This document shows positions 1-57,573 of a DNA stretch of 57,573 bases, piece by piece (position 1 is the first letter of the stretch; every line of letters begins with the position of its first letter). The stretch is from positions 1 through 57,573 of IMG/VR virus record IMGVR_UViG_3300004806_000028; one strand, 5' to 3'. This stretch comes from a virus. The notes beneath the pieces are model-generated. The model had not been told where the DNA came from, ran no database searches, and saw only the letters and a program-made list of their open reading frames with translations. Position numbers and translations under genes: made by a program.

Positions 1-2
1 CG

Positions 3-770
3 GATGGTATTTCAATGATGTATGATTGGATGAAGGAAAATCTTAGTAACATTCCTTTTATCGGATCTTTGATAAATTCTATAGAACAATTCAAACAAGG
101 AAATTATAAAGAAGGTTTTATAAGTTTAGCTCATGCAATTCCTGTTGTTGGTATGGTATTAGATGCATTTGGGTTATTAAAAGAAACTAATGCAGCAACA
201 GGAGGAGAATCCCAAGTAGCGAATAGTTTTGATGTGTTGGAGGATATGATAACATGGATTAAAGATTCTGTAGTGGAAAATGTTAAAAAAATTGGTTCTA
301 AAATAATTGGTAATGTAAAAGATAAAGTTGCTAACGCATGGAAATATATAACGGGTGGTGGAAACGAAAAAGAACAAACTAAAGCTTCTCCAAATAATAT
401 AGATAAAGCTGATGATTTCATTTCTCGTCCAAATTCTCCTACTATTAAATTCTCCAGTGAAGATTCTGTTATTGGGTTTAAAGCGGGTGGTGCAATCGAT
501 AAAATGTTGGGTAAAAGTGGTGGTGATATAGATAATACAAAAGTTTTAGAATCCATTGATAAAAACACTGGTAATGCAAATAACGGATTAAAAGTTTTGG
601 GGGAATCTATGTTTGCTTTAATCGAAGTATTGAGTAAACAAATAAATTCCCAAGGAGTAAATGTATATCCAACACAACAAAAACAAGAACAGAAAGCGCA
701 AGCATTAGAATCTACTGCAAGTGCTATAGATGCTGTTCGTAACCAATTCTTAACTTCAATATACGCTTAA
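3..770 (+). CDS. Probable tail tape-measure protein, C-terminal part (5'-truncated)
   Basis: The frame is open to the left edge of the window, so only the last ~255 residues are seen; the ATG at position 15 is probably internal. The fragment has a hydrophobic helical stretch (about residues 12-60), a polar Lys/Glu/Asn-rich middle, and a C-terminal helix. Composition and position fit the end of a tape-measure protein: in T4 the tape measure gp29 is followed by the tube-cap proteins gp48 and gp54, and here the next gene is tube-cap-like and starts 4 bases after this stop. The tape measure sets tail length and is packed inside the tail tube. The family is inferred from context and composition; no diagnostic motif is visible. 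Confidence 0.45.
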   Translation, partial: DGISMMYDWMKENLSNIPFIGSLINSIEQFKQGNYKEGFISLAHAIPVVGMVLDAFGLLKETNAATGGESQVANSFDVLEDMITWIKDSVVENVKKIGSKIIGNVKDKVANAWKYITGGGNEKEQTKASPNNIDKADDFISRPNSPTIKFSSEDSVIGFKAGGAIDKMLGKSGGDIDNTKVLESIDKNTGNANNGLKVLGESMFALIEVLSKQINSQGVNVYPTQQKQEQKAQALESTASAIDAVRNQFLTSIYA

Positions 771-774
771 TATT

Positions 775-1887
775 ATGAGTGAACCTAATAATACAACACA
801 AGACCTTGCGTGGTATCAAAAACAAATAGACATATTTAATGCTAATGTAGAAAGTAACGTATTAGAATCGATGGTGTTAAGAGCAAAATCATTAACAAAT
901 GTGGATATCGTTAATGATTATACGTGGACATTATCACCAATGACAGAAGCATTGAAAAATAAAACTCCAGTAATTTATCTACAAGAGTATCAAATGACAA
1001 AAAGTATGTTGACAAATGCTTTTAGTTATTATTCTAGTAATGTAAAGGCTGTTGGTGGCGGATTGTTGAATAGTGTGGATGTAACATCACATTTTTCAAA
1101 ACATAGTAATAAAGACGTTGCATATGAAGGTATGTTTGATTATAGCGCACCAACTAACTATAATTATTGGTTTCCATATTATACTGAAGATAATTTTAGC
1201 GTTAATAATACATGGGCAGCTTCTGATGCGATAGAAAAGGTAAAAAGTGCAGCACAATCAGGAAAATTTGGAGAAGGGGTAAAAATTCTTGGTGATGGTG
1301 TTGATATGGTTGCAGGAGCAGCAATATTCGCGGAAGGTATCAAATATCCAAAAACCGGATTTTTAGATAAACCTATGATTTGGCAGAACACAGGAAATAA
1401 AACTTTTACTATAAATTTTTATCTGTTTAATACTATAAAATCTAGTGATATTCTTAGGAATTGGGAATTTTGTAATCAAATTGTATATCAAAATTTATAC
1501 GCAAAAATAACATTCATTTCCGCGTATCCTCCAGTATTTTATATGGTTAATATTCCTGGTCAGTATTCTTCAATCGGTTCATATATTTCAGATTTAAAAA
1601 TTCAAAATAGGGGAAATATAAGAAGGATGATATTGGATAATGGCATGGAGGCTAATATTCCTGATGCATATGAGATTTCTATTACATTAACTGATATGGT
1701 TATGCCTAGTAGGAATTTATTGAATAGAGTTTTTAAAGAAAATAATAAAATAACAACACAAACCCAATCAACACAACTTCCATCATCTCCATTAAGACAA
1801 CCACAAGCACCAGTAGGAATTGCAAAATCGTTTTCTCAACCATCTATCAGCGATTCTATAACTAATCCATATATTGGAGGACGATAA
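775..1887 (+). CDS. Putative baseplate tail-tube cap/junction protein (gp48/gp54-like)
   Basis: This 370-residue protein is close in length to T4 gp48 (364). The N-terminal half is helical and polar. The C-terminal half (about 200-325) is beta-rich with FTINFYLFNT, YPPVFYMVNIPG and IPDAYEISITLTDMVMPSRN, a pattern I associate with tube-like junction proteins on the upper face of myovirus baseplates. It ends in a Gln/Pro/Ser-rich tail. It starts 4 bases after the putative tape-measure gene and is followed 2 bases later by the gp53-like gene, so the four genes at 3-3987 look like one operon. No Shine-Dalgarno sequence precedes the ATG. The role would be to cap the baseplate and nucleate tube assembly; the assignment rests mainly on gene order and weak motifs. 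Confidence 0.45.
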   Translation: MSEPNNTTQDLAWYQKQIDIFNANVESNVLESMVLRAKSLTNVDIVNDYTWTLSPMTEALKNKTPVIYLQEYQMTKSMLTNAFSYYSSNVKAVGGGLLNSVDVTSHFSKHSNKDVAYEGMFDYSAPTNYNYWFPYYTEDNFSVNNTWAASDAIEKVKSAAQSGKFGEGVKILGDGVDMVAGAAIFAEGIKYPKTGFLDKPMIWQNTGNKTFTINFYLFNTIKSSDILRNWEFCNQIVYQNLYAKITFISAYPPVFYMVNIPGQYSSIGSYISDLKIQNRGNIRRMILDNGMEANIPDAYEISITLTDMVMPSRNLLNRVFKENNKITTQTQSTQLPSSPLRQPQAPVGIAKSFSQPSISDSITNPYIGGR

Positions 1888-1889
1888 TT

Positions 1890-2234
1890 ATGAACCAAAA
1901 TTTAATATACGAGTTACCTAATATAAAAGCTACACGTTTTGAAAATGTTTTTAATGTTTATCAAGATGATAGTGGATATTATTTTTATAATTTATTACAA
2001 TCTATAATATTTCCTGATAATTTACCAGATTCGTTTTTTACTCAATATGTTATAACTCCTCAAGATGCGTGGCCTTTGGTTTCATATCGCAATTATGATA
2101 CTATAGATTTATGGTGGATTATTTTACTTGCGAATAAAATTGATAATCCTCTTGCTCCATTGATACCAGGAACAGTTCTTAAAATACCAACAACGCAAGT
2201 AGTGCAAGAAATTTTAACACAACTTATACAATAA
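1890..2234 (+). CDS. gp53: Baseplate wedge protein gp53-like
   Basis: This 114-residue protein carries the motif run typical of gp53-like wedge proteins: a Tyr/Phe-rich N-terminus, then ITPQDAWPLVSYRNYDT, LWWIILLANKIDNPLAPL and PGTVLKIP. In T4, gp53 is a baseplate wedge subunit with a LysM-like fold that helps lock neighbouring wedges into the hexagonal baseplate. T4 gp53 is longer (196 residues), so this is a compact version. The ATG is 2 bases after the upstream stop. A GGAGG lies 9 bases before it, but those bases also encode the end of the upstream protein, so it may not be a real ribosome-binding site. Confidence 0.65.
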   Translation: MNQNLIYELPNIKATRFENVFNVYQDDSGYYFYNLLQSIIFPDNLPDSFFTQYVITPQDAWPLVSYRNYDTIDLWWIILLANKIDNPLAPLIPGTVLKIPTTQVVQEILTQLIQ

Positions 2235-2235
2235 A

Positions 2236-3987
2236 ATGCCAACAAATAATCAAACTTCAATTTTTGATAAAATAATATCTCATGATTATGCTAATAACAT
2301 ATATGATATACAATTTTATTTGATGGATGTTGATCTTGGGTCTTTTGATCCTAATTCTTCGGATGCTCCAAAAGTAAGATATAAAGTAGGATTAAGCCCA
2401 CAAAGTATTATTAGTTTTACTATAGCTGACAGTTTATCGAAATGGTGGACTAATGCAGAATTGGTTTTTCGTTCTGCGTTGGAAGATACTATAGATTTAT
2501 TAAACACAAACAAAGCACAAAAAACCAAACTAAAAGTTTTGAAAAATGATGGTAACGATATTTTATATGTTAGAATTGTACCCAATGAAAAATCATTTGC
2601 TCCATTAGTGTCACAAGGATTAGATATAACAGATTGGAAATTGGAATATACCTTTGCGATTACGAAAATTGAAGATATAGATAGTCCAGTAGGTATGGAA
2701 GGTATGCCAACATCACAAACCAATAAATGTAAAAAATTATATTTAGTTGATTATAAATATCAAAAGTTAAAAACTACAAATTTATTATACTCTAGTTATA
2801 TGGCGTCAGAAAATGAAGCACCAAATAGTAGACCGGATGGAAAAAAGGCTACTGGATGGATAATTCGTGATTTGTTTAGATTATCAGGACTACAAGAGGC
2901 ATTGCCAAAAATCGAAGAACGTGATATGTGGGATGATGGATCAGATAAATTATTTTATACATCAACTGCGGATTCTATGGCATCCGATGATTTAGAATAT
3001 GCACTATCTCACCATACTAGTGTAATAACAGACACTGTAGCTTTTACCGAAGGAGAAATAGGATCAGTATCTGGTAAACCTAAATCTGGAAGCGCAAACA
3101 TTCATGATTTTTGTATATTATCCAATGGAAGAGATAGAAATACTGGAGGTATGAACATAACTTCGGAGTCTCAACCTATGTATCTAGGTAAGGTATCTTT
3201 AATACCTATGAGTAAATATTTTGAGAAAGCGGGAAATACTGGTGATACTCCTGGGGATTTTCAACGAGAACATTTTTTTGTTTCTGATACATTAACAAAT
3301 AGCACAAATCCTAAAAATTCTGCGAAAGTATATCCAGTTCGTGCTCCAGTCAATAAAGCAAATAATGCAAAAAAAGACTTTAAACTAAAAGGATATAGCG
3401 AAATATTGAAATATACCATATTGGATATGTCGGGTGATGTAAATTCTCGATTATTTAAAACTACTCCTGTTCATAGTACAGACGTGAAAACAGGAATGTT
3501 TAAATTGGATTTGTTAGAGAATAGAGTAGAAACATCAAGAAGATTTATTGCACAAAAATATATCAAGAATTTATATAAAGCATCTTATAACGGAACGGGA
3601 AGTGAAGAAGATTATTTTTTGATAAATCTTAATAGAACAAAGGGATTATCTAATATGAATCCAACTTCTTGTTTATATGGAGGTATTGATGAAGATGGAA
3701 TTAGGCAATCTTATGGTATACAAAATCTATTAAAACTTGGTATATTTTTAAATACTGGTATCAATTTTAGAGTTACAGGATTAACATTAAGAAATACAGG
3801 AGTTTTTATCGGTATTGATAAACTAAATGGTGCTGATCCTGATTCTACTTTTGATGATAAACTATTAGGTCAATATTTTGTTATTGATGTTAAACATATC
3901 TTCGAGGGAACATCATATTACAACGATATCACTGCTGTTAAAATTCATAACTTTACTGCAATACCAAAAGACGAAGGAGACATTTAA
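2236..3987 (+). CDS. Putative baseplate hub protein (gp27-like)
   Basis: This large hub-type protein has 583 residues. The N-terminal ~160 residues are beta-rich, a polar middle follows, and the C-terminus has FRVTGLTLRNTGVF and GQYFVIDVKHIFEGTSYYND, a closing pattern like that of gp27/gpD-type hub proteins, where a barrel domain ends in a strand describing a 'VxxVxHxF' repeat. In T4, gp27 forms the trimeric cup joining the gp5 needle to the tube. It is the last gene of the leftmost operon, starting 1 base after gp53. Its TAA stop shares a TTAA palindrome with the stop of the convergent gene on the other strand. T4 gp27 is 391 residues, so this one is enlarged. The assignment is moderate. Confidence 0.5.
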   Translation: MPTNNQTSIFDKIISHDYANNIYDIQFYLMDVDLGSFDPNSSDAPKVRYKVGLSPQSIISFTIADSLSKWWTNAELVFRSALEDTIDLLNTNKAQKTKLKVLKNDGNDILYVRIVPNEKSFAPLVSQGLDITDWKLEYTFAITKIEDIDSPVGMEGMPTSQTNKCKKLYLVDYKYQKLKTTNLLYSSYMASENEAPNSRPDGKKATGWIIRDLFRLSGLQEALPKIEERDMWDDGSDKLFYTSTADSMASDDLEYALSHHTSVITDTVAFTEGEIGSVSGKPKSGSANIHDFCILSNGRDRNTGGMNITSESQPMYLGKVSLIPMSKYFEKAGNTGDTPGDFQREHFFVSDTLTNSTNPKNSAKVYPVRAPVNKANNAKKDFKLKGYSEILKYTILDMSGDVNSRLFKTTPVHSTDVKTGMFKLDLLENRVETSRRFIAQKYIKNLYKASYNGTGSEEDYFLINLNRTKGLSNMNPTSCLYGGIDEDGIRQSYGIQNLLKLGIFLNTGINFRVTGLTLRNTGVFIGIDKLNGADPDSTFDDKLLGQYFVIDVKHIFEGTSYYNDITAVKIHNFTAIPKDEGDI

Positions 3988-4223
3988 CAAACCTTACATT
4001 TATTAGGCTGTGGTGTTGTTGGATTATTAAAACGCAATGAACTAGATTTAATATTATTTTTAGCTTTAGAAAGTGATGCTAGATATTCATGCACCAACAA
4101 CACAACATCATTCTTATTAGTGAGTTTTTCCGTTCTTTTTACTTCCTGTGTTGTTGCTGCATCATAAATTATACCAACAAATAATCCATCTTCATTAATA
4201 ATATTTGTAAAATAATTCGCCAT
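3984..4223 (-). CDS. Small conserved-looking protein of unknown function downstream of the clamp loader
   Basis: This 79-residue protein begins MANYFTNIINEDG. I chose the ATG at 4223 because it lies 8 bases after the clamp-loader stop; upstream in-frame codons would overlap that gene. The protein is polar, has no membrane segment, and ends in a CxxC pair (NKCKVC). It is in the place where T4 has gp62, the second clamp-loader subunit, but it is less than half the length of gp62 (187) and I see no gp62 motif, so I do not call it that. It is probably co-transcribed with the clamp loader. Its stop overlaps the hub gene stop in a shared TTAA. Confidence 0.6.
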   Translation of the reverse strand: MANYFTNIINEDGLFVGIIYDAATTQEVKRTEKLTNKNDVVLLVHEYLASLSKAKNNIKSSSLRFNNPTTPQPNKCKVC

Positions 4224-4231
4224 ATTAATAA

Positions 4232-5161
4232 TTATAGCTTCAAACAAGTAGAGAACCAATTAATTTCTTTGTCTATCACAATTGCATCTCTATACATACC
4301 TTCCGATAATTGTAATAACTTATTTGTTTTATCATCAGTGTTTAATGTAGAGTCTTTATACCAAACTTCAAACATTTCTTTTAGTAAATTTAAATAGTTA
4401 GTAGAAAATTCTGCTTCTCGTTCGATAACATATTCTCTAATTTTAAACATGTCTTCTTTCTTTACTATTTTATCGCATATTATCTTTGCAATAGTTTTAG
4501 ATGAAATATCTTTAATACACAAGATACCAGTATGTGAATATTGTTGGAGTCTTCCAATAATACTTCTTATGTCAGGGTAATTATCTTTGATCAGTTTGAT
4601 TAATTTATGGCGTTCTTCTTCTGGAACTTTGATTTTTTCTTCTGTTAAAATGTGAAATACCCGCTCGCCAATTTCTTTAATAGGAGGAAGTAGATTTATT
4701 GGTGTGCAACGCGATTTGATAGGTGCGCTGATTTTATGTAAGTAGTTTCCAGTGAAAATAAACCTACAATTCTTAGCAAACTCTTCAATAACGTTTCTTA
4801 AAGCGTCCATAGCAGAATTTGAAAGAGCATCGGCCTCATCTAACAATACAACTTTCATTTTACCATCCATAGATTTCGTTTGTGCAAATCCATTGACTTT
4901 ATTACGGATAGTATCAATACCGTTTTCATCAGAAGCATTGATATAAAGATATTGACAATCTAAAATATCAGTGACGATAATTTTGCTAGATGCAGTTTTA
5001 CCAACACCCGCAGGACCAACAAACAATAAATGCGGTATTTCTTGTTTGTCTTTTAGAGATTGAAAATATTCCTTATCTTCAGGACTTAGAATTAAATCAC
5101 TAAATTGTTTTGGTCGATATTTTTCACACCACAGATTTTTAAATTCATCAGATTTCAACAT
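4232..5161 (-). CDS. gp44: Sliding-clamp loader ATPase subunit (gp44/RFC-like)
   Basis: This AAA+ ATPase has 309 residues; T4 gp44 has 319. Visible motifs are an N-terminal WCEKYRPKQFSDL typical of RFC/clamp-loader small subunits, Walker A GPAGVGKT at 49-56, Walker B VVLLDEAD at 104-111, sensor-1 FTGNY near 136-140, and the SRC arginine-finger motif at 150-152. It loads the sliding clamp on DNA for phage replication. In T4 the clamp also activates late transcription, which fits the T4-type late promoter motifs seen across this window. It is preceded by a sigma70-like promoter (TTGATT, 16-base spacer, TATAAT) whose -10 box ends 8 bases before the ATG. It sits as an early gene between virion gene blocks. 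Confidence 0.92.
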   Translation of the reverse strand: MLKSDEFKNLWCEKYRPKQFSDLILSPEDKEYFQSLKDKQEIPHLLFVGPAGVGKTASSKIIVTDILDCQYLYINASDENGIDTIRNKVNGFAQTKSMDGKMKVVLLDEADALSNSAMDALRNVIEEFAKNCRFIFTGNYLHKISAPIKSRCTPINLLPPIKEIGERVFHILTEEKIKVPEEERHKLIKLIKDNYPDIRSIIGRLQQYSHTGILCIKDISSKTIAKIICDKIVKKEDMFKIREYVIEREAEFSTNYLNLLKEMFEVWYKDSTLNTDDKTNKLLQLSEGMYRDAIVIDKEINWFSTCLKL

Positions 5162-5169
5162 ATAAAGAA

Positions 5170-5197
5170 ATTATATATCAAAATTACCAAAAATCAA
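5170..5197 (-). promoter_or_regulatory. Sigma70-like promoter of the clamp loader
   Basis: On the minus strand: TTGATT (5192-5197), 16-base spacer, TATAAT (5170-5175), ending 8 bases before the ATG at 5161. Confidence 0.6.
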
Positions 5198-5198
5198 A

Positions 5199-5357
5199 TT
5201 AATCGTGAATTAATTGCGTTCCGTTATAATTATTACCTTCTTCTACTCTTTGAGAACCTTGACGAATCGCATTAGCTTGTAGCCAGTTTATAAGTGCTGA
5301 TTCTTTTTCTTTTGGGACGATGAAGGTTCCTTGAATTGTATTAATAATAGTTTCCAT
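5199..5357 (-). CDS. Small protein of unknown function
   Basis: This is a 52-residue protein from the first ATG of the frame (5357); an upstream extension would need a TTG start at 5393. It begins METIINTIQGTF, is mildly basic in the middle, and ends in a polar tail (NGTQLIHD). It has no membrane segment or recognisable motif. It lies 37 bases upstream of the clamp-loader start on the same strand, with that gene's own promoter in between. An AT-rich TATAAT-like stretch lies just before the ATG. It resembles the small unknown genes typical of T4-like replication regions. Confidence 0.5.
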   Translation of the reverse strand: METIINTIQGTFIVPKEKESALINWLQANAIRQGSQRVEEGNNYNGTQLIHD

Positions 5358-5416
5358 ATGATTATAATTATTATATATAGTTTGATTTTGCAAGTTATTT
5401 AATTAAGTATTTTTAC

Positions 5417-5941
5417 ATGAATGACGAAATTGACAATATTGATACTTTACTAAATCAACTTTCTGCTGGATATCCACCAAAAATTCCAAATATTACACCA
5501 GAGGCAGCAGCACCAACGGAAGATGAATTGTCGAATTTTATATTAAAGAAATCTAGTGCATTGATAGATTTAAGTTTGGATTCAGTAAAGGAATTAAAGG
5601 ATTATATAACACAAGGCCAAAACCCTGATGAAATCGCAGCACTTGCAGCATTAATAACTTCAACTACAGGAGCACTCGAATCACTGAATAAATTAAACAT
5701 CCTCCGTAAAAAACATGAAATGACAAAGGAAATAAAAGCTTTGGATTTTTCTAATAAAAAAGAAATGGTGAAAGCATTACCCGCCTCATCACCAACAAAT
5801 ACTATTACTAATAACACACAAGTTATAGTAGCATCCAGAGAAGAAATAATTAAACAAATGTTAGGATTAGAAGAACCAGAGGAAAAAATAATTAGAGGTA
5901 GAGAATTTATACCCACTGAAGTTGAAATAATGGATAAATAA
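5417..5941 (+). CDS. Possible small terminase subunit (gp16-like)
   Basis: This 174-residue protein is mostly helical. After a Pro/Ala-rich N-terminus, residues ~38-115 form a long amphipathic helical region (FILKKSSALIDLSLDSVKEL, then IAALAALITSTTGALESLNKL and LRKKHEMTKEIKAL). This resembles the coiled-coil core of T4-like gp16, a DNA-packaging protein of about 165 residues that assembles into rings and regulates the large terminase. No large terminase gene is in the window to support this. An alternative is any helical virion-assembly factor. Its last codon and stop (ATAAATAAT) form the late-promoter-like motif of the next gene. Confidence 0.4.
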   Translation: MNDEIDNIDTLLNQLSAGYPPKIPNITPEAAAPTEDELSNFILKKSSALIDLSLDSVKELKDYITQGQNPDEIAALAALITSTTGALESLNKLNILRKKHEMTKEIKALDFSNKKEMVKALPASSPTNTITNNTQVIVASREEIIKQMLGLEEPEEKIIRGREFIPTEVEIMDK

Positions 5942-5942
5942 T
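5934..5942 (+). promoter_or_regulatory. Late-type promoter motif for the short fibre gene at 5948
   Basis: ATAAATAAT ends 5 bases before the ATG (TAAATA core 5935-5940, 7-base gap). It overlaps the stop codon of the upstream gene, so chance from the stop codon is possible here. Confidence 0.4.
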
Positions 5943-5947
5943 AACAA

Positions 5948-6382
5948 ATGAGCAATTATTACGGAACAGTTACAATTCAGCCAACGGAATGCATAGGAAC
6001 TTCGTTGTCTTCTATAAATTTTAATGCTAACAATTTCGACAATCTCATACATCAATTGAGTGGTAGTGCGTCACTTTCTTCTGTTGGGTATCAAACATTT
6101 GGTAGTGGATTGATAATGCAGTGGGGTGAAACACCATTAATATATAATAGTCAAAATGTTGTAACAGTTTCGTTTCCCGTTGTTTTTCCTAATGCTTGTA
6201 TTCATCAACAAGCAACGTGGATAAAGAGTTCTCCTGGTGTTGGTAATGTTGGTAATGCTGATGATACTTGGGTTCAAATAATTACTAATGCCACACAAAC
6301 AAATCTGTCGATACAAATACAGAATGCTAATGTAGACCCATTTTCTGCGGGTGGTATAAGTTGGTTTGTTTTAGGTTATTAA
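5948..6382 (+). CDS. Short tail-fibre/receptor-binding protein with gp53-like C-terminal domain
   Basis: This 144-residue protein has two parts. Residues 1-38 are an N-terminal module (TECIGTSLSSINFNANNFDN) shared with four other short fibre proteins of this window. The rest resembles the C-terminal domain of phage tail-fibre proteins: GLIMQWGETP, then VSFPVVFPNAC, and an ending ISWFVLGY (compare the 'QWG ... FP..FP ... W...GY' pattern of these receptor-binding tips). It probably forms a trimeric distal tip. It is isolated from the main fibre cluster on the other strand and is followed by a strong bidirectional terminator. The receptor is unknown. Confidence 0.6.
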   Translation: MSNYYGTVTIQPTECIGTSLSSINFNANNFDNLIHQLSGSASLSSVGYQTFGSGLIMQWGETPLIYNSQNVVTVSFPVVFPNACIHQQATWIKSSPGVGNVGNADDTWVQIITNATQTNLSIQIQNANVDPFSAGGISWFVLGY

Positions 6383-6412
6383 ACAAGCTCACATTTTCCA
6401 CCAGAACCGCTT

Positions 6413-6448
6413 TGCGCACCCAATCAATATAGATTCATTGGGTGCGCA
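6413..6448. terminator. Bidirectional transcription terminator between convergent genes
   Basis: A perfect 12-base inverted repeat (TGCGCACCCAAT / ATTGGGTGCGCA) around a 12-base loop, with TTTT after the right arm and AAA before the left arm. It lies between the stops of the short fibre gene (+) and nrdJ (-) and would end transcription from both sides. Confidence 0.85.
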
Positions 6449-6455
6449 TTTTCAG

Positions 6456-9038
6456 TTATTGACATTTACTATATCCACAATCCATGCAAGTATAGCAACC
6501 CGACATTCTGATTATATTACCTCCGCATGTTGGACATTTTTCTCCATCTACAACTGTTCCATCTTTAATATATTTCTTTAACGTTCTTGATAATACTTTA
6601 GAGAATGTGAACATATCCCCTGTAGTATTTTCTAATTGTTTTACTATATTACTAATTTCAACTCCATGCCGAAGTCCTATGGAAATCATTCGGGTAAGGG
6701 CATCCGCAGTGGGGTCATTATGCCCATTCGTTAATGAATATTCCTTATCTTCACTGATGAACACATATTTTCCTGTTCCGTGTTTTACCACTATTCCTGA
6801 TTTAACGGTTTTGGGGATGATTATATCCCCTTCGTGATTATGATTACTACCAGTGAAAACTTCATATAACATTCCGTCCATCAATCCAACAGCAACATAA
6901 TATCTATTCCCCTTAATGGTTATGTGGTGCATATCCGCATTAAGTCTTTTTCCTCTTTTTGGTGCGGTTGGTTTTGGTATTGAATTTGTGGTGTCTTCTC
7001 CGTTAGTAGTAGCAGCCAATACATTCGTCATGATACCTGCTCGATATGTTGTGATACCCTTTAATACTTTTGATTTATACGCATCTAAATATACATTTTT
7101 AAAATCTTCAAATTTATAATCTTTTGGTATATTTACAGTTTTGCTACAACTCGCATCTAACCATTTCCCCCAACCACGTAAATCTATTAAATGTTCTTCT
7201 ACTGTTAAATTTGATGTTGTAACCGCATAGTCAGCATTTTCGTTCCATTCTCCGGCGTTTTTGAGTATACTAACCCCATAATCTTCACATAAAGTTTCCT
7301 TGGTAAGCCCTCTATTTTTATCGATTTTATACACAGTTCCATCAGAATCTACTCCCCTAAGAATAGTATCCGATCCTTCTTTTACAAATTTGAACAATTC
7401 GGTTTCGATAAATTCACCCGTCCAATATTTCGGGCATACTTCTCGTATATGTTCTGGTAATACGTTAACGATAGATGTTCTAATATATGAGTGTAAGAAT
7501 AATGGCTCGATTCCACCAGTTATAATATTTGCTAATATCGAAGTGTTCCCATTAGGTTGGCAGGAAAATAGTGCAGAATTTCTAATTCCGTATTTTTTCA
7601 TTTTGTTTCTTAACTCTTGGTTTAAGTTAATCTGATCCCAAAAATATGCTTTCGCATGTTTTTCAGGTTCGCAATCTTTAAACATACCCTTTTCTTCTGC
7701 TAGATTAATAGATTCTTCAATACCCGCTTCAGTAAAGGCATGCATCAATTCTTCTTTTATTTTTTCCGCCTTTCCTGATGCAAATTTTGTTTTGAGTATA
7801 TATAAAGAAGACCCCCAACCCATAACTCCCAATCCTATTCTACGACGATTTGTTATAGAATCCATATATTGTGGTAGTGGTGCTGTAGTATATGAATTTA
7901 CATTATCTAAAAACCGAACGGCGATTTTTACAGATTTTTTAATTTTTTCTATATCAAACCCTGTTTTGGTTTTGTTTATAAATTGTGTTAAATTTATGGT
8001 TCCTAAATCACAACTTGAAAATTGTGGCATCGTTTGTTCAGAGCATGCATTAGTGCTAGAAATCCATGATCTTGTTCCTGCATAATTCCAGCAATGTGTT
8101 TTGTTTGCAACATCAAGAAATAATACTCCAGGTTCTGCCCTTTTATATGTAGAATTCATCACTAAATCCCATAATCCTTTAACAGAGATTGTTTTATACA
8201 CATTATATGGATATTGCTTTTCTTTCCATAATTTGAAATTCCCATCCCATTCTTCTTTATATTTTTCAAATGTGGTGTCGGGGAACCACAAGTCCCATTT
8301 GTCCATTTTGGTGATTTGGTTCTTTATATCCTCTGTTTGTTCAAGTTCTTCGAGCCTATTAATCTCAATGATCCTGTCCATATATTCATCGCTAAAATTT
8401 ACGGATAGGTTAAATTTTGTTAATCTTCCTTCAGTTTGTTTTGCTGTAATAAATTCTTCAATAGATGGATGAACACAATCCATTATACCCATTTGTGCGC
8501 CTTTTCTTATTTTTTTCTTAGCGTTTTTGTTATTCGCTTCTTCACCAGACCCCGCAGTAATAATTTCAGAACTTTTATCGAACATTTCCATGAATTTTAT
8601 TGGGCCAGGAGATTCAACTCCAATTCCTTTTATGAATGCTCCTCTTGGTCTAATAAAAGAATAATTGTCGCCATATCCCCCTTCGCTTTTTAATGTTTTT
8701 ACTTGATACCGAAGTGCTTCCATAATACCGTCTATAGAATCGCAATCGTAAGTAGCATGACCACCAGTAAAACAATTAATAAGTGACGTTCCTTTGAATT
8801 CGGTTCCTGCATTTGCTAATATCCTTCCTCCAGGAACAAATTTAAAATCTAGCAACAAATCATAAAATTTATCTTCCCAATATTTTTGTTTTTCTACATC
8901 TTCTACAGAAGCTATTGCATTTGCAACTCTTCGGAATGAATCATAAATTGTATTATCTTTATTTGCTTTATACGTATCTGCCCATATTTCACGAGAAAAA
9001 TCATTCGTGAACACATCTGTTGTTGATTTTGTTGACAT
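6456..9038 (-). CDS. nrdJ: Class II (adenosylcobalamin-dependent) ribonucleotide reductase
   Basis: This 860-residue enzyme reduces ribonucleotides to deoxyribonucleotides for phage DNA synthesis. Visible features: redox cysteine C89 in SLINCFTGG, the active-site NACSE (N330, C332, E334), the second redox cysteine C343 in SSCDLGTINL, a central QPNGNTS turn with ITGGIEPLF, a TSCPD-type domain around residues 700-820, and a C-terminal Cys-rich tail (CPTC at 835-838, then GCYTC-MDCGYSKC). The TSCPD domain and the GYSKC tail are typical of the B12-dependent NrdJ family. T4 itself has the class I pair NrdA/NrdB. The enzyme works without oxygen but needs host or environmental cobalamin. No intein is visible, although RNR genes are common intein sites. 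No clear sigma70 promoter was found in the 127 bases upstream. Confidence 0.93.
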   Translation of the reverse strand: MSTKSTTDVFTNDFSREIWADTYKANKDNTIYDSFRRVANAIASVEDVEKQKYWEDKFYDLLLDFKFVPGGRILANAGTEFKGTSLINCFTGGHATYDCDSIDGIMEALRYQVKTLKSEGGYGDNYSFIRPRGAFIKGIGVESPGPIKFMEMFDKSSEIITAGSGEEANNKNAKKKIRKGAQMGIMDCVHPSIEEFITAKQTEGRLTKFNLSVNFSDEYMDRIIEINRLEELEQTEDIKNQITKMDKWDLWFPDTTFEKYKEEWDGNFKLWKEKQYPYNVYKTISVKGLWDLVMNSTYKRAEPGVLFLDVANKTHCWNYAGTRSWISSTNACSEQTMPQFSSCDLGTINLTQFINKTKTGFDIEKIKKSVKIAVRFLDNVNSYTTAPLPQYMDSITNRRRIGLGVMGWGSSLYILKTKFASGKAEKIKEELMHAFTEAGIEESINLAEEKGMFKDCEPEKHAKAYFWDQINLNQELRNKMKKYGIRNSALFSCQPNGNTSILANIITGGIEPLFLHSYIRTSIVNVLPEHIREVCPKYWTGEFIETELFKFVKEGSDTILRGVDSDGTVYKIDKNRGLTKETLCEDYGVSILKNAGEWNENADYAVTTSNLTVEEHLIDLRGWGKWLDASCSKTVNIPKDYKFEDFKNVYLDAYKSKVLKGITTYRAGIMTNVLAATTNGEDTTNSIPKPTAPKRGKRLNADMHHITIKGNRYYVAVGLMDGMLYEVFTGSNHNHEGDIIIPKTVKSGIVVKHGTGKYVFISEDKEYSLTNGHNDPTADALTRMISIGLRHGVEISNIVKQLENTTGDMFTFSKVLSRTLKKYIKDGTVVDGEKCPTCGGNIIRMSGCYTCMDCGYSKCQ

Positions 9039-9103
9039 ATTTAAAATTATTGTTACTGTGATTGCATTTATTTTGCAACCTCTTGTAACAATTAATTATA
9101 CCT

Positions 9104-9147
9104 GAAAACAAAAAAATCTCAACATAATATTGAGATTTTTTGTTTTC
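9104..9147 (-). terminator. Rho-independent-type terminator after the gene at 9166-9711
   Basis: Long hairpin: arms 9104-9122 and 9130-9147 pair almost perfectly (one bulged T) around a 7-base loop, with the T-run inside the stem. It lies 18 bases past the stop of the minus-strand gene and upstream of nrdJ, so it separates the two. Confidence 0.7.
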
Positions 9148-9165
9148 TATGTTTAAGCTGTTTGA

Positions 9166-9711
9166 TTACGCTTTGAAATTTCCGCCACCAGGTTTTTTAT
9201 CGTCCCACTTATTTCCGTGGTCTAATTTTGTATTTTTGGTTGCATTATTAAGGTGTTCGTCTTCATCGCCATCAGTCTTTTTAGCTTTTCCTTTCTCTGG
9301 ATAGTTTAATTTTTCCTTTCTTTTTAGACTATCAGGAACGGGACCTCTTCCATCTTGATCATCTTGCAGTTCTAACATACCAACTGAAACTGTCATAGGA
9401 GATACATATAGTCCGGGATTTGTTTCGATAACAATATCCGCGTAAATATCGCTAGGTGCTTCTGTTCCCCCACGAAAGTTGCCGGAAGTTGTAGTAGGAT
9501 GTATACTTTTTAATGCACTAATTCTCAATATCTTATCAAATCCATCATCCATACATGATTTGATAAGATTGACAAATCCTTCTGCTTTATCCTTCATAGA
9601 AGGGTGTTTTAACGCATCTTTTGAGAATCTTACTCTATCACCAACAATATATCCTCCTTGTTGATATCTTCCTAACATGTTCTCGTATAATAGATCAAAT
9701 TTCGTATTCAT
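9166..9711 (-). CDS. Unknown protein, possibly virion-associated
   Basis: This 181-residue protein begins MNTKFDLLYENMLGRYQQGG and then VGDRVRFSKDALKH. The middle (60-120) is beta-rich, and the last ~60 residues are a Lys/Asp/Asn/Gly-rich, probably disordered tail. I recall similar N-termini in unknown proteins of T4-like marine phages but cannot name a function. It has its own late-type promoter motif (TAAATA core at 9727-9732) and its own terminator, so it is a monocistronic, late-expressed unit, divergent from gp25. Late expression suggests a virion or assembly role. Confidence 0.6.
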   Translation of the reverse strand: MNTKFDLLYENMLGRYQQGGYIVGDRVRFSKDALKHPSMKDKAEGFVNLIKSCMDDGFDKILRISALKSIHPTTTSGNFRGGTEAPSDIYADIVIETNPGLYVSPMTVSVGMLELQDDQDGRGPVPDSLKRKEKLNYPEKGKAKKTDGDEDEHLNNATKNTKLDHGNKWDDKKPGGGNFKA

Positions 9712-9726
9712 AATTGTTTGTGTTAT

Positions 9727-9732
9727 TATTTA
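9727..9732 (-). promoter_or_regulatory. Late-type promoter core for 9166-9711
   Basis: CTAAATAATA on the minus strand, 15 bases before the ATG. It is back to back with the gp25 promoter motif at 9746-9751. Confidence 0.5.
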
Positions 9733-9745
9733 GCAATTTTTATAA

Positions 9746-9751
9746 TAAATA
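9746..9751 (+). promoter_or_regulatory. Late-type promoter core for the gp25-gp6 baseplate operon
   Basis: AATAAATAATA on the plus strand; the TAAATA core ends 11 bases before the gp25 ATG at 9763. It would drive the baseplate operon 9763-15113 and perhaps beyond. Confidence 0.55.
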
Positions 9752-9762
9752 ATATAGATAAT

Positions 9763-10272
9763 ATGGCAATCCGTATAAAAAGTTTAGAAAACATATCAAA
9801 TACAAAGACTCAGTATAACACTCTTTACAGAGATTTATACTTAGATTTGGTATTTTCTAAAACCTTGACAAATGGTGTGATATATCCAAATCCTATTATT
9901 GGTGCAGATATAAAACAAAGTCAAGATGTTGCAGCTATTGAAAACTCATTACAAAATTTGTTTTCTACACTTCCTGGACAACGTTTTTTATTTCCAGAGT
10001 ATGGAATGAATCTGGAATATTATTTATTTCAGCCAATTACAGAAACTACAGCTTCGTTAATCGGCAATACAATACTTAATAAAGTCGCTATTTACGAACC
10101 AAGAGTAAATATATTAAATATAAATGTAATAGCGCAACCTGATGATAATCAATATACAATAACTATTACGATGGAAATACCAGTTTTGAATATATCATCA
10201 GTACAATCTTCTTTTGTATTCAATGTTAAAAGTCAATCTTTTGTAGTAATACAACAACAAAACAATTTATAA
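9763..10272 (+). CDS. gp25: Baseplate wedge protein gp25-like
   Basis: A GPW/gp25-family protein of 169 residues from the ATG at 9763 (MAIRIKSLEN). A longer reading from 9718 is rejected because the late promoter motif lies inside it. The family signature is visible: YRDLYLDLVF, then DVAAIENSLQNLFSTLPGQR with FLFPEYGMNLEYYLFQPI, followed by beta strands. T4 gp25 is 132 residues. It belongs to the conserved inner baseplate core, where it holds the gp6-gp7 wedge bundle and contributes to sheath initiation. gp6 follows 3 bases after the stop, the same order as in T4 (25-6-7-8). Confidence 0.88.
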   Translation: MAIRIKSLENISNTKTQYNTLYRDLYLDLVFSKTLTNGVIYPNPIIGADIKQSQDVAAIENSLQNLFSTLPGQRFLFPEYGMNLEYYLFQPITETTASLIGNTILNKVAIYEPRVNILNINVIAQPDDNQYTITITMEIPVLNISSVQSSFVFNVKSQSFVVIQQQNNL

Positions 10273-10275
10273 TAT

Positions 10276-12105
10276 ATGTCAACAATAAACAATTTTAATA
10301 ATTTCGATATACCAAAAGGTGGATATGCCGCTTTTGATGCCACTTCATTACGACAATTGATTATCGATAGACTTAATAGTAAACAAGTATTTACAGACCA
10401 AAACTATATTGGTAGTAATTTAGCATCTATAATAGATATTGTTGCATATTCTTTCAATACATTAATTTATTATCTAAATAGAACTGCTTCTGAATCTATG
10501 TTTACAGAAGCACAACTTTATGAGAATATAAATAGAATTGTAAAATTGTTAGACTATAATCCAATAGGATATCAAACATCTACATTATCTTTCTCTGCTA
10601 CTGTCGGGAAGTTAAATGCAGGAATATACACGATACCAAGATATTCGTATGTTAGTGTTAATAATGTAAAATTTTCGTTTAATACTGAAGCTACATTTGT
10701 GAAGACATTATCAGGTGTAACTGAAGGACTAGACGATTTAAGTAATCAAACTTTGTTGTTTCAGGGATCATACCAAGAATATCCAATATATACCGCAACA
10801 GGAGAAGGTAATGAACTTGTGTTATTATCTCCACCAATTGGAACTAATATTGATCATTTTAATGTTGATGTGTATGTCAAGCCATATACTACAGGAACAT
10901 GGGTGCAATATACAAAAACTATTAATTTATATCTAGAAAGTAGCAATGCGGAAAAATATGAAATCCGTTTGAATGGTAATAAACAATATGAAATAGTTTT
11001 CGGTAATGATATTAATGGTAGAAAACTGCAAGAAGGGGATGTAGTTGCTTTGTATTATTTAAAAAGTGATGGAACCACTGGAGTTATTGGTCAGCAAGCG
11101 TTAAAAAATGCCTCGCCACAAATTTTTAATACCGCACAGTTCACACAAATTCTTTCGGATGTTTTGAATAATAGTTATTTGAATAGTATATCAAATAATG
11201 ATCTATCAAATGTTAAAATTACAAACTATACTGCATCAACTCCTATACAAGATGTAGAAACTGCGGATGAAATAAGAGAAAATGCTCCAGCAATTTTTAG
11301 AAGTCAGTATAGACTAATAAATGAAGCGGATTATACAAAGTTTATAAAAACAAATTTTGCGAATTTGATTTCAGATGTTGTCGTGGTTAATAATTGGGTA
11401 TATACTACAGAATATTTACAATATTTTTATGATTTGGGATTAACCGATCCTACAATGTCTAGTAGAGCATTATTTAATCAGATTCAATTTTCGGATGCTT
11501 GCAATTTTAATAATGTATATTTATTTGTGGTGCCAAAAACTACGGATAATATAACTTTATCTTACTTATTACCAGCACAGAAAGAGTTAATAAGCACATC
11601 AATACAACCATCTAAATGTATGTCTGCGGAAATTGCTTATGCTGATCCAGTGTATAAAGCGGTTGCAATTGGTATATACAATATTGGCGATCCTTTTGTA
11701 GTGACGGATGAAAGTGTTAGTAGATTATATATTAGTAAGTCTCCAAATTCTAATAGAGATAATGTTGCAATAGTTAATGATGTAGTTGGGGTGTTTAAAG
11801 ATTATTTTGATAGAACTAGTATTACACTTGGACAGACATTGGATATAAAAATCATAACACAAAAAATATTAGAAATAGATGGTGTGCATACTTTCTATAC
11901 TGGAAGAGTGGATAGTGATGTATTATTCCAAGGTTTGTCTTTGTTTGTATGGAACCCTGATTATTCTACAATAGATTTAACACAAACTTCAAATAATATG
12001 CAGTTTAGGTTGTTTGAATATCCATATCTATTTGATTATAATAATCTGGCAAATAAAATCGTTATACAACCAACACAAACCAATAAAGGATTTTTAGGTT
12101 ATTAA
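10276..12105 (+). CDS. gp6: Baseplate wedge protein gp6-like (baseplate J family)
   Basis: At 609 residues it is close to T4 gp6 (660). The N-terminus contains the gp6/baseplate-J hallmark: YAAFDATSLRQLIIDRLN, then SNLASIIDIVAYSFNTLIYY and an ENINRIVKLLDYNPIGYQTS segment. Further on come a beta-rich domain, ETADEIRENAPAIFRSQYRL (the J-family region), and a C-terminal jelly-like part. gp6 dimers form the ring that transmits the sheath-contraction signal through the baseplate. It lies 3 bases after gp25 and 2 bases before the next gene. No Shine-Dalgarno is present. Confidence 0.88.
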   Translation: MSTINNFNNFDIPKGGYAAFDATSLRQLIIDRLNSKQVFTDQNYIGSNLASIIDIVAYSFNTLIYYLNRTASESMFTEAQLYENINRIVKLLDYNPIGYQTSTLSFSATVGKLNAGIYTIPRYSYVSVNNVKFSFNTEATFVKTLSGVTEGLDDLSNQTLLFQGSYQEYPIYTATGEGNELVLLSPPIGTNIDHFNVDVYVKPYTTGTWVQYTKTINLYLESSNAEKYEIRLNGNKQYEIVFGNDINGRKLQEGDVVALYYLKSDGTTGVIGQQALKNASPQIFNTAQFTQILSDVLNNSYLNSISNNDLSNVKITNYTASTPIQDVETADEIRENAPAIFRSQYRLINEADYTKFIKTNFANLISDVVVVNNWVYTTEYLQYFYDLGLTDPTMSSRALFNQIQFSDACNFNNVYLFVVPKTTDNITLSYLLPAQKELISTSIQPSKCMSAEIAYADPVYKAVAIGIYNIGDPFVVTDESVSRLYISKSPNSNRDNVAIVNDVVGVFKDYFDRTSITLGQTLDIKIITQKILEIDGVHTFYTGRVDSDVLFQGLSLFVWNPDYSTIDLTQTSNNMQFRLFEYPYLFDYNNLANKIVIQPTQTNKGFLGY

Positions 12106-12107
12106 TT

Positions 12108-15100
12108 ATGATTGCAAATTTTACACTTTCTTCTGATAATGTAGGATTTATCTATGCGACGGATTTTAGGTTTGTAGATACTTCTTCGAGTGATGTCGTT
12201 AAAAGAATATGGGATATGGGTGATGGAAATTTTGTTTATAACGAAATTGATTTTACTCACGTATACAACTACCCTGGTGTATATAATGTGACGTTATCTG
12301 GATTTGATTCTTCTAACAATAGCAGCACTCAAAATATAGAACTAACAGCAAAGTCGTATGTTGATGATTTTATTACGTTTTCTAAATTGCCTAAATCTTA
12401 TGGACTTGCAGGTAAACCTACAGACACCCCATTTGTAATATATCTACAAACATTTCAAGTAGATAAACCATTAGTAGTTAATTTATTTGCGGCGGATTCA
12501 AAATCTATCCCATATAGTCAAATACCATCAAAGTGGAATTTTATTAATCCGACTTGGAGATTTACTACAGACGATTTAGGACTTAATACGGTAGAAAATT
12601 TGGAATTAAGCGGTTCCCCGATTTATTTGACTGTTGATGGAAAAACTACTATTGTTGGTATGTCAGCAGAAGCATCAGTGTATTATGTGGATAGTATAGG
12701 AAGCGGAAAGCCTACAGTTGATTGTCCTTTACTAATATCCGCAACTTTACAAACATCAGGATTTAGTTATCCGAATGATTCTAATATATACGATTATAAT
12801 AGTTTTGCGAATAGTAAAGTATCGAGAGCGGTTACTGTGTGGCAAGTGGGAGTTTCTTTTCCTAACTTTATGCGAGTCACTGGAAATTACATCGATGAAA
12901 TTTATAGTAGAAATTGGACAGATGTTAAAATTCCTACCATGATAACATTACATAGTTATGGTAGAGAATATAATTTTGGTGGAGATATTGAAACCGCATC
13001 ACAAAGCAATATCGTTTTTACATATCCTGAGACAAATGCAATAGGACAATTAAGTTCTATATATTTTGCACTTTCTACCTCTACAGGAATGATTCCAATT
13101 TCTTGTGAAGATGCTCCATTATATTTCACAACTACTGATGAAAATGGATTTAATAATAATAGTGGATATAAATTTACTACTATTAATTCTTCTAGTGCCT
13201 TTGATACTGTGTCGATTTATGTTTCTACTACTATTAATAACGTATCAGCAGGGACATATAATTTTGCATATCCAACAAATTTAGCTCCGAATTTCTTTGT
13301 AATTGTTCCTACTCCAGATATAGGAAGTGTTAGTAAAATAGCATACACACCACAACCAGTATCGGGTGCGTGTCCAGTCGTTGATTATTATAGAGATAAT
13401 GGGTTGTTAATAGAAGGAACTGTTGATAAATTTACGGTTCCTATTCTATCAAGTAATAATACGTTTAATTATTCTATATCAGGATTTTCTGGTATTTATG
13501 GATTGGCTATTGATCCATATAATTTTGATATAATTGCGGTAGATGGAGAACAAGATGCAATATATAAATTTTCTAGTTATGGTGAATTATTGAGCACGTT
13601 AAACTTATCTAGTGTGTTTGATGATAATATTCCATCTGTGTCAGGAACTACTCCATCATATATTAGTCTAGACAAAGATCGTAACATATGGGTATCTTTA
13701 TACAATTCATTATCAGTTTTGAAGTTCGACAACAATCTAAATTTATTATTTTCAATTACTCCTAGTGAAATTGGGATATATGAAGATGATTATTTAATGA
13801 AGCCTCCTGTTGTAGAAACTGATAGGAATGGAGATGTTTGGGTTACATACAGTAATCCTAATTCTAGCACAATGGTAAAATATTCATCAGGGGGTTTGAT
13901 AATGCATACCATTTCTTTATCATCAAATTCAGTTCCTACTAATATTGTAGTTGATAAACAAAATGATATATGGGTAACAGAATCTTTTAATTCCACCATT
14001 TCAGGAGGATTAATCGAAAAGTATAGCACCAATGGAGTGTTAATGAGTTCAATATCAGGAATTAATAGACCAGTATATATAGCATTAGATAGAGACAATA
14101 ATCCTTGGTTCTCTTTTGGTGTTAGAAGTTTTGGTTATGTTGATAGATTAAGCGGAAACGTTAAAACTTGGTCTTTAACTCCAGTATATTTTAATAATAG
14201 TAATAATGTTAGAAATATAATAACTCCTGCGTTCGAATCAGATTTTGATGGGATGGAAGATGAAGAAATTGGTGGATTGGCTGTTGATGTTTATAATAGA
14301 GTTTGGGTAATCGATGCAATTACAAATAATGCATATATTTTTAATGCTGATTCTTCTTTTGATGGTGTGCAAGGATTAAAGGTCATTAATGCTAAAAGAT
14401 CACCAAACATATTGTATTATCTTTCTGATGATAATACTACAGTTGATGTTTTATCCTCGAATTACGCAAAATCAGCAAGTGTTACTGGCGATTGGACTGG
14501 TAATGTTTGGTATCAAAAATATGCTTCGGATTCAACAGAGTTTATAAATATTTCTGGCGTTTCCGTTCCGTTCTCTATTAATAATTTTAATAATAGTTAC
14601 GAAATTCGAAAGGTTAATGAAAGTTTCGATCTTGCTGCATATATGAAATCTTTGGCGTTTCCTGAAGTTTTGTATAATAATACTAAAATGTTTGATGAAT
14701 TTCTTCCTGCTGTTGTTGGTGATGCGGGATCGAGTAATGATAATACTTTTGAGGACATTGGAAAAATGTTATATGAAAAGATTGCGAATTTTAACACTAA
14801 TGTTTCGGATATTGATACCTGCGAAATATCACAATTACAATCATTAGCAGCAGAAATAGACCAAAGTAATTTTACGTATGGTGTAGATTTTCCTACTGAT
14901 ATACAAAATATGTTAGATTTGGCTTCTATATCTAAATATAAATTATGGGGCAATCAAATTAGTGGTGTAAATGTGAATAATATTATAGATTGGGATAGTC
15001 CATATACTACATTAGACCGAACGCTTTCTGCTGATTGGTATGCGGATAATGGCATAATTGAGACGATTTTCAATTATTTACTAACAAAAAATCTATGGGT

Positions 15101-15113
15101 AGATGTTCAATAA
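12108..15113 (+). CDS. Large baseplate-region protein with PKD domain and beta-propeller (gp7 position)
   Basis: This 1001-residue protein sits where T4 has gp7 (1032 residues), directly after gp6. Residues ~1-80 form a PKD-type Ig-like domain (RIWDMGDGN, then FTHVYNYPGVYNVTLSGFD). Residues ~460-750 form a beta-propeller of the NHL/virginiamycin-lyase type: repeated blades with GLAIDPYNFDIIAVDG, YISLDKDRNIWVSLY, VVETDRNGDVWVTYS, IVVDKQNDIWVTES, YIALDRDNNPWFSFG and GLAVDVYNRVWVID. The C-terminal ~170 residues are helical and end in a Trp-rich segment. Such domains usually bind sugars or proteins at cell surfaces. T4 gp7 links wedge and short tail fibres; this may combine that role with adhesion. 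The gp7 equivalence is inferred from place and length only. Confidence 0.6.
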   Translation: MIANFTLSSDNVGFIYATDFRFVDTSSSDVVKRIWDMGDGNFVYNEIDFTHVYNYPGVYNVTLSGFDSSNNSSTQNIELTAKSYVDDFITFSKLPKSYGLAGKPTDTPFVIYLQTFQVDKPLVVNLFAADSKSIPYSQIPSKWNFINPTWRFTTDDLGLNTVENLELSGSPIYLTVDGKTTIVGMSAEASVYYVDSIGSGKPTVDCPLLISATLQTSGFSYPNDSNIYDYNSFANSKVSRAVTVWQVGVSFPNFMRVTGNYIDEIYSRNWTDVKIPTMITLHSYGREYNFGGDIETASQSNIVFTYPETNAIGQLSSIYFALSTSTGMIPISCEDAPLYFTTTDENGFNNNSGYKFTTINSSSAFDTVSIYVSTTINNVSAGTYNFAYPTNLAPNFFVIVPTPDIGSVSKIAYTPQPVSGACPVVDYYRDNGLLIEGTVDKFTVPILSSNNTFNYSISGFSGIYGLAIDPYNFDIIAVDGEQDAIYKFSSYGELLSTLNLSSVFDDNIPSVSGTTPSYISLDKDRNIWVSLYNSLSVLKFDNNLNLLFSITPSEIGIYEDDYLMKPPVVETDRNGDVWVTYSNPNSSTMVKYSSGGLIMHTISLSSNSVPTNIVVDKQNDIWVTESFNSTISGGLIEKYSTNGVLMSSISGINRPVYIALDRDNNPWFSFGVRSFGYVDRLSGNVKTWSLTPVYFNNSNNVRNIITPAFESDFDGMEDEEIGGLAVDVYNRVWVIDAITNNAYIFNADSSFDGVQGLKVINAKRSPNILYYLSDDNTTVDVLSSNYAKSASVTGDWTGNVWYQKYASDSTEFINISGVSVPFSINNFNNSYEIRKVNESFDLAAYMKSLAFPEVLYNNTKMFDEFLPAVVGDAGSSNDNTFEDIGKMLYEKIANFNTNVSDIDTCEISQLQSLAAEIDQSNFTYGVDFPTDIQNMLDLASISKYKLWGNQISGVNVNNIIDWDSPYTTLDRTLSADWYADNGIIETIFNYLLTKNLWVDVQ

Positions 15114-15125
15114 GATTTTCTACAT

Positions 15126-15131
15126 TAAATA
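15126..15131 (+). promoter_or_regulatory. Late-type promoter core for 15143-19828
   Basis: TTAAATAATT; the core ends 11 bases before the GTG start at 15143, in the 29-base gap after the propeller gene. Confidence 0.5.
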
Positions 15132-15142
15132 ATTGAAATATT

Positions 15143-18100
15143 GTGCAAACGAATAATCAAAACCAAGCTTTAACGCAATTAGACAAATATGCAAATCCAG
15201 AAAGATTGATATCTACTGATTTTGATCAAGATGCTCCATTGTCTTTTAAAAATTGGTATGCTTCGTTCAAAAGTATTATCCCAAATCAGGAATATCAACA
15301 ATATAATCAATACTTAATATCTTGGTATACTAAAAAACCCGATAAAACCACAACATCTTTAGAGAAACTTAGGTTGAAATATTTAAACCTTTTAAATGGA
15401 CTTCAAATATATCTTACTGATGATGAAAAACAAAATTGGTATAATCAAGTAAATTTAAATGATGAAAAGGAATTATTGCTTGCTATCCCTTTCTTTGCTA
15501 AAAAACTTAAAAATATTGCTTTATATTATTTGCGTTTACGTAAAAATTTAAAGAATACAAAATTAAAATATAATATTGCAGGATCACCAAGAGGTATTGT
15601 TCAAGAGTTAAAAGAGATTATATTATCAAATTATAGCAAAATTGATAATTCGTATATTACAGTTCCAGCAAATGTGTGGAATACATTACCAGATTTGAGT
15701 GCTATCAAAGATTCGATTAGTGTAGAAATTGAGGATGTGTATGACGATCACCAATATTTTGATAGAAGTGTGGATGTTCCGTTATCTGCATATATTGATA
15801 CACAAGATATTACAACTGATGCATATTTTAAATCGAAGGGGTTGTCATTATCATCATTAAATTGGGCATATGAAGCAGGAACATTCAATCTATCTTCAGA
15901 TAATTTAGTAGATTTTTCTAGTAAATATTTAGCAGAATCTAAATTTAATGTTAATAATCTAGTTACTAATGTTTCTTCGGATTTTTATACAGTTGATATC
16001 GCAAATGGAACGAATGTTTTCTATTATCCTTACGGCGCGTATGTAACCAATGCGACAAGCCTCCCAATATATAAATCTAGTGCATTGAGTTCTGCTAATA
16101 TCGAAACTTTGGGTGTTGCTGGATCGAGTATTGACACTTCTGATACTATATTTGTAGAAACTAACAGGGGAATTCAGGGTGCGTGGTTAAACTTCAATGA
16201 TTATGATGTGTATGAGAATTTAAAAATGCATGCACTATTAAACGGAAACCAAAAGACGATTTTTAGATTTCCGTTTATTGGATATGGGTTAAGTGGCGAT
16301 GGGCTGGCTTGGACTGGACCTTCATTAAGTTCTGATCCTAGTTATGATTTTTTAAATGTTGTTTATAGAAAGGGAGTAGAAACTGAATATTGGAATAGTG
16401 ATTTTAGCTTGAGTGCAGTAGAATTAGTCGCTATCAATAATGCAACATTGGTAGATTCAGGTGCGTATCCAAACGTAGATTATAAATTCTCTGATAAAAT
16501 ACGAATGTGGGACACACCAGTTACATATGATGCATCAACATATACTGGTGAAGTTCAAGAAGCTTGGTTGTATAAAGTGACAAAAACTGAATTGTCTATT
16601 ATTTCTGGTAGTAACACAACCATTTCTTGGCCCTATCTTACAGTCAATAATACTAATGTAAGTTCAGTAAGCGCATATCCTGATAATAATACATTTGACA
16701 TATGTGCATCAATGTTACTATCTACTATATATGTTCCTTATGCGACAGCTTCCGACAGTTTAAGTTCTGCGGATGTAATATACAAAGTTCCTAATTATCA
16801 ATCTTCATATTCTGACGCATTAGAAGCAGCATGGTTATCAGGAGATTATATACAAAACGGAAAGGTCGCATCTATAAAACAGAATGGATTCACATCAAAT
16901 TTCGCATCAGGATTAGTTACTAGATTTGCATGGACAGGAGAGCCAACTTCAGCAAATACAGCATTTAAATCTTTATTACATGAAAATAATTGTCCATATC
17001 TAAAAACATTAAATGCTAAAGATCATACATTGTGTAAGTGTAGACAAGTTCAATTTACCCCATTTGGGCATAATGGTAATATATATACAGATTTCGGCGG
17101 TTTTGGTGATTTTATAGCTGAAGATACATTTTCACCAAACGAATTTGATTTGAATAATTGGAAAGGTTTGGATGGAAACGATTACCAAAATAGTATAGGA
17201 TTCACTTGGTTCAAAACTAATGAAATTACTCCGAATTGGGGTAATGGTAGTTGGGTGTCTACAAATACTATAGTTTCCAACAAAACATTTACACTAGAAA
17301 CCGGAAAATCTTATGTATATTATAGAACAACAGCTAAATTGCAAGATTTAGACGATATTCCATTTCCTGATTATGTAGTTAGATATCCATTTAATACAAC
17401 TTCTGCTAAGTGGATAAAAGCATTGAAAGATGCTAATGGGAATTGGTATAATGCAAAGGTTCCTTCTAATATGCAGTTGAATGCTGGAGATGTTTTATTA
17501 TACGAAAAGGCACCAACTTCGAATTTTACATTGTCTGGTTTAGCACCAAACGATACAAACATAAATCTTAATGGACACAGTATATGGTCTACCTATGATT
17601 TAGTAGTGATGGATCAATTTCCTATACCTACGGTGAATGTTGCGTATCCTGTTGTGGATGTAGTTAATGCATCTGCCCTGCAAGCAAATGACGCACAATA
17701 TCCTACAGTGGCATTATCAGCGATATCTTCTTTAAATTGGACACTTATCGATCCAAGTGGTGTCTCATATAACAAAACTGGAGATAATACAACAATATTA
17801 ACATTTTCTCCAACGGTCACAGGCACATATAACGTAACTCTTATTGCTGGTCTTGTTGGTGGAGGATCATATATATTCACACAAATTCCAGCAATAACAT
17901 CAACAGTAACACAAACATATTCAACGTCTCTTACTTCATATAATACACCAGTACCTGGATTTGTATTGGCTACTAATTTATACGGATGGAACTATAATAC
18001 ATATAAATATGATGGCAAGTATTTAGGAGCAAGACCTATTTGGGTTAAAGGATTTACTGATAAATCTATAGTTACTGGTAACAATACAGTAGAGAGTTGG

Positions 18101-19828
18101 GGAACAATACCAAGAGTTGTTGATATTCATAATATCGTTACTCAACCAATAATATCCGATATGAGTTTCCATACTGGTGTGTATGTCGAGTATCAAAACA
18201 ACGATATTGATTTTACTTGGGATCAACCAGTAACATTAAAAATTTTGGTAAATTCATTAAGTTGGAATAAAATTTTAATTAATGATGAAGGTATATCAAA
18301 TCTGGCTACAATATCGAACGTTTCACTAATTAATGCTTCAAGTGCATTAAATGTTCCGAGCGATATAACTCTTAGTAACTTTGTGGACAATAAGCCTGTT
18401 AGAGTATATTATAATGCTTTAGGGTCATTCACATGGGATATAACAGCAAATAGAGAATATCAACAAGTATTAACACAGAATGATTTTTCGCTAAGTTCTG
18501 CTATCGTAAGTCAACAGCCTTGGGCAAATTTGACTAATAGAAATTATCCTTCCCTTGCGATATTACCAACTTTACAAGATATATATACAGAAGATGAAAG
18601 TGGTGGATATTTCATTCCAAACAATTTAGGGACTTCAGTGTATACAGGAAAAAATTATACTTATGTATATGATATTTCATCATCTCAGTTGTCGAATATT
18701 ACAGAGGATGCTACTCGTAGAATTGGTGGTAGAGGATTGTCTAAAACAGATCAACCAACACCATATAAAATAATCAAAGATGATAATACATGGATGAAAA
18801 ATTTGGTGATTACAGGACAAGCAGCAGGAGATATTAAAAAAACTGTTTCTAAACAATATCAGAAGTTCATCCCTTATCAATCAAGCATAGAAACCCATAA
18901 AAATAGTAATGTGGGACTTATTACCCCAAATAGTAAACAAAGCCCTTGGGGAGGCGTACAGGATAGCCAATGGGTCGATATTAACAATCATCCAGTAAAC
19001 TTTGCTGGTCAGGTTAATGTTCCAGCATGGGAAGAGTCACAAGTTCTTAAAAAATCTGGAAATCAACTTGATGTTTGGTGTTCAGATATATTCGGAAATC
19101 AATATGGATTGTATAAGAATATAAAAAATGTTTCTCCTGTTGATAGAAAGGAAGTTTTTGGTGAATTATGGACGAGAGCGAATAATCAGATAGTCAAACC
19201 AGCAATGGAATCTTTATCTTCGGTGTTTTTATCATACTCAAATTCTAATTTATATGCAGAATTATCAACTAAACTTAGAAATGTTGATGTGTTTTATGAT
19301 ACTATAATGTTTGAAACCTCTGGTGTTGTTATATTCGAGAAACTAAATTATGATTATACTCTTGGAGAAATTAGTAGCAATACAAATAAATCGAACTTTA
19401 TATCTCTTGCACTACCAATAGAATTAAATCTTAATAGAGAATTGTCGTTAGGTTCATTAAGTGGATATGATGTTGCAAAAACAGGAGAAACTTGGTTTTT
19501 TCCAGAGGAGAAAAAAATAATAATAAGTGTTGCTTGGTTAAGTTCTGGTATATTCCATCCTGAATTATATAGCCTTGATTTAAATACTCATAAACTTATA
19601 AAAACTTTTCCAGTTTTACCTGTTGATGTGTTAGAGTTTGAAGGATTACAAGGAACACAGTCGATTATCGATAGGCCAGTTATTAGCTATAATTACAATA
19701 CAAAAGAATATGTATACTCTACTATTATAAAAAATGTTAGTGGTGATAATACTCTAGTTGAAGTATATATAGAAAACTTACCAACATGCAGCTTACGAGA
19801 AATGATAGTTTATAACATATTACATTAA
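15143..19828 (+). CDS. Giant baseplate/tail virion protein
   Basis: At 1561 residues this is the largest gene in the window. It starts with GTG at 15143, the only plausible start after the upstream gene. The first ~200 residues are helical, with FKNWYASFKSIIPNQEYQQY and a Lys/Leu-rich KKLKNIALYYLRLRKNLKN, as in baseplate-anchored parts of large tail proteins. The rest is beta-rich with many Trp, Asn and Ser. Residues ~880-930 look Ig-like (LNWTLIDPSGVSYNKTGDN, then TGTYNVTLIAG). A Cys cluster (ENNCPYLKTLNAKDHTLCKC) lies near residue 620-635. It follows the gp25-gp6-gp7-like genes, so a peripheral baseplate role (as T4 gp8-gp10) is inferred. No enzyme motif was found. Confidence 0.6.
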   Translation: MQTNNQNQALTQLDKYANPERLISTDFDQDAPLSFKNWYASFKSIIPNQEYQQYNQYLISWYTKKPDKTTTSLEKLRLKYLNLLNGLQIYLTDDEKQNWYNQVNLNDEKELLLAIPFFAKKLKNIALYYLRLRKNLKNTKLKYNIAGSPRGIVQELKEIILSNYSKIDNSYITVPANVWNTLPDLSAIKDSISVEIEDVYDDHQYFDRSVDVPLSAYIDTQDITTDAYFKSKGLSLSSLNWAYEAGTFNLSSDNLVDFSSKYLAESKFNVNNLVTNVSSDFYTVDIANGTNVFYYPYGAYVTNATSLPIYKSSALSSANIETLGVAGSSIDTSDTIFVETNRGIQGAWLNFNDYDVYENLKMHALLNGNQKTIFRFPFIGYGLSGDGLAWTGPSLSSDPSYDFLNVVYRKGVETEYWNSDFSLSAVELVAINNATLVDSGAYPNVDYKFSDKIRMWDTPVTYDASTYTGEVQEAWLYKVTKTELSIISGSNTTISWPYLTVNNTNVSSVSAYPDNNTFDICASMLLSTIYVPYATASDSLSSADVIYKVPNYQSSYSDALEAAWLSGDYIQNGKVASIKQNGFTSNFASGLVTRFAWTGEPTSANTAFKSLLHENNCPYLKTLNAKDHTLCKCRQVQFTPFGHNGNIYTDFGGFGDFIAEDTFSPNEFDLNNWKGLDGNDYQNSIGFTWFKTNEITPNWGNGSWVSTNTIVSNKTFTLETGKSYVYYRTTAKLQDLDDIPFPDYVVRYPFNTTSAKWIKALKDANGNWYNAKVPSNMQLNAGDVLLYEKAPTSNFTLSGLAPNDTNINLNGHSIWSTYDLVVMDQFPIPTVNVAYPVVDVVNASALQANDAQYPTVALSAISSLNWTLIDPSGVSYNKTGDNTTILTFSPTVTGTYNVTLIAGLVGGGSYIFTQIPAITSTVTQTYSTSLTSYNTPVPGFVLATNLYGWNYNTYKYDGKYLGARPIWVKGFTDKSIVTGNNTVESWGTIPRVVDIHNIVTQPIISDMSFHTGVYVEYQNNDIDFTWDQPVTLKILVNSLSWNKILINDEGISNLATISNVSLINASSALNVPSDITLSNFVDNKPVRVYYNALGSFTWDITANREYQQVLTQNDFSLSSAIVSQQPWANLTNRNYPSLAILPTLQDIYTEDESGGYFIPNNLGTSVYTGKNYTYVYDISSSQLSNITEDATRRIGGRGLSKTDQPTPYKIIKDDNTWMKNLVITGQAAGDIKKTVSKQYQKFIPYQSSIETHKNSNVGLITPNSKQSPWGGVQDSQWVDINNHPVNFAGQVNVPAWEESQVLKKSGNQLDVWCSDIFGNQYGLYKNIKNVSPVDRKEVFGELWTRANNQIVKPAMESLSSVFLSYSNSNLYAELSTKLRNVDVFYDTIMFETSGVVIFEKLNYDYTLGEISSNTNKSNFISLALPIELNLNRELSLGSLSGYDVAKTGETWFFPEEKKIIISVAWLSSGIFHPELYSLDLNTHKLIKTFPVLPVDVLEFEGLQGTQSIIDRPVISYNYNTKEYVYSTIIKNVSGDNTLVEVYIENLPTCSLREMIVYNILH

Positions 19829-19834
19829 TTTTTG

Positions 19835-19862
19835 TTGACTTTTTGTTGATTTTTTATATATT
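19835..19862 (+). promoter_or_regulatory. Sigma70-like promoter of the gene at 19869
   Basis: TTGACT (19835-19840), 16-base spacer, TATATT (19857-19862). The -10 box ends 6 bases before the ATG, so transcription would start at or next to the A of the ATG. Confidence 0.55.
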
Positions 19863-19868
19863 ATATTA

Positions 19869-20135
19869 ATGATTAAAGAACTTTTTACTCCGATTCCTAA
19901 AAAAAGGGGAATTTACGCATTCACAAGAAATAAACGAGGCGAATTTTTGATATATATAGAAAACGATGATTTATGTTATAACTTCATGCAACTACCCGAT
20001 AGATTTCCAATATCTCTTAGTAAAAAAACCTTCGAATCTTCTATTTCAACTAAACTTTTAGAATATATAGAACAATTACCAGAAGATGTGTATACTGTAT
20101 GTATTGCTAATTTAGATAATAAAAATTCTAAATAA
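19869..20135 (+). CDS. Small protein of unknown function
   Basis: This 88-residue basic protein begins MIKELFTPIPKKRGIYAFTR and continues with alternating strands and a helix (SISTKLLEYIEQLPEDVY). No motif was recognised. It is the first of a series of small genes after the baseplate block and has a sigma70-like promoter directly abutting its ATG, suggesting early expression, unlike the virion genes upstream. No Shine-Dalgarno. Confidence 0.6.
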   Translation: MIKELFTPIPKKRGIYAFTRNKRGEFLIYIENDDLCYNFMQLPDRFPISLSKKTFESSISTKLLEYIEQLPEDVYTVCIANLDNKNSK

Positions 20136-20147
20136 CAAAAAATATAA

Positions 20148-20176
20148 TTGACTTAGTATAGATTTTCTGGCATACT
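20148..20176 (+). promoter_or_regulatory. Possible sigma70-like promoter of the gene at 20184
   Basis: TTGACT (20148-20153), 17-base spacer, CATACT (20171-20176), ending 7 bases before the ATG. The -10 match is weak, but the placement relative to the ATG repeats that of the other early-type promoters. Confidence 0.4.
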
Positions 20177-20183
20177 ATAAATT

Positions 20184-20456
20184 ATGAATAAAAACGAGAC
20201 GGATACGACAACAAAACCATCTAACATAAACATATCCAAACTTAGTGATTATGAGATAAGCAGATGGGCAGCATTGCAAGAAGCTATGGAAATAATTGGT
20301 GATAAATGTGATGAAAGGAATATAGATTTCGAAACAGTTGAACTAAAACCCCTAGAAATTTTAAAATATGTGGATAATGCTTCGGATGTTATATATTATC
20401 AAAACTTCAAATCTTCACCAATTAACATTTCGAAAACATATAAAAACAAACCTTGA
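20184..20456 (+). CDS. Small protein of unknown function
   Basis: This is a 90-residue protein. A polar N-terminus is followed by ISKLSDYEISRWAALQEAME and a helical, acidic middle, then a short basic C-terminus (KTYKNKP). It has no membrane segment or known motif. It lies between two other small genes, each with its own start signal. The sigma70-like promoter just upstream suggests early expression. Confidence 0.55.
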   Translation: MNKNETDTTTKPSNINISKLSDYEISRWAALQEAMEIIGDKCDERNIDFETVELKPLEILKYVDNASDVIYYQNFKSSPINISKTYKNKP

Positions 20457-20475
20457 TATATTGTAGTTCATTACA

Positions 20476-20481
20476 TAAATA
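20476..20481 (+). promoter_or_regulatory. Late-type promoter core for 20487-20969
   Basis: CATAAATAAG; the TAAATA core ends exactly 5 bases before the ATG at 20487. Confidence 0.55.
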
Positions 20482-20486
20482 AGGTT

Positions 20487-20969
20487 ATGTTTGAAAAAAT
20501 CAAATCGTTCTTTGTAAGTTTAGAATTTAAAATTCTAAGCGTTTCTATATTACTTACATTATTTGTTGCATCTTGCATTTCTTATGGTATATATTTATGG
20601 AAAGGTGTATTTTGGCCTCCATTTTTCATAACTATAGGAATACAATATGTTGGGTTTATTGTTATTAATAGTATAATACAAAAAAAAGAATTTATATCTA
20701 TGTCTAAATTAGAGAATGAGACATTAGAGACACTTTCTAAGATTTCTATACAAGTGCAGTGTGCGTATTGTAAGAAAAATAATATAGTTCCAGTATTTTT
20801 AAATAGAGACAATAGATTTCCTTGTGAACATTGTGGTCAGGTTAATGGAATTAAATTACAATTCTTTACCACACAATTAACGACACCCATAGAAACTACA
20901 AAGAATCCTTTAGAAAATATAGTTGCTAAAATTTCAGACACTCCAAATCAAATACAAGAGCCTTTGTAA
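20487..20969 (+). CDS. Membrane protein with cytoplasmic-type zinc ribbon
   Basis: This is a 160-residue protein. Two hydrophobic segments (about 15-38 and 42-64) form a membrane hairpin. A charged linker follows, then a four-cysteine zinc ribbon (CAYC at 92-95 and CEHC at 113-116) and a Thr/Pro-rich tail. The short N-terminus and positive residues suggest both ends face the cytoplasm. The function is unknown; a membrane-tethered nucleic-acid or protein binder, for example in lysis control or host takeover, is possible. A late-type promoter motif sits 5 bases before the ATG. The 3' end overlaps the convergent gene at 20926-21195 by 44 bases. Confidence 0.6.
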   Translation: MFEKIKSFFVSLEFKILSVSILLTLFVASCISYGIYLWKGVFWPPFFITIGIQYVGFIVINSIIQKKEFISMSKLENETLETLSKISIQVQCAYCKKNNIVPVFLNRDNRFPCEHCGQVNGIKLQFFTTQLTTPIETTKNPLENIVAKISDTPNQIQEPL

Positions 20970-21195
20970 CCCCTAATAACGTATTAATTTTAAACGACAT
21001 ATGGTTTAGTAATTTTTTACGTTTTGATATTGTATTCACTGCATTTTTAACCTTTGCTTGATGTATACGTTCCTTTATACTGTTAAGTTTGAAGTATATT
21101 TCTGCTAATTCTTCGTCAATGTTTTCTAATGGGAAAGGTGCGCGTTTTTTTGCTTTCCCTTCGTGACTCTGTAGCTCTAAATTATCAAATTCCAT
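20926..21195 (-). CDS. Small helical protein of unknown function
   Basis: This 89-residue, highly charged, mostly helical protein begins MEFDNLELQSHEGKAKKRAP and continues with a probable coiled coil (ELAEIYFKLNSIKERIHQAK, then VNTISKRKKLLNHMSFKIN). The 3' end overlaps the convergent membrane-protein gene by 44 bases, which is unusual for this genome. In favour of a real gene, a CTAAATAGTG late-type motif lies exactly 5 bases before its ATG, back to back with the promoter of the next plus-strand gene. Confidence 0.55.
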   Translation of the reverse strand: MEFDNLELQSHEGKAKKRAPFPLENIDEELAEIYFKLNSIKERIHQAKVKNAVNTISKRKKLLNHMSFKINTLLGVTKALVFDLECLKF

Positions 21196-21200
21196 ATCAC

Positions 21201-21206
21201 TATTTA
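21201..21206 (-). promoter_or_regulatory. Late-type promoter core for 20926-21195
   Basis: CTAAATAGTG on the minus strand, core ending 5 bases before the ATG at 21195. Confidence 0.5.
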
Positions 21207-21252
21207 GCGTTTATTTAAATATTATCTCATTTGTTTTATTTTTAAGTTGGGA

Positions 21253-21258
21253 TAAATA
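21253..21258 (+). promoter_or_regulatory. Late-type promoter core for 21264-21650
   Basis: GATAAATAGT on the plus strand, core ending exactly 5 bases before the ATG at 21264. Confidence 0.55.
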
Positions 21259-21263
21259 GTTTT

Positions 21264-21650
21264 ATGTCGATTATTAGTAAATTACAGAAAAAGTGTAAAC
21301 CTGATGATCCGCGTCCGTTTAAATTGACAAAACCCGAAGTTTTGAAGTATTTTACGTTATTATATAAACAATTAGATAATGTTGATTATATAGTTTTTAG
21401 AAAACTAAGAACAAATTGGGGATATTTTGTTACATTACCAGCAAAAAATGTTTCATATATAGAACTCGATCCTAGAGAACCTATATTACCAACACTTGTA
21501 CATGAACTTATACATTCATTATTGCCAGAATTGAGTGAAAATGAAGTATTATCCTTGGAAGCCTCATTAATAAACCGATTGACGATTAGACAATATAGAA
21601 AATTGCTTGAAAAGGCTTTACCAAAAATAAAATTTAAGAAACTCCAATAA
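21264..21650 (+). CDS. Putative zinc metallopeptidase (HExxH, zincin-like)
   Basis: This is a 128-residue protein. HELIH at residues 80-84 is a zincin HExxH motif set in a helix after a strand (YIELDPREPILPTLVHELIH). A helix with Glu residues follows (ELSENEVLSLEASL, about 89-103) that could supply the third zinc ligand. The N-terminal half is basic with short strands, as in minimal SprT/ImmA-type domains. The substrate is unknown; phage proteins of this type may cleave repressors or assembly proteins. It starts 5 bases after a late-type motif and is followed 1 base later by a small gene. Catalysis is inferred from the motif alone. Confidence 0.6.
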   Translation: MSIISKLQKKCKPDDPRPFKLTKPEVLKYFTLLYKQLDNVDYIVFRKLRTNWGYFVTLPAKNVSYIELDPREPILPTLVHELIHSLLPELSENEVLSLEASLINRLTIRQYRKLLEKALPKIKFKKLQ

Positions 21651-21651
21651 T

Positions 21652-21822
21652 ATGAAATTTGAAATATTAGATATAGATAAAAATAGCGAAGATACATGCT
21701 CACTACAAATAATATACGATAAGGAGTTTGAAAATGTGGTATGTAAACACTATAAAAAACAAAAAGTCACAAAATTAGATGTTGAAAATTATGTGTATTT
21801 TGTTTTAGAAGGTTTGAAATAA
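21652..21822 (+). CDS. Very small protein of unknown function
   Basis: A 56-residue reading frame starting MKFEILDIDKNSEDTCSLQI and ending VYFVLEGLK. It begins 1 base after the stop of the HExxH gene (TAATATG) and its own TAA ends exactly where the stop of the convergent exonuclease gene begins, so it fills the space completely. It has a strand-rich pattern with two cysteines and a Lys-rich stretch. The tight fit on both sides and regular amino-acid composition support a real gene co-expressed with the upstream metallopeptidase-like gene. Confidence 0.55.
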   Translation: MKFEILDIDKNSEDTCSLQIIYDKEFENVVCKHYKKQKVTKLDVENYVYFVLEGLK

Positions 21823-22722
21823 TTACAAATCATGCAAAATATTGAGTAATTTATCCTTATGTTCAAATACGTCCTTCCATTCATTAATCTTTCGAGAGAA
21901 TTGTAAAAATCCGTTGTTATCACATTTTTTCTCAAATTCTGATAGTTTTGGTGTTATGTTTTGGGTTTGCTCTATGAATTGTTGTTGATAACATTCCACT
22001 TCACCAATTTCTTTTGTGAAAGAATCTGATAAATCCATTATCTTTAAATTTTTCTGGAATATTGCTAGTTCTTCTGGTGATAATTCTTCGGAAATTGCAG
22101 CTAACCCTAAAGTCGCAAATTTTTTACTTTTTTGCTTTCCATATCCGTATATACCTTCAACATTATCTGAAGTGTCTCCCAATAATGCTTTGTAATATAA
22201 ATAATTCTTAATATCAACTCCGATAGTATCTTCAAATGTTAACGCTGTTGTGTCAACTCTCTTTATTGGATTGTATATGATAGTGTTTGCAGATACTAAT
22301 TGCAATAGGTCTTTATCCATAGACACAATAATATTCGTTCCATCTTTATTGTTTTGTGTCAACCAACTAATAACATCGTCTGCTTCCAAAACATATGGAT
22401 ATAATTGATACACACCAAGAAGCTTTATCCATTCTACTAATTTATCGTGACATTCATGCACCTGTTCAGTTCTGGTTTTATCTCTCTGTATTTTATATAC
22501 ATTTCCTGTTAATTCTTTTCTGAAGTTTGTTGATGGGTATTTTATTTTTTTATCCCAAGTTATCCATGTTTCATCAGGTTTAAATCTATCGACTGTAGTT
22601 TTTAGGGATTTTAAAAAAATAAATATTGTCCCTATTCTATCAAATACGTCTTTTTTGTTGTTAGCGATCCAATATGCTCTATGTAAAGCATTTGATCCAT
22701 CTATTATTAATCTTTTTTTCAT
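21823..22722 (-). CDS. 5'-3' exonuclease / flap endonuclease (RNase H-like, T4 Rnh family)
   Basis: This is a 299-residue member of the FEN/PIN nuclease superfamily; T4 Rnh has 305 residues. Acidic metal-binding motifs are visible in order: LIIDGSN (D8), the central YVLEADDVISW cluster, IIVSMDKDLLQL, and ALLGDTSDNVEGIYGYGKQK with the helix-hairpin-helix that follows GDTSDN. It removes RNA primers and flaps during lagging-strand synthesis. It has a sigma70-like promoter (TTGATT, 16-base spacer, TAGAAT) ending 6 bases before the ATG, the same design as the clamp-loader promoter. It is flanked on both sides by convergent or divergent genes, so it is monocistronic. Confidence 0.9.
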   Translation of the reverse strand: MKKRLIIDGSNALHRAYWIANNKKDVFDRIGTIFIFLKSLKTTVDRFKPDETWITWDKKIKYPSTNFRKELTGNVYKIQRDKTRTEQVHECHDKLVEWIKLLGVYQLYPYVLEADDVISWLTQNNKDGTNIIVSMDKDLLQLVSANTIIYNPIKRVDTTALTFEDTIGVDIKNYLYYKALLGDTSDNVEGIYGYGKQKSKKFATLGLAAISEELSPEELAIFQKNLKIMDLSDSFTKEIGEVECYQQQFIEQTQNITPKLSEFEKKCDNNGFLQFSRKINEWKDVFEHKDKLLNILHDL

Positions 22723-22728
22723 ACACCG

Positions 22729-22756
22729 ATTCTATCATGTATAATAATAAAATCAA
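22729..22756 (-). promoter_or_regulatory. Sigma70-like promoter of the exonuclease
   Basis: On the minus strand: TTGATT (22751-22756), 16-base spacer, TAGAAT (22729-22734), ending 6 bases before the ATG at 22722. Confidence 0.6.
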
Positions 22757-22805
22757 ATATGTATATTTTAGTTGAATTTTTTAAACGATAGTATAAATTA
22801 ATAAT

Positions 22806-23075
22806 ATGGAACCTAAAGTTTATAAAGTATCCGCAGCACAAGTAGGAAGCGAAGACATTTCACAATTTTTAAGAACTGCTATTGCTAGAGAGTTTGGAAA
22901 TAAAGAATATTTTATTGGAAACGAGACAACGATAGATAGAATAGACCCACAAACTCGTAAAATGCAAAAAGTCCGAGCATTTTTAGTCGAATCTGTCGGA
23001 ACTTCTACTACAATATATTTTGATATTACGGATGTTACTGCTGCTCGATCCTCGAATAATTCTTGGGGGCTTTAA
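22806..23075 (+). CDS. Small protein of unknown function
   Basis: This is an 89-residue protein: MEPKVYKVSAAQVGSEDISQ, then an FLRTAIAREFGNKEYFIGNE region and beta strands to the end (TTIYFDITDVTAARSS). No motif was recognised. TATAAATT, a near match to the late motif, lies 6 bases before the ATG. Its TAA stop shares a TTAA palindrome with the stop of the convergent gp14-like gene. The pattern is of a small folded alpha/beta protein. Confidence 0.6.
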   Translation: MEPKVYKVSAAQVGSEDISQFLRTAIAREFGNKEYFIGNETTIDRIDPQTRKMQKVRAFLVESVGTSTTIYFDITDVTAARSSNNSWGL

Positions 23076-23758
23076 TAGTTCCCATATGGACTAGATAACG
23101 TATTCTGATTGTAGTCGAATAATTTAGCACCTTCGATATCAGCATTTGATGCATTTGGAGATGGTGTGATTTCTTCAGGATTAGAACCACCCGACAATCT
23201 ACCAAATGCAGTAGTATCGTTAACTTGATTATTAAGAGGTTCTGCATGAACACCAGATTCGAAACTGTATTCGAATCTCTTACATTTAATGTAAAAAACA
23301 TAATGTCCCAATAATCTATTAGTCATTGGAAGATATTCATCATCTCTTTCTGTGATTTCATATATGGGTGCTCCCCTTCCATTTGGTCTATCTCCATATC
23401 CCCCATATTCAGACAATTCAATTAAATCACCTGCTTTTGGTTCTGTTCCTGGGCCAAAATTCTCATAAAAACTTGATATATGTATTACCGCAGTCATATC
23501 ACAATCTGCCATAACACCAAATTTTGATAATAAAATTGAATCGTTAGTGATATTTGTTACCATTATAATCTTTCCAGCACTTAAGAATTTCGCAGTTGGG
23601 TCTTCTCCGTATATAAAATCTTGAGAAGTTAACGTATATCCATTAGTATAATAATTCGTTTCGGTTCCGTAATGTTCAATTTGTTCTTTCCACCATAGAC
23701 TAAAATTATTACGCTCGTTTGCGTTAATATCTTTATTTAAATAACGAACTTTATCCAT
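23072..23758 (-). CDS. gp14: Neck protein gp14-like (head completion)
   Basis: This 228-residue protein is similar in length and order of motifs to T4 gp14 (256). DFIYGEDPTAKF matches the LIFGED motif of gp14; then a LLSKFGVMADCDMTAVIHIS region, EPKAGDLIELSEYG (compare the EPKEGDLIYFP of gp14), PIYEITERDDEY, a KCKRFEYS strand, and a C-terminus NTLSSPYGNY resembling the SFESSPFDND ending of gp14. gp14 joins the portal vertex after packaging, makes the neck with gp13 and gives the tail its docking site. A late-type motif lies 6 bases before the ATG. The gene is followed on the other strand by a small convergent gene. Confidence 0.72.
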   Translation of the reverse strand: MDKVRYLNKDINANERNNFSLWWKEQIEHYGTETNYYTNGYTLTSQDFIYGEDPTAKFLSAGKIIMVTNITNDSILLSKFGVMADCDMTAVIHISSFYENFGPGTEPKAGDLIELSEYGGYGDRPNGRGAPIYEITERDDEYLPMTNRLLGHYVFYIKCKRFEYSFESGVHAEPLNNQVNDTTAFGRLSGGSNPEEITPSPNASNADIEGAKLFDYNQNTLSSPYGNY

Positions 23759-23764
23759 ATATAT

Positions 23765-23770
23765 TATTTA
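23765..23770 (-). promoter_or_regulatory. Late-type promoter core for the gp14-like gene
   Basis: TTAAATAATA on the minus strand; TAAATA core ends 6 bases before the ATG at 23758. It lies directly after the terminator of the upstream gene. Confidence 0.6.
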
Positions 23771-23773
23771 ACG

Positions 23774-23807
23774 AAAAAACCCGCTCATCATAACAATGAG
23801 CGGGTTT
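23774..23807 (-). terminator. Rho-independent terminator after the Glu-rich protein gene
   Basis: Perfect 12-base stem (23777-23788 with 23796-23807, AAACCCGCTCAT/ATGAGCGGGTTT), 7-base loop, followed on the minus strand by a run of T. It lies 20 bases past the stop of 23828-24706 and before the gp14-like promoter. Confidence 0.88.
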
Positions 23808-23827
23808 GAATGAACTATATTTTTATT

Positions 23828-24706
23828 TTATTTGAAAAGGTATTCGCCTTTCTTGATTGTTGAAACTGTATTTGCACCTTTTGGGTTCTGTAATTTCTTA
23901 ATGTCAGGATTGAACGCTTTTGGTGTTCCATCTTGTTCGGGGATGTTTCCTTCACTTGCTTTACCACCTTTGGCTTTTCCTAATGTTCCTTTTACTTTAT
24001 TGTCCTTCTTTTGAAGAAGTTGACCTAAACTCTTGCTTAATTCAGAAAGAGTTCCTTTTAAATCTAATGATTCTTCATATGGAGCAGCCTCTTCTTCCTT
24101 TTCAGGTGCTACTTCGGTTTCTTCCTCCTCCTTTTCTTCTTCTTCACCTTCGCCTTCTTCGTGTGCTTCTTCCTCTTCTTCCGCACCAGTAAGTTTAGAA
24201 ATTAAGTCTTGTAATTGAGCAACAACAGCCTTTAAATCATCCGCAACTTGATCTTCACTTTCTTCTGCTTCCTCTTCTCCACCTTCTTCGGTTTCTTCTT
24301 CTGTGGATTTATCGGTATCGTCTCCTAATTCATCACCATATTCATCACCAGCAGAAAGATCATCTTCTACTTTATCCCCATCTATTGCAAAATCATCACC
24401 AAATTCTTCGTTGATAATGCTTTGGAATATTTGGTCGAACGCTTGTGGAATTGCACTTTCTTTCATTTTAGTTGGTTTTCCTTTTACTTGTGACATTTTT
24501 TTGTCTTCAGTTGGTTTTTTGATATCTTTTGATACCTTTTCTGTTGCGCCTTTGGTAGGTTTAGCTTTTGCGGCACCTTCCAATTCTCCCTTGGTGGTTG
24601 CGCCTTTGTTACCTTTTACTGTAGGTGCTGATTTAGCAGAATTCTTTGTTTTTGATTCGCTGATTAACACTTGGTTTGTATAAATGTTTGATAGTTCATT
24701 TTTCAT
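23828..24706 (-). CDS. Glu-rich low-complexity protein, possible prohead core/internal protein
   Basis: This is a 292-residue protein. Residues ~15-85 are Lys/Ala/Thr-rich and basic. A short folded-looking helix follows (AIPQAFDQIFQSIINEEFGD), then ~110-210 is dominated by Glu with an embedded helix (DDLKAVVAQLQDLISKLTG). The C-terminal third is basic and Gly-rich. Its own late-type promoter and a strong terminator make it a single-gene unit, which suggests high late expression. Very acidic or Lys-rich, LxE-containing proteins of T4-like phages (gp67, gp68, internal proteins) form the prohead core and are cut by gp21; that role is inferred only from composition and expression signals. Confidence 0.5.
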   Translation of the reverse strand: MKNELSNIYTNQVLISESKTKNSAKSAPTVKGNKGATTKGELEGAAKAKPTKGATEKVSKDIKKPTEDKKMSQVKGKPTKMKESAIPQAFDQIFQSIINEEFGDDFAIDGDKVEDDLSAGDEYGDELGDDTDKSTEEETEEGGEEEAEESEDQVADDLKAVVAQLQDLISKLTGAEEEEEAHEEGEGEEEEKEEEETEVAPEKEEEAAPYEESLDLKGTLSELSKSLGQLLQKKDNKVKGTLGKAKGGKASEGNIPEQDGTPKAFNPDIKKLQNPKGANTVSTIKKGEYLFK

Positions 24707-24717
24707 AGTTATAATAT

Positions 24718-24723
24718 TATTTA
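24718..24723 (-). promoter_or_regulatory. Late-type promoter core for the Glu-rich protein
   Basis: GATAAATAATA on the minus strand; core ends 11 bases before the ATG at 24706. Confidence 0.55.
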
Positions 24724-24753
24724 TCTCTTTTTGTATCTTTTTTGTTTGTTGTA

Positions 24754-25422
24754 TTAAAAATATCCAATAATTTCTACATTAAATGGGGTATTCACGCAAG
24801 ACATTGGTGTGCAATATCCTGTAGTTATCGATTGTGTATAAAAAAACCTCCAATTCCAAGTGTATAATGCTTGTTTTGGTAACATTATATACGATGCGCC
24901 ATTAAGTGTTGAGATAGGATTTTTTGTGACAGGGATTGTATATCCATTGATTTTGAATTCTGCTGGCGCATCGTGACTATTTACTTGTGATAGATCAACA
25001 TAACTTTGGTCGGAAATATTCGCTCGTAAAATAATATAATTTGCAGTATTTGGAACATTTGTTGGTAGTGTTATGGTTCCAGTATATCCCACAAAAGGAT
25101 ATGCATCATTAGGCATATAACATTGAGTTGATCCTCTTACACTTACCATAGTTCTACTAAACATATTAATAGTCGATGATAGTGATGTAATTCCTGTTGC
25201 GGATACTCCAACTACTGCATTGTTCAATAGATTAGTTATTCCTGATATATTAGTCGAGAAGAGATTTCCTAATGCAGTTATATTAGTAATAATAGAAGAT
25301 GAAATAGAACTAAGATTGCATGTTATGTTATCTAAATTCGTAAAATTGTTGTTTAATATTGGTAATGAATCACCAATACACATAGTTTCTTGTATTTGTT
25401 GTGTTAAATTTAAATTACTCAT
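24754..25422 (-). CDS. Short tail-fibre protein (shared N-terminal module)
   Basis: This is a 222-residue protein. Residues ~10-37 (TMCIGDSLPILNNNFTNLDN) are the N-terminal module common to five short fibre proteins here. A Ser/Thr/Ile-rich, possibly helical stalk follows (~38-90), then a beta-rich C-terminal domain ending ASYIMLPKQALYTWNWRFFY and VEIIGYF. The C-terminus resembles that of the neighbour at 25427-25984 (ILPKNQTYNYSWYF), so the two look like diverged copies. It starts 4 bases after that gene's stop. It is probably a trimeric receptor-binding or baseplate-attached fibre; the binding target is unknown. Confidence 0.5.
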   Translation of the reverse strand: MSNLNLTQQIQETMCIGDSLPILNNNFTNLDNITCNLSSISSSIITNITALGNLFSTNISGITNLLNNAVVGVSATGITSLSSTINMFSRTMVSVRGSTQCYMPNDAYPFVGYTGTITLPTNVPNTANYIILRANISDQSYVDLSQVNSHDAPAEFKINGYTIPVTKNPISTLNGASYIMLPKQALYTWNWRFFYTQSITTGYCTPMSCVNTPFNVEIIGYF

Positions 25423-25426
25423 ATTG

Positions 25427-25984
25427 TTATATATATCCTATCAAATAAATGTTAGAGATTTCTGTTATTCCTATATTATTTTTGAAATACCAAGAATAGT
25501 TATATGTTTGGTTTTTTGGTAGTATGAACTTTGTGACTCCACCAATACCTTCTATAGTAAATAGTATAGAATTATTATAACCAGAAGGTGTTGATGATAT
25601 AGTAGTGCTGAATATCAATAAACTTGCACTAGTGGCGATTTTTGTTGTGTCGTTATATATAGAATTTGGTATTGTAAATGTTTCAATTTGATAGTTTGTA
25701 TTATTTACAAAATCTGCGCTTATACTTGTTAATAATGTTCCGGTTGATGTAATAAGACAAAATTTTGTTCCAATAATTGCGGATAATACCATACTAGTAA
25801 TAATATTATCCGTAGACAATATTGTATTATTAGATTTTAACACTTCACCCGTTAAAAATGTTAGTAATGTGTATAAGTCCGATGAATTAATATCAAGAGA
25901 ACTCATATTGTTATTAATAGTTAGTAACGAGTCTCCAAGATAAGAATTTATGTCTATTAATGATGTAAATCCACAATTGCTCAT
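25427..25984 (-). CDS. Short tail-fibre protein, paralogue of the next gene
   Basis: This 185-residue protein shares the N-terminal module (INSYLGDSLLTINNNMSSLD) and the C-terminal pattern (KFILPKNQTYNYSWYFKNN ... IYLIGYI) with the product of 24754-25422. The middle is Ser/Thr/Ile-rich. It lacks the conserved Cys of the module (Tyr in its place). It lies 3 bases after the collar-domain gene, so three short-fibre genes (25988-26497, this one, 24754-25422) form one operon driven by the late-type promoter at 26508. Confidence 0.5.
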   Translation of the reverse strand: MSNCGFTSLIDINSYLGDSLLTINNNMSSLDINSSDLYTLLTFLTGEVLKSNNTILSTDNIITSMVLSAIIGTKFCLITSTGTLLTSISADFVNNTNYQIETFTIPNSIYNDTTKIATSASLLIFSTTISSTPSGYNNSILFTIEGIGGVTKFILPKNQTYNYSWYFKNNIGITEISNIYLIGYI

Positions 25985-25987
25985 AAT

Positions 25988-26497
25988 TTATACTATCCTC
26001 ATTATGTATGCTAATTTTAAATATGGAGGCATTATGCTAAATGGTTGTCCTCCACCAGTCCATCCAGTAGAACCACCATATCCTTGACGAAGTGCGGGAC
26101 TTCCGTTACCAGAACCAGTTCCGACTCCCCATGCATTATTACCATCTTGGCTATGTTGGTGTGGAGGTATTTGATCTATTGTTAAAGTTGTAGTTGATGA
26201 ACCACCAGAAACTGCTATAGTAGTTGTTGATCCCAATACAAATCTGTCGCGCAAATCTGGTGTCCCGTTAGTTCCATCACAAAGTGCAAAATTAATAAGA
26301 TCAGGAGTGGTACCAACGCCTAAAGTGAAATTTGATAATGATCCAGAATACATTATAATTCCACCAACTGGAATATTTGAACTGTTCTGTAATTCACATA
26401 CAGCAGTTTCCAATGCCGAAAAATTTCCATTAATTTTTACTAATGAATTTCCTACACATTCTGTAGATGCTATAGATTGAACGATTGAACATGCCAT
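25988..26497 (-). CDS. Short tail-fibre protein with tail-collar domain
   Basis: This is a 169-residue protein. The N-terminal module (STECVGNSLVKINGNFSALE) precedes a phage tail-collar domain: GGIIMYSGSL, CDGTNGTPDLRDRFVLGS, the metal-binding IPPHQHS loop, then a Gly-rich segment and the ending IMPPYLKLAYIMRIV. Such domains form the knob of T4 gp12-type short fibres, where His residues bind a metal on the trimer axis and the tip binds the receptor. The short length means knob plus a minimal stalk. It is first in the short-fibre operon. Confidence 0.75.
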   Translation of the reverse strand: MACSIVQSIASTECVGNSLVKINGNFSALETAVCELQNSSNIPVGGIIMYSGSLSNFTLGVGTTPDLINFALCDGTNGTPDLRDRFVLGSTTTIAVSGGSSTTTLTIDQIPPHQHSQDGNNAWGVGTGSGNGSPALRQGYGGSTGWTGGGQPFSIMPPYLKLAYIMRIV

Positions 26498-26507
26498 ATA
26501 TTTGTAT

Positions 26508-26513
26508 TATTTA
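26508..26513 (-). promoter_or_regulatory. Late-type promoter core for the short-fibre operon
   Basis: CGATAAATAATA on the minus strand; core ends 10 bases before the ATG at 26497. Confidence 0.55.
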
Positions 26514-26518
26514 TCGTA

Positions 26519-29500
26519 TTATTTACAGTTTGGGTCGAAATATGACAATAATGTGTTAAAATTGTCCCAAAGATACCCAACAAGTCTATTTAATACAGTA
26601 TATGACACGATTTCATTTTGTCCTATGAAAATATCAGTTTTTGGATGAATAAACGTAGATGGTTTTTTACATGGAATATTATCATCAAACATTAACGTAT
26701 TTCTGAATATTTCTATGTTATCCCAAACTTTTTGTAGACTTTTGTTGTATATCCAATTCTGTATATATTCTTCTTTGTGTATTAACATATCATTTAGATT
26801 CCAATATGATGCGGGTAAGTCTACATTTTTTCTATTCCGTGATAATATATCTACAAATTTTATGATTTTATCTCCATCAGGAATTAATATATTTCGATAT
26901 TCGTCTTGAATAGCGCATATAGTAGATTCGACACATGATCTTGTTCCGTCTAATATATATCCAGCAAATGCACCATTCTTAAAGAATTTTAATACTTGGG
27001 TTTTAAATGTTACATATACACAATCTTTGCTATAACTAGAATTTATTTTAATTGGAACTTCGGATGAGTATTGAGTAAAATTATAAACAAATTCTAATGT
27101 ATAATTGTTGTTATATACCCGTATTTCTTTGGTTGTTAATACATGAAGTAATCCATTTTTATCAGTAATAACACTCAATGGGTAGTTTATGTTAAAATCC
27201 TCATCAATAATAGTATTAGTCCATATACCATTATTTGTGAATTTCTTAATACAATGATTTCCAGTATCTGTAATATATACATTATCATTTTGGTCTATGT
27301 ATATATCATTTGGATGATAAAATTTAGTTGTTGAGTTGATCCCACCAACTCCTCCCCATTCTGTGTATATAGTCCAAGGAGAATCTGAGGATAAATCTAA
27401 CGTCATACCAAAAACCTTTCCTAATGTTCTATCCAATACAAATATTTTACCCTTACTATCAATTGCAATTCCTTTAAGGTCTTGGAATTTGTTGAATCCT
27501 CCATAATAGTTTGTTGTTGCGTTTGATAATAATGTTGCGGTATAATCAGAAGATAATACCATTATTTGTGTCGATAATATTGCATATATTATATTGTTTT
27601 TACTTGCTATTCCGGTATATATACATGGCACAGAAGTATTGAATCCACATCTAATTTGTTCGAATGTATCATCGATTATTGGTGTGTCGGAATTTCTAGA
27701 ACTTTGTATATTCACGTTCCACTGTCCTATATCTAAACATGATTTGATTTCGAACGTATCATTAGTTGAGGATTTGCATGATCCGTCATTCCCCCATTTT
27801 TTTGCAAAAGTTTTTCCAAATTTTGTGTTGCCCCACGTAACTTCTGATGTTGGAGATGTGGATTTTAAAGATTTCCAGTTCCAAGGTATACAATATAACC
27901 CTAAACAATTCTGTGTGGTTTGTGCTGATGAAGATGTTAGAAAATCGTATGTTGCACAAGCACTAAACCTTCCAGTAGTGCAATTAAAATCGTCCCAAAG
28001 TATTTGTTCTGTGTTGCTGCACATTAGTCCATCCCAAGTTTTTTCTGTATTGCATGTTACGACTGTATTATTTGTTGATCCGAGCCAACCATAATATTCA
28101 GTGTATCCACTATTTAGAACAGAACTTATAATGTTCAGATAATTCAAATTTTGATACATTTTACTGATAATAGAATTTATGTTGTCTTCTACTGCCCAAT
28201 CATTTGGAGCTACATATGGAGGGGTTGGGTATGGAATAATTAATGGAGAATATTCTGAACGATATTCAACATCGGATATATTAGTTGCTTCGTATTCTGA
28301 AACCACATTTATAATGCTGTCAAACTTGTAAGTATCAATACCTGACATGTTTTGGGCAGAGATTTTTAACGTTTTAGTTCCAAGGGTTTTATATGATATT
28401 GTATAGAATTCAGTTGATGTTGTTATCAAATCATGTTCACTATCGTCTATATAGTATAATGTATTTTTATTCCATCCAACAATTTGAAATGTAATTTGCG
28501 TCCCACTTAATACATATCTATTAGCAGTATATAAGGTAATTAAATTTGAAGAATCTATAGTAAAGCTTCCTAATACATCAACTTCAACATCTCTGGTATT
28601 CCATGTTCCTTGTTGTGCAGAAAGACTACATGTAATAATCGTATTTGCACCAACATTTATTATATTTGAATCATATAAATTACAAGTGTTTATGTTGGTT
28701 CCATCATTATTATATTGTAAAAAATATGGATAATTATCAGAATTCTCTGAACCAGTTGTGTTGTAATAATACGTAAATGGAGAATATGCCCAATTAGTAG
28801 AAACATTTTGCAATTCCCATTTAGTCGATACCAATTTTTTATGTATTGGTGTAATTTTGGTCGCAGATACAGACGCTTCATATCCCCAATGTTTAGGATA
28901 TGTTGCTGTCAATTCTGTGTTGTGCCAAGAAGAGGGTTTATTTACAAAAGTGTTATTGGGGTTGTTTTTGTCTAAATCCTCCCATCTCCATATAGTATCG
29001 TGTAGCCCATAACACGTATCTACACTTTCTCCACTTATAGATACTGTTAATGTAGCATCAAACCATTCTATACCATAATCTCCAGATAAATTTTGAGTTT
29101 TTGGTAATTGGAATTTCCCATTAGCACCCGCATAAAAATTGTATTTTATGTCTATATCATACGGCAATATATATATGCTTTGAAATGTTTTGGTGTTAGA
29201 TTGTAATTCGGTTCCATTAGGATCAATGGTAGAAATATAATGTGGATAATATATTGGATTTCCAGTAATATCATCTCTATAATACTTGGGAGAACTGGAT
29301 AAAAATATATAATCCGTAATTAGTAATCCTATTGGAATTTTTGTAATAATTCCGGTTGTAGAAGATTGTATGTTTACTGTAGAATAATTTTGGTTTATTG
29401 CTGTTGTTGGATATGCTGTCGTGTTTCCATTAATAAACCATACGTATGATTGTCCTATAGATAAACTTGATAGTGCTGTTAAATTTATGGTTTCTGTGTG

Positions 29501-29956
29501 TCCTTCTCCATAGAATTGAACTCCAATACTATTTTGTCTATAATTTGAAGGGGTTAGTATTTGTTGGTTTCCTAAATTATCAAAATATAACGATGGAAAT
29601 GCTTCAAAAGTTCCTACTGAAAGAAAATATGGGACAATTATAGCGGATAAATCTGTTGTTGCAGACAATCCACTGGCTTCCAATGTTAACGATACACAAC
29701 AAACTGAAGGATATATTGAAGAAGCACTTAATAAATTTAGTAATAAAGATGAAGATATATCATATGAAATAGTAGATGGATTATGGTTAAGTATATAATA
29801 CATAACATAATTGTCTGGTATAGTTAAATCTACTGTAAACGAATATGGAGAAATTTTAGCAGAATATAGATTGTTGGATGTCAACAAATAAAACGAAGAG
29901 TTCTCTAAAGAATCTTGATTGTTTAATTTAAAATTGATATCTATTGCGGTTAACAT
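26519..29956 (-). CDS. Large virion adhesin with Cys/Trp modules and NHL beta-propeller
   Basis: This 1145-residue protein has a beta-rich N-terminal half. Two copies of a Cys/Trp module occur: around residues 314-370 (CYGLHDTIWRWEDL ... PKHWGYE) and 685-745 (CLGLYCIPWNWKSL ... KKWGNDG); a third copy is in the product of 33846-35252. Residues ~785-1000 form an NHL-type propeller (GLAIDSKGKIFVLDR, DIYIDQNDNVYITDTGNH, SVITDKNGLLHVLT). The C-terminal ~110 residues are helical (YIQNWIYNKSLQKVWDN), perhaps the virion anchor. The architecture suggests a peripheral tail or fibre protein that contacts the cell surface. It has its own late-type promoter, and the stop lies beside the promoter of the next operon. 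Confidence 0.55.
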   Translation of the reverse strand: MLTAIDINFKLNNQDSLENSSFYLLTSNNLYSAKISPYSFTVDLTIPDNYVMYYILNHNPSTISYDISSSLLLNLLSASSIYPSVCCVSLTLEASGLSATTDLSAIIVPYFLSVGTFEAFPSLYFDNLGNQQILTPSNYRQNSIGVQFYGEGHTETINLTALSSLSIGQSYVWFINGNTTAYPTTAINQNYSTVNIQSSTTGIITKIPIGLLITDYIFLSSSPKYYRDDITGNPIYYPHYISTIDPNGTELQSNTKTFQSIYILPYDIDIKYNFYAGANGKFQLPKTQNLSGDYGIEWFDATLTVSISGESVDTCYGLHDTIWRWEDLDKNNPNNTFVNKPSSWHNTELTATYPKHWGYEASVSATKITPIHKKLVSTKWELQNVSTNWAYSPFTYYYNTTGSENSDNYPYFLQYNNDGTNINTCNLYDSNIINVGANTIITCSLSAQQGTWNTRDVEVDVLGSFTIDSSNLITLYTANRYVLSGTQITFQIVGWNKNTLYYIDDSEHDLITTSTEFYTISYKTLGTKTLKISAQNMSGIDTYKFDSIINVVSEYEATNISDVEYRSEYSPLIIPYPTPPYVAPNDWAVEDNINSIISKMYQNLNYLNIISSVLNSGYTEYYGWLGSTNNTVVTCNTEKTWDGLMCSNTEQILWDDFNCTTGRFSACATYDFLTSSSAQTTQNCLGLYCIPWNWKSLKSTSPTSEVTWGNTKFGKTFAKKWGNDGSCKSSTNDTFEIKSCLDIGQWNVNIQSSRNSDTPIIDDTFEQIRCGFNTSVPCIYTGIASKNNIIYAILSTQIMVLSSDYTATLLSNATTNYYGGFNKFQDLKGIAIDSKGKIFVLDRTLGKVFGMTLDLSSDSPWTIYTEWGGVGGINSTTKFYHPNDIYIDQNDNVYITDTGNHCIKKFTNNGIWTNTIIDEDFNINYPLSVITDKNGLLHVLTTKEIRVYNNNYTLEFVYNFTQYSSEVPIKINSSYSKDCVYVTFKTQVLKFFKNGAFAGYILDGTRSCVESTICAIQDEYRNILIPDGDKIIKFVDILSRNRKNVDLPASYWNLNDMLIHKEEYIQNWIYNKSLQKVWDNIEIFRNTLMFDDNIPCKKPSTFIHPKTDIFIGQNEIVSYTVLNRLVGYLWDNFNTLLSYFDPNCK

Positions 29957-29962
29957 TTGTAT

Positions 29963-29968
29963 TATTTA
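29963..29968 (-). promoter_or_regulatory. Late-type promoter core for 26519-29956
   Basis: AATAAATAATA on the minus strand; core ends 6 bases before the ATG at 29956. Confidence 0.6.
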
Positions 29969-29987
29969 TTAATAAAAATCTATTAGT

Positions 29988-32516
29988 TCAAATAAGTTTA
30001 TTATGTAATTCTAATATTTCATTGTCTATATTATAATTTGGTTCGATCCATTCTATATTTAACAATTCAGTATGTGCTGGTTGAACTAATGCAACCGCAG
30101 CTTTTATATTTTGTTCTATTAATAAACGTGCATTTGGGTCGGTGATATTTAAACCAGAAAGTTTTATATTATAGAATCCGCTTTTTGCTCCAGATAGTTT
30201 ATGTTTAAAAAATCTTTCAATTCTTTCTATGTATTGTAAATTTCCAGTATCTATATCCCATATTAAATCTTCTGCTATCAAATATTCTTTAATGAATCCT
30301 ATATGAAAAGCTTCTGGAATTTCATAATCATATAAACGTATTCTATTTAGGTATCCATTAAATATTATACTTGTTGTGTTTGTTTCATAATTAAAATTTG
30401 ATGATTTTCCATTAGAAGTTCCGAAAAATATATCATTAAATTTTAGAGGATTTATTGTATAATTATACGGGATATTCGTAGTTCCGTTATTAAAAGAATT
30501 TATACCTAATTTCATCACATTATTTTTATATGTTCCTACTATAGCATACCAAGTTTTATCTAGAAAGGAATCTACCGGAACGGAAACTTGGTATGTTCTT
30601 AATGTTGTTGTTTTTCCTATGTCTCCAACATTATTAAGTTGGTATACCGCGATTTTAAATTTTAATTGCGGCTTGTTGTTATACAATATCGTATTAAATA
30701 TCCTTTTCCATTCATATCCAGTAAAATCTCCATCAAAATTAAAGGAAAATTTATTTTTCTGTGTTATTTGATCGGGAAATGCCAATCCATTAATATTTGA
30801 TTCTAATTGGTTTACATCAATAATATCTCCTAATAAAGAAACTCGATATAAAAATTTTTCTGTTGTTGAATAATGTAAAATTAAACCCACCCATTTTTGC
30901 GAATTTGTCGATCTATCATAGGAATTTATGAAACTTATATTTCGTTTTATTATTGTATCTTCATTTAAATTTCCTACTTCGAATGTGTTTATTATTGATT
31001 TTGTAATTACATTTATCTTATTAACAGTATTCTTTTCTGATAACACCCACAAATTATTCTCGGGGTCAATGGCAATTTTTTGTACAGCGGATATTGTAGA
31101 AAATATAGTTCCATCATAGTATAATATCCCATTAGTATCAACTGTCCATTGTTGTCCTATATTGTCATATTTTAAATCGTTACAACCCGATATACTTACG
31201 AAATTTCCATCAAGATCGTATGCTATTTGTATATCTGATGAATTTTGGGTATTAAAGGGTTCGGTAGTAATCAGATTTAGATAATTATCAAATGTATAAA
31301 GTATTTGATCTGTAGTTCCAGCAACCACTACATTATTACCTGATAGTGATAATATCCAATTTGATGTTTCTTGGTTAATACTACTTAATGTGTATGTATT
31401 AAGGATATTTCCAAGATGATTGCATTTATAAACTTTACTGTATATTGAGGTATTATCTATTAAAAATAATTCGTTTTCCCCATTTATTGCGATTTGTGAT
31501 GGATTGCTTGGGATGTTTGGTAGGCTTTGTGTTCCGGTGTCGTTATACGCATTTCCATTTTGATTAAAAAATAACAAATGCCCAAAATATGTTTCTGGTA
31601 TTACAAAAAAGGAAAAGAACTTTAAATTATCATAATATATTCCATACCCCCCTTCTCCAGTATAATTTCCTACTAATTGTGATGAACTTGCATTTGCCCA
31701 ATCATCATTTTTTACGTCGAATGATAATGTAAATTCATTATCTATATTAAGATTTTCGTTATATCCAACTCTAACATCTAGAAATGTGGTGTTTGATAAA
31801 TTTAATGCACCATAAGGTTCGTAAATTGTGTAGTCTGTTGGAGTAGTGACGAATTCTTTGCTATATTTAGGAAAAGATATTGGGTTATTATATATTGAAG
31901 TGTCTGTAGCACTTATATTCCAATTTTTTGACTCCAAGCGTAAATGTGAACCATCATTTCCAGCAAAAGAAGATACAATATTTTGTGCAGTTGACTCTCC
32001 ATTGTGAAAATATGTATATAACACACCAGATTCTAACATTAAAGTAGTTGGAATATCTATAAATGCGGAATCGTAGGTGATATATGTTCCAAAATCGACA
32101 AGCCCCATTAAAGCTTCCTCATATGCAATTCTACCTGGACTATAATATCTATCAAGCCACTGCGGAGCAACATCAGCAGCAGGGGAATATAGCCAACTAC
32201 ACAACCAAGTTCCATCTATTAATCCAGTAGCATTTCCCCAAGGTGTATTGTCTCCATATCCACCAAGTTTTTTATATATCCTATCTGCCATTGCTGGTAT
32301 TGACCCCGCAGTAGCACCATTATTTATTAAAGTTGATGCGCTTAATGGGTGGCTTTCAGAGAAATATGGATAATGAAAATATGTATATTGGTCTTTTGTT
32401 AGTATTGTTTCTGTGGTTGATGCTTCATACCCCAAATGTATCTTCTCATAACCATCGTTTTGGTTGTGTCCTGAAAATATCTTATAATAATCTCTTTGTT
32501 GAATTTTGGTTGGCAT
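29988..32516 (-). CDS. Virion adhesin: lectin-like (LamG) domain interrupted by a beta-propeller
   Basis: This is an 842-residue protein. The N-terminal ~230 residues are Tyr/Trp-rich (SGHNQNDGYEKIHLGYEAS) and probably anchor it to the virion. A concanavalin/LamG-like sandwich starts near 237 (FTLSFDVKNDDW) and resumes near 590-722 (DKTWYAIVGTYKNNVMKLGI, GYLNRIRLYDYEIP). Between the halves, ~315-512, are propeller-like blades (QIAINGENELFLIDN, KIAIDPENNLWVLS). The C-terminus ends in a helical/strand segment (AAVALVQPAHTELLNIEWIE) that I recognise as recurring in tail proteins of T4-like phages without a named role. It probably binds surface glycans. Fold assignments are from motif pattern only. 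Confidence 0.5.
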   Translation of the reverse strand: MPTKIQQRDYYKIFSGHNQNDGYEKIHLGYEASTTETILTKDQYTYFHYPYFSESHPLSASTLINNGATAGSIPAMADRIYKKLGGYGDNTPWGNATGLIDGTWLCSWLYSPAADVAPQWLDRYYSPGRIAYEEALMGLVDFGTYITYDSAFIDIPTTLMLESGVLYTYFHNGESTAQNIVSSFAGNDGSHLRLESKNWNISATDTSIYNNPISFPKYSKEFVTTPTDYTIYEPYGALNLSNTTFLDVRVGYNENLNIDNEFTLSFDVKNDDWANASSSQLVGNYTGEGGYGIYYDNLKFFSFFVIPETYFGHLLFFNQNGNAYNDTGTQSLPNIPSNPSQIAINGENELFLIDNTSIYSKVYKCNHLGNILNTYTLSSINQETSNWILSLSGNNVVVAGTTDQILYTFDNYLNLITTEPFNTQNSSDIQIAYDLDGNFVSISGCNDLKYDNIGQQWTVDTNGILYYDGTIFSTISAVQKIAIDPENNLWVLSEKNTVNKINVITKSIINTFEVGNLNEDTIIKRNISFINSYDRSTNSQKWVGLILHYSTTEKFLYRVSLLGDIIDVNQLESNINGLAFPDQITQKNKFSFNFDGDFTGYEWKRIFNTILYNNKPQLKFKIAVYQLNNVGDIGKTTTLRTYQVSVPVDSFLDKTWYAIVGTYKNNVMKLGINSFNNGTTNIPYNYTINPLKFNDIFFGTSNGKSSNFNYETNTTSIIFNGYLNRIRLYDYEIPEAFHIGFIKEYLIAEDLIWDIDTGNLQYIERIERFFKHKLSGAKSGFYNIKLSGLNITDPNARLLIEQNIKAAVALVQPAHTELLNIEWIEPNYNIDNEILELHNKLI

Positions 32517-32524
32517 ACTATTAA

Positions 32525-32532
32525 TATTTATA
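32525..32532 (-). promoter_or_regulatory. Perfect T4-type late promoter octamer for 29988-32516
   Basis: TATAAATA on the minus strand, identical to the T4 late promoter octamer, 8 bases before the ATG at 32516. Confidence 0.65.
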
Positions 32533-32545
32533 GATGAAATTTTGA

Positions 32546-33841
32546 TTAAATGTTATGAATAAATTTCACCGTACCTCCAGTTATACCGACATATCTATCT
32601 ACCAAATTTCCAATGCCTATACTAAAAGTTTCTGATGCAGATAAAGAGAATGAATATCCTGATGGTGGTAATGTATATCCCCTATATATGTATGATCCCC
32701 ATGTAATATTTATGGGGGTTCCAACAGGAGAGTCGTTTATCATCAAACAATCATCAATACTCGTATAAGAAACTGTTGCTATCACATCATAAGTATATGG
32801 ATTTGTATACAATGTTCTATTGTATTGTACAGGTAGTTGTCCGATAGTAGAAAATCCATTATTATCACTAAAATCATTTGTTGAAGCACTATAATCGGAT
32901 ATCATATAAATTGATGATAAATATCCTACTAAATTACTTTGTTCTATTTCTATACCATTGGCACCTGTTGGTGTATAATTAGTTTTTAAGTTTGCGATAT
33001 TTATATTTACTTCATTGGTAGAAGTCACGTTATTGATAGGAAAGCTAACGAGATAATTAGTTGGAGGATTTGATATTATCGTATTTATTTTTGTGTTTTT
33101 ATTGTTTGTATTGTCTTTTAAATCCATGAAATATCGAATCCAATCATTTCTAAAATAATTACTAGCGTTTATTGATGTGTTTGTTTTTTGTGTGTTGCTG
33201 ATAATTGCTAATAAATATCCGTTGATGTCATTTTCGTTAAAAGCAACACCAGTAGCTCGTAGAATACCATCAGTTCCGAAATTTAAATAACGATATCCTT
33301 CTGGTGTTAGTATGGAGAATGTTATAAATCCATTATTATAGTAATAATTGAATGTTCTTAAATATAATTCAGAATCTGGTATTCCTTCTGTGCTTGTGGT
33401 TATTTCATATGGATAATTTGGTGATATTTGTAAATATTTTTCGTTTGTGATTATAAATGTGGTATTATTATCAATTTTTTTCAATTCAAAATTTTGAGGA
33501 GAATTTGATAGAATTATTTGATGTTTTTGGTTTTCTGCTGCATAATTGTTGGAAGAATTCCTAGGAGATATTTTAATAACCGAAGCGAATAGTAAATCAT
33601 CTACTAAAAATGTATCATTAACAAATAAAGAAGTTAAAGAAATCGCATCAGTTAATAATAATGCATTTCCTTTGTTTATTGTGAAATCTTTAAATCCATC
33701 AAAAAATGGTGAGCTATAAAGAAAATATCCCTCTTTATACACAGAACCACTTTCGTTTGTTGGTTCGGTTCTGTAATATTCATATCCCAATTTAACAGGA
33801 TTGATTGCAGCTACTGTAGAATATGTAATTTTACTACTCAT
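32546..33841 (-). CDS. Virion protein of unknown function in the adhesin operon
   Basis: This 431-residue, beta-rich protein has many Asn, Ser, Thr and Tyr residues and no visible enzyme, signal or membrane motif. Its N-terminus (INPVKLGYEYYRTEPTNESG) recalls the GYE/Tyr-rich opening of the 29988-32516 product, so the two may attach to the virion alike. Features include TPEGYRYLNFGTDGILRATG near residues 175-195 and a C-terminal strand-rich region (GYTLPPSGYSFSLSASETFS). It starts 4 bases after the stop of the PKD-repeat gene and is probably co-transcribed with it. Confidence 0.5.
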   Translation of the reverse strand: MSSKITYSTVAAINPVKLGYEYYRTEPTNESGSVYKEGYFLYSSPFFDGFKDFTINKGNALLLTDAISLTSLFVNDTFLVDDLLFASVIKISPRNSSNNYAAENQKHQIILSNSPQNFELKKIDNNTTFIITNEKYLQISPNYPYEITTSTEGIPDSELYLRTFNYYYNNGFITFSILTPEGYRYLNFGTDGILRATGVAFNENDINGYLLAIISNTQKTNTSINASNYFRNDWIRYFMDLKDNTNNKNTKINTIISNPPTNYLVSFPINNVTSTNEVNINIANLKTNYTPTGANGIEIEQSNLVGYLSSIYMISDYSASTNDFSDNNGFSTIGQLPVQYNRTLYTNPYTYDVIATVSYTSIDDCLMINDSPVGTPINITWGSYIYRGYTLPPSGYSFSLSASETFSIGIGNLVDRYVGITGGTVKFIHNI

Positions 33842-33845
33842 ATAT

Positions 33846-35252
33846 TTATAATTTTACTACTCCTAATATGTTATATCCCATAATTGGGTCTTCTGTTACA
33901 GTTAATTGGAACGGATTACCTAAATTGCTATATATAATAATGTTAATTTCTTGTGGGCTGTATGTGTAAATTTCTTCTATTCCTAATGTTCCATATCCGG
34001 TAATTATATCTTCTGTTACAGTTAATTGAAACGGATTTCCTAAATTACTATTGATAACATTAATTCTTTGTGGTGGAATATTGTTTGTTATTTTTTGTGT
34101 TCCTAATGTTCCATAACGTGCAATTGGGTTTTCAATTACAATAATCTGGAATGGTGATCCCAAATCGCTATATACTACATAATTGGTTGGAATATATCGA
34201 TTCTTTAATGTTGTTACTAATCCGAAGTTGTTACCAATTTGTATTCCATATAGGTTTCCGTTGATATCATTTCTTACTTTTAGCAGTCGTATTGGTGTTG
34301 CACTTATTGATGGTAAATTTATTGACCCCACAGTTGTTTGTGATATACTATTTTGATTGGTATTCATACAATATGCAGTAATTGAGGGATAAAATGTTGA
34401 TATTTCGGTTCTTTTATATGTGTATGTTGCGTTATAGTTTCTAGGATCGTTGATGTCCGAAGAAAATGTGTTGGTATTGGTGAATATTGTTAAATCCGGT
34501 GTGTTATACCTACTTACGATTTTTGGTGTGCTTCCATCACCAAAATCCCAAACTATTTTTTCGATAGGAAAACTACCACATATGGTTCCTGATGGAGACA
34601 TTTCAATAGTAAATGGTGAGACTCCTGTTGCGGGAGTATATATTGTTGTTAAATTTGCTATAGGAGACGTTTCTATTACGTTTATGGCTGATATTTTTGT
34701 GATATTGTAAGTATATAGTGAGAAATTTGAATTGTTACATTCACTACCATAAATTGGTATTTCTGCCCATTTTGTTGTTTTATTAACTGTGGATTGGCTA
34801 CTAACATCTTTCCATTTTAAATAATTTACACTATTAGATTGTAAATTGTTCCATGTCCAGTTAATACAATATCTACCAAAACAATTATTAACACTTAAAC
34901 TTGGTATGGTGGTGGTTTTAACTTTTTTTTGCTGTGTTAATGTTACATTATATATCCCAGGCATAGTATACAAATGATATACCATACTCGTAGATGATGA
35001 AGTGATAATTGTGTTTGTTGATTGGTTATAAAAATCTCCAAAATCCCAAGTATAATACAATTCATCTCCAGTGTTTAATATATCAGGATTTGATTGATTT
35101 ATAAAACATACTGATAATCCAGGAGCATAACCAGATATATAATTCGATATGGTATTAGCAGGAACAGCCGATAACACAGGATAACTCCCGCCCCATTGAA
35201 AATTTGAGGATACGGTAACTCCACTTAAAATATTAAAATCTGTAGTTATCAT
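33846..35252 (-). CDS. PKD-domain virion protein with three C-terminal repeats
   Basis: This is a 468-residue protein. Two PKD-type Ig-like domains are visible: about 50-110 (YYTWDFGDFYN, then YHLYTMPGIYNVTLTQ) and about 205-310 (EKIVWDFGDGSTP). Between them is the Cys/Trp module (NCFGRYCINWTWNNLQS, near 122-180) also found twice in the 26519-29956 product. Residues ~357-468 hold three ~37-residue repeats around LGNPFQLTVTED ... YGTLG. The protein is probably extended and surface-exposed on tail or fibre, like bacterial PKD adhesins. First gene of a two-gene operon with 32546-33841, with a late-type motif 13 bases upstream of its ATG. Confidence 0.6.
   Translation of the reverse strand: MITTDFNILSGVTVSSNFQWGGSYPVLSAVPANTISNYISGYAPGLSVCFINQSNPDILNTGDELYYTWDFGDFYNQSTNTIITSSSTSMVYHLYTMPGIYNVTLTQQKKVKTTTIPSLSVNNCFGRYCINWTWNNLQSNSVNYLKWKDVSSQSTVNKTTKWAEIPIYGSECNNSNFSLYTYNITKISAINVIETSPIANLTTIYTPATGVSPFTIEMSPSGTICGSFPIEKIVWDFGDGSTPKIVSRYNTPDLTIFTNTNTFSSDINDPRNYNATYTYKRTEISTFYPSITAYCMNTNQNSISQTTVGSINLPSISATPIRLLKVRNDINGNLYGIQIGNNFGLVTTLKNRYIPTNYVVYSDLGSPFQIIVIENPIARYGTLGTQKITNNIPPQRINVINSNLGNPFQLTVTEDIITGYGTLGIEEIYTYSPQEINIIIYSNLGNPFQLTVTEDPIMGYNILGVVKL
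33849..34184 (-). repeat. Three tandem ~37-residue repeats in the PKD protein
   Basis: The consensus is (Y/N)S(D/N)LG(S/N)PFQ(L/I)xVxE(D/N)xIxxYGTLGxxxI. Copies 2 and 3 are the more alike at the base level (shared TCTTCTGTTACAGTTAATTG), suggesting recent duplication. Confidence 0.75.
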
Positions 35253-35265
35253 CTTATTGTTGTAA

Positions 35266-35271
35266 TATTTA
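35266..35271 (-). promoter_or_regulatory. Late-type promoter core for the PKD-protein operon
   Basis: GATAAATATTA on the minus strand; core ends 13 bases before the ATG at 35252, back to back with the plus-strand motif at 35283. Confidence 0.5.
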
Positions 35272-35282
35272 TCACCATAAGT

Positions 35283-35288
35283 TAAATA
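35283..35288 (+). promoter_or_regulatory. Late-type promoter core for 35300-35863
   Basis: TTAAATATA; core ends 2 bases before the ATG at 35291 and 11 bases before the ATG at 35300. Only the second spacing resembles that of other genes, so it favours the 35300 start. Confidence 0.45.
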
Positions 35289-35299
35289 TAATGAGATAT

Positions 35300-35863
35300 A
35301 TGAATAAATTTGATGCGTATTTGAAGAAATGTTTGGAATCTGTTAATGCTATATATGAAGCTAATGATAGTGCTATACCAAACCCTGATGATTTTAATGC
35401 GAACACTACTTCAGACGTTGCAGACAAACTTTTTGAGGAACTACAAGAACATTTTGGAGAAGAAATAAAAAAAATAGAAATCCCATCAACAATATCTAAA
35501 GATATCAATGCGTTTTTATGGACAAATGATACATTAAAACTTTCTTATCAAATAACCGTTACTAGAAGTCGTGTGGATAATGATTATAAGATAACAATTA
35601 GAAATTTGAATAAAGCTGGTGATGTTATAGATATTGCTGATGATCAATTAGAATCTCAAATTAATGATGTTATTGAAAAGATGCAAGATATTAAGTCAGA
35701 AGCAAAGGGACCAACACCCACAAGCGAAGAGAATCCATCAATGTTGCCAAATGCGAATAATGCAGGATTAGCACAAGAACCTCAAACTGCACCACCTATA
35801 GCAGGACAACCAGTACAAGCAGGAGAAGCGACAGGAAGTTTCACTCAAGGCTTGCAAGGATAA
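35300..35863 (+). CDS. Unknown protein with disordered Pro/Gln/Ala-rich tail
   Basis: This protein is 187 residues from the ATG at 35300 (190 from the alternative ATG at 35291). I chose 35300 because the late-type motif TTAAATATA leaves an 11-base spacing to it. The N-terminal ~120 residues are a folded alpha/beta region (MNKFDAYLKKCLESVNAIYE, then LKLSYQITVTRSRVDNDYKI). The last ~55 residues are Pro/Gln/Ala/Gly-rich and likely disordered. No family recognised. It converges on the tiny gene at 35865-36023, 1 base apart. Confidence 0.6.
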   Translation: MNKFDAYLKKCLESVNAIYEANDSAIPNPDDFNANTTSDVADKLFEELQEHFGEEIKKIEIPSTISKDINAFLWTNDTLKLSYQITVTRSRVDNDYKITIRNLNKAGDVIDIADDQLESQINDVIEKMQDIKSEAKGPTPTSEENPSMLPNANNAGLAQEPQTAPPIAGQPVQAGEATGSFTQGLQG

Positions 35864-35864
35864 C

Positions 35865-36023
35865 CTAAAAATCATCAACATCTAATTTTTCTACTTTGCT
35901 TAGTAGAAAATCAAGTGCATAATTTATATCCGCTTCTTTACTGAAATGGGTTTGAATTTCGTCTGTTATATAGTCTACAATTTCTTCGACTATTGCTTCT
36001 ATTTCGTGATGTTTTAGGCTCAT
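35865..36023 (-). CDS. Very small acidic helical protein
   Basis: A 52-residue reading frame, MSLKHHEIEAIVEEIVDYIT to the end KLDVDDF, almost entirely one or two acidic amphipathic helices. It fills the space between the stop of the 35300-35863 gene and the PhoH upstream region. An ACTAAATAAA motif on the minus strand has its TAAATA core 6 bases before the ATG, the commonest spacing for late genes here, which supports it as a real gene. Function unknown. Confidence 0.6.
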   Translation of the reverse strand: MSLKHHEIEAIVEEIVDYITDEIQTHFSKEADINYALDFLLSKVEKLDVDDF

Positions 36024-36029
36024 TTTATT

Positions 36030-36035
36030 TATTTA
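36030..36035 (-). promoter_or_regulatory. Late-type promoter core for the small gene 35865-36023
   Basis: CTAAATAAAT on the minus strand; core ends 6 bases before the ATG at 36023. Confidence 0.5.
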
Positions 36036-36123
36036 GTAATATTGTAATAAAATATTCTTGTTTGGTGTATTAATTTATGAAAGTTTTAATAAATAGTAAT
36101 GTAAGAATAAACTTATATTATAT

Positions 36124-36918
36124 ATGTCTACCAAGAAATCTGCTCGAAAGAGTAAAGCGACGGAAACTAAAACATTAGAAAATAAAACAAAAACGGATAA
36201 CTCTCCGTATGTTCATCAAAGTCCTAAAATTAGTTATGATTTAAATATTAAAGAATTACCTTGGACAGAAAAACAAAAATATATAATAAATATATTCTTA
36301 GATAAAGATACCAAAATCTTGTTTATGAAAGGAGTTGCAGGAACTAGTAAAACTATGTTGGCGATGTATTTGGGATTGCAATTGTTGAATTTAAGAAAGG
36401 TGTCTGATTTAGTTTTGGTTAGATCAGCAGTTGAAAGTTCGGATTCTAAATTGGGATACTTACCTGGAAGTATGTCAGATAAGGTTTCTTACTATATGGC
36501 TCCATTTAGAGATAAATTAGAAGAGTTATTGTCACAGTCTGAAATTTCTAAATTAGAAAAGGATAATAGACTTACTATATGCCCTATTAACTTTGCTCGG
36601 GGATTACATTTTTCTGTAAAGTTTATATGTGCTGATGAATTACAGAATATGTCGGTAAGAGAAATATTTACATTATTGAGCAGAATCGGACAATATTCCA
36701 AAGTTATATTATGTGGCGATCCAGACCAAAGTGATCTACCATACGGAAAATCTGGATTTCAAGAAGTTTATGATTTGTTTAATGCACAAGATTCTAAAGA
36801 TGTTGGGATTCATTGTGTGGAGTTAGATGAAGATGATATTGTAAGATCAGAAATTTGTAAGTTTGTAAATAAAAAGTTCAAGCAATTAAGAGAAGAAAAA
36901 ATGAAACATAATATATAA
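36124..36918 (+). CDS. phoH: PhoH-like ATPase
   Basis: This 264-residue PhoH family protein is widespread in marine T4-like phages. Residues 1-30 are Lys/Thr-rich. Walker A GVAGTSKT lies at 70-77; VRSAVESSDSKLGYLPGSMS is the PhoH-specific loop; the Walker B region is KFICADELQNMSVREI; sensor/motif III is VILCGDPDQSDL. The role of phage PhoH is not settled (RNA-related ATPase or helicase-like, phosphate-stress link in some hosts). The upstream 100 bases are AT-rich with a TTATATTATAT stretch next to the ATG and a TAAATA 28 bases upstream, but no clear promoter. A small gene follows after 18 bases. Confidence 0.92.
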   Translation: MSTKKSARKSKATETKTLENKTKTDNSPYVHQSPKISYDLNIKELPWTEKQKYIINIFLDKDTKILFMKGVAGTSKTMLAMYLGLQLLNLRKVSDLVLVRSAVESSDSKLGYLPGSMSDKVSYYMAPFRDKLEELLSQSEISKLEKDNRLTICPINFARGLHFSVKFICADELQNMSVREIFTLLSRIGQYSKVILCGDPDQSDLPYGKSGFQEVYDLFNAQDSKDVGIHCVELDEDDIVRSEICKFVNKKFKQLREEKMKHNI

Positions 36919-36936
36919 AGTTAGTTAATTACTTGT

Positions 36937-37368
36937 ATGGATAATAATGAATTGAAAGATATTAATGATAGTATTGATACTCTTTCTAAAGATAATATAC
37001 ATCCTTGGGATAAATTGTTACTTGATGTCTTTGGTGAGAATCATGAATTTCCTATGTTAAGCTCAGTGGAAATACCAGAAGATTTTGATATAGAAACTAA
37101 AAAAGATGATATAGTTGACATACAGAACAAATTACAACAAAGTGTGTTAAATGCTGTATATAGCTCTCCTAAATTAAAAGTGGAAGATATTTATAAATCA
37201 CAATTTACTAATAATATTGGGAAATATGATGATAAAAAATATAAAGGTTATATAAATTTAATACAGATGATTGCAAGTATTCCTGAATCTGTTATTGATG
37301 ATGATAATAGCAGGAAAGAATTAACAAAAAAACTGATGCACGAATATGTAAGGGTTTTTAGTTCTTAA
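36937..37368 (+). CDS. Unknown acidic protein downstream of phoH
   Basis: This 143-residue, acidic, mostly helical protein begins MDNNELKDINDSIDTLSKDN and continues with HPWDKLLLDVFGENHEFPML and a C-terminal helix (KELTKKLMHEYVRVFSS). No motif was recognised. It starts 18 bases after phoH and is probably co-transcribed with it. Its TAA stop shares a TTAA with the stop of the convergent spike-like gene. Confidence 0.6.
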   Translation: MDNNELKDINDSIDTLSKDNIHPWDKLLLDVFGENHEFPMLSSVEIPEDFDIETKKDDIVDIQNKLQQSVLNAVYSSPKLKVEDIYKSQFTNNIGKYDDKKYKGYINLIQMIASIPESVIDDDNSRKELTKKLMHEYVRVFSS

Positions 37369-38684
37369 CCTATCATGCTTTTACCGTAGTTCGTTAATAT
37401 TGATAATCCACCATTAACGGTAGGAACTGGATGAGGTTTTTGGCAATCAGATGCTTGTTCTCTTACCTGTTTATCAGTATCAAACAATTTAATATTTGGT
37501 AAATCCATTGAATGAACGTGTGCGGTTTCTGGCATTGTGTGATGATGTGGATAAACATACACAGTAGAATTGCCATAAATTCCTGATCCGACATATCCCA
37601 CTGGAACTGGAGATGATAGTGTGTATGCAATATGCGACATCCTTTCTGCTAACATATTTGCTCCTCTTGGAGTTGACATAAACATACTAGGGTCTTTGAT
37701 AAATTCTTTTACCACTGTTTGTAAATCTTTTATAGCAGATTTAGATGCTTCTTTTGGTGTTCCTCCCCATTGTGCTTTTCCAGTAGTTTCAAATGGCAAT
37801 GCACCAAAGCTAGTAGGTTTTGGGTCGAGTCTTGTAGTAGTAGCAGAAATGAAATGTAATTCTCCATCAATATGTGCTCCACCAGATACTATCATATTAC
37901 CATCAACACCTAATGTTGCATTTACTTGCACTTGACCAGTAGAACTTCCATTTGCAGGAGTTAATTCTATAGTTTTTCCAGTTAATTTTAAATGGTTTCC
38001 TTCTATAGTTGTTGTTCCTATACTTGATCCGATGTTCATTTCAGCACCAGTAATTTTTGTTATACCTCCAGCAATGTTTAAATTGCCGGATGTATTCAAT
38101 TCTATTCCTTGAGCACCAGCAACAAGAGTAAACTTATTACTACATTTTATATAGTATTGTCCACCCGGAGTTGCTAAAGGATTCGTCGCATTTATTTGGT
38201 TTGTTTTTGCTGTTCCTCCTGTCGTTCCTCCTGATCCAATATTAATTTTAGCTTTTACTGGTTTTGCGCCTTCAACTACAGCATATGATTTTAATTTATT
38301 GAATCCTACACCAATTTCTACAACCTGATTTCCTAAAACTGATATATGTCTTGAATTGGTAAATCCTCCTGTATTTAATTTTGCTTCAGCGTCCATTACA
38401 GCAGACGCATTTTTTTGTGCAACTTCTACTGCTTTTTGTTCTTGCTGGTTAGTGTCCGTAGGATCGATAAAAGTTCCCGTTCCTCCACAATCAGGGCAAG
38501 CACCTTTATAAATAGTCTTTTTATCTATTATATTGGATTGTCTAGGTGGGGTAATAACGAGTTTAAGAAGCAATACAGGAGATTTTATTGCACCTTTCAT
38601 CATTTCTAAAAAAGATTTTTCTTTTTTGTTTTCTAAAATTTTCCCGCTACAACTTGGACATGGTATGGTTCTTTTATTGCTCAT
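37365..38684 (-). CDS. Putative baseplate spike-associated protein: zinc ribbon, beta-helix-like repeats, His-rich tip
   Basis: This is a 439-residue protein. The N-terminus has two Cys pairs (C9/C12 and C63/C66 in ACPDCGGTG), a DnaJ-like zinc ribbon. Residues ~140-290 show short repeating strands rich in Gly, Asn and Thr (GNLNIAGGITKITGAEMNIG), resembling the triangular beta-helix of gp5/VgrG needles. Near residue 380 is YPHHHTMPETAHVHSM, a His cluster that could bind metal as in phage spike tips. The gene starts 1 base after the stop of the gp5-like hub gene and is in the same operon. I infer that it extends or caps the membrane-piercing needle. Family assignment is uncertain. Confidence 0.45.
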   Translation of the reverse strand: MSNKRTIPCPSCSGKILENKKEKSFLEMMKGAIKSPVLLLKLVITPPRQSNIIDKKTIYKGACPDCGGTGTFIDPTDTNQQEQKAVEVAQKNASAVMDAEAKLNTGGFTNSRHISVLGNQVVEIGVGFNKLKSYAVVEGAKPVKAKINIGSGGTTGGTAKTNQINATNPLATPGGQYYIKCSNKFTLVAGAQGIELNTSGNLNIAGGITKITGAEMNIGSSIGTTTIEGNHLKLTGKTIELTPANGSSTGQVQVNATLGVDGNMIVSGGAHIDGELHFISATTTRLDPKPTSFGALPFETTGKAQWGGTPKEASKSAIKDLQTVVKEFIKDPSMFMSTPRGANMLAERMSHIAYTLSSPVPVGYVGSGIYGNSTVYVYPHHHTMPETAHVHSMDLPNIKLFDTDKQVREQASDCQKPHPVPTVNGGLSILTNYGKSMIG

Positions 38685-38685
38685 G

Positions 38686-40611
38686 TTATGGTTTCAACAT
38701 TTCGTTGTTTATTTCTCCTATTAATGTTTCAATTGTATTTATTGCATCATGGACACTAGAATCCGTCACATTTCCAACTTTTATATAACAATCTCCATTT
38801 ATTACAGTATTATCAATTCCTTTAGTGTGTGTTTCTCTGTTTAATAATCCAATATTGAATATATTACCATCAGTTTGTGCATGAAAATCATCAGCAGCAT
38901 ATAACATAGTATGGTTTTCGCTAAATTTTAAATGACTTCCAGCAAATGAAACTAATGACACTTCATGTAAATCCTTTCCTTCAGTTGAAATTATACCACC
39001 ACCTTTGTTTGGTAATAAACTAGTTTTGTTTATGGTATCATTCCCCATTAAAGAAGGATCAAACCCAATTCCAGGACTAGCTGATTTGTATGCACCACTC
39101 CATTCTGAACTTCTATATGATGCGGCAAAATAAACTGGAAATAGTGGGTTTCCTTCTCTAAAGAAACACCATAATAAAGCACCAATTGCAGGAATACAAA
39201 ATACCCCTTTTGGTACGTTTGTTGTGTCATAAGGAGCAGGAGCAACATCAGTAGTTGTCATTACTTGTGCAGAGGATGTTACCATAGCACCATCCCCTTT
39301 CCCAAATCCCATTACTGGTTGATCTATGTGTGGATAGTCTTTTGATGGACTATAAATATCAAATCTTCCAGATAAATTCTTTGCTGTTCGATCATCCCAA
39401 GTTCCTGATATTATATTTCCATTTCCCAAAGATAATTGAACGGTATCTTTTGGTGCAATTCCGTTTGCTCTAAATAATGATTCTATATCTGGTGAAACTG
39501 CGAAACTTGTATTGGGAACTAATTTTATATTTTGTATACCTATTCCGTTTGCAGAATTTGTGTCGTAATCAGCTTGTCCTTTCTTTTCATACCCATATAA
39601 GGTGATTCTACCAAAAGGGCTAGTAGAGGTCACTGGAGCGGGTGGTGTGGATGATGGAGTAGTTGTTACAGGGGTTGCGGAACCATCAGACATTTTTGAA
39701 TTGTCTGTAGCTGCGGAACTATCCAAATTTGCTTCTGGTGGGGGTGGCGATGCAGCGACATTATTATTTACTGGTGGTGCTTCAGGTGTATTTACTGCTG
39801 AAGAAGTCATGGGTGCAGAAGGGATTTGCCAATGCCAAAATTCTGAATTGCCATAAGGTATATTGGGATGTATTTGCGAGAATTCGTATTTAGGAGCATT
39901 TGTTAACATCCATTGATATCCAGTCATTCCACTAAATTCCAAATCTAATGCTTTACCAAGTCCATGATTAGACCTTCCTGGAGTTGCTGCCAATCCACCC
40001 TTTCCATATATACCTTTTCTTTGTGCGACATCAACTTGTTCTGCATAAGTTCTATATGAGTCAGTAACAGAAATTTTTACTCCTGCTGCATCCGCTTCAG
40101 CTTTTAATGCCTTCCATTTTTCTGCAACATAAGGATTTAAATAATGTCCACCACCAATAGGAACTAATTGCGATGGATTTGCTTTATCCAATTTACCGTT
40201 ACTTGGATTATTTGGTGATGTATTATTTTGGCTTGGTTGCGCGACTACACCAGTATTTCCAGCACCAATGGCATTTTTATCATAACTCCCCCCACCAATG
40301 GCATTTTGTAAGAAATTTCCAATAGAGTCTAATACACCAGGAGAAGAACCACCTATAATTGGTGAAGCGGGTTCTGCAAATGGTAATATTTTTTCTAAAT
40401 ACAATCTAGCATTTTCTGGCATCCCATTTGATAGGTTTCCACCAACAGCATTAAATGAAATAATATCTTCTGCTTGATCACCAAATAATTTTAAAAGATT
40501 TTGGTTTAACACTGGCATGATGTGTGGTATGTATACTTTAACTCTTCCTCTACTTTCAGGGTCTTGAGTTGATACTACTATACCTAAATAATTTCCGTAA
40601 TATTCTTTCAT
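38686..40611 (-). CDS. gp5: gp5-like baseplate hub/needle protein with M15 peptidase and double-psi-barrel insert
   Basis: This is a 641-residue protein. Residues 1-35 (YLGIVVSTQDPESRGRVKVY) and ~465-500 (VPKGVFCIPAIGALLWCFFR, PVYFAASY) look like the two parts of the gp5/VgrG OB-fold. Between them lie an M15 (VanY-type) peptidase at ~150-265 (SYRT, SNHGLGKALDL with H216 and D223, and FWHW with H260), a Pro/Ser/Thr linker, and a double-psi-barrel-like domain at ~333-422 (FGRITLYGYEKKGQ, DDRTAKNLSGRFDIY). The C-terminus resembles the start of a needle. T4 gp5 has a lysozyme domain instead. Here a peptidase would cut peptide stems of host peptidoglycan as the tail tube enters. Peptidase residues are all visible; the OB-fold split is inferred. 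Confidence 0.75.
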   Translation of the reverse strand: MKEYYGNYLGIVVSTQDPESRGRVKVYIPHIMPVLNQNLLKLFGDQAEDIISFNAVGGNLSNGMPENARLYLEKILPFAEPASPIIGGSSPGVLDSIGNFLQNAIGGGSYDKNAIGAGNTGVVAQPSQNNTSPNNPSNGKLDKANPSQLVPIGGGHYLNPYVAEKWKALKAEADAAGVKISVTDSYRTYAEQVDVAQRKGIYGKGGLAATPGRSNHGLGKALDLEFSGMTGYQWMLTNAPKYEFSQIHPNIPYGNSEFWHWQIPSAPMTSSAVNTPEAPPVNNNVAASPPPPEANLDSSAATDNSKMSDGSATPVTTTPSSTPPAPVTSTSPFGRITLYGYEKKGQADYDTNSANGIGIQNIKLVPNTSFAVSPDIESLFRANGIAPKDTVQLSLGNGNIISGTWDDRTAKNLSGRFDIYSPSKDYPHIDQPVMGFGKGDGAMVTSSAQVMTTTDVAPAPYDTTNVPKGVFCIPAIGALLWCFFREGNPLFPVYFAASYRSSEWSGAYKSASPGIGFDPSLMGNDTINKTSLLPNKGGGIISTEGKDLHEVSLVSFAGSHLKFSENHTMLYAADDFHAQTDGNIFNIGLLNRETHTKGIDNTVINGDCYIKVGNVTDSSVHDAINTIETLIGEINNEMLKP

Positions 40612-40614
40612 ATG

Positions 40615-41892
40615 TTAATATAATATTGGTGTTGGTATATAATCCGGTTGTCGATATACTTCTCCATTAAATGTTGTGCTAGTAGGATAACTAGATTGTC
40701 TATATCCAATACTAAATGTAGATGGTTGAATTGGTTTACCACTTTTAAACATATGTGGCATTAAATTTATATGTAATGAATAATTTTTCATTATTCCATC
40801 TACTACCGTTCCTTTTAATGATGTTTCTAATTTCGTAAACAAAGAACCTCCACCATCTCCACCTAATCCAACATTAGAAGAATTTGCGGCGATATTAATG
40901 GACGCATGAATATCTGGTGGTAATAATTTATCGAATGCCGCAGTTGGGTTATGTAGTCTGGATTGTCCAGCGTTTAAATGTGGAACTATAAATTGTTGTA
41001 TTAGTTTTTGTGGTGTTTTTAATACATCAGTGATTTGTTTTGTTGCGGAATCAAATGCGTTATTAAATTTTTCTGAACTAGTGAGTTTATTGAGGTTTTT
41101 TTCTAATAATCCATCTAATGATACTGATAATGATATATTAAAATTCCCGAAAGATATCATAACACTCGATGGAATAAATGTATCTAGTGCAGCAAATGCA
41201 GTTTTTTCTACTAATACTATTAGATTGGTTTTTAGTCTATTTGTTATTTGTATTGCAGCTTGTGTTCCAGCATACACATCATTTAATAGCGTTCCGGCTG
41301 TATTTGTAATTGCACCGATACTGCCCATAACCGAAGATGGTAATTTAGACATTTCATCAATCTTCACTGATTGATATGCTGCACCTAATCCGATTGCTGA
41401 TTTTGTATCTGTTCTTTCTAAAAATGTATGAACAATACTAGGTATTCCTGATCCTGTTGCTCCTCTTGATGCTCCGGTTAATGTTCCTAAAGTTGATCCT
41501 ATAAAGGGGGAAACTGGTTTTGTTACATCGTGTAGATTTGTTTCTATTGTAGTGGGCGCAACAACAGGGGTTCTTGTTATTTTTGTATCATTAACACTAT
41601 CTTCCGTTTGTGGTTGTATCACATGATTTTGTGTTGCTATTTGTGTTAATGCTGCATACTTTTGTGTTAATAATAAATGGTTTTCTGGTGTTATCGCATT
41701 TGAACTATCGATACTACCACTAGACATCAAAGATTTGGCTTGAGTTGATTGTCCTGATAAAGTAAATGTAGAAGACCCAAAAATGATGTTACGCATTGCT
41801 GGCGCATCTTTCCCACAACGAATGTCTATAAGATCACCTAGAGTATTAGGATCGCTTGCTGCATTGTTTAAACTATAATTACCATATCCCAT
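40615..41892 (-). CDS. Unknown virion protein upstream of the gp5-like hub
   Basis: This is a 425-residue protein. It opens MGYGNYSLNNAASDPNTLGD and is Ser/Thr/Ala-rich with long helical stretches in the middle (AITNTAGTLLNDVYAGTQAA, NKLTSSEKFNNAFDSATKQI) and a beta-rich C-terminus ending in YRQPDYIPTPILY. It has no Cys-rich or catalytic motif. It starts 1 base after the tail-chaperone-like gene and lies 3 bases before the hub gene, so it is co-expressed with the needle complex. It may be a hub-associated chaperone or a baseplate component; neither can be shown from the sequence. Confidence 0.5.
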   Translation of the reverse strand: MGYGNYSLNNAASDPNTLGDLIDIRCGKDAPAMRNIIFGSSTFTLSGQSTQAKSLMSSGSIDSSNAITPENHLLLTQKYAALTQIATQNHVIQPQTEDSVNDTKITRTPVVAPTTIETNLHDVTKPVSPFIGSTLGTLTGASRGATGSGIPSIVHTFLERTDTKSAIGLGAAYQSVKIDEMSKLPSSVMGSIGAITNTAGTLLNDVYAGTQAAIQITNRLKTNLIVLVEKTAFAALDTFIPSSVMISFGNFNISLSVSLDGLLEKNLNKLTSSEKFNNAFDSATKQITDVLKTPQKLIQQFIVPHLNAGQSRLHNPTAAFDKLLPPDIHASINIAANSSNVGLGGDGGGSLFTKLETSLKGTVVDGIMKNYSLHINLMPHMFKSGKPIQPSTFSIGYRQSSYPTSTTFNGEVYRQPDYIPTPILY

Positions 41893-41893
41893 T

Positions 41894-42286
41894 TTAAATA
41901 CTTATTGTTGAATTTGGAATCTCGGGCCAAATGACATTAGAAGGATTAGTGAATTTTTTTGTTATATCTCGCAATTCCTTTCTATATGCAGACCATTGTT
42001 GTTTATCTACTGGTGAATCAATAAGTTGTGTCCAATCAGTTTCTTTTAATATATTGTTGCGTTTTATACGAATTTGTTCCCATGTTATAGATGAACTGCA
42101 CATATTTTCAATTTTCCATTCCCCATTAATAAAAAATATTTTTTGTGTTTTTAAATTATATTCAGGAGGAGTTATAGTGGTTGCAAAAGCAGGAATATGA
42201 TATACTCCTTGTTCTAATGGGGATTCATCAGCAATATCTTGATTGATATATTCTCCAGAGGCTTTATGGTAATTATAAATTTTCAT
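41894..42286 (-). CDS. Tail assembly chaperone-like protein
   Basis: This protein is 130 residues from the ATG at 42286, which overlaps the stop of the fibre gene by one base (TAATG), a typical translational coupling. An upstream start at 42301 would overlap further and is not needed. The C-terminal half matches the tail assembly chaperone family found after phage tail-fibre genes: TWEQIRIKRNNILKETDWTQ, then DKQQWSAYRKELRDITKKF and NVIWPEIP. These proteins help fold or trimerise the fibre encoded just upstream, here the collar-domain fibre of 42286-42891. The N-terminal half is beta-rich (YNYHKASGEYINQDIAD). Confidence 0.75.
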   Translation of the reverse strand: MKIYNYHKASGEYINQDIADESPLEQGVYHIPAFATTITPPEYNLKTQKIFFINGEWKIENMCSSSITWEQIRIKRNNILKETDWTQLIDSPVDKQQWSAYRKELRDITKKFTNPSNVIWPEIPNSTISI

Positions 42287-42891
42287 TAATATTTTATACA
42301 ATATAATAATGAAATGTTTCTAGGTCTAGTTTCCACTCCTCCAGTAGCTTCTATTTGCAACCCTCCCCAAGTATTGTATATGTAATTTTCTGTTAATAAA
42401 GGTTCTACAGGAACTGCACCATCAGGAGAATTGTTTAATGAATATGAGAACAATCTATGAATATGGCTTTTAAACATATCGACTTGCCATGTTCCAATTA
42501 GTCTACTTAAATCTATGCCGCGACCATCATCATAACCACGAATAAATTCCCCTCTCAAATCAGGAAGTGTATATGTATTTGCCCCATCCCCCGGCCCAAA
42601 TTTCCCCCAAGCGGATAAAGATTTTTCTGTTTCTGTTGTAGCAAGATTTCCACTAGATAGTGCAAAATTCCATAAATTACTATATGTGGTTCTATTAATA
42701 GTTGCTCCATTTAATTTTAAAAATCCTGTGGGTGCTATAGTTGAAGGAAATGCAACTACCATACCCACAAATGGATTATAAACATTACAGAGCGCATTAT
42801 CTAAATTAGTGAAATTGGTATTAATTACAATTCTCGAATCACCAATACAATCAGTATCATTTATTAGGGTTGTATAATTACATGTAGACAT
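42286..42891 (-). CDS. Short tail-fibre protein with tail-collar domain
   Basis: This protein is 201 residues from the ATG at 42891. The ATG at 42897 directly abuts the TAAATA motif, whereas 42891 has the standard 6-base gap. The N-terminal module is NDTDCIGDSRIVINTNFTNL. A tail-collar domain follows: GMVVAFPSTIAPTGFLKLNG, then TYTLPDLRGEFIRGYDDGRG and KSHIHRLFSYSLNN with two His, ending ETRPRNISLLYCIKY. It is of the same family as 25988-26497 but with a different knob. It is coupled to a chaperone-like gene at its 3' end, as in many fibre-chaperone pairs. It probably binds a host receptor as a trimer. Confidence 0.78.
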   Translation of the reverse strand: MSTCNYTTLINDTDCIGDSRIVINTNFTNLDNALCNVYNPFVGMVVAFPSTIAPTGFLKLNGATINRTTYSNLWNFALSSGNLATTETEKSLSAWGKFGPGDGANTYTLPDLRGEFIRGYDDGRGIDLSRLIGTWQVDMFKSHIHRLFSYSLNNSPDGAVPVEPLLTENYIYNTWGGLQIEATGGVETRPRNISLLYCIKY

Positions 42892-42897
42892 ATACAT

Positions 42898-42903
42898 TAT
42901 TTA
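42898..42903 (-). promoter_or_regulatory. Late-type promoter core for the collar fibre operon
   Basis: CTAAATAATG on the minus strand; directly precedes the ATG at 42897 and lies 6 bases before the ATG at 42891. Confidence 0.55.
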
Positions 42904-42920
42904 GCAGTAAAAACTAAAAA

Positions 42921-42956
42921 AAGAAAGCCTCATGAAATTAATCAAGAGGCTTTCTT
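42921..42956 (-). terminator. Rho-independent terminator after 42975-43505
   Basis: An 11-base stem (AAGAAAGCCTC with GAGGCTTTCTT), 14-base loop, followed on the minus strand by a run of seven T. It lies 18 bases past the stop of the upstream gene. Confidence 0.85.
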
Positions 42957-42974
42957 CATATTTGTTAGTATATA

Positions 42975-43505
42975 TTAGAAATATCCTAATAGACGAAGAC
43001 GAGTATTTTCAGGTCCCCAAGCCTGTAACCCATTAGCAGTCAATGTTAATGTTCCTGTAGCACCTAAATATGCTAAGAACCCATGTCTGTTAGTTTTTCT
43101 GAAGTTTATAATATCTCCAACATATGATCTGTCTACGAGAATTGTTCCTGCACCAGAAGATAAAGTTAATCCTGCGGTGTTAGTATATGTATATGCAGAA
43201 AATGAATTGTTTATAGTAGAGGTAAGTGTGACTTGTGCAGCATTATAAGCAGTCAAAGCAGCAGCAGACAACGCAGAAGCACCAGAAGTTGTTGTCCATG
43301 TGGTATACGCAGCATTATAAGCGGTTAATGCAGGAGTAATAGCATTAGCACTTAAATATGGAACATTGGTGTTATATTCAACAGCAACAATATTAGGAGA
43401 AGTTGCGGATGTGAAATAAAATCCTGTTCCTACGTTTGCACTAATTGATGCGATTGTAGCAGAAGTATTTAAAACTGATTGGTTCGTATAAGTTTGATTT
43501 ATCAT
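42975..43505 (-). CDS. Small abundant-type virion protein of unknown function
   Basis: This 176-residue protein has few charged residues and much Ala, Thr, Ser, Asn and Tyr. A repeated element TAYNAAYTTWTTTSGASAL / TAYNAAQVTLTSTI is visible near 60-100, then TNTAGLTLSSGAGTILVDRS and a C-terminus ending in LRLLGYF, like that of the short fibre at 24754. Own late-type promoter and a strong terminator make it a single-gene unit. This design suggests high expression, as for a decoration or fibre-tip protein; no family was recognised. Confidence 0.55.
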   Translation of the reverse strand: MINQTYTNQSVLNTSATIASISANVGTGFYFTSATSPNIVAVEYNTNVPYLSANAITPALTAYNAAYTTWTTTSGASALSAAALTAYNAAQVTLTSTINNSFSAYTYTNTAGLTLSSGAGTILVDRSYVGDIINFRKTNRHGFLAYLGATGTLTLTANGLQAWGPENTRLRLLGYF

Positions 43506-43515
43506 AATGTATAAT

Positions 43516-43521
43516 TATTTA
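43516..43521 (-). promoter_or_regulatory. Late-type promoter core for 42975-43505
   Basis: GAATAAATAATTA on the minus strand; core ends 10 bases before the ATG at 43505. Confidence 0.5.
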
Positions 43522-43548
43522 TTCATTTTTGCTTAAATATGTTAAGAT

Positions 43549-43848
43549 ATGAGTAAAAACTTCAATGAAAAATTAAAACAATATCTTTGCGAAACTCCTT
43601 GGTATGATTTGCAATTCGAAATTCCAATAGATTTGCAATTCGAATTAGCAAAATCTAAAGAAGATTTGTTAAAAAAATTAGAAGATGCGTTTCTTGATTC
43701 TTCTAATAGATTGTATATAAAAGATAATTTTGTGAAGTTTAAAACAGCAACTTTATACGATAATATTTTTCAATCGTTTGTTAAAAAATATAATTGCAAA
43801 GAAGAAGTTACCCATTTCTTCAATTCAACTTTGCAAAAATTAAGATAG
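43549..43848 (+). CDS. Small protein of unknown function
   Basis: This 99-residue, charged, helical protein begins MSKNFNEKLKQYLCETPWYD. The stretch DLQFEIPIDLQFELAKSKED carries a short internal repeat (DLQFEIP/DLQFELA). It has one Cys pair far apart and no known motif. The AT-rich upstream has TTAAATATG 9 bases before the ATG, a weak late-like signal. It lies between a minus-strand virion gene and the homing endonucleases, which have their own promoter. Confidence 0.55.
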   Translation: MSKNFNEKLKQYLCETPWYDLQFEIPIDLQFELAKSKEDLLKKLEDAFLDSSNRLYIKDNFVKFKTATLYDNIFQSFVKKYNCKEEVTHFFNSTLQKLR

Positions 43849-43851
43849 GGA

Positions 43852-43879
43852 TTGACATATTATGATTCTGTGTGATAAT
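43852..43879 (+). promoter_or_regulatory. Sigma70-like promoter of the homing-endonuclease pair
   Basis: TTGACA (43852-43857), 16-base spacer, GATAAT (43874-43879), ending 7 bases before the ATG at 43887. It starts within 10 bases of the upstream gene's end. Confidence 0.6.
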
Positions 43880-43886
43880 TACAAAC

Positions 43887-45482
43887 ATGGAACCAGAGTA
43901 TCCAACATTTATCCAAGTAGTTAATTCAAGAAATCCCAAATCTAAATGGTATGGGATATATAAAAAGGTATTGGAGGATACTAAATTCTTACCAGACAAT
44001 ACAAATTTTAAAACTCGCTGGTGGTATGTCCAAAATCATCAAATCTCCCCTATATTATGCCTTTGTGGTTGCGAAAATCCCATAAAAACACCTTGGAAAA
44101 CTAAATTTCTACAGGGGCATTCGAATAGATCAGATGTAGTAAAACAAATAAAAAAGGACGCTATACAAAAAAAGTATGGAGTGGATAATGTTTCTAAAAT
44201 ACAAGAAGTTAAAGATAAAAAGAAAGAAACCACTTTAAAATCTATAGGAGTTACTTCGCCATTTGATAGAACCTTTATGGAACCCATATGGATCGAGAAA
44301 TATGGAGTGGATAATCCTTCTAAAATTCCAGAAGTTCAAGAAAAAATACAAAAATGGCATAAAGAAAATCAAAAACATCTAGTAAAAGAAAGAACAGAAA
44401 AATTTTTACAGAATTTTTTCAATAAATTAACAAACAATACAAGATTGGAGAATTTTAAGTTGTTATTCACGAAGGATGATTATAAAGGTGTTAATGCTAT
44501 ATATGATTTTGAATGTATATCATGCGGAAATATAACAAAAAGTAATCTTGATGATGGAAAAATACCAAGGTGCTTTACATGCCACCCAAAAATAGAAAGT
44601 GGTGGACAATCAATTATAGAAAAAGAATTGATAGACTATTGTAAGACTTTTGGTTTTAAAATAATCGAACAAACAAGAGATGTAATATCACCTATGGAAT
44701 TAGATGTATACATTCCTGAATTGTCAGTAGCAATAGAATTGGATGGATTATATTATCATTCAGATAAAATGGGAAAAACTAAATGGTATCATTCACAAAA
44801 AACAAAACTTTGCGAAGATTTAGGTATACAATTAATTCATATTTTTGAAGATGAATGGAAAGAAAAAAATAAAATATGTAAATCAAGACTAAAACATATC
44901 TTTAAACAAACATCAAGAAAAATATATGCGAGAAAATGCGAAGTCAAAGAAATAGATACGGAAACTAAAAGTAAATTCTTGAGGAAATATCACATACAAG
45001 GAAACGACAAAAGTAAAGTTTCATTGGGATTGTATTATAAGAGCCATTTAGTTTCTGTAATGACATTCTCCGCAACTCGACAAGCATTAGGATATAAAAA
45101 CCAAAAAATTGGAGAATGTGAACTTGCTAGATATTGTACAATTTTTAATTTTACTGTTATCGGAGGAGCAGGAAAATTGCTTTCGTATTTTGAAAAGACA
45201 TATACACCATCCAAACTTATTTCTTACGCGGATAGAAGATGGTCAATTGGGAATCTTTATAAATCTCTTAATTTTGAATTGAAAGGTATAACCGTTCCCA
45301 ATTACTGGTATGTCATTAATGATACCAGAAAACATAGATTCGGATTCCAAAAACATTTATTAAAAGATAAACTAGTTACATATAATCATGACTTGACTGA
45401 AAATGAAAATATGATTCTAAATGGATATACTAGAATATGGGACTGTGGACATTATAAATTCATAAAAACTTATAACCAATGA
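43887..45482 (+). CDS. Free-standing homing endonuclease, PD-(D/E)xK/Vsr-like, copy 1
   Basis: This protein is 531 residues from the ATG at 43887; a GTG at 43872 is inside the promoter -10 region. An N-terminal Cys cluster (LCLCGCENP) is followed by two tandem 'KKYGVDNVSKI' type segments (KYGVDNPSKI), a second Cys pair, then a Vsr-like nuclease core: MELDVYIPELSVAIELDGLY, KTKLCEDLGIQLIHIFEDEW. The C-terminal ~190 residues (RKIYARKCEVKEI, GNLYKSLNFEL, WDCGHYKF) are a DNA-binding region shared with copy 2. Such enzymes cut intronless or intein-free alleles and spread themselves. It overlaps copy 2 by ATGA. Confidence 0.88.
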   Translation: MEPEYPTFIQVVNSRNPKSKWYGIYKKVLEDTKFLPDNTNFKTRWWYVQNHQISPILCLCGCENPIKTPWKTKFLQGHSNRSDVVKQIKKDAIQKKYGVDNVSKIQEVKDKKKETTLKSIGVTSPFDRTFMEPIWIEKYGVDNPSKIPEVQEKIQKWHKENQKHLVKERTEKFLQNFFNKLTNNTRLENFKLLFTKDDYKGVNAIYDFECISCGNITKSNLDDGKIPRCFTCHPKIESGGQSIIEKELIDYCKTFGFKIIEQTRDVISPMELDVYIPELSVAIELDGLYYHSDKMGKTKWYHSQKTKLCEDLGIQLIHIFEDEWKEKNKICKSRLKHIFKQTSRKIYARKCEVKEIDTETKSKFLRKYHIQGNDKSKVSLGLYYKSHLVSVMTFSATRQALGYKNQKIGECELARYCTIFNFTVIGGAGKLLSYFEKTYTPSKLISYADRRWSIGNLYKSLNFELKGITVPNYWYVINDTRKHRFGFQKHLLKDKLVTYNHDLTENENMILNGYTRIWDCGHYKFIKTYNQ

Positions 45483-47092
45483 TATTCCAAGATTTAAAAC
45501 ATAATATACAGAATTTCTTAGAAACGAAATATAAAGGTTCTACGAGATTCATGAAACCGAAATTGTTTATTGATAATTTTGGAGAATTATCATATAAAGA
45601 AATATTACAGGCTACTTTGTTCTTGGATTCTAATACTACACCATTTTCACGAAGAGTATACTGCTTTATAAATGACATTACATCAATACCACTATGTAGA
45701 ATATGCAATTCGCCAGTTGTTTTTAATGCTAATAATGGATATCCTATATATTGTTCAAATTCATGCAGATTTAAAGACATGGATACAATACAAGATGTTA
45801 AAAGAAAAACAAACATAATAAAATATGGAACTGGTAATGTTTTATCTAGTGAATATGGAAAAGATAAGATCAGAAATACCAACATACAAAAATATGGTGT
45901 TGATAATTATACAAAAACCGAAGAATATAAAAACAGAATAAAATCAGGAGACATAAAACGGAATAGTAATGGTGCAGCATTGTCTAAAACATCATTGGAT
46001 AAACATTATAATTCTTTGAACGAGAAATATCCTGATCTAATTCCACTTTTTACTAGAGAAGAATATAAAGGAGCGGGATCATATGACATTCTTTACAATT
46101 GGGAATGTAAGCACTGTAGTAAACATTTTCAAAGATGGTTAAACAATAATTACCCACTATATTGTCCGTATTGCTCACCCAAAGGAACTAAAAGCGAAAT
46201 AAAAATGAAACGTTTCTTAGAAAGTTTAGGCGTTTCTTATGAATATAGAACACGAAAAATATTAACAACAGGACAGGAGATAGATTTTTATATACCAGAC
46301 AAATCAATTGGTATAGAAATTAATGGATTGTATTGGCATAGTGAGAAATGTATACCTGATAAAAATTACCATATTAAAAAGACTAAAAATGCGGAATCTC
46401 AAGGAATTCAACTATTACAAATATTCGAAGATGAATTAATATCAAAAGAACAAATAGTATTCAGTAGAATTAAACATATATTAGGAAAAGTTAATAGAAG
46501 AATATATGCAAGAAAATGTATAGTAAAAGAAATAGATAATAAAACTAAAAGCAAATTTTTGAATAAATATCATATCCAAGGAAATGTAAATACTCCAATA
46601 AACTTAGGACTATTTTATAAGGATCGTATGGTTGCTATTATGACTTTTTCTAATTTACGGATAGTCTTGGGTTCTAATAATACTAAAGATGTATATGAAC
46701 TAATAAGATATTGTTCCGTTAATAATTTTTCTATTGTGGGTGGTGCGGGAAAATTGTTATCACATTTTAAAACTCATTATAATCCAATATCAATAACTTC
46801 ATATGCTGATAGAAGATGGTCACAAGGAAACCTATATAAACAATTAGGATTCACTTTAGCACACGTAACAACACCTAATTATTACTATACTAAAACATAT
46901 TTGGAAAGATTATACAGATTCGGATTCAGAAAGTCTATACAAGAAAAGAAATTAGAAATATACAATCCCGAATTATCAGAAAATAAAAATATGATAGCGA
47001 ATGGATATACTAGAATTTGGGATTGTGGTAATTATAAGTTCGTTATGTGTACAAAAAGTAAAGGACACCTTTTACAGTGTCCTTTACCATAG
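45479..47092 (+). CDS. Free-standing homing endonuclease, PD-(D/E)xK/Vsr-like, copy 2
   Basis: This 537-residue paralogue of copy 1 starts at the ATGA overlapping its stop. It has a Cys4-type N-terminal ribbon (PLCRICNSP ... YCSNSCRF), KYGTGN/KYGVDN segments, a second ribbon (CKHC ... CPYC), the nuclease core (EIDFYIPDKSIGIEINGLYW, IQLLQIFEDEL), and the same C-terminal region with SYADRRWSQGNLYKQLGF and NGYTRIWDCGNYKF. After the shared WDCGxYKF end, copy 2 carries ~15 further residues (CTKSKGHLLQCPLP) encoded across a hairpin that looks like the terminator of the capsid gene on the other strand. This suggests the pair inserted directly at the capsid 3' flank. Confidence 0.88.
   Translation: MIFQDLKHNIQNFLETKYKGSTRFMKPKLFIDNFGELSYKEILQATLFLDSNTTPFSRRVYCFINDITSIPLCRICNSPVVFNANNGYPIYCSNSCRFKDMDTIQDVKRKTNIIKYGTGNVLSSEYGKDKIRNTNIQKYGVDNYTKTEEYKNRIKSGDIKRNSNGAALSKTSLDKHYNSLNEKYPDLIPLFTREEYKGAGSYDILYNWECKHCSKHFQRWLNNNYPLYCPYCSPKGTKSEIKMKRFLESLGVSYEYRTRKILTTGQEIDFYIPDKSIGIEINGLYWHSEKCIPDKNYHIKKTKNAESQGIQLLQIFEDELISKEQIVFSRIKHILGKVNRRIYARKCIVKEIDNKTKSKFLNKYHIQGNVNTPINLGLFYKDRMVAIMTFSNLRIVLGSNNTKDVYELIRYCSVNNFSIVGGAGKLLSHFKTHYNPISITSYADRRWSQGNLYKQLGFTLAHVTTPNYYYTKTYLERLYRFGFRKSIQEKKLEIYNPELSENKNMIANGYTRIWDCGNYKFVMCTKSKGHLLQCPLP
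47059..47086 (-). terminator. Probable terminator of the capsid gene, inside the endonuclease 3' end
   Basis: A 10-base stem (TAAAGGACAC/GTGTCCTTTA) around an 8-base loop, followed on the minus strand by CTTTTTGT. It lies 49 bases past the gp23 stop and overlaps the last codons of homing endonuclease copy 2. Confidence 0.75.
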
Positions 47093-47134
47093 CAATATTT
47101 TTGTGTGAACTTAGTTCGCGTTTTCGAGCAGACC

Positions 47135-48589
47135 TTAGAGGTATACTGCCGTTTGTCCCGGTGTGAATGCAGTTCCCAAACCTTGGCATATTACCAAATG
47201 ATAATATAGATTTGCACCAAAGATATGATCAACAACACCATAACGTGTCATTAAACCAACTCTTGGAGAGAAGTCATTCGGTCCAACTGTGCGCTGAACC
47301 ATCACAGGAATATACGGACAATAAACGATTCCAGTATCATAATACTCAGGTCCTTTATAACCTAATAGAGCGTAATCGATTGCAGCACGACCTTGTGGGT
47401 GGTAACTAGCATTCTTACCAGGAGCACCATAAGGTGCTGTTCCCTGATTGATTTGAGCTTCTGTTCTTGTATCACGATAAATTTGGAATCTACCACCAAT
47501 AGAACCTACCTTAGCAATACCGACTGGTGTTGTGTTAACATTACCATTTACGGACTGCCAAGAAAAATTCTGTAGTGTTTCAAGAATAGCGCAGATACGA
47601 GGAGTTGCAATTATGAAATTTGCAGCACCACGGCGGTTGCGGATTGCGACTCTGTTAGCTTCAACAACAATTCTGTTGTAGAAGTCACGAGCACGTTCTC
47701 CAGACCAACGACCGTCAGCACTTGCAGCATTCCAAATGCTATATCCAATGTTAGCTCCAGCGTTCAAACAGACCTGAATCATTCTCATGATCATTTCTCT
47801 GTCGATTTCCGCTTGGATTTCATAGGACATCGCGTTTGTCAACTCGCTGTCGATATCAATACCATTCATGTTCTTCAAGTCTTGTTCGAGTTCGACAGAC
47901 CAACGAGCAGCTAACCTACGAGTTCCTGCTTCAACAGCAGTTTTCTCGAAAGATACAGTCATTTGAGGGATGTTTGAAGTTAATTCAAATTGGCTCAATA
48001 ACTGTGCAACACCAGTGTCTTCGACAGGGTTAACGAAATAAGTAGAATCACCTGTCAACGCCTGACTGGATGTACCAGTGAAAGCGGTGTTCAAGTAATT
48101 GTAACCTAATTCTGCTCCCTGACTAATGTTCTGTGCTCCACCTACAACGCTATTTGATAAGCTACCATCGGTAGACCCACCAGAATAACCAAGAGGAGAT
48201 GCTTCGTACTTGTAGCGCAAAGCAAAGGCAAGTCCGACTGGACCTGTCATTGGCTGCACACCCACGATCTCATTTGTGATGAGTTCGGGGAAAGTACGAC
48301 GAATCATTGGAATCAGAACTTTAGGTAAACGAGCATCGCCAGTAGCATAAGTGTCATTAGAGAACTGAGTTGCATTGCTGCCACCAGAACCGAAAACACC
48401 ACCTGCACCACTAGTATTACCCGCTTCGAAGCACCATTTCTCTTGGTTTTCAAGCAAGATAGCGGTGTTGAGTCTTGTATGATCGTCGGTAATAGCGGAA
48501 ACTTTGTCTGAAGTGTAATCCAATACTGGACTCCACTTTTCAACAAGTTGTTCTGCTCTCACTTTATCGATGTGTAGAAGATTTTCCAT
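47135..48589 (-). CDS. gp23: Major capsid protein gp23-like
   Basis: This 484-residue protein resembles T4 gp23 (521). Recognisable parts: RLPKVLIPMIRRTFPELITN, VGVQPMTGPVGLAFALRYKY, TVSFEKTAVEAGTRRLAARW with SVELEQDLKNMNGIDIDSEL, IRNRRGAANFIIATPRICAI and YKGPEYYDTGIVYCPYIPV. These are hallmark blocks of T4-type HK97-fold capsid proteins. The N-terminal ~60 residues would be removed by gp21 (an LLENQEKWCFEA site region). The gene is visibly richer in G+C than its neighbours, as expected for very high expression. No late-type motif lies just before its ATG; instead there is a purine-rich leader. The gp22 promoter upstream may serve it as well. Confidence 0.95.
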   Translation of the reverse strand: MENLLHIDKVRAEQLVEKWSPVLDYTSDKVSAITDDHTRLNTAILLENQEKWCFEAGNTSGAGGVFGSGGSNATQFSNDTYATGDARLPKVLIPMIRRTFPELITNEIVGVQPMTGPVGLAFALRYKYEASPLGYSGGSTDGSLSNSVVGGAQNISQGAELGYNYLNTAFTGTSSQALTGDSTYFVNPVEDTGVAQLLSQFELTSNIPQMTVSFEKTAVEAGTRRLAARWSVELEQDLKNMNGIDIDSELTNAMSYEIQAEIDREMIMRMIQVCLNAGANIGYSIWNAASADGRWSGERARDFYNRIVVEANRVAIRNRRGAANFIIATPRICAILETLQNFSWQSVNGNVNTTPVGIAKVGSIGGRFQIYRDTRTEAQINQGTAPYGAPGKNASYHPQGRAAIDYALLGYKGPEYYDTGIVYCPYIPVMVQRTVGPNDFSPRVGLMTRYGVVDHIFGANLYYHLVICQGLGTAFTPGQTAVYL

Positions 48590-48625
48590 AGTTTTGTGTA
48601 TTTTTTTCCTTTTTTCGACCTTTAA
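48590..48625 (-). promoter_or_regulatory. Purine-rich leader of the capsid gene
   Basis: On the minus strand the 36 bases before the gp23 ATG hold AAAGG and AAAAAAGGAAAAAAA, then ATACACAAAACT. It is one of very few places in the window with a possible AGGA-type ribosome-binding site, though it is 16-17 bases from the ATG. Confidence 0.35.
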
Positions 48626-48641
48626 ATTGAGTATAAAGCGA

Positions 48642-49781
48642 TTAGCGAGTAAAACTTAATCTACCCCCATCTTTTTTCTTCATCTCGTTCAGATATCCCC
48701 CAACAGGAGAGGTTTCCTTCTCAGTTGGATAAGTAGCTATCGTTTCAGCTTCGAACACAAATTCAGGACGGTCTATCGAATCATTGATTCGTTTTGACAT
48801 AATCTTTTCTTTTGCGTCTTCTTCTTTTTCGATGCTTTCTTTTTCGAACATCTCAACTACATACTGAAAGTTTTCCTGAATAAATTCGGGTGACTTATTT
48901 CTAAGTAGCTTATTAACATGCGCCTTTGTAGCGTCTGCTAAATTTTTTGTTTTTTGTTCAAGCAAATAAGCAGCTTCTGTTTGGTTCAACTTCTTGTTGA
49001 CTTCAACATTGCTTTTAAGTGCTTCGTTCAATTCCTTTTTCAAAGAATTAATTATTTTTTTACCATCTTGGAGTGCTTCTTTAACTTCAGTGTCGATATA
49101 TTCTTCACTGATGGAAACTAAGTCTCTAATTTGGTTCAAAGTTTTTTTAGCCTTGATGTTTGCAACGGCTTCCGAGATTTGATCTTTAGGGATCAATTTT
49201 TCTAAATAAACGTTCATATAACCATCAATGTCTTCAATGATGCTTTCTTTATATGCAACAGCTTCTTCTTTTAATAGTGATTCATATTTATCGATCACTA
49301 ATTGTAATTTGTTGGTGTGTGATTCGTCTAATTTATTGAATGCTAATTTAAATTTCTTTGCATGGTCAGCGTCAATAGCAGTAACTACTTCTGACATTTT
49401 TGTAGTATGTTCTTCGTCAATGCGATCTAATGCTTGTTGGAATTTTGCAGCATGATCTTCGTCGATTGCTGCCATTGCTTCCTTCAACATACCAGCATGT
49501 TTTTCGTCAAGTTTGGAAATTGCAGATTCGAATTTGAAAGCGTGGTCTTGATCGATAGCTTCTACTAATTTTTCTAATTTTTCAGTATGGTCAGCATCAA
49601 TAGATTCTTTTAATTCATTGATTGCTTTAGTTTGTGCTTCTTCATTTGTGATGATAGCAGATTCGACTTGAAGCTTTGCCTTTTCTTCAACTGCGGAATC
49701 AAAGGCTTCGTTGATAGCAATTAAGGAATCTTCGCTTAAGTCTGTAAACTGTTCTTTTAAGAGTTCTTTGAAATTCTTCAT
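48642..49781 (-). CDS. gp22: Prohead scaffold/core protein gp22-like with 15-residue repeats
   Basis: This 379-residue, charged, almost fully helical protein is located between gp21 and gp23 as in T4 (gp22 269 residues). It starts MKNFKELLKEQFTDLSEDSL. Residues 61-165 are seven contiguous 15-residue repeats of the form (I/L)DxxHxxKxxxxxxx. The central part is coiled-coil-like (VKEALQDGKKIINSLKKELN), and the C-terminus carries RPEFVFEAE, SPVGGYLNEMKKKDGGRLSF. The scaffold shapes the prohead and is then cut by gp21 into small peptides. The gene is longer than T4 gp22 by about 110 residues, which is roughly the size of the repeat block. A late-type motif lies 12 bases before the ATG. Confidence 0.85.
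   Translation of the reverse strand: MKNFKELLKEQFTDLSEDSLIAINEAFDSAVEEKAKLQVESAIITNEEAQTKAINELKESIDADHTEKLEKLVEAIDQDHAFKFESAISKLDEKHAGMLKEAMAAIDEDHAAKFQQALDRIDEEHTTKMSEVVTAIDADHAKKFKLAFNKLDESHTNKLQLVIDKYESLLKEEAVAYKESIIEDIDGYMNVYLEKLIPKDQISEAVANIKAKKTLNQIRDLVSISEEYIDTEVKEALQDGKKIINSLKKELNEALKSNVEVNKKLNQTEAAYLLEQKTKNLADATKAHVNKLLRNKSPEFIQENFQYVVEMFEKESIEKEEDAKEKIMSKRINDSIDRPEFVFEAETIATYPTEKETSPVGGYLNEMKKKDGGRLSFTR
49287..49601 (-). repeat. Seven tandem 15-residue (45-base) repeats in the scaffold
   Basis: Codes for residues 61-165 of gp22. Each unit starts (I/L)D, has His at position 5, and mostly Ala/Thr at 6 and Lys at 8, with hydrophobics at 1, 9, 12 and 13. No insertion or deletion breaks the phase. 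Confidence 0.85.
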
Positions 49782-49793
49782 GGTGTATAAATT

Positions 49794-49799
49794 TATTTA
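49794..49799 (-). promoter_or_regulatory. Late-type promoter core for gp22
   Basis: TTAAATAAATT on the minus strand; core ends 12 bases before the ATG at 49781. May also serve gp23. Confidence 0.5.
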
Positions 49800-49810
49800 A
49801 CCTTTTTGTG

Positions 49811-49966
49811 TTATTTTTCTTCGTTTGGAGAGGCAGTTTCTTTACGAATTATTTCTTTTAGCTTTTCTTCCACAGCATTTTGTAAAGATTTCTCTGCTTT
49901 TGCATAATCTTTTACAGACATATGTGCTATGAATTGTTGTATTGCTTGTTTTTCTTGGTTATTCAT
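49811..49966 (-). CDS. Small prohead core-like protein
   Basis: A 51-residue reading frame starting MNNQEKQAIQQFIAHMSVKD and ending ETASPNEEK, entirely one amphipathic, charged helix. It sits between gp21 and gp22, where T4-like phages carry small prohead core genes (gp67/gp68 lie next to gp21 in T4). The ATG is 8 bases after the gp21 stop, and the motif CATAAATAATAT, which includes that stop codon, has its TAAATA core 5 bases before the ATG. The dense packing in the cluster supports it as a real core peptide; equivalence to gp68 cannot be shown. Confidence 0.65.
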   Translation of the reverse strand: MNNQEKQAIQQFIAHMSVKDYAKAEKSLQNAVEEKLKEIIRKETASPNEEK

Positions 49967-49971
49967 AATAT

Positions 49972-49977
49972 TATTTA
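49972..49977 (-). promoter_or_regulatory. Late-type promoter core for the small core protein
   Basis: CATAAATAATAT on the minus strand; core ends 5 bases before the ATG at 49966 and overlaps the gp21 stop codon. Confidence 0.45.
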
Positions 49978-50649
49978 TGCTGCTTTAATTGCATTGATGA
50001 ATTTTAAAAGTTGTTCTTTTAAATATTCGTCGCGCATTTTATTTGGAATAGATTTTAAATTTTTATCTAAATTTTTATATGCATCCATTGAACATTCGAT
50101 AATAGAACCATCAGGACGTATTGCCCATTCTCTACTTTCCATTACTGATTCTAACATCGCATTTTGAACTGATGGTTGATGAACTACGTCTAAACAAATT
50201 AAACGGAAATTGGATACATTTTTTCCACCACTTGATTCTGCAATATGCCCTAATCCTCTAGTTGAAATACCAAGTTTGATTTTATCATGAATGAAACTTT
50301 CAAGTAATTTACCCATAGGAGAGGATAATACTTGTGATTTTCCCATAAAATAGTTTCCATTACGCTTTAACTCGACAACAACGTGACATGCATTAACTGG
50401 ATTTACTTCTGTGCTTTGTGGATGATTCATTTCTCCAATTGCTCTGCGAGATGAAATCATTTCTTTTGTATATCGATCCACTTCACTAACCATTTCATCA
50501 ATGTTGTAAATACGTCCATTACCATTTGGACTACCAGCCATCATGAAAGGACCAGTTATGAAAGTTTTTCTCTCACCAGTTTTATTTTGTTCTTCTACTA
50601 AGAAGTCAATATCTTCGTGAACGTCTTCTACTATGAATTTTAATCCCAT
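49975..50649 (-). CDS. gp21: Prohead core protease gp21-like
   Basis: This 224-residue serine protease is similar in length to T4 gp21 (212). The catalytic regions are visible: RRAIGEMNHPQSTEVNP (H76) and KIKLGISTRGLGHI (S129), the latter being the conserved G(I/V)SxR motif of herpes/T4-type prohead proteases. The enzyme is packed in the prohead core, activated after assembly, and cleaves gp22, gp23 and internal proteins at (L/I)xE sites. A perfect TATAAATA lies 5 bases before the ATG. Upstream on the other strand is a divergent lipoprotein gene. Confidence 0.92.
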   Translation of the reverse strand: MGLKFIVEDVHEDIDFLVEEQNKTGERKTFITGPFMMAGSPNGNGRIYNIDEMVSEVDRYTKEMISSRRAIGEMNHPQSTEVNPVNACHVVVELKRNGNYFMGKSQVLSSPMGKLLESFIHDKIKLGISTRGLGHIAESSGGKNVSNFRLICLDVVHQPSVQNAMLESVMESREWAIRPDGSIIECSMDAYKNLDKNLKSIPNKMRDEYLKEQLLKFINAIKAA

Positions 50650-50654
50650 GTTAT

Positions 50655-50662
50655 TATTTATA
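50655..50662 (-). promoter_or_regulatory. Perfect T4-type late promoter octamer for gp21
   Basis: TATAAATA on the minus strand, identical to the T4 consensus, ending exactly 5 bases before the ATG at 50649. Transcription at the T4 distance would begin at the A of the ATG. Confidence 0.7.
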
Positions 50663-50740
50663 CTTATTTGTATGTATTTATATGTAAAGTGAGAATTTTC
50701 TTGTATTTTTTTAAATTTTTGTTAAAATTGGAGGTTTGGA

Positions 50741-50746
50741 TAAATA
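50741..50746 (+). promoter_or_regulatory. Late-type promoter core for the lipoprotein
   Basis: GATAAATAAA on the plus strand; core ends 10 bases before the ATG at 50757. Confidence 0.5.
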
Positions 50747-50756
50747 AAACCTAGGT

Positions 50757-51266
50757 ATGAAAACAATAAATTACATATTAATATCGATGTTATCACTCTT
50801 TTTATGCTCTTGTGCTTCTATGAAAAGTGGTAATAACAAGGCATTTAACTATAAAGAGTTTAAAAAACATATGCATCAGAATTCCGTTCCTCCTTTATCA
50901 GCAATTCAACAAAAAATGGTTGCTCGAATTACGTTTTATCATAAAAGAGAAGCTGGAGGGGATAGAATCGCATCATCTATTAAAGGAAGGGCAAAAGAAG
51001 GAATAACAATCGCCGCACATCCAAAATTTCCCTTTGGAACTAAAATAATTATTCCAGCTTTGGATGGTAAAATAGGTGATGGTGAATTTACTATTGAAGA
51101 TAGGGGAACGGATGTAACAAAAAAGAAAGCATCACATGGAAAGACTTTTGTTTTTGATGTTTATGTGAATGTAACTTCAAGAAAAGATGCTATGCATAAA
51201 CTTAATGCATTAGAAGAAGCAATTGGTGATTACACAGAAGTTTATATATTGAAAGATAAAATTTAA
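50757..51266 (+). CDS. Phage lipoprotein with a 3D/RlpA-type double-psi barrel
   Basis: This is a 169-residue protein. Residues 1-19 form a lipoprotein signal peptide (hydrophobic ISMLSLFL, lipobox LCSC with C19 as the acylated residue). After a ~30-residue linker, residues ~55-140 resemble a 3D/double-psi beta-barrel: RITFYHKREAGGDRIAS, GITIAAHPKFPFGTKIIIP, GEFTIEDRG (114-117 EDRG) and FVFDVYV (D134), matching the D...D pattern of the 3D family. Such domains bind or cleave peptidoglycan glycan strands. The gene is on the opposite strand inside the head cluster, with its own late-type promoter, like a moron. Possible roles are host lysis or blocking of other phages at the envelope. Confidence 0.75.
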   Translation: MKTINYILISMLSLFLCSCASMKSGNNKAFNYKEFKKHMHQNSVPPLSAIQQKMVARITFYHKREAGGDRIASSIKGRAKEGITIAAHPKFPFGTKIIIPALDGKIGDGEFTIEDRGTDVTKKKASHGKTFVFDVYVNVTSRKDAMHKLNALEEAIGDYTEVYILKDKI

Positions 51267-51274
51267 TTTTAAAA

Positions 51275-52138
51275 TCATCCGAGAAAAAATAAGGGGGGTA
51301 AATTGTCCTGATAAGAGTTCATTAATTCTTTTTCGAGTGCATCTTTTTCGAGAAATCCTTGTGCTAATATAGAAGTGCTAATAGTTCCTCCACCGAATAA
51401 GGTGGTCCCGGAAAATTTCTCACGTACGGCACCAACAGAAATACGACTTAAAGCCAAAGAATATTTTTGCACCCACAGTTCTCTTACTAAATCTCTAATA
51501 GGACGTTCTAAGTAGCATCCAACAAGTCCTAAATATGATTCTGTTGGTATTGGTTCAGGAATAATTCGCAATATTTGTGTTCTATTATCGAATCTAAAGT
51601 GTGGGGTTTGTGCTAATACTCTTTTTCTAGTATCAATCCATCCTTTTAATACTTGCCAACTTGTAAGATCAAATCCGAAGTTGCCAATCATATAGGAAGA
51701 ATAAATTTGTTGTGCCATTGCTTGTTCCATTGAGAAAAGTGTGTTAATACCAGTAGATTCCCCCATATCAAATGAAAAACAATCAACAACCTTTCGATAA
51801 ACATTCAAATCATAATCAAAGCCTGTAGAAAGTCCTGAAACCATACTACTATACATTTCTGGTGTTTGATTTATTAGTGTTGCAATATCAATACCCACCC
51901 CACTAACATATTTCTTGGTATCAAACACTAAGAATTCTTCAGTATATCCAGCCCATTTAGTAAAATATTCGATAGCATTTGAAATATTATCAAATAATTG
52001 TTCATTCGATATTTCAATGTTGATTAGTGGATATCCTAATTGATGTTTAATACGTAAAGCTAGATCATCATAACACGAAATGCTTGTATTTAGTGATGTT
52101 CCTCCACGAAATCCTGAACCTGACGGTAAAACTGCCAT
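51275..52138 (-). CDS. Neck protein gp13-like (head completion)
   Basis: This 287-residue protein is close to T4 gp13 (309). The N-terminal half has RIKHQLGYPLINIEISNEQL and FDNISNAIEYFTKWAGYTEE, similar to the helix-rich start of gp13-type proteins; the second half has LTSWQVLKGWIDTRKRVLAQ, FRFDNRTQILRIIPEPIPTE and ELWVQKYSLALSRISVGAVR. In T4, gp13 and gp14 form the neck to which the tail docks. Here the gp14-like gene is far away (23072). It starts 17 bases after the portal stop and has a TTAAATAATA motif 6 bases before the ATG. The name is based on motif pattern and position; other virion roles are possible. Confidence 0.5.
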   Translation of the reverse strand: MAVLPSGSGFRGGTSLNTSISCYDDLALRIKHQLGYPLINIEISNEQLFDNISNAIEYFTKWAGYTEEFLVFDTKKYVSGVGIDIATLINQTPEMYSSMVSGLSTGFDYDLNVYRKVVDCFSFDMGESTGINTLFSMEQAMAQQIYSSYMIGNFGFDLTSWQVLKGWIDTRKRVLAQTPHFRFDNRTQILRIIPEPIPTESYLGLVGCYLERPIRDLVRELWVQKYSLALSRISVGAVREKFSGTTLFGGGTISTSILAQGFLEKDALEKELMNSYQDNLPPLFFLG

Positions 52139-52144
52139 ATATAT

Positions 52145-52150
52145 TATTTA
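52145..52150 (-). promoter_or_regulatory. Late-type promoter core for the gp13-like gene
   Basis: TTAAATAATAT on the minus strand; core ends 6 bases before the ATG at 52138 and overlaps the end region of the upstream portal gene spacer. Confidence 0.55.
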
Positions 52151-52155
52151 ACCAA

Positions 52156-54498
52156 TTATGCTGTAGGAGTTGCGGGTGGGGTTTCCGGCGTTTCTGTAGC
52201 CTCTGGTGCTGTTCCTACTTCTGGTGCTACATCTCCTGATCCAAATTCAGGTGGTGTTTCTGATGCTCCTGCTTCTGGTGGTATTTCTCCTCCTGATGCG
52301 CCTCCTCCTCCACCCATTCCACCTTCAGAACCTCCTGCTGGTGTTGCTTGTCCTGCTGCTGCCGCAATTTGTTCTCTGAAATTTGAACCACTTGCCTTAA
52401 TTTGTGTCAATTCCCATTCTAATGCAGCATCTTTTCTTAACCATTCTCTATTTTCCTGCATCTGTTCATCCGTTAATCCCAAATAATACTTTTGTGCATA
52501 AGAAGGTGCCATTGATTGGTTCTGTGTTGCGGTTCCAAAGTTTTCAAATTTAAGTTTTAAGAGTTCTTGTTCTCTCATTGCCATGAAAGAAGTTGGAACG
52601 TTCATTTCTACATTAATTGCACGTTCACGAAGCTTTAATTCTTTCCAAAGTTTCTTTAATTTTAAGTGAACTATGAAAGAATCACGAATACTAGTAGCAA
52701 ATTGTCTCTGTATACGAATAATATACCGCGCAAAACGTAATTCCTCTCTAGTTATTTCTGTACCATCCGTGAATTTTGCTGCGCCACCTGCATCAGTAAT
52801 AAAACGATTAGCAGGAACCTTCATTGCTTTATATAGTTTTTTAAGGAAATAATTTAGATCATCAAGCTGACCCAAATTACTATTATAAGTGAATACCCCA
52901 CAATCTGTCGCAAAAGTGTGATAGTTATGGTATTCTTCTTCTTTATCAATAGTTAGGGTTCCAACTTCAATATGATTATCTAAGTATTTTACAGATATTA
53001 AGCATCGATTGTTATTCGTGGGTTCTTCTTTAGTATAGAACGGAATCATACTTTCACCAATTATCAAATCTTTAGCTTCAACTTTCCCTTTTCCTAAAAT
53101 TGGGAATTTATGATCAGGGGTAACAATTAATGTTTTTCCATTATCAAAAGTCAATTCCATAACTTTTGCAGATTTTTGTGTTATACCAGCCCATGAAATT
53201 AATCCAGGAACTATTTCTCCATTATCTGGATTTGTGCTATATACCCAATTCTGTTTTCCTTCATTGTATTCTTTTGTTAGTTCGGTTAATGTTAATGTTC
53301 TGCCATCTAATAATGGAATTTTTGTATCCATTGCTAAACATCCACCAGGTAACGTAGTTACATCAGTTCCATTACCTTGTGCATCTTTTGGGAACCAATA
53401 AGAATCCAACATACTCTGTGGATCGTATACATTAGTTACTCGTCCTCCACCCGGTCCCGTTCCTCCATTTGTAGTATCGTAATTTTTTCTAGACCAATAC
53501 TGCTGCATGAGGCGTTTTAAATATGCTTCTGCCTTGGGTGCTGGCATATTTCCTGTAAAAACTTTGAATACTAAACGTTCAGGTGCTCTTACTAATCGAT
53601 ATATAACAATACTATCTTCTATTAATGATAATTGTCTATAAGCTCGTTTTGCATTGTCTATATATGGCAAACGAATGGTTTTAAATTCGTTCCAAATACC
53701 GGAATGCACATAGGTAACTTGACTCTTTTGTAGAAACAACAATTCTTCTTTGTTTTGTTTGTTTATGCTATTTACTGGTTGGATTATTGGTTTGTTTAGT
53801 AAATATCCTTTTATTATTTCATTTTGTGTGTTTGCATATACAGGATTTATCAACTCACAAGGAATATTCACAACACCAACAATACCCAATTCAGGACGTT
53901 CTTCGTCTATAATATTTTCAAAGAATACTTCACCGTCAATTAAAAACTGTCTAAAATATTCCCATCCTGAATCTTCTAAATCGAAAATGTTTACGAATCT
54001 TTTAAATTCCTTCTCTACTTTTTCTTTTGCTTCTTGTGAGTATTCGCCTCTTAATTGGAAAGTTGCGATATTATCATTTTCGTCTTTTACAATACATTCG
54101 TCGCAAATTTCATCTAAACAATCCGACATTTCAGCATAAGAGGACATTCTTCGATAATCCATCAAACGATTTGTTTTATCTTTATCGACATTAGCGTAAA
54201 CAAAAGCTTGATAATCTTTATTTATTATTATATTACCAGAAGGATTACCAGCGAGATTTGGATCGTTTGGTTGTGATATAAAAATAGATTCATCGCCAAT
54301 TAAATCATCTCTTCTTGGTGTTACATCTCTAAAAATCTCATATTTTGGATTTTTTCTTACCATTGTATCAATAATCTGATATGCGTAAGGTAATTTAGAA
54401 ACAAATGCGCCTAATAGAGAAGTCTGTGGAAATCCCTGTGTTTGTGGGTATTGTCCTCCTGATGGTATTGCGGCGGGTGCGTAAGGTTTCTGTATCAT
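52156..54498 (-). CDS. gp20: Portal protein gp20-like, interrupted by an in-frame intein
   Basis: This is a 780-residue precursor: portal residues 1-386 and 540-780 flank a 153-residue intein (387-539), leaving a ~627-residue portal after splicing; T4 gp20 has 524. Portal hallmarks: YAEMSDCLDEICDECIVKDE, YFRQFLIDGEVFFENIIDEE, IYRLVRAPERLVFKVFTGNM and the post-intein DDLNYFLKKLYKAMKVPANR with GTEITREELRFARYIIRIQR. The last ~70 residues are Gly/Pro/Ala/Glu-rich and disordered. The portal dodecamer sits at the packaging vertex and nucleates the prohead. The intein site lies in the conserved PGG-NLGQLDD segment. A late-type motif lies 5 bases before the ATG. Confidence 0.93.
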   Translation of the reverse strand: MIQKPYAPAAIPSGGQYPQTQGFPQTSLLGAFVSKLPYAYQIIDTMVRKNPKYEIFRDVTPRRDDLIGDESIFISQPNDPNLAGNPSGNIIINKDYQAFVYANVDKDKTNRLMDYRRMSSYAEMSDCLDEICDECIVKDENDNIATFQLRGEYSQEAKEKVEKEFKRFVNIFDLEDSGWEYFRQFLIDGEVFFENIIDEERPELGIVGVVNIPCELINPVYANTQNEIIKGYLLNKPIIQPVNSINKQNKEELLFLQKSQVTYVHSGIWNEFKTIRLPYIDNAKRAYRQLSLIEDSIVIYRLVRAPERLVFKVFTGNMPAPKAEAYLKRLMQQYWSRKNYDTTNGGTGPGGGRVTNVYDPQSMLDSYWFPKDAQGNGTDVTTLPGGCLAMDTKIPLLDGRTLTLTELTKEYNEGKQNWVYSTNPDNGEIVPGLISWAGITQKSAKVMELTFDNGKTLIVTPDHKFPILGKGKVEAKDLIIGESMIPFYTKEEPTNNNRCLISVKYLDNHIEVGTLTIDKEEEYHNYHTFATDCGVFTYNSNLGQLDDLNYFLKKLYKAMKVPANRFITDAGGAAKFTDGTEITREELRFARYIIRIQRQFATSIRDSFIVHLKLKKLWKELKLRERAINVEMNVPTSFMAMREQELLKLKFENFGTATQNQSMAPSYAQKYYLGLTDEQMQENREWLRKDAALEWELTQIKASGSNFREQIAAAAGQATPAGGSEGGMGGGGGASGGEIPPEAGASETPPEFGSGDVAPEVGTAPEATETPETPPATPTA
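52882..53340 (-). mobile_element. Mini-intein in the portal gene (no endonuclease domain)
   Basis: In-frame 459-base insert coding 153 residues. It begins with Cys (CLAMDTKIPLLDGRTLTLTE, block A), has a TPDH block B (LIVTPDHKFPILGKGKVEAK), then DLIIGESMIPF, and a C-terminal splicing block YHNYHTFATDCGVFTYN ending in Asn, followed by Ser as the +1 residue. The penultimate residue is Tyr instead of the usual His. There is no LAGLIDADG or other endonuclease region between the blocks. The flanking exteins join as VTTLPGG / SNLGQLDD, a continuous portal sequence. Confidence 0.9.
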
Positions 54499-54503
54499 TA
54501 TAT

Positions 54504-54509
54504 TATTTA
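54504..54509 (-). promoter_or_regulatory. Late-type promoter core for the portal gene
   Basis: GTAAATAATATA on the minus strand; core ends 5 bases before the ATG at 54498. Confidence 0.6.
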
Positions 54510-54551
54510 CTGTTTAGTATTAACAATTATTTAACTAAAAAATGTAATGTT

Positions 54552-54995
54552 TCAAATGCTATTATCAATATATGCTAAAATTCCATTTTGATAATATTCA
54601 CTAAACTCTGATAATTTTCCGTATCCTGCCAAATTTTGAATTATAATATCAAAATATCCTGTTGCAGAAGGTGGTGGAATGGTTATTGTTATTTGGCTAT
54701 CAGAATTAACATTTATCGAACTTGTGGATATTTGTAATGCATTAAATGGTGGATAATTGGCAGATAATGTATGATACGCAGAAAATGGATTATATATTGT
54801 GCTTGATGGCGTATATGGAGAACCAGAAAGGTATACGGAACCAATTCTAAAGAAACTTTTTCCTGATATAATTAAATCTTTTGACACTCCAATTGTTGCA
54901 AATGTCGGAGTTACATTTGTAGGTTGAGGCACAGCAGAAATTACGAACCCTTCTAAGAATGTTCCATAAATATTGGGATCATAGTTAATAACCAT
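54552..54995 (-). CDS. Small virion protein with an IPT/TIG-like Ig domain
   Basis: This is a 147-residue protein. Residues ~18-135 look like an IPT/TIG Ig-like domain: VTPTFATIGVSKDLIISGKS, a FRIGSVYLSG strand pair, ISTSSINVNSDSQITITIPP and GYFDIIIQNLAGYGKLSEF. Such domains occur in phage tail-tube and fibre proteins and mediate weak surface binding. It starts 2 bases after the stop of the 54998-55312 gene. The N-terminus (MVINYDPNIYGTFLEG) probably anchors it. Its place between the large fibre gene and the portal cluster leaves the exact location in the virion open. Confidence 0.55.
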   Translation of the reverse strand: MVINYDPNIYGTFLEGFVISAVPQPTNVTPTFATIGVSKDLIISGKSFFRIGSVYLSGSPYTPSSTIYNPFSAYHTLSANYPPFNALQISTSSINVNSDSQITITIPPPSATGYFDIIIQNLAGYGKLSEFSEYYQNGILAYIDNSI

Positions 54996-54997
54996 AA

Positions 54998-55312
54998 TTA
55001 AACTATTATAGCATCCGCAAAGAAATTTTGTTCTGTTATACTGCCATCTTCATTTGTTAATGGATTTGGTAACATTATTTGTTGATATGCATATGTAAAC
55101 ATATTACCAGAAATTAAGACTTCTTTAGGTATGTTCATAGTAAAATATTTTACTGTTACATATCCATTATCATTTATATCTCTTGTTGCTTTGTCTTTAT
55201 ATAGAGCAAGAACAATTTCAGTATTACTATTAATTAAAGTGTTAAATCTTATAATACGATAATATTCTGCGGTATACCCGTTTCCTAAGTCTGTTATTTT
55301 TTGTATTGCCAT
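54998..55312 (-). CDS. Small protein of unknown function in the fibre operon
   Basis: This 104-residue, beta-rich protein begins MAIQKITDLGNGYTAEYYRI and continues VKYFTMNIPKEVLISGNMFT and a C-terminus with MLPNPLTNEDGSITEQNFFA. I recall similar N-termini in small proteins of T4-like phage fibre regions but cannot give a function. It starts 3 bases after the stop of the broken reading frame at 55316-55421 and 2 bases before the IPT-domain gene, so all three form one unit with the late-type motif at 55427. Confidence 0.55.
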   Translation of the reverse strand: MAIQKITDLGNGYTAEYYRIIRFNTLINSNTEIVLALYKDKATRDINDNGYVTVKYFTMNIPKEVLISGNMFTYAYQQIMLPNPLTNEDGSITEQNFFADAIIV

Positions 55313-55315
55313 AAA

Positions 55316-55421
55316 TTATATATCCTCTGAAAAGTTTATGTATATGTCTAATGATGTTAAATCAATTATACTCTCTCCGTTTGATCCTATAGACAGTTGA
55401 TATCGTATTAAAGTAGCTCAT
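55316..55421 (-). pseudogene. Small gene apparently broken by a one-base frame shift near its start
   Basis: A late-type promoter motif lies 5 bases before an ATG at 55421, the standard spacing, but that frame stops after 19 codons. The +1 frame is open from 55417 to a TAA at 55316 and codes a protein-like sequence (ATLIRYQLSIGSNGESIIDL then TSLDIYINFSEDI). Removing one base after the ATG would give a continuous 34-residue protein starting MATLIRYQ. It ends 3 bases before the next ATG, as the other genes of this unit do. It may be a real mutation, a sequencing error, or a programmed +1 shift. Confidence 0.5.
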
Positions 55422-55426
55422 AGTTA

Positions 55427-55432
55427 TATTTA
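55427..55432 (-). promoter_or_regulatory. Late-type promoter core before the broken small gene
   Basis: CATAAATATAA on the minus strand; core ends 5 bases before the ATG at 55421. It may drive 54998-55312 and 54552-54995. Confidence 0.5.
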
Positions 55433-55434
55433 TG

Positions 55435-57573
55435 TTACGTTATTATCCAATTTGCACCATCAGACATTAGTTCCATCGAATTTTTGTTAGATATAATCCA
55501 ATACCCACTAGATTGTCCATCTATAGTTTGTGATGATGTCGTTAATATTGTAATGTTTCCAGTTCCAGAATTTTTGATTATATACACTTTACCTGCAATA
55601 CTCGTAGCTGATGGCAACGTAACACTAAATGAATTTGTTGTGCAATTTATTAGATAATCAGTAGATTGTATTCCATAATTTGCAGTTTGTGCTGTATATG
55701 CTAATGTTAATCCACCACTTGATGTCAAATATGTATTACTATCGACACTACCATCCGCTTTAAGGAATTGTGAAGCAGTTCCACCAGTTTTAGTTATACT
55801 TGCTGCGGATAACGCACCACTATTATTAATGTTTGCTAATATTGTTCCCGCATTGTTTCTAAATTGTAATAAATCCGCTGTTTGTCCTGATATAGAACTG
55901 ATAATCTGTCCGACTGTTGACGTTGTTATGGGATTTATTTGGAATTGTGCAGAAGGTGATTGTGCATTAATACCAACTAACGCATTGAATGTGAGAATTT
56001 GATTAACGGGGCTTACCGCCATAACACCAGTAATAATTGATGCTGATAGATTATCTGCTACAGTTTTTCTATTGTAATTAGCAACCGAATCAACAAATAA
56101 CATATTAGAACCAGTCCAAAAATACCCTGCTTGTGCGCCAAGTCCTATATTATTATTACCAAGACTGGTATATAATGATGTGTTCCCTAATGCTATATTG
56201 AAACCTCCACTAAGGTTTGAAAATAAACTTCCATTTCCCATAGATACATTAAAATTACCAACAGTATTTTTATTACTTGCACAATTACCAATTGATGTAT
56301 TATATCCTCCAGTAGTGTTGCTTTGTGATGAATATGCTCCTATAGATATATTATAGCTCCCATTATTTATTGGTGCAGAATATGCGCCTAAACATACATT
56401 ATCTCCACCTGTGGTAATACCATTTCCAGCAAAATACCCAAAACAAACATTATTATTTCCTGAAGTAATACTCGTTCCTGCTCCAGAACCAAAAGCATCA
56501 TTTTGTGTACCCATAGTAAGATGTTGTAATGCAGTATAACCAAATGCATTGTTTGATGCGCCTACAGGAAATAATACTTTTGTATGATATCCGCCAGCAG
56601 CGACTCCTATAAATGTACTATATCGTGTTGATGCACCAGTTCTTATTTCATTTATGGTATTTCCTAAACTATCTATAACCGATAAAATTGGATTGGATGG
56701 GGCTATTATTTGTTTTACGGATACAATAACAGTTCCAGAAAAATCGTTAGTTGGTATTATAATAAATGGTGATGTGGATGTTGATATATCTGCATATATA
56801 TTAGAAGATATTATGGTTGGATATGATAATCCACCAAAATTCATAGTTACTGATCCCGCTGTTCTATTTGAAATTGTTATATTTAATGTATAATATAAAG
56901 ATTTTACGGCGGATATATTACTTACTAATGAATCGATTGTTGCTGAAGATATATGAGAAAATCCAGTTGTGAAATTTCCAGTCCAATTTGCTGAAGTCCA
57001 TTGAGCAGTAGTCAACAATTCAGACCCCAATATCGGCGTTTCTGTAGCAGATGTTCCTATTATGGTTGTTGTTCCGTCTGCCTTGATTTTTTGCATTACT
57101 GAACCTGCACTATTTTGAAATTGTAATAAATCTGCTGTCTGTGATGTTGTCCCTTTAATTATACTCCCTACTGTTGACGCATTAGTAGTATTGAATGTTT
57201 GTTGTCCAGTCCAAATATTTGATCTGGTAAAATCCAAAGAAAGTGTTTGGTTTGTTGATAAATTACCACCACCCGATAGCCCATTTACCCCTGATATTGT
57301 TGTGGTATTTAAAATCCAATTCGCACTATTACTTTGAACGGTAGAGAAGGTATTATTATAATTAGAAGCACTTAGATTATAAGCAGTAGAATAAGCATAA
57401 CCAGTATTCCAGTTTGAAGAGACGCTTAAGAAAGACAAATCAGTAGCACTTAAATAAGCAGCACTATTAGAAACCAAATTTGTATAAGCACTATTCCAAT
57501 TTGCACTATTAGATTTTACTGTAGTTGTTGTATTATTCCAGTTACTGGATACACTTAAGAAAGACAAATCAGT
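55435..57573 (-). CDS. Large tail-fibre protein with YadA-like beta-roll (5'-truncated)
   Basis: At least 712 residues; the frame is open to the right edge, so the true start is outside the window. The N-terminal visible part (57318-57573) has repeats of LSFLSVSSNWN and SNSANW units. The middle (about 56080-56560) is a beta-roll of ~14-18-residue repeats with the pattern of YadA/trimeric-autotransporter heads (NNAFGYTALQHL, NNVCFGYFAGNG, YNISIGAYSSQS, FNIALGNTSLYT). Twice it carries SQTADLLQF with a short helix. The C-terminus (TLPSATSIAGKVYIIKNSGT, then SMELMSDGANWIIT) is a small beta domain common at the ends of phage fibres. It is expected to be a long trimeric receptor-binding fibre. Confidence 0.75.
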   Translation of the reverse strand, partial: TDLSFLSVSSNWNNTTTTVKSNSANWNSAYTNLVSNSAAYLSATDLSFLSVSSNWNTGYAYSTAYNLSASNYNNTFSTVQSNSANWILNTTTISGVNGLSGGGNLSTNQTLSLDFTRSNIWTGQQTFNTTNASTVGSIIKGTTSQTADLLQFQNSAGSVMQKIKADGTTTIIGTSATETPILGSELLTTAQWTSANWTGNFTTGFSHISSATIDSLVSNISAVKSLYYTLNITISNRTAGSVTMNFGGLSYPTIISSNIYADISTSTSPFIIIPTNDFSGTVIVSVKQIIAPSNPILSVIDSLGNTINEIRTGASTRYSTFIGVAAGGYHTKVLFPVGASNNAFGYTALQHLTMGTQNDAFGSGAGTSITSGNNNVCFGYFAGNGITTGGDNVCLGAYSAPINNGSYNISIGAYSSQSNTTGGYNTSIGNCASNKNTVGNFNVSMGNGSLFSNLSGGFNIALGNTSLYTSLGNNNIGLGAQAGYFWTGSNMLFVDSVANYNRKTVADNLSASIITGVMAVSPVNQILTFNALVGINAQSPSAQFQINPITTSTVGQIISSISGQTADLLQFRNNAGTILANINNSGALSAASITKTGGTASQFLKADGSVDSNTYLTSSGGLTLAYTAQTANYGIQSTDYLINCTTNSFSVTLPSATSIAGKVYIIKNSGTGNITILTTSSQTIDGQSSGYWIISNKNSMELMSDGANWIIT
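57318..57573 (-). repeat. N-terminal shaft repeats of the large fibre
   Basis: Direct repeats coding LSFLSVSSNWN...SNSANW. A 22-base stretch around AAGAAAGACAAATCAGT recurs near 57425 and at the window edge, about 125 bases apart; the array runs out of the window. Confidence 0.7.

Follow-up and report, generated by a model that had tools for sequence, protein, structure and literature searches.

A nuclease-less mini-intein in a gp20-type phage portal gene and its family of clustered portal inteins

The portal gene of an uncultured T4-like phage is interrupted in frame by an intein. The window analysed here is the whole of a 57,573-nt IMG/VR virus record; on its minus strand it carries a gp20-type portal gene (52156-54498, 780 aa) that contains a mini-intein of 153 aa (52882-53340). 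The identity of the insert as a real in-frame intein was confirmed, and the element is very probably a splicing-competent mini-intein of the class 1 HINT type, judged from its sequence and a structural model. Taken alone, this copy is a further phage mini-intein and little beyond that; it belongs to an intein family clustered at several sites of gp20-type portals, for which we found no earlier report in the open-access literature. Portal inteins are reported there from mycobacteriophages, and none was found for gp20-type portals.

Portal gene and anatomy of the intein

Profile searches assigned the interrupted open reading frame to Portal_T4/gp20 (E=5.9e-98) and to the PHROG portal family (PHROG 213, 2.3e-98). 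Its neighbours are a head-tail adaptor (51275-52138), a head maturation protease (49975-50649) and the Gp23 major capsid protein (47135-48589), and the neighbourhood is a T4-type head cluster. The window also encodes the large subunit of ribonucleotide reductase (RNR; 6456-9038), a common intein host in phages, here lacking an intein. A fibre-like ORF with NWNSAYTNLVSNSAAYLSATDLSFLSVSS repeats occupies positions 55435-57573; several contigs of the window phage stop inside it, and the repeats therefore probably break assembly.

The following features all lie on the minus strand. The N-extein (portal residues 1-386, 53341-54498) ends in TTLPGG, and the C-extein (52156-52881) runs from SNLGQLDD to the stop codon, both being delimited from the ORF and by comparison with homologues. 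Between them, translation gave the 153 residues CLAMDTK...CGVFTYN (landmarks CLAMDTKIPLLDGR...TPDHKF...YHTFATDCGVFTYN), which were characterised with domain profiles, a structure model and a fold search. With the aid of the family alignment, the first nucleophile, Cys1 (block A, codon at 53338-53340), was placed at the start of an in-frame HINT domain, as a class 1 intein requires. The block B motif TxxH is present as T74-P-D-H77 (residues 74-77, 53110-53121), block F contributes His141 (YHTF, 52918-52920), and block G ends with the penultimate Tyr152, in place of the usual class 1 His, and the terminal Asn153 (52882-52887). The second nucleophile, Ser+1 (codon AGT, 52879-52881), is the first residue of the C-extein, as seen from the sequence and from comparison with homologues. 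The original prediction had the coordinates, length and reading frame of the insert exactly right, and its reading of block A, the TPDH block B, the terminal Asn followed by Ser, the penultimate Tyr and the missing endonuclease was borne out in full.

The insert scored 41.4 bits with the N-terminal intein model TIGR01445 (NCBI; cut-off 24.5 bits) and 34.9 bits with Pfam Intein_splicing (PF14890), just below the curated cut-off of 35.8 bits. An AlphaFold2 model computed from an alignment of 22 family members reached a mean pLDDT of 94.7 and a pTM of 0.88, and a Foldseek search with this model gave 61 matching PDB chains (E<=0.001), of which the 50 listed are inteins or intein-like HINT domains. 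Searches of the 153 residues with domain profiles and for HNH and GIY-YIG nucleases gave no endonuclease domain. Lacking an internal HNH domain, the insert is not a homing (HNH) intein; it has a short linker (approximately residues 104-112, 53005-53031) at the position of the HNH domain in relatives, which is also the lowest-confidence part of the model, and it is thus a mini-intein. Assignment to class 3 (no nucleophile at residue 1, an internal Cys, WCT) was rejected because Cys1 is found in the window copy and in all 63 relatives. Bacterial intein-like (BIL) domains have variable secreted or toxin-type proteins on either side and frequently lack a +1 nucleophile; the host here is an essential conserved portal, Ser+1 is present and empty homologues exist, and this assignment was likewise rejected.

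Empty sites and the question of an artefact

A search of related phages for empty and occupied sites had been proposed as a check, and both were found. In a first scan, four contigs lacked the insert: L005 (86% identical), in which LQGG is directly followed by SNLG, and L006, L007 and L008. When an alignment of empty portals was used as the query, 22 contigs were returned: four belong to the window population, 17 cover the insertion site and have no insert, and the remaining one is truncated; the insert is thus seamlessly absent from homologous host proteins of the portal clade. At +1, the 17 empty contigs have Gly in eight cases, Gln in five, Ala in three and Ser in one (L005), and the 63 distinct occupied sites have Ser in 58, Thr in four and Cys in one, so that the intein sits only before a usable nucleophile. 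Among the 80 portals listed as nearest to the N-extein of another family member, 74 were readable and empty and six were not scored; occupancy is therefore low among the matches listed in that particular neighbourhood. The SNLG start of the C-extein and the portal downstream of it are conserved among homologues. The flanks were inspected for a co-conversion footprint: identity to L005 is only 43% over the 30 nt at the start of the right flank, compared with ~79% elsewhere, in a segment that also varies among empty portals. No meaningful junction repeats were found at the intein.

An assembly chimera or other artefact might be suspected of a metagenomic virus record that ends within repeats. 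The portal gene is, however, identical (0 differences over 2343 nt) in four IMG/VR contigs whose metagenome ids differ from the window's, and the insert is seamless relative to empty homologues; an artefactual origin is thus extremely improbable and was rejected. These four are a 128-kb IMG/VR contig (L003/G001, L097), whose first 20 kb were checked and match the portal end of the window without difference, and three others that match it in part. At least one of the four stems from the window's phage population, and identical contigs from one population provide no independent evidence of selection.

The portal intein family

A family profile was built from the window intein and the three inteins of contig L009. 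Scanning of viral contigs with this profile gave 169 relatives, and the best 80 loci all lie within gp20-type portal ORFs according to their flanks and alignment. The search used intein patterns only, so that nothing in it confined the best 80 of 169 to portals. One relative was found in the genome_contigs set, on a contig of a Bacteroidetes MAG and likewise in a portal. Across 50,697 phage records, the window intein matched RNR and other inteins weakly, in addition to one portal (LR756508.1).

For site mapping, the inteins were removed and the exteins were aligned with T4 gp20. The 63 distinct inteins from the best 80 of the 169 loci are inserted at T4-equivalent positions 316, 318, 328, 332, 337/338, 341, 353, 354 and 357; some neighbouring sites are possibly one site blurred by the alignment, and the count is therefore given as about ten. 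The sites span T4-equivalent residues 316-357 (clip end, inner clip loop and channel loop), and the window intein lies at 353^354 in the channel loop. Two of these loops face the DNA in T4, namely the inner clip loop (R338, K342) and the channel loop (350-359), the second of which narrows the channel to about 28 Å (PMC4493910). Three inteins each are present in the portals of L009 and of L037/L038, and two each in those of L063, L077, L085 and L087. The original prediction had considered portal genes a less usual intein site than polymerase, RNR or terminase genes; this stands for cultured phages, but in uncultured gp20-type phages the family is spread over the sites just listed.

Filling of the same site in diverse portals might suggest a structural insertion domain that acts within the virion portal. 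The position in the channel constriction loop, the sporadic presence, the conserved HINT catalytic residues and the recurrence of one family at about ten sites, with up to three copies per gene, argue against such a role, the probability of which is close to nil.

The catalytic residues are nearly invariant: Cys1, the block F His and a +1 Ser, Thr or Cys occur in 63 of 63 distinct inteins, and the terminal Asn in 62 (the end of L089 is uncertain). The penultimate His is absent from 62 of the 63, being replaced by Lys (42), Tyr (6), Cys (4), Phe (4), Met (3) or other residues (one each). A residue other than His at this position is a trait of the family, and Tyr152, first taken for a deviation of this copy, is no such thing. 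The same Tyr could be read as the mark of a degenerate or C-cleaving HINT domain that fails to ligate the exteins and leaves the portal split or with its insert. That reading is very unlikely given that the replacement is the family norm, that all nucleophiles are intact and that the SNLG residues and the downstream portal remain conserved.

By size, the 63 inteins comprise 33 mini (<=260 aa) and 30 long members (>=340 aa), at least 27 of the long ones carrying an HNH-type HH motif (e.g. VHHKNYNRYNNSPENL). Several loci deserve separate description. L009:1-3426 (= L042) holds inteins of 417 aa (with HNH), 157 aa and 149 aa at T4-equivalent 328, 341 and 353, the last being the site of the window intein. 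L037:1160-5155 and L038:4014-8009 hold inteins of 156, 254 and 346 aa at T4-equivalent 318, 328 and 353, with just 11 extein residues between the first two. L041:3462-7286 has a 519-aa intein at the window's site and a second, more distant HINT match near the portal N-terminus (~residue 103) that ends in IIHN. The 1500-aa portal ORF of L085:2772-7271 contains two HNH inteins, the first of which is the sole family member with a penultimate His and also has Cys at +1. The portal inteins of L056:1411-4361 and L055:2534-4517 show frame breaks within the HNH part, which in L056 lies as two halves in overlapping frames; the breaks may come from errors in sequencing, from decay of the nuclease or from the intein being split.

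Probable nuclease loss and mobility

A maximum-likelihood tree of 60 splicing domains placed the window copy in a supported clade of eight (98/91), five of them inteins of HNH size. Four members at the same site are HNH-bearing (L036, 470 aa; L039, 472 aa; L045, 389 aa; L047, 427 aa), and the clade also holds L019 (215 aa, same site) and two inteins at the neighbouring 318 site. Four HNH-bearing same-site inteins within its own supported clade make it most likely, by parsimony and with a weak nearest fork (86/36), that the window copy lost its nuclease and not that its relatives gained theirs. L019 retains in its linker a piece of HNH-flanking sequence (SQYHQIYQNNSRKWEFTHR) and is, by this remnant, a nuclease-decay intermediate. 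The loss of the intein's own homing enzyme, as proposed originally, is thus supported by its nearest same-site relatives. Over the whole tree, size class switches 17 times or more, and the site changes 14 times, against a minimum of 10 and a mean of 26 after shuffling, from which it follows that the inteins mostly keep their site and occasionally jump, and that the nuclease comes and goes often.

Homing by means of the HNH nuclease carried inside the intein would account for the spread of the family, and the window copy would descend from an HNH-bearing same-site intein that has since lost the nuclease. Without it, the copy would depend on vertical inheritance, or on a co-infecting HNH-bearing relative for any renewed homing. 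The further suggestion that mobility could be supplied in trans finds no support among the genes of the window phage: the family HNH profile gave no free-standing relative in the window, the 128-kb record, the 20-kb sister record or the record of an empty relative. No GIY-YIG nuclease was found in the window, 128-kb and 20-kb records. The HNH_3, GIY-YIG, HNH and family-HNH searches gave just one ORF (L096:561-887, in the 20-kb sister record), which encodes a 108-aa PF01844-type HNH protein ~9.6 kb upstream of the portal, beyond the window's end; it is of another HNH type, unrelated-looking to the family nuclease, and a trans-acting nuclease of the window phage was rejected as a candidate. An HNH-bearing same-site intein of a co-infecting phage is the likelier source of mobility. 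Both the empty-site L005 and the HNH-bearing same-site L047 were found in metagenome 3300025616, and donor and target can therefore share a habitat. A scan with the intein of L047 matched only L047 itself.

Predicted splicing and selection

Class 1 splicing via Cys1, Ser+1 and Asn153 with support from the block F His is the best reading of the sequence and the model, and is held with high confidence. Cys1 would take over the N-extein (N-S shift) and Ser+1 would accept it; Asn153 would then cyclise with the help of the block F His in place of the penultimate His, and the exteins would be joined as ...TLPGG-SNLGQ.... The twelve-subunit portal ring should need the spliced protein, since twelve 17-kDa inserts at the ~28 Å constriction would be expected to block DNA; splicing would accordingly have to precede DNA passage, to judge from the site. 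Precedents for the unusual penultimate residue come from mycobacteriophages, in which class 1 inteins often have Gly, Lys or Ser instead of His; one phage intein lacking this His was tested and splices, splicing became slower when Gly was replaced by His in one such mycobacteriophage intein, and the function of the penultimate His can pass to the block F His (PMC5050341).

The window population is without variation, and selection was therefore measured on sister mini-inteins instead of the window copy. The pairwise dN/dS of 14 same-site mini-inteins (L020-L046) had a median of 0.093 (0.05-0.21), compared with a median of 0.053 for the exteins of the same portals. Such low values indicate that mini-inteins without a nuclease have stayed intact across considerable divergence, which is what a portal dependent on splicing would predict. 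Together with the complete set of catalytic residues, the HINT model and the empty-site homologues, this purifying selection supports the original view that the mini-intein very probably still splices.

The persistence of nuclease-less copies as a clade (14 same-site minis, dN/dS 0.09) and their position in a DNA-contact loop needed for packaging would also suit an intein retained as a checkpoint, whose splicing is slow or depends on conditions, so that the portal matures only on a cue (temperature, redox or late infection). Purifying selection would, however, be expected on the intein of any essential gene, regulated or not, and close portals lack the intein (17 empty contigs). Splicing may have a regulatory role; retention of the intein for that purpose is quite improbable. 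The broader proposal, in which the DNA-contact loops of the portal are the hotspot of one diversifying, site-jumping intein family with nuclease-less copies kept as a splicing checkpoint that delays portal assembly or packaging, is rather unlikely as a whole.

Comparison with known inteins

Portal-gene inteins are known from six cluster C1 mycobacteriophages (PORT; PMC5050341) and likewise lie inside a phage portal gene. No mycobacteriophage is named among the 44 phage records (one of them unnamed) that contain a match to the window intein at E<=1, and a scan of four proteins of the mycobacteriophage ET08 record gave no intein or portal match. The unannotated record LR756508.1 of an uncultured huge phage (L011:2027-6188) contains a Portal_T4 gene with three inteins at T4-equivalent 251, 264 and 393, sites unlike those of the window family. 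The third (393) lies in the tunnel loop (374-398), has an HNH motif and a similar HHEDFDRYNNSPNNL motif, and scored 67 bits with the family profile; the first two have a penultimate His, unlike 62 of the 63 family inteins.

The best curated profile for the window intein was NCBIfam NF052663 (RtcB_rel_intein2; 1.2e-15), which was also the top curated profile for all 22 aligned mini-inteins, over its intein part; the profile describes another host protein, and the score is far under its whole-protein cut-off. The HINT fold is shared with NrdJ-1 (8UBS), Mtu RecA, Npu DnaE and DnaB (TM-score by query length ~0.73-0.83), which differ in their exteins and are only ~20% identical.

Significance

In uncultured T4-like phages, the gp20-type portal takes its place beside terminase, polymerase and RNR among the major intein hosts: about ten sites fall within 42 residues, and one gene can hold as many as three inteins. 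These sites lie in loops that touch DNA during packaging, and splicing would therefore have to finish before or while the dodecamer forms, which makes the timing of splicing in virion assembly testable. Portals split by inteins are hidden from gp20 marker-gene surveys. The compact inteins in which Lys or Tyr precedes the terminal Asn could also be of use in protein engineering.
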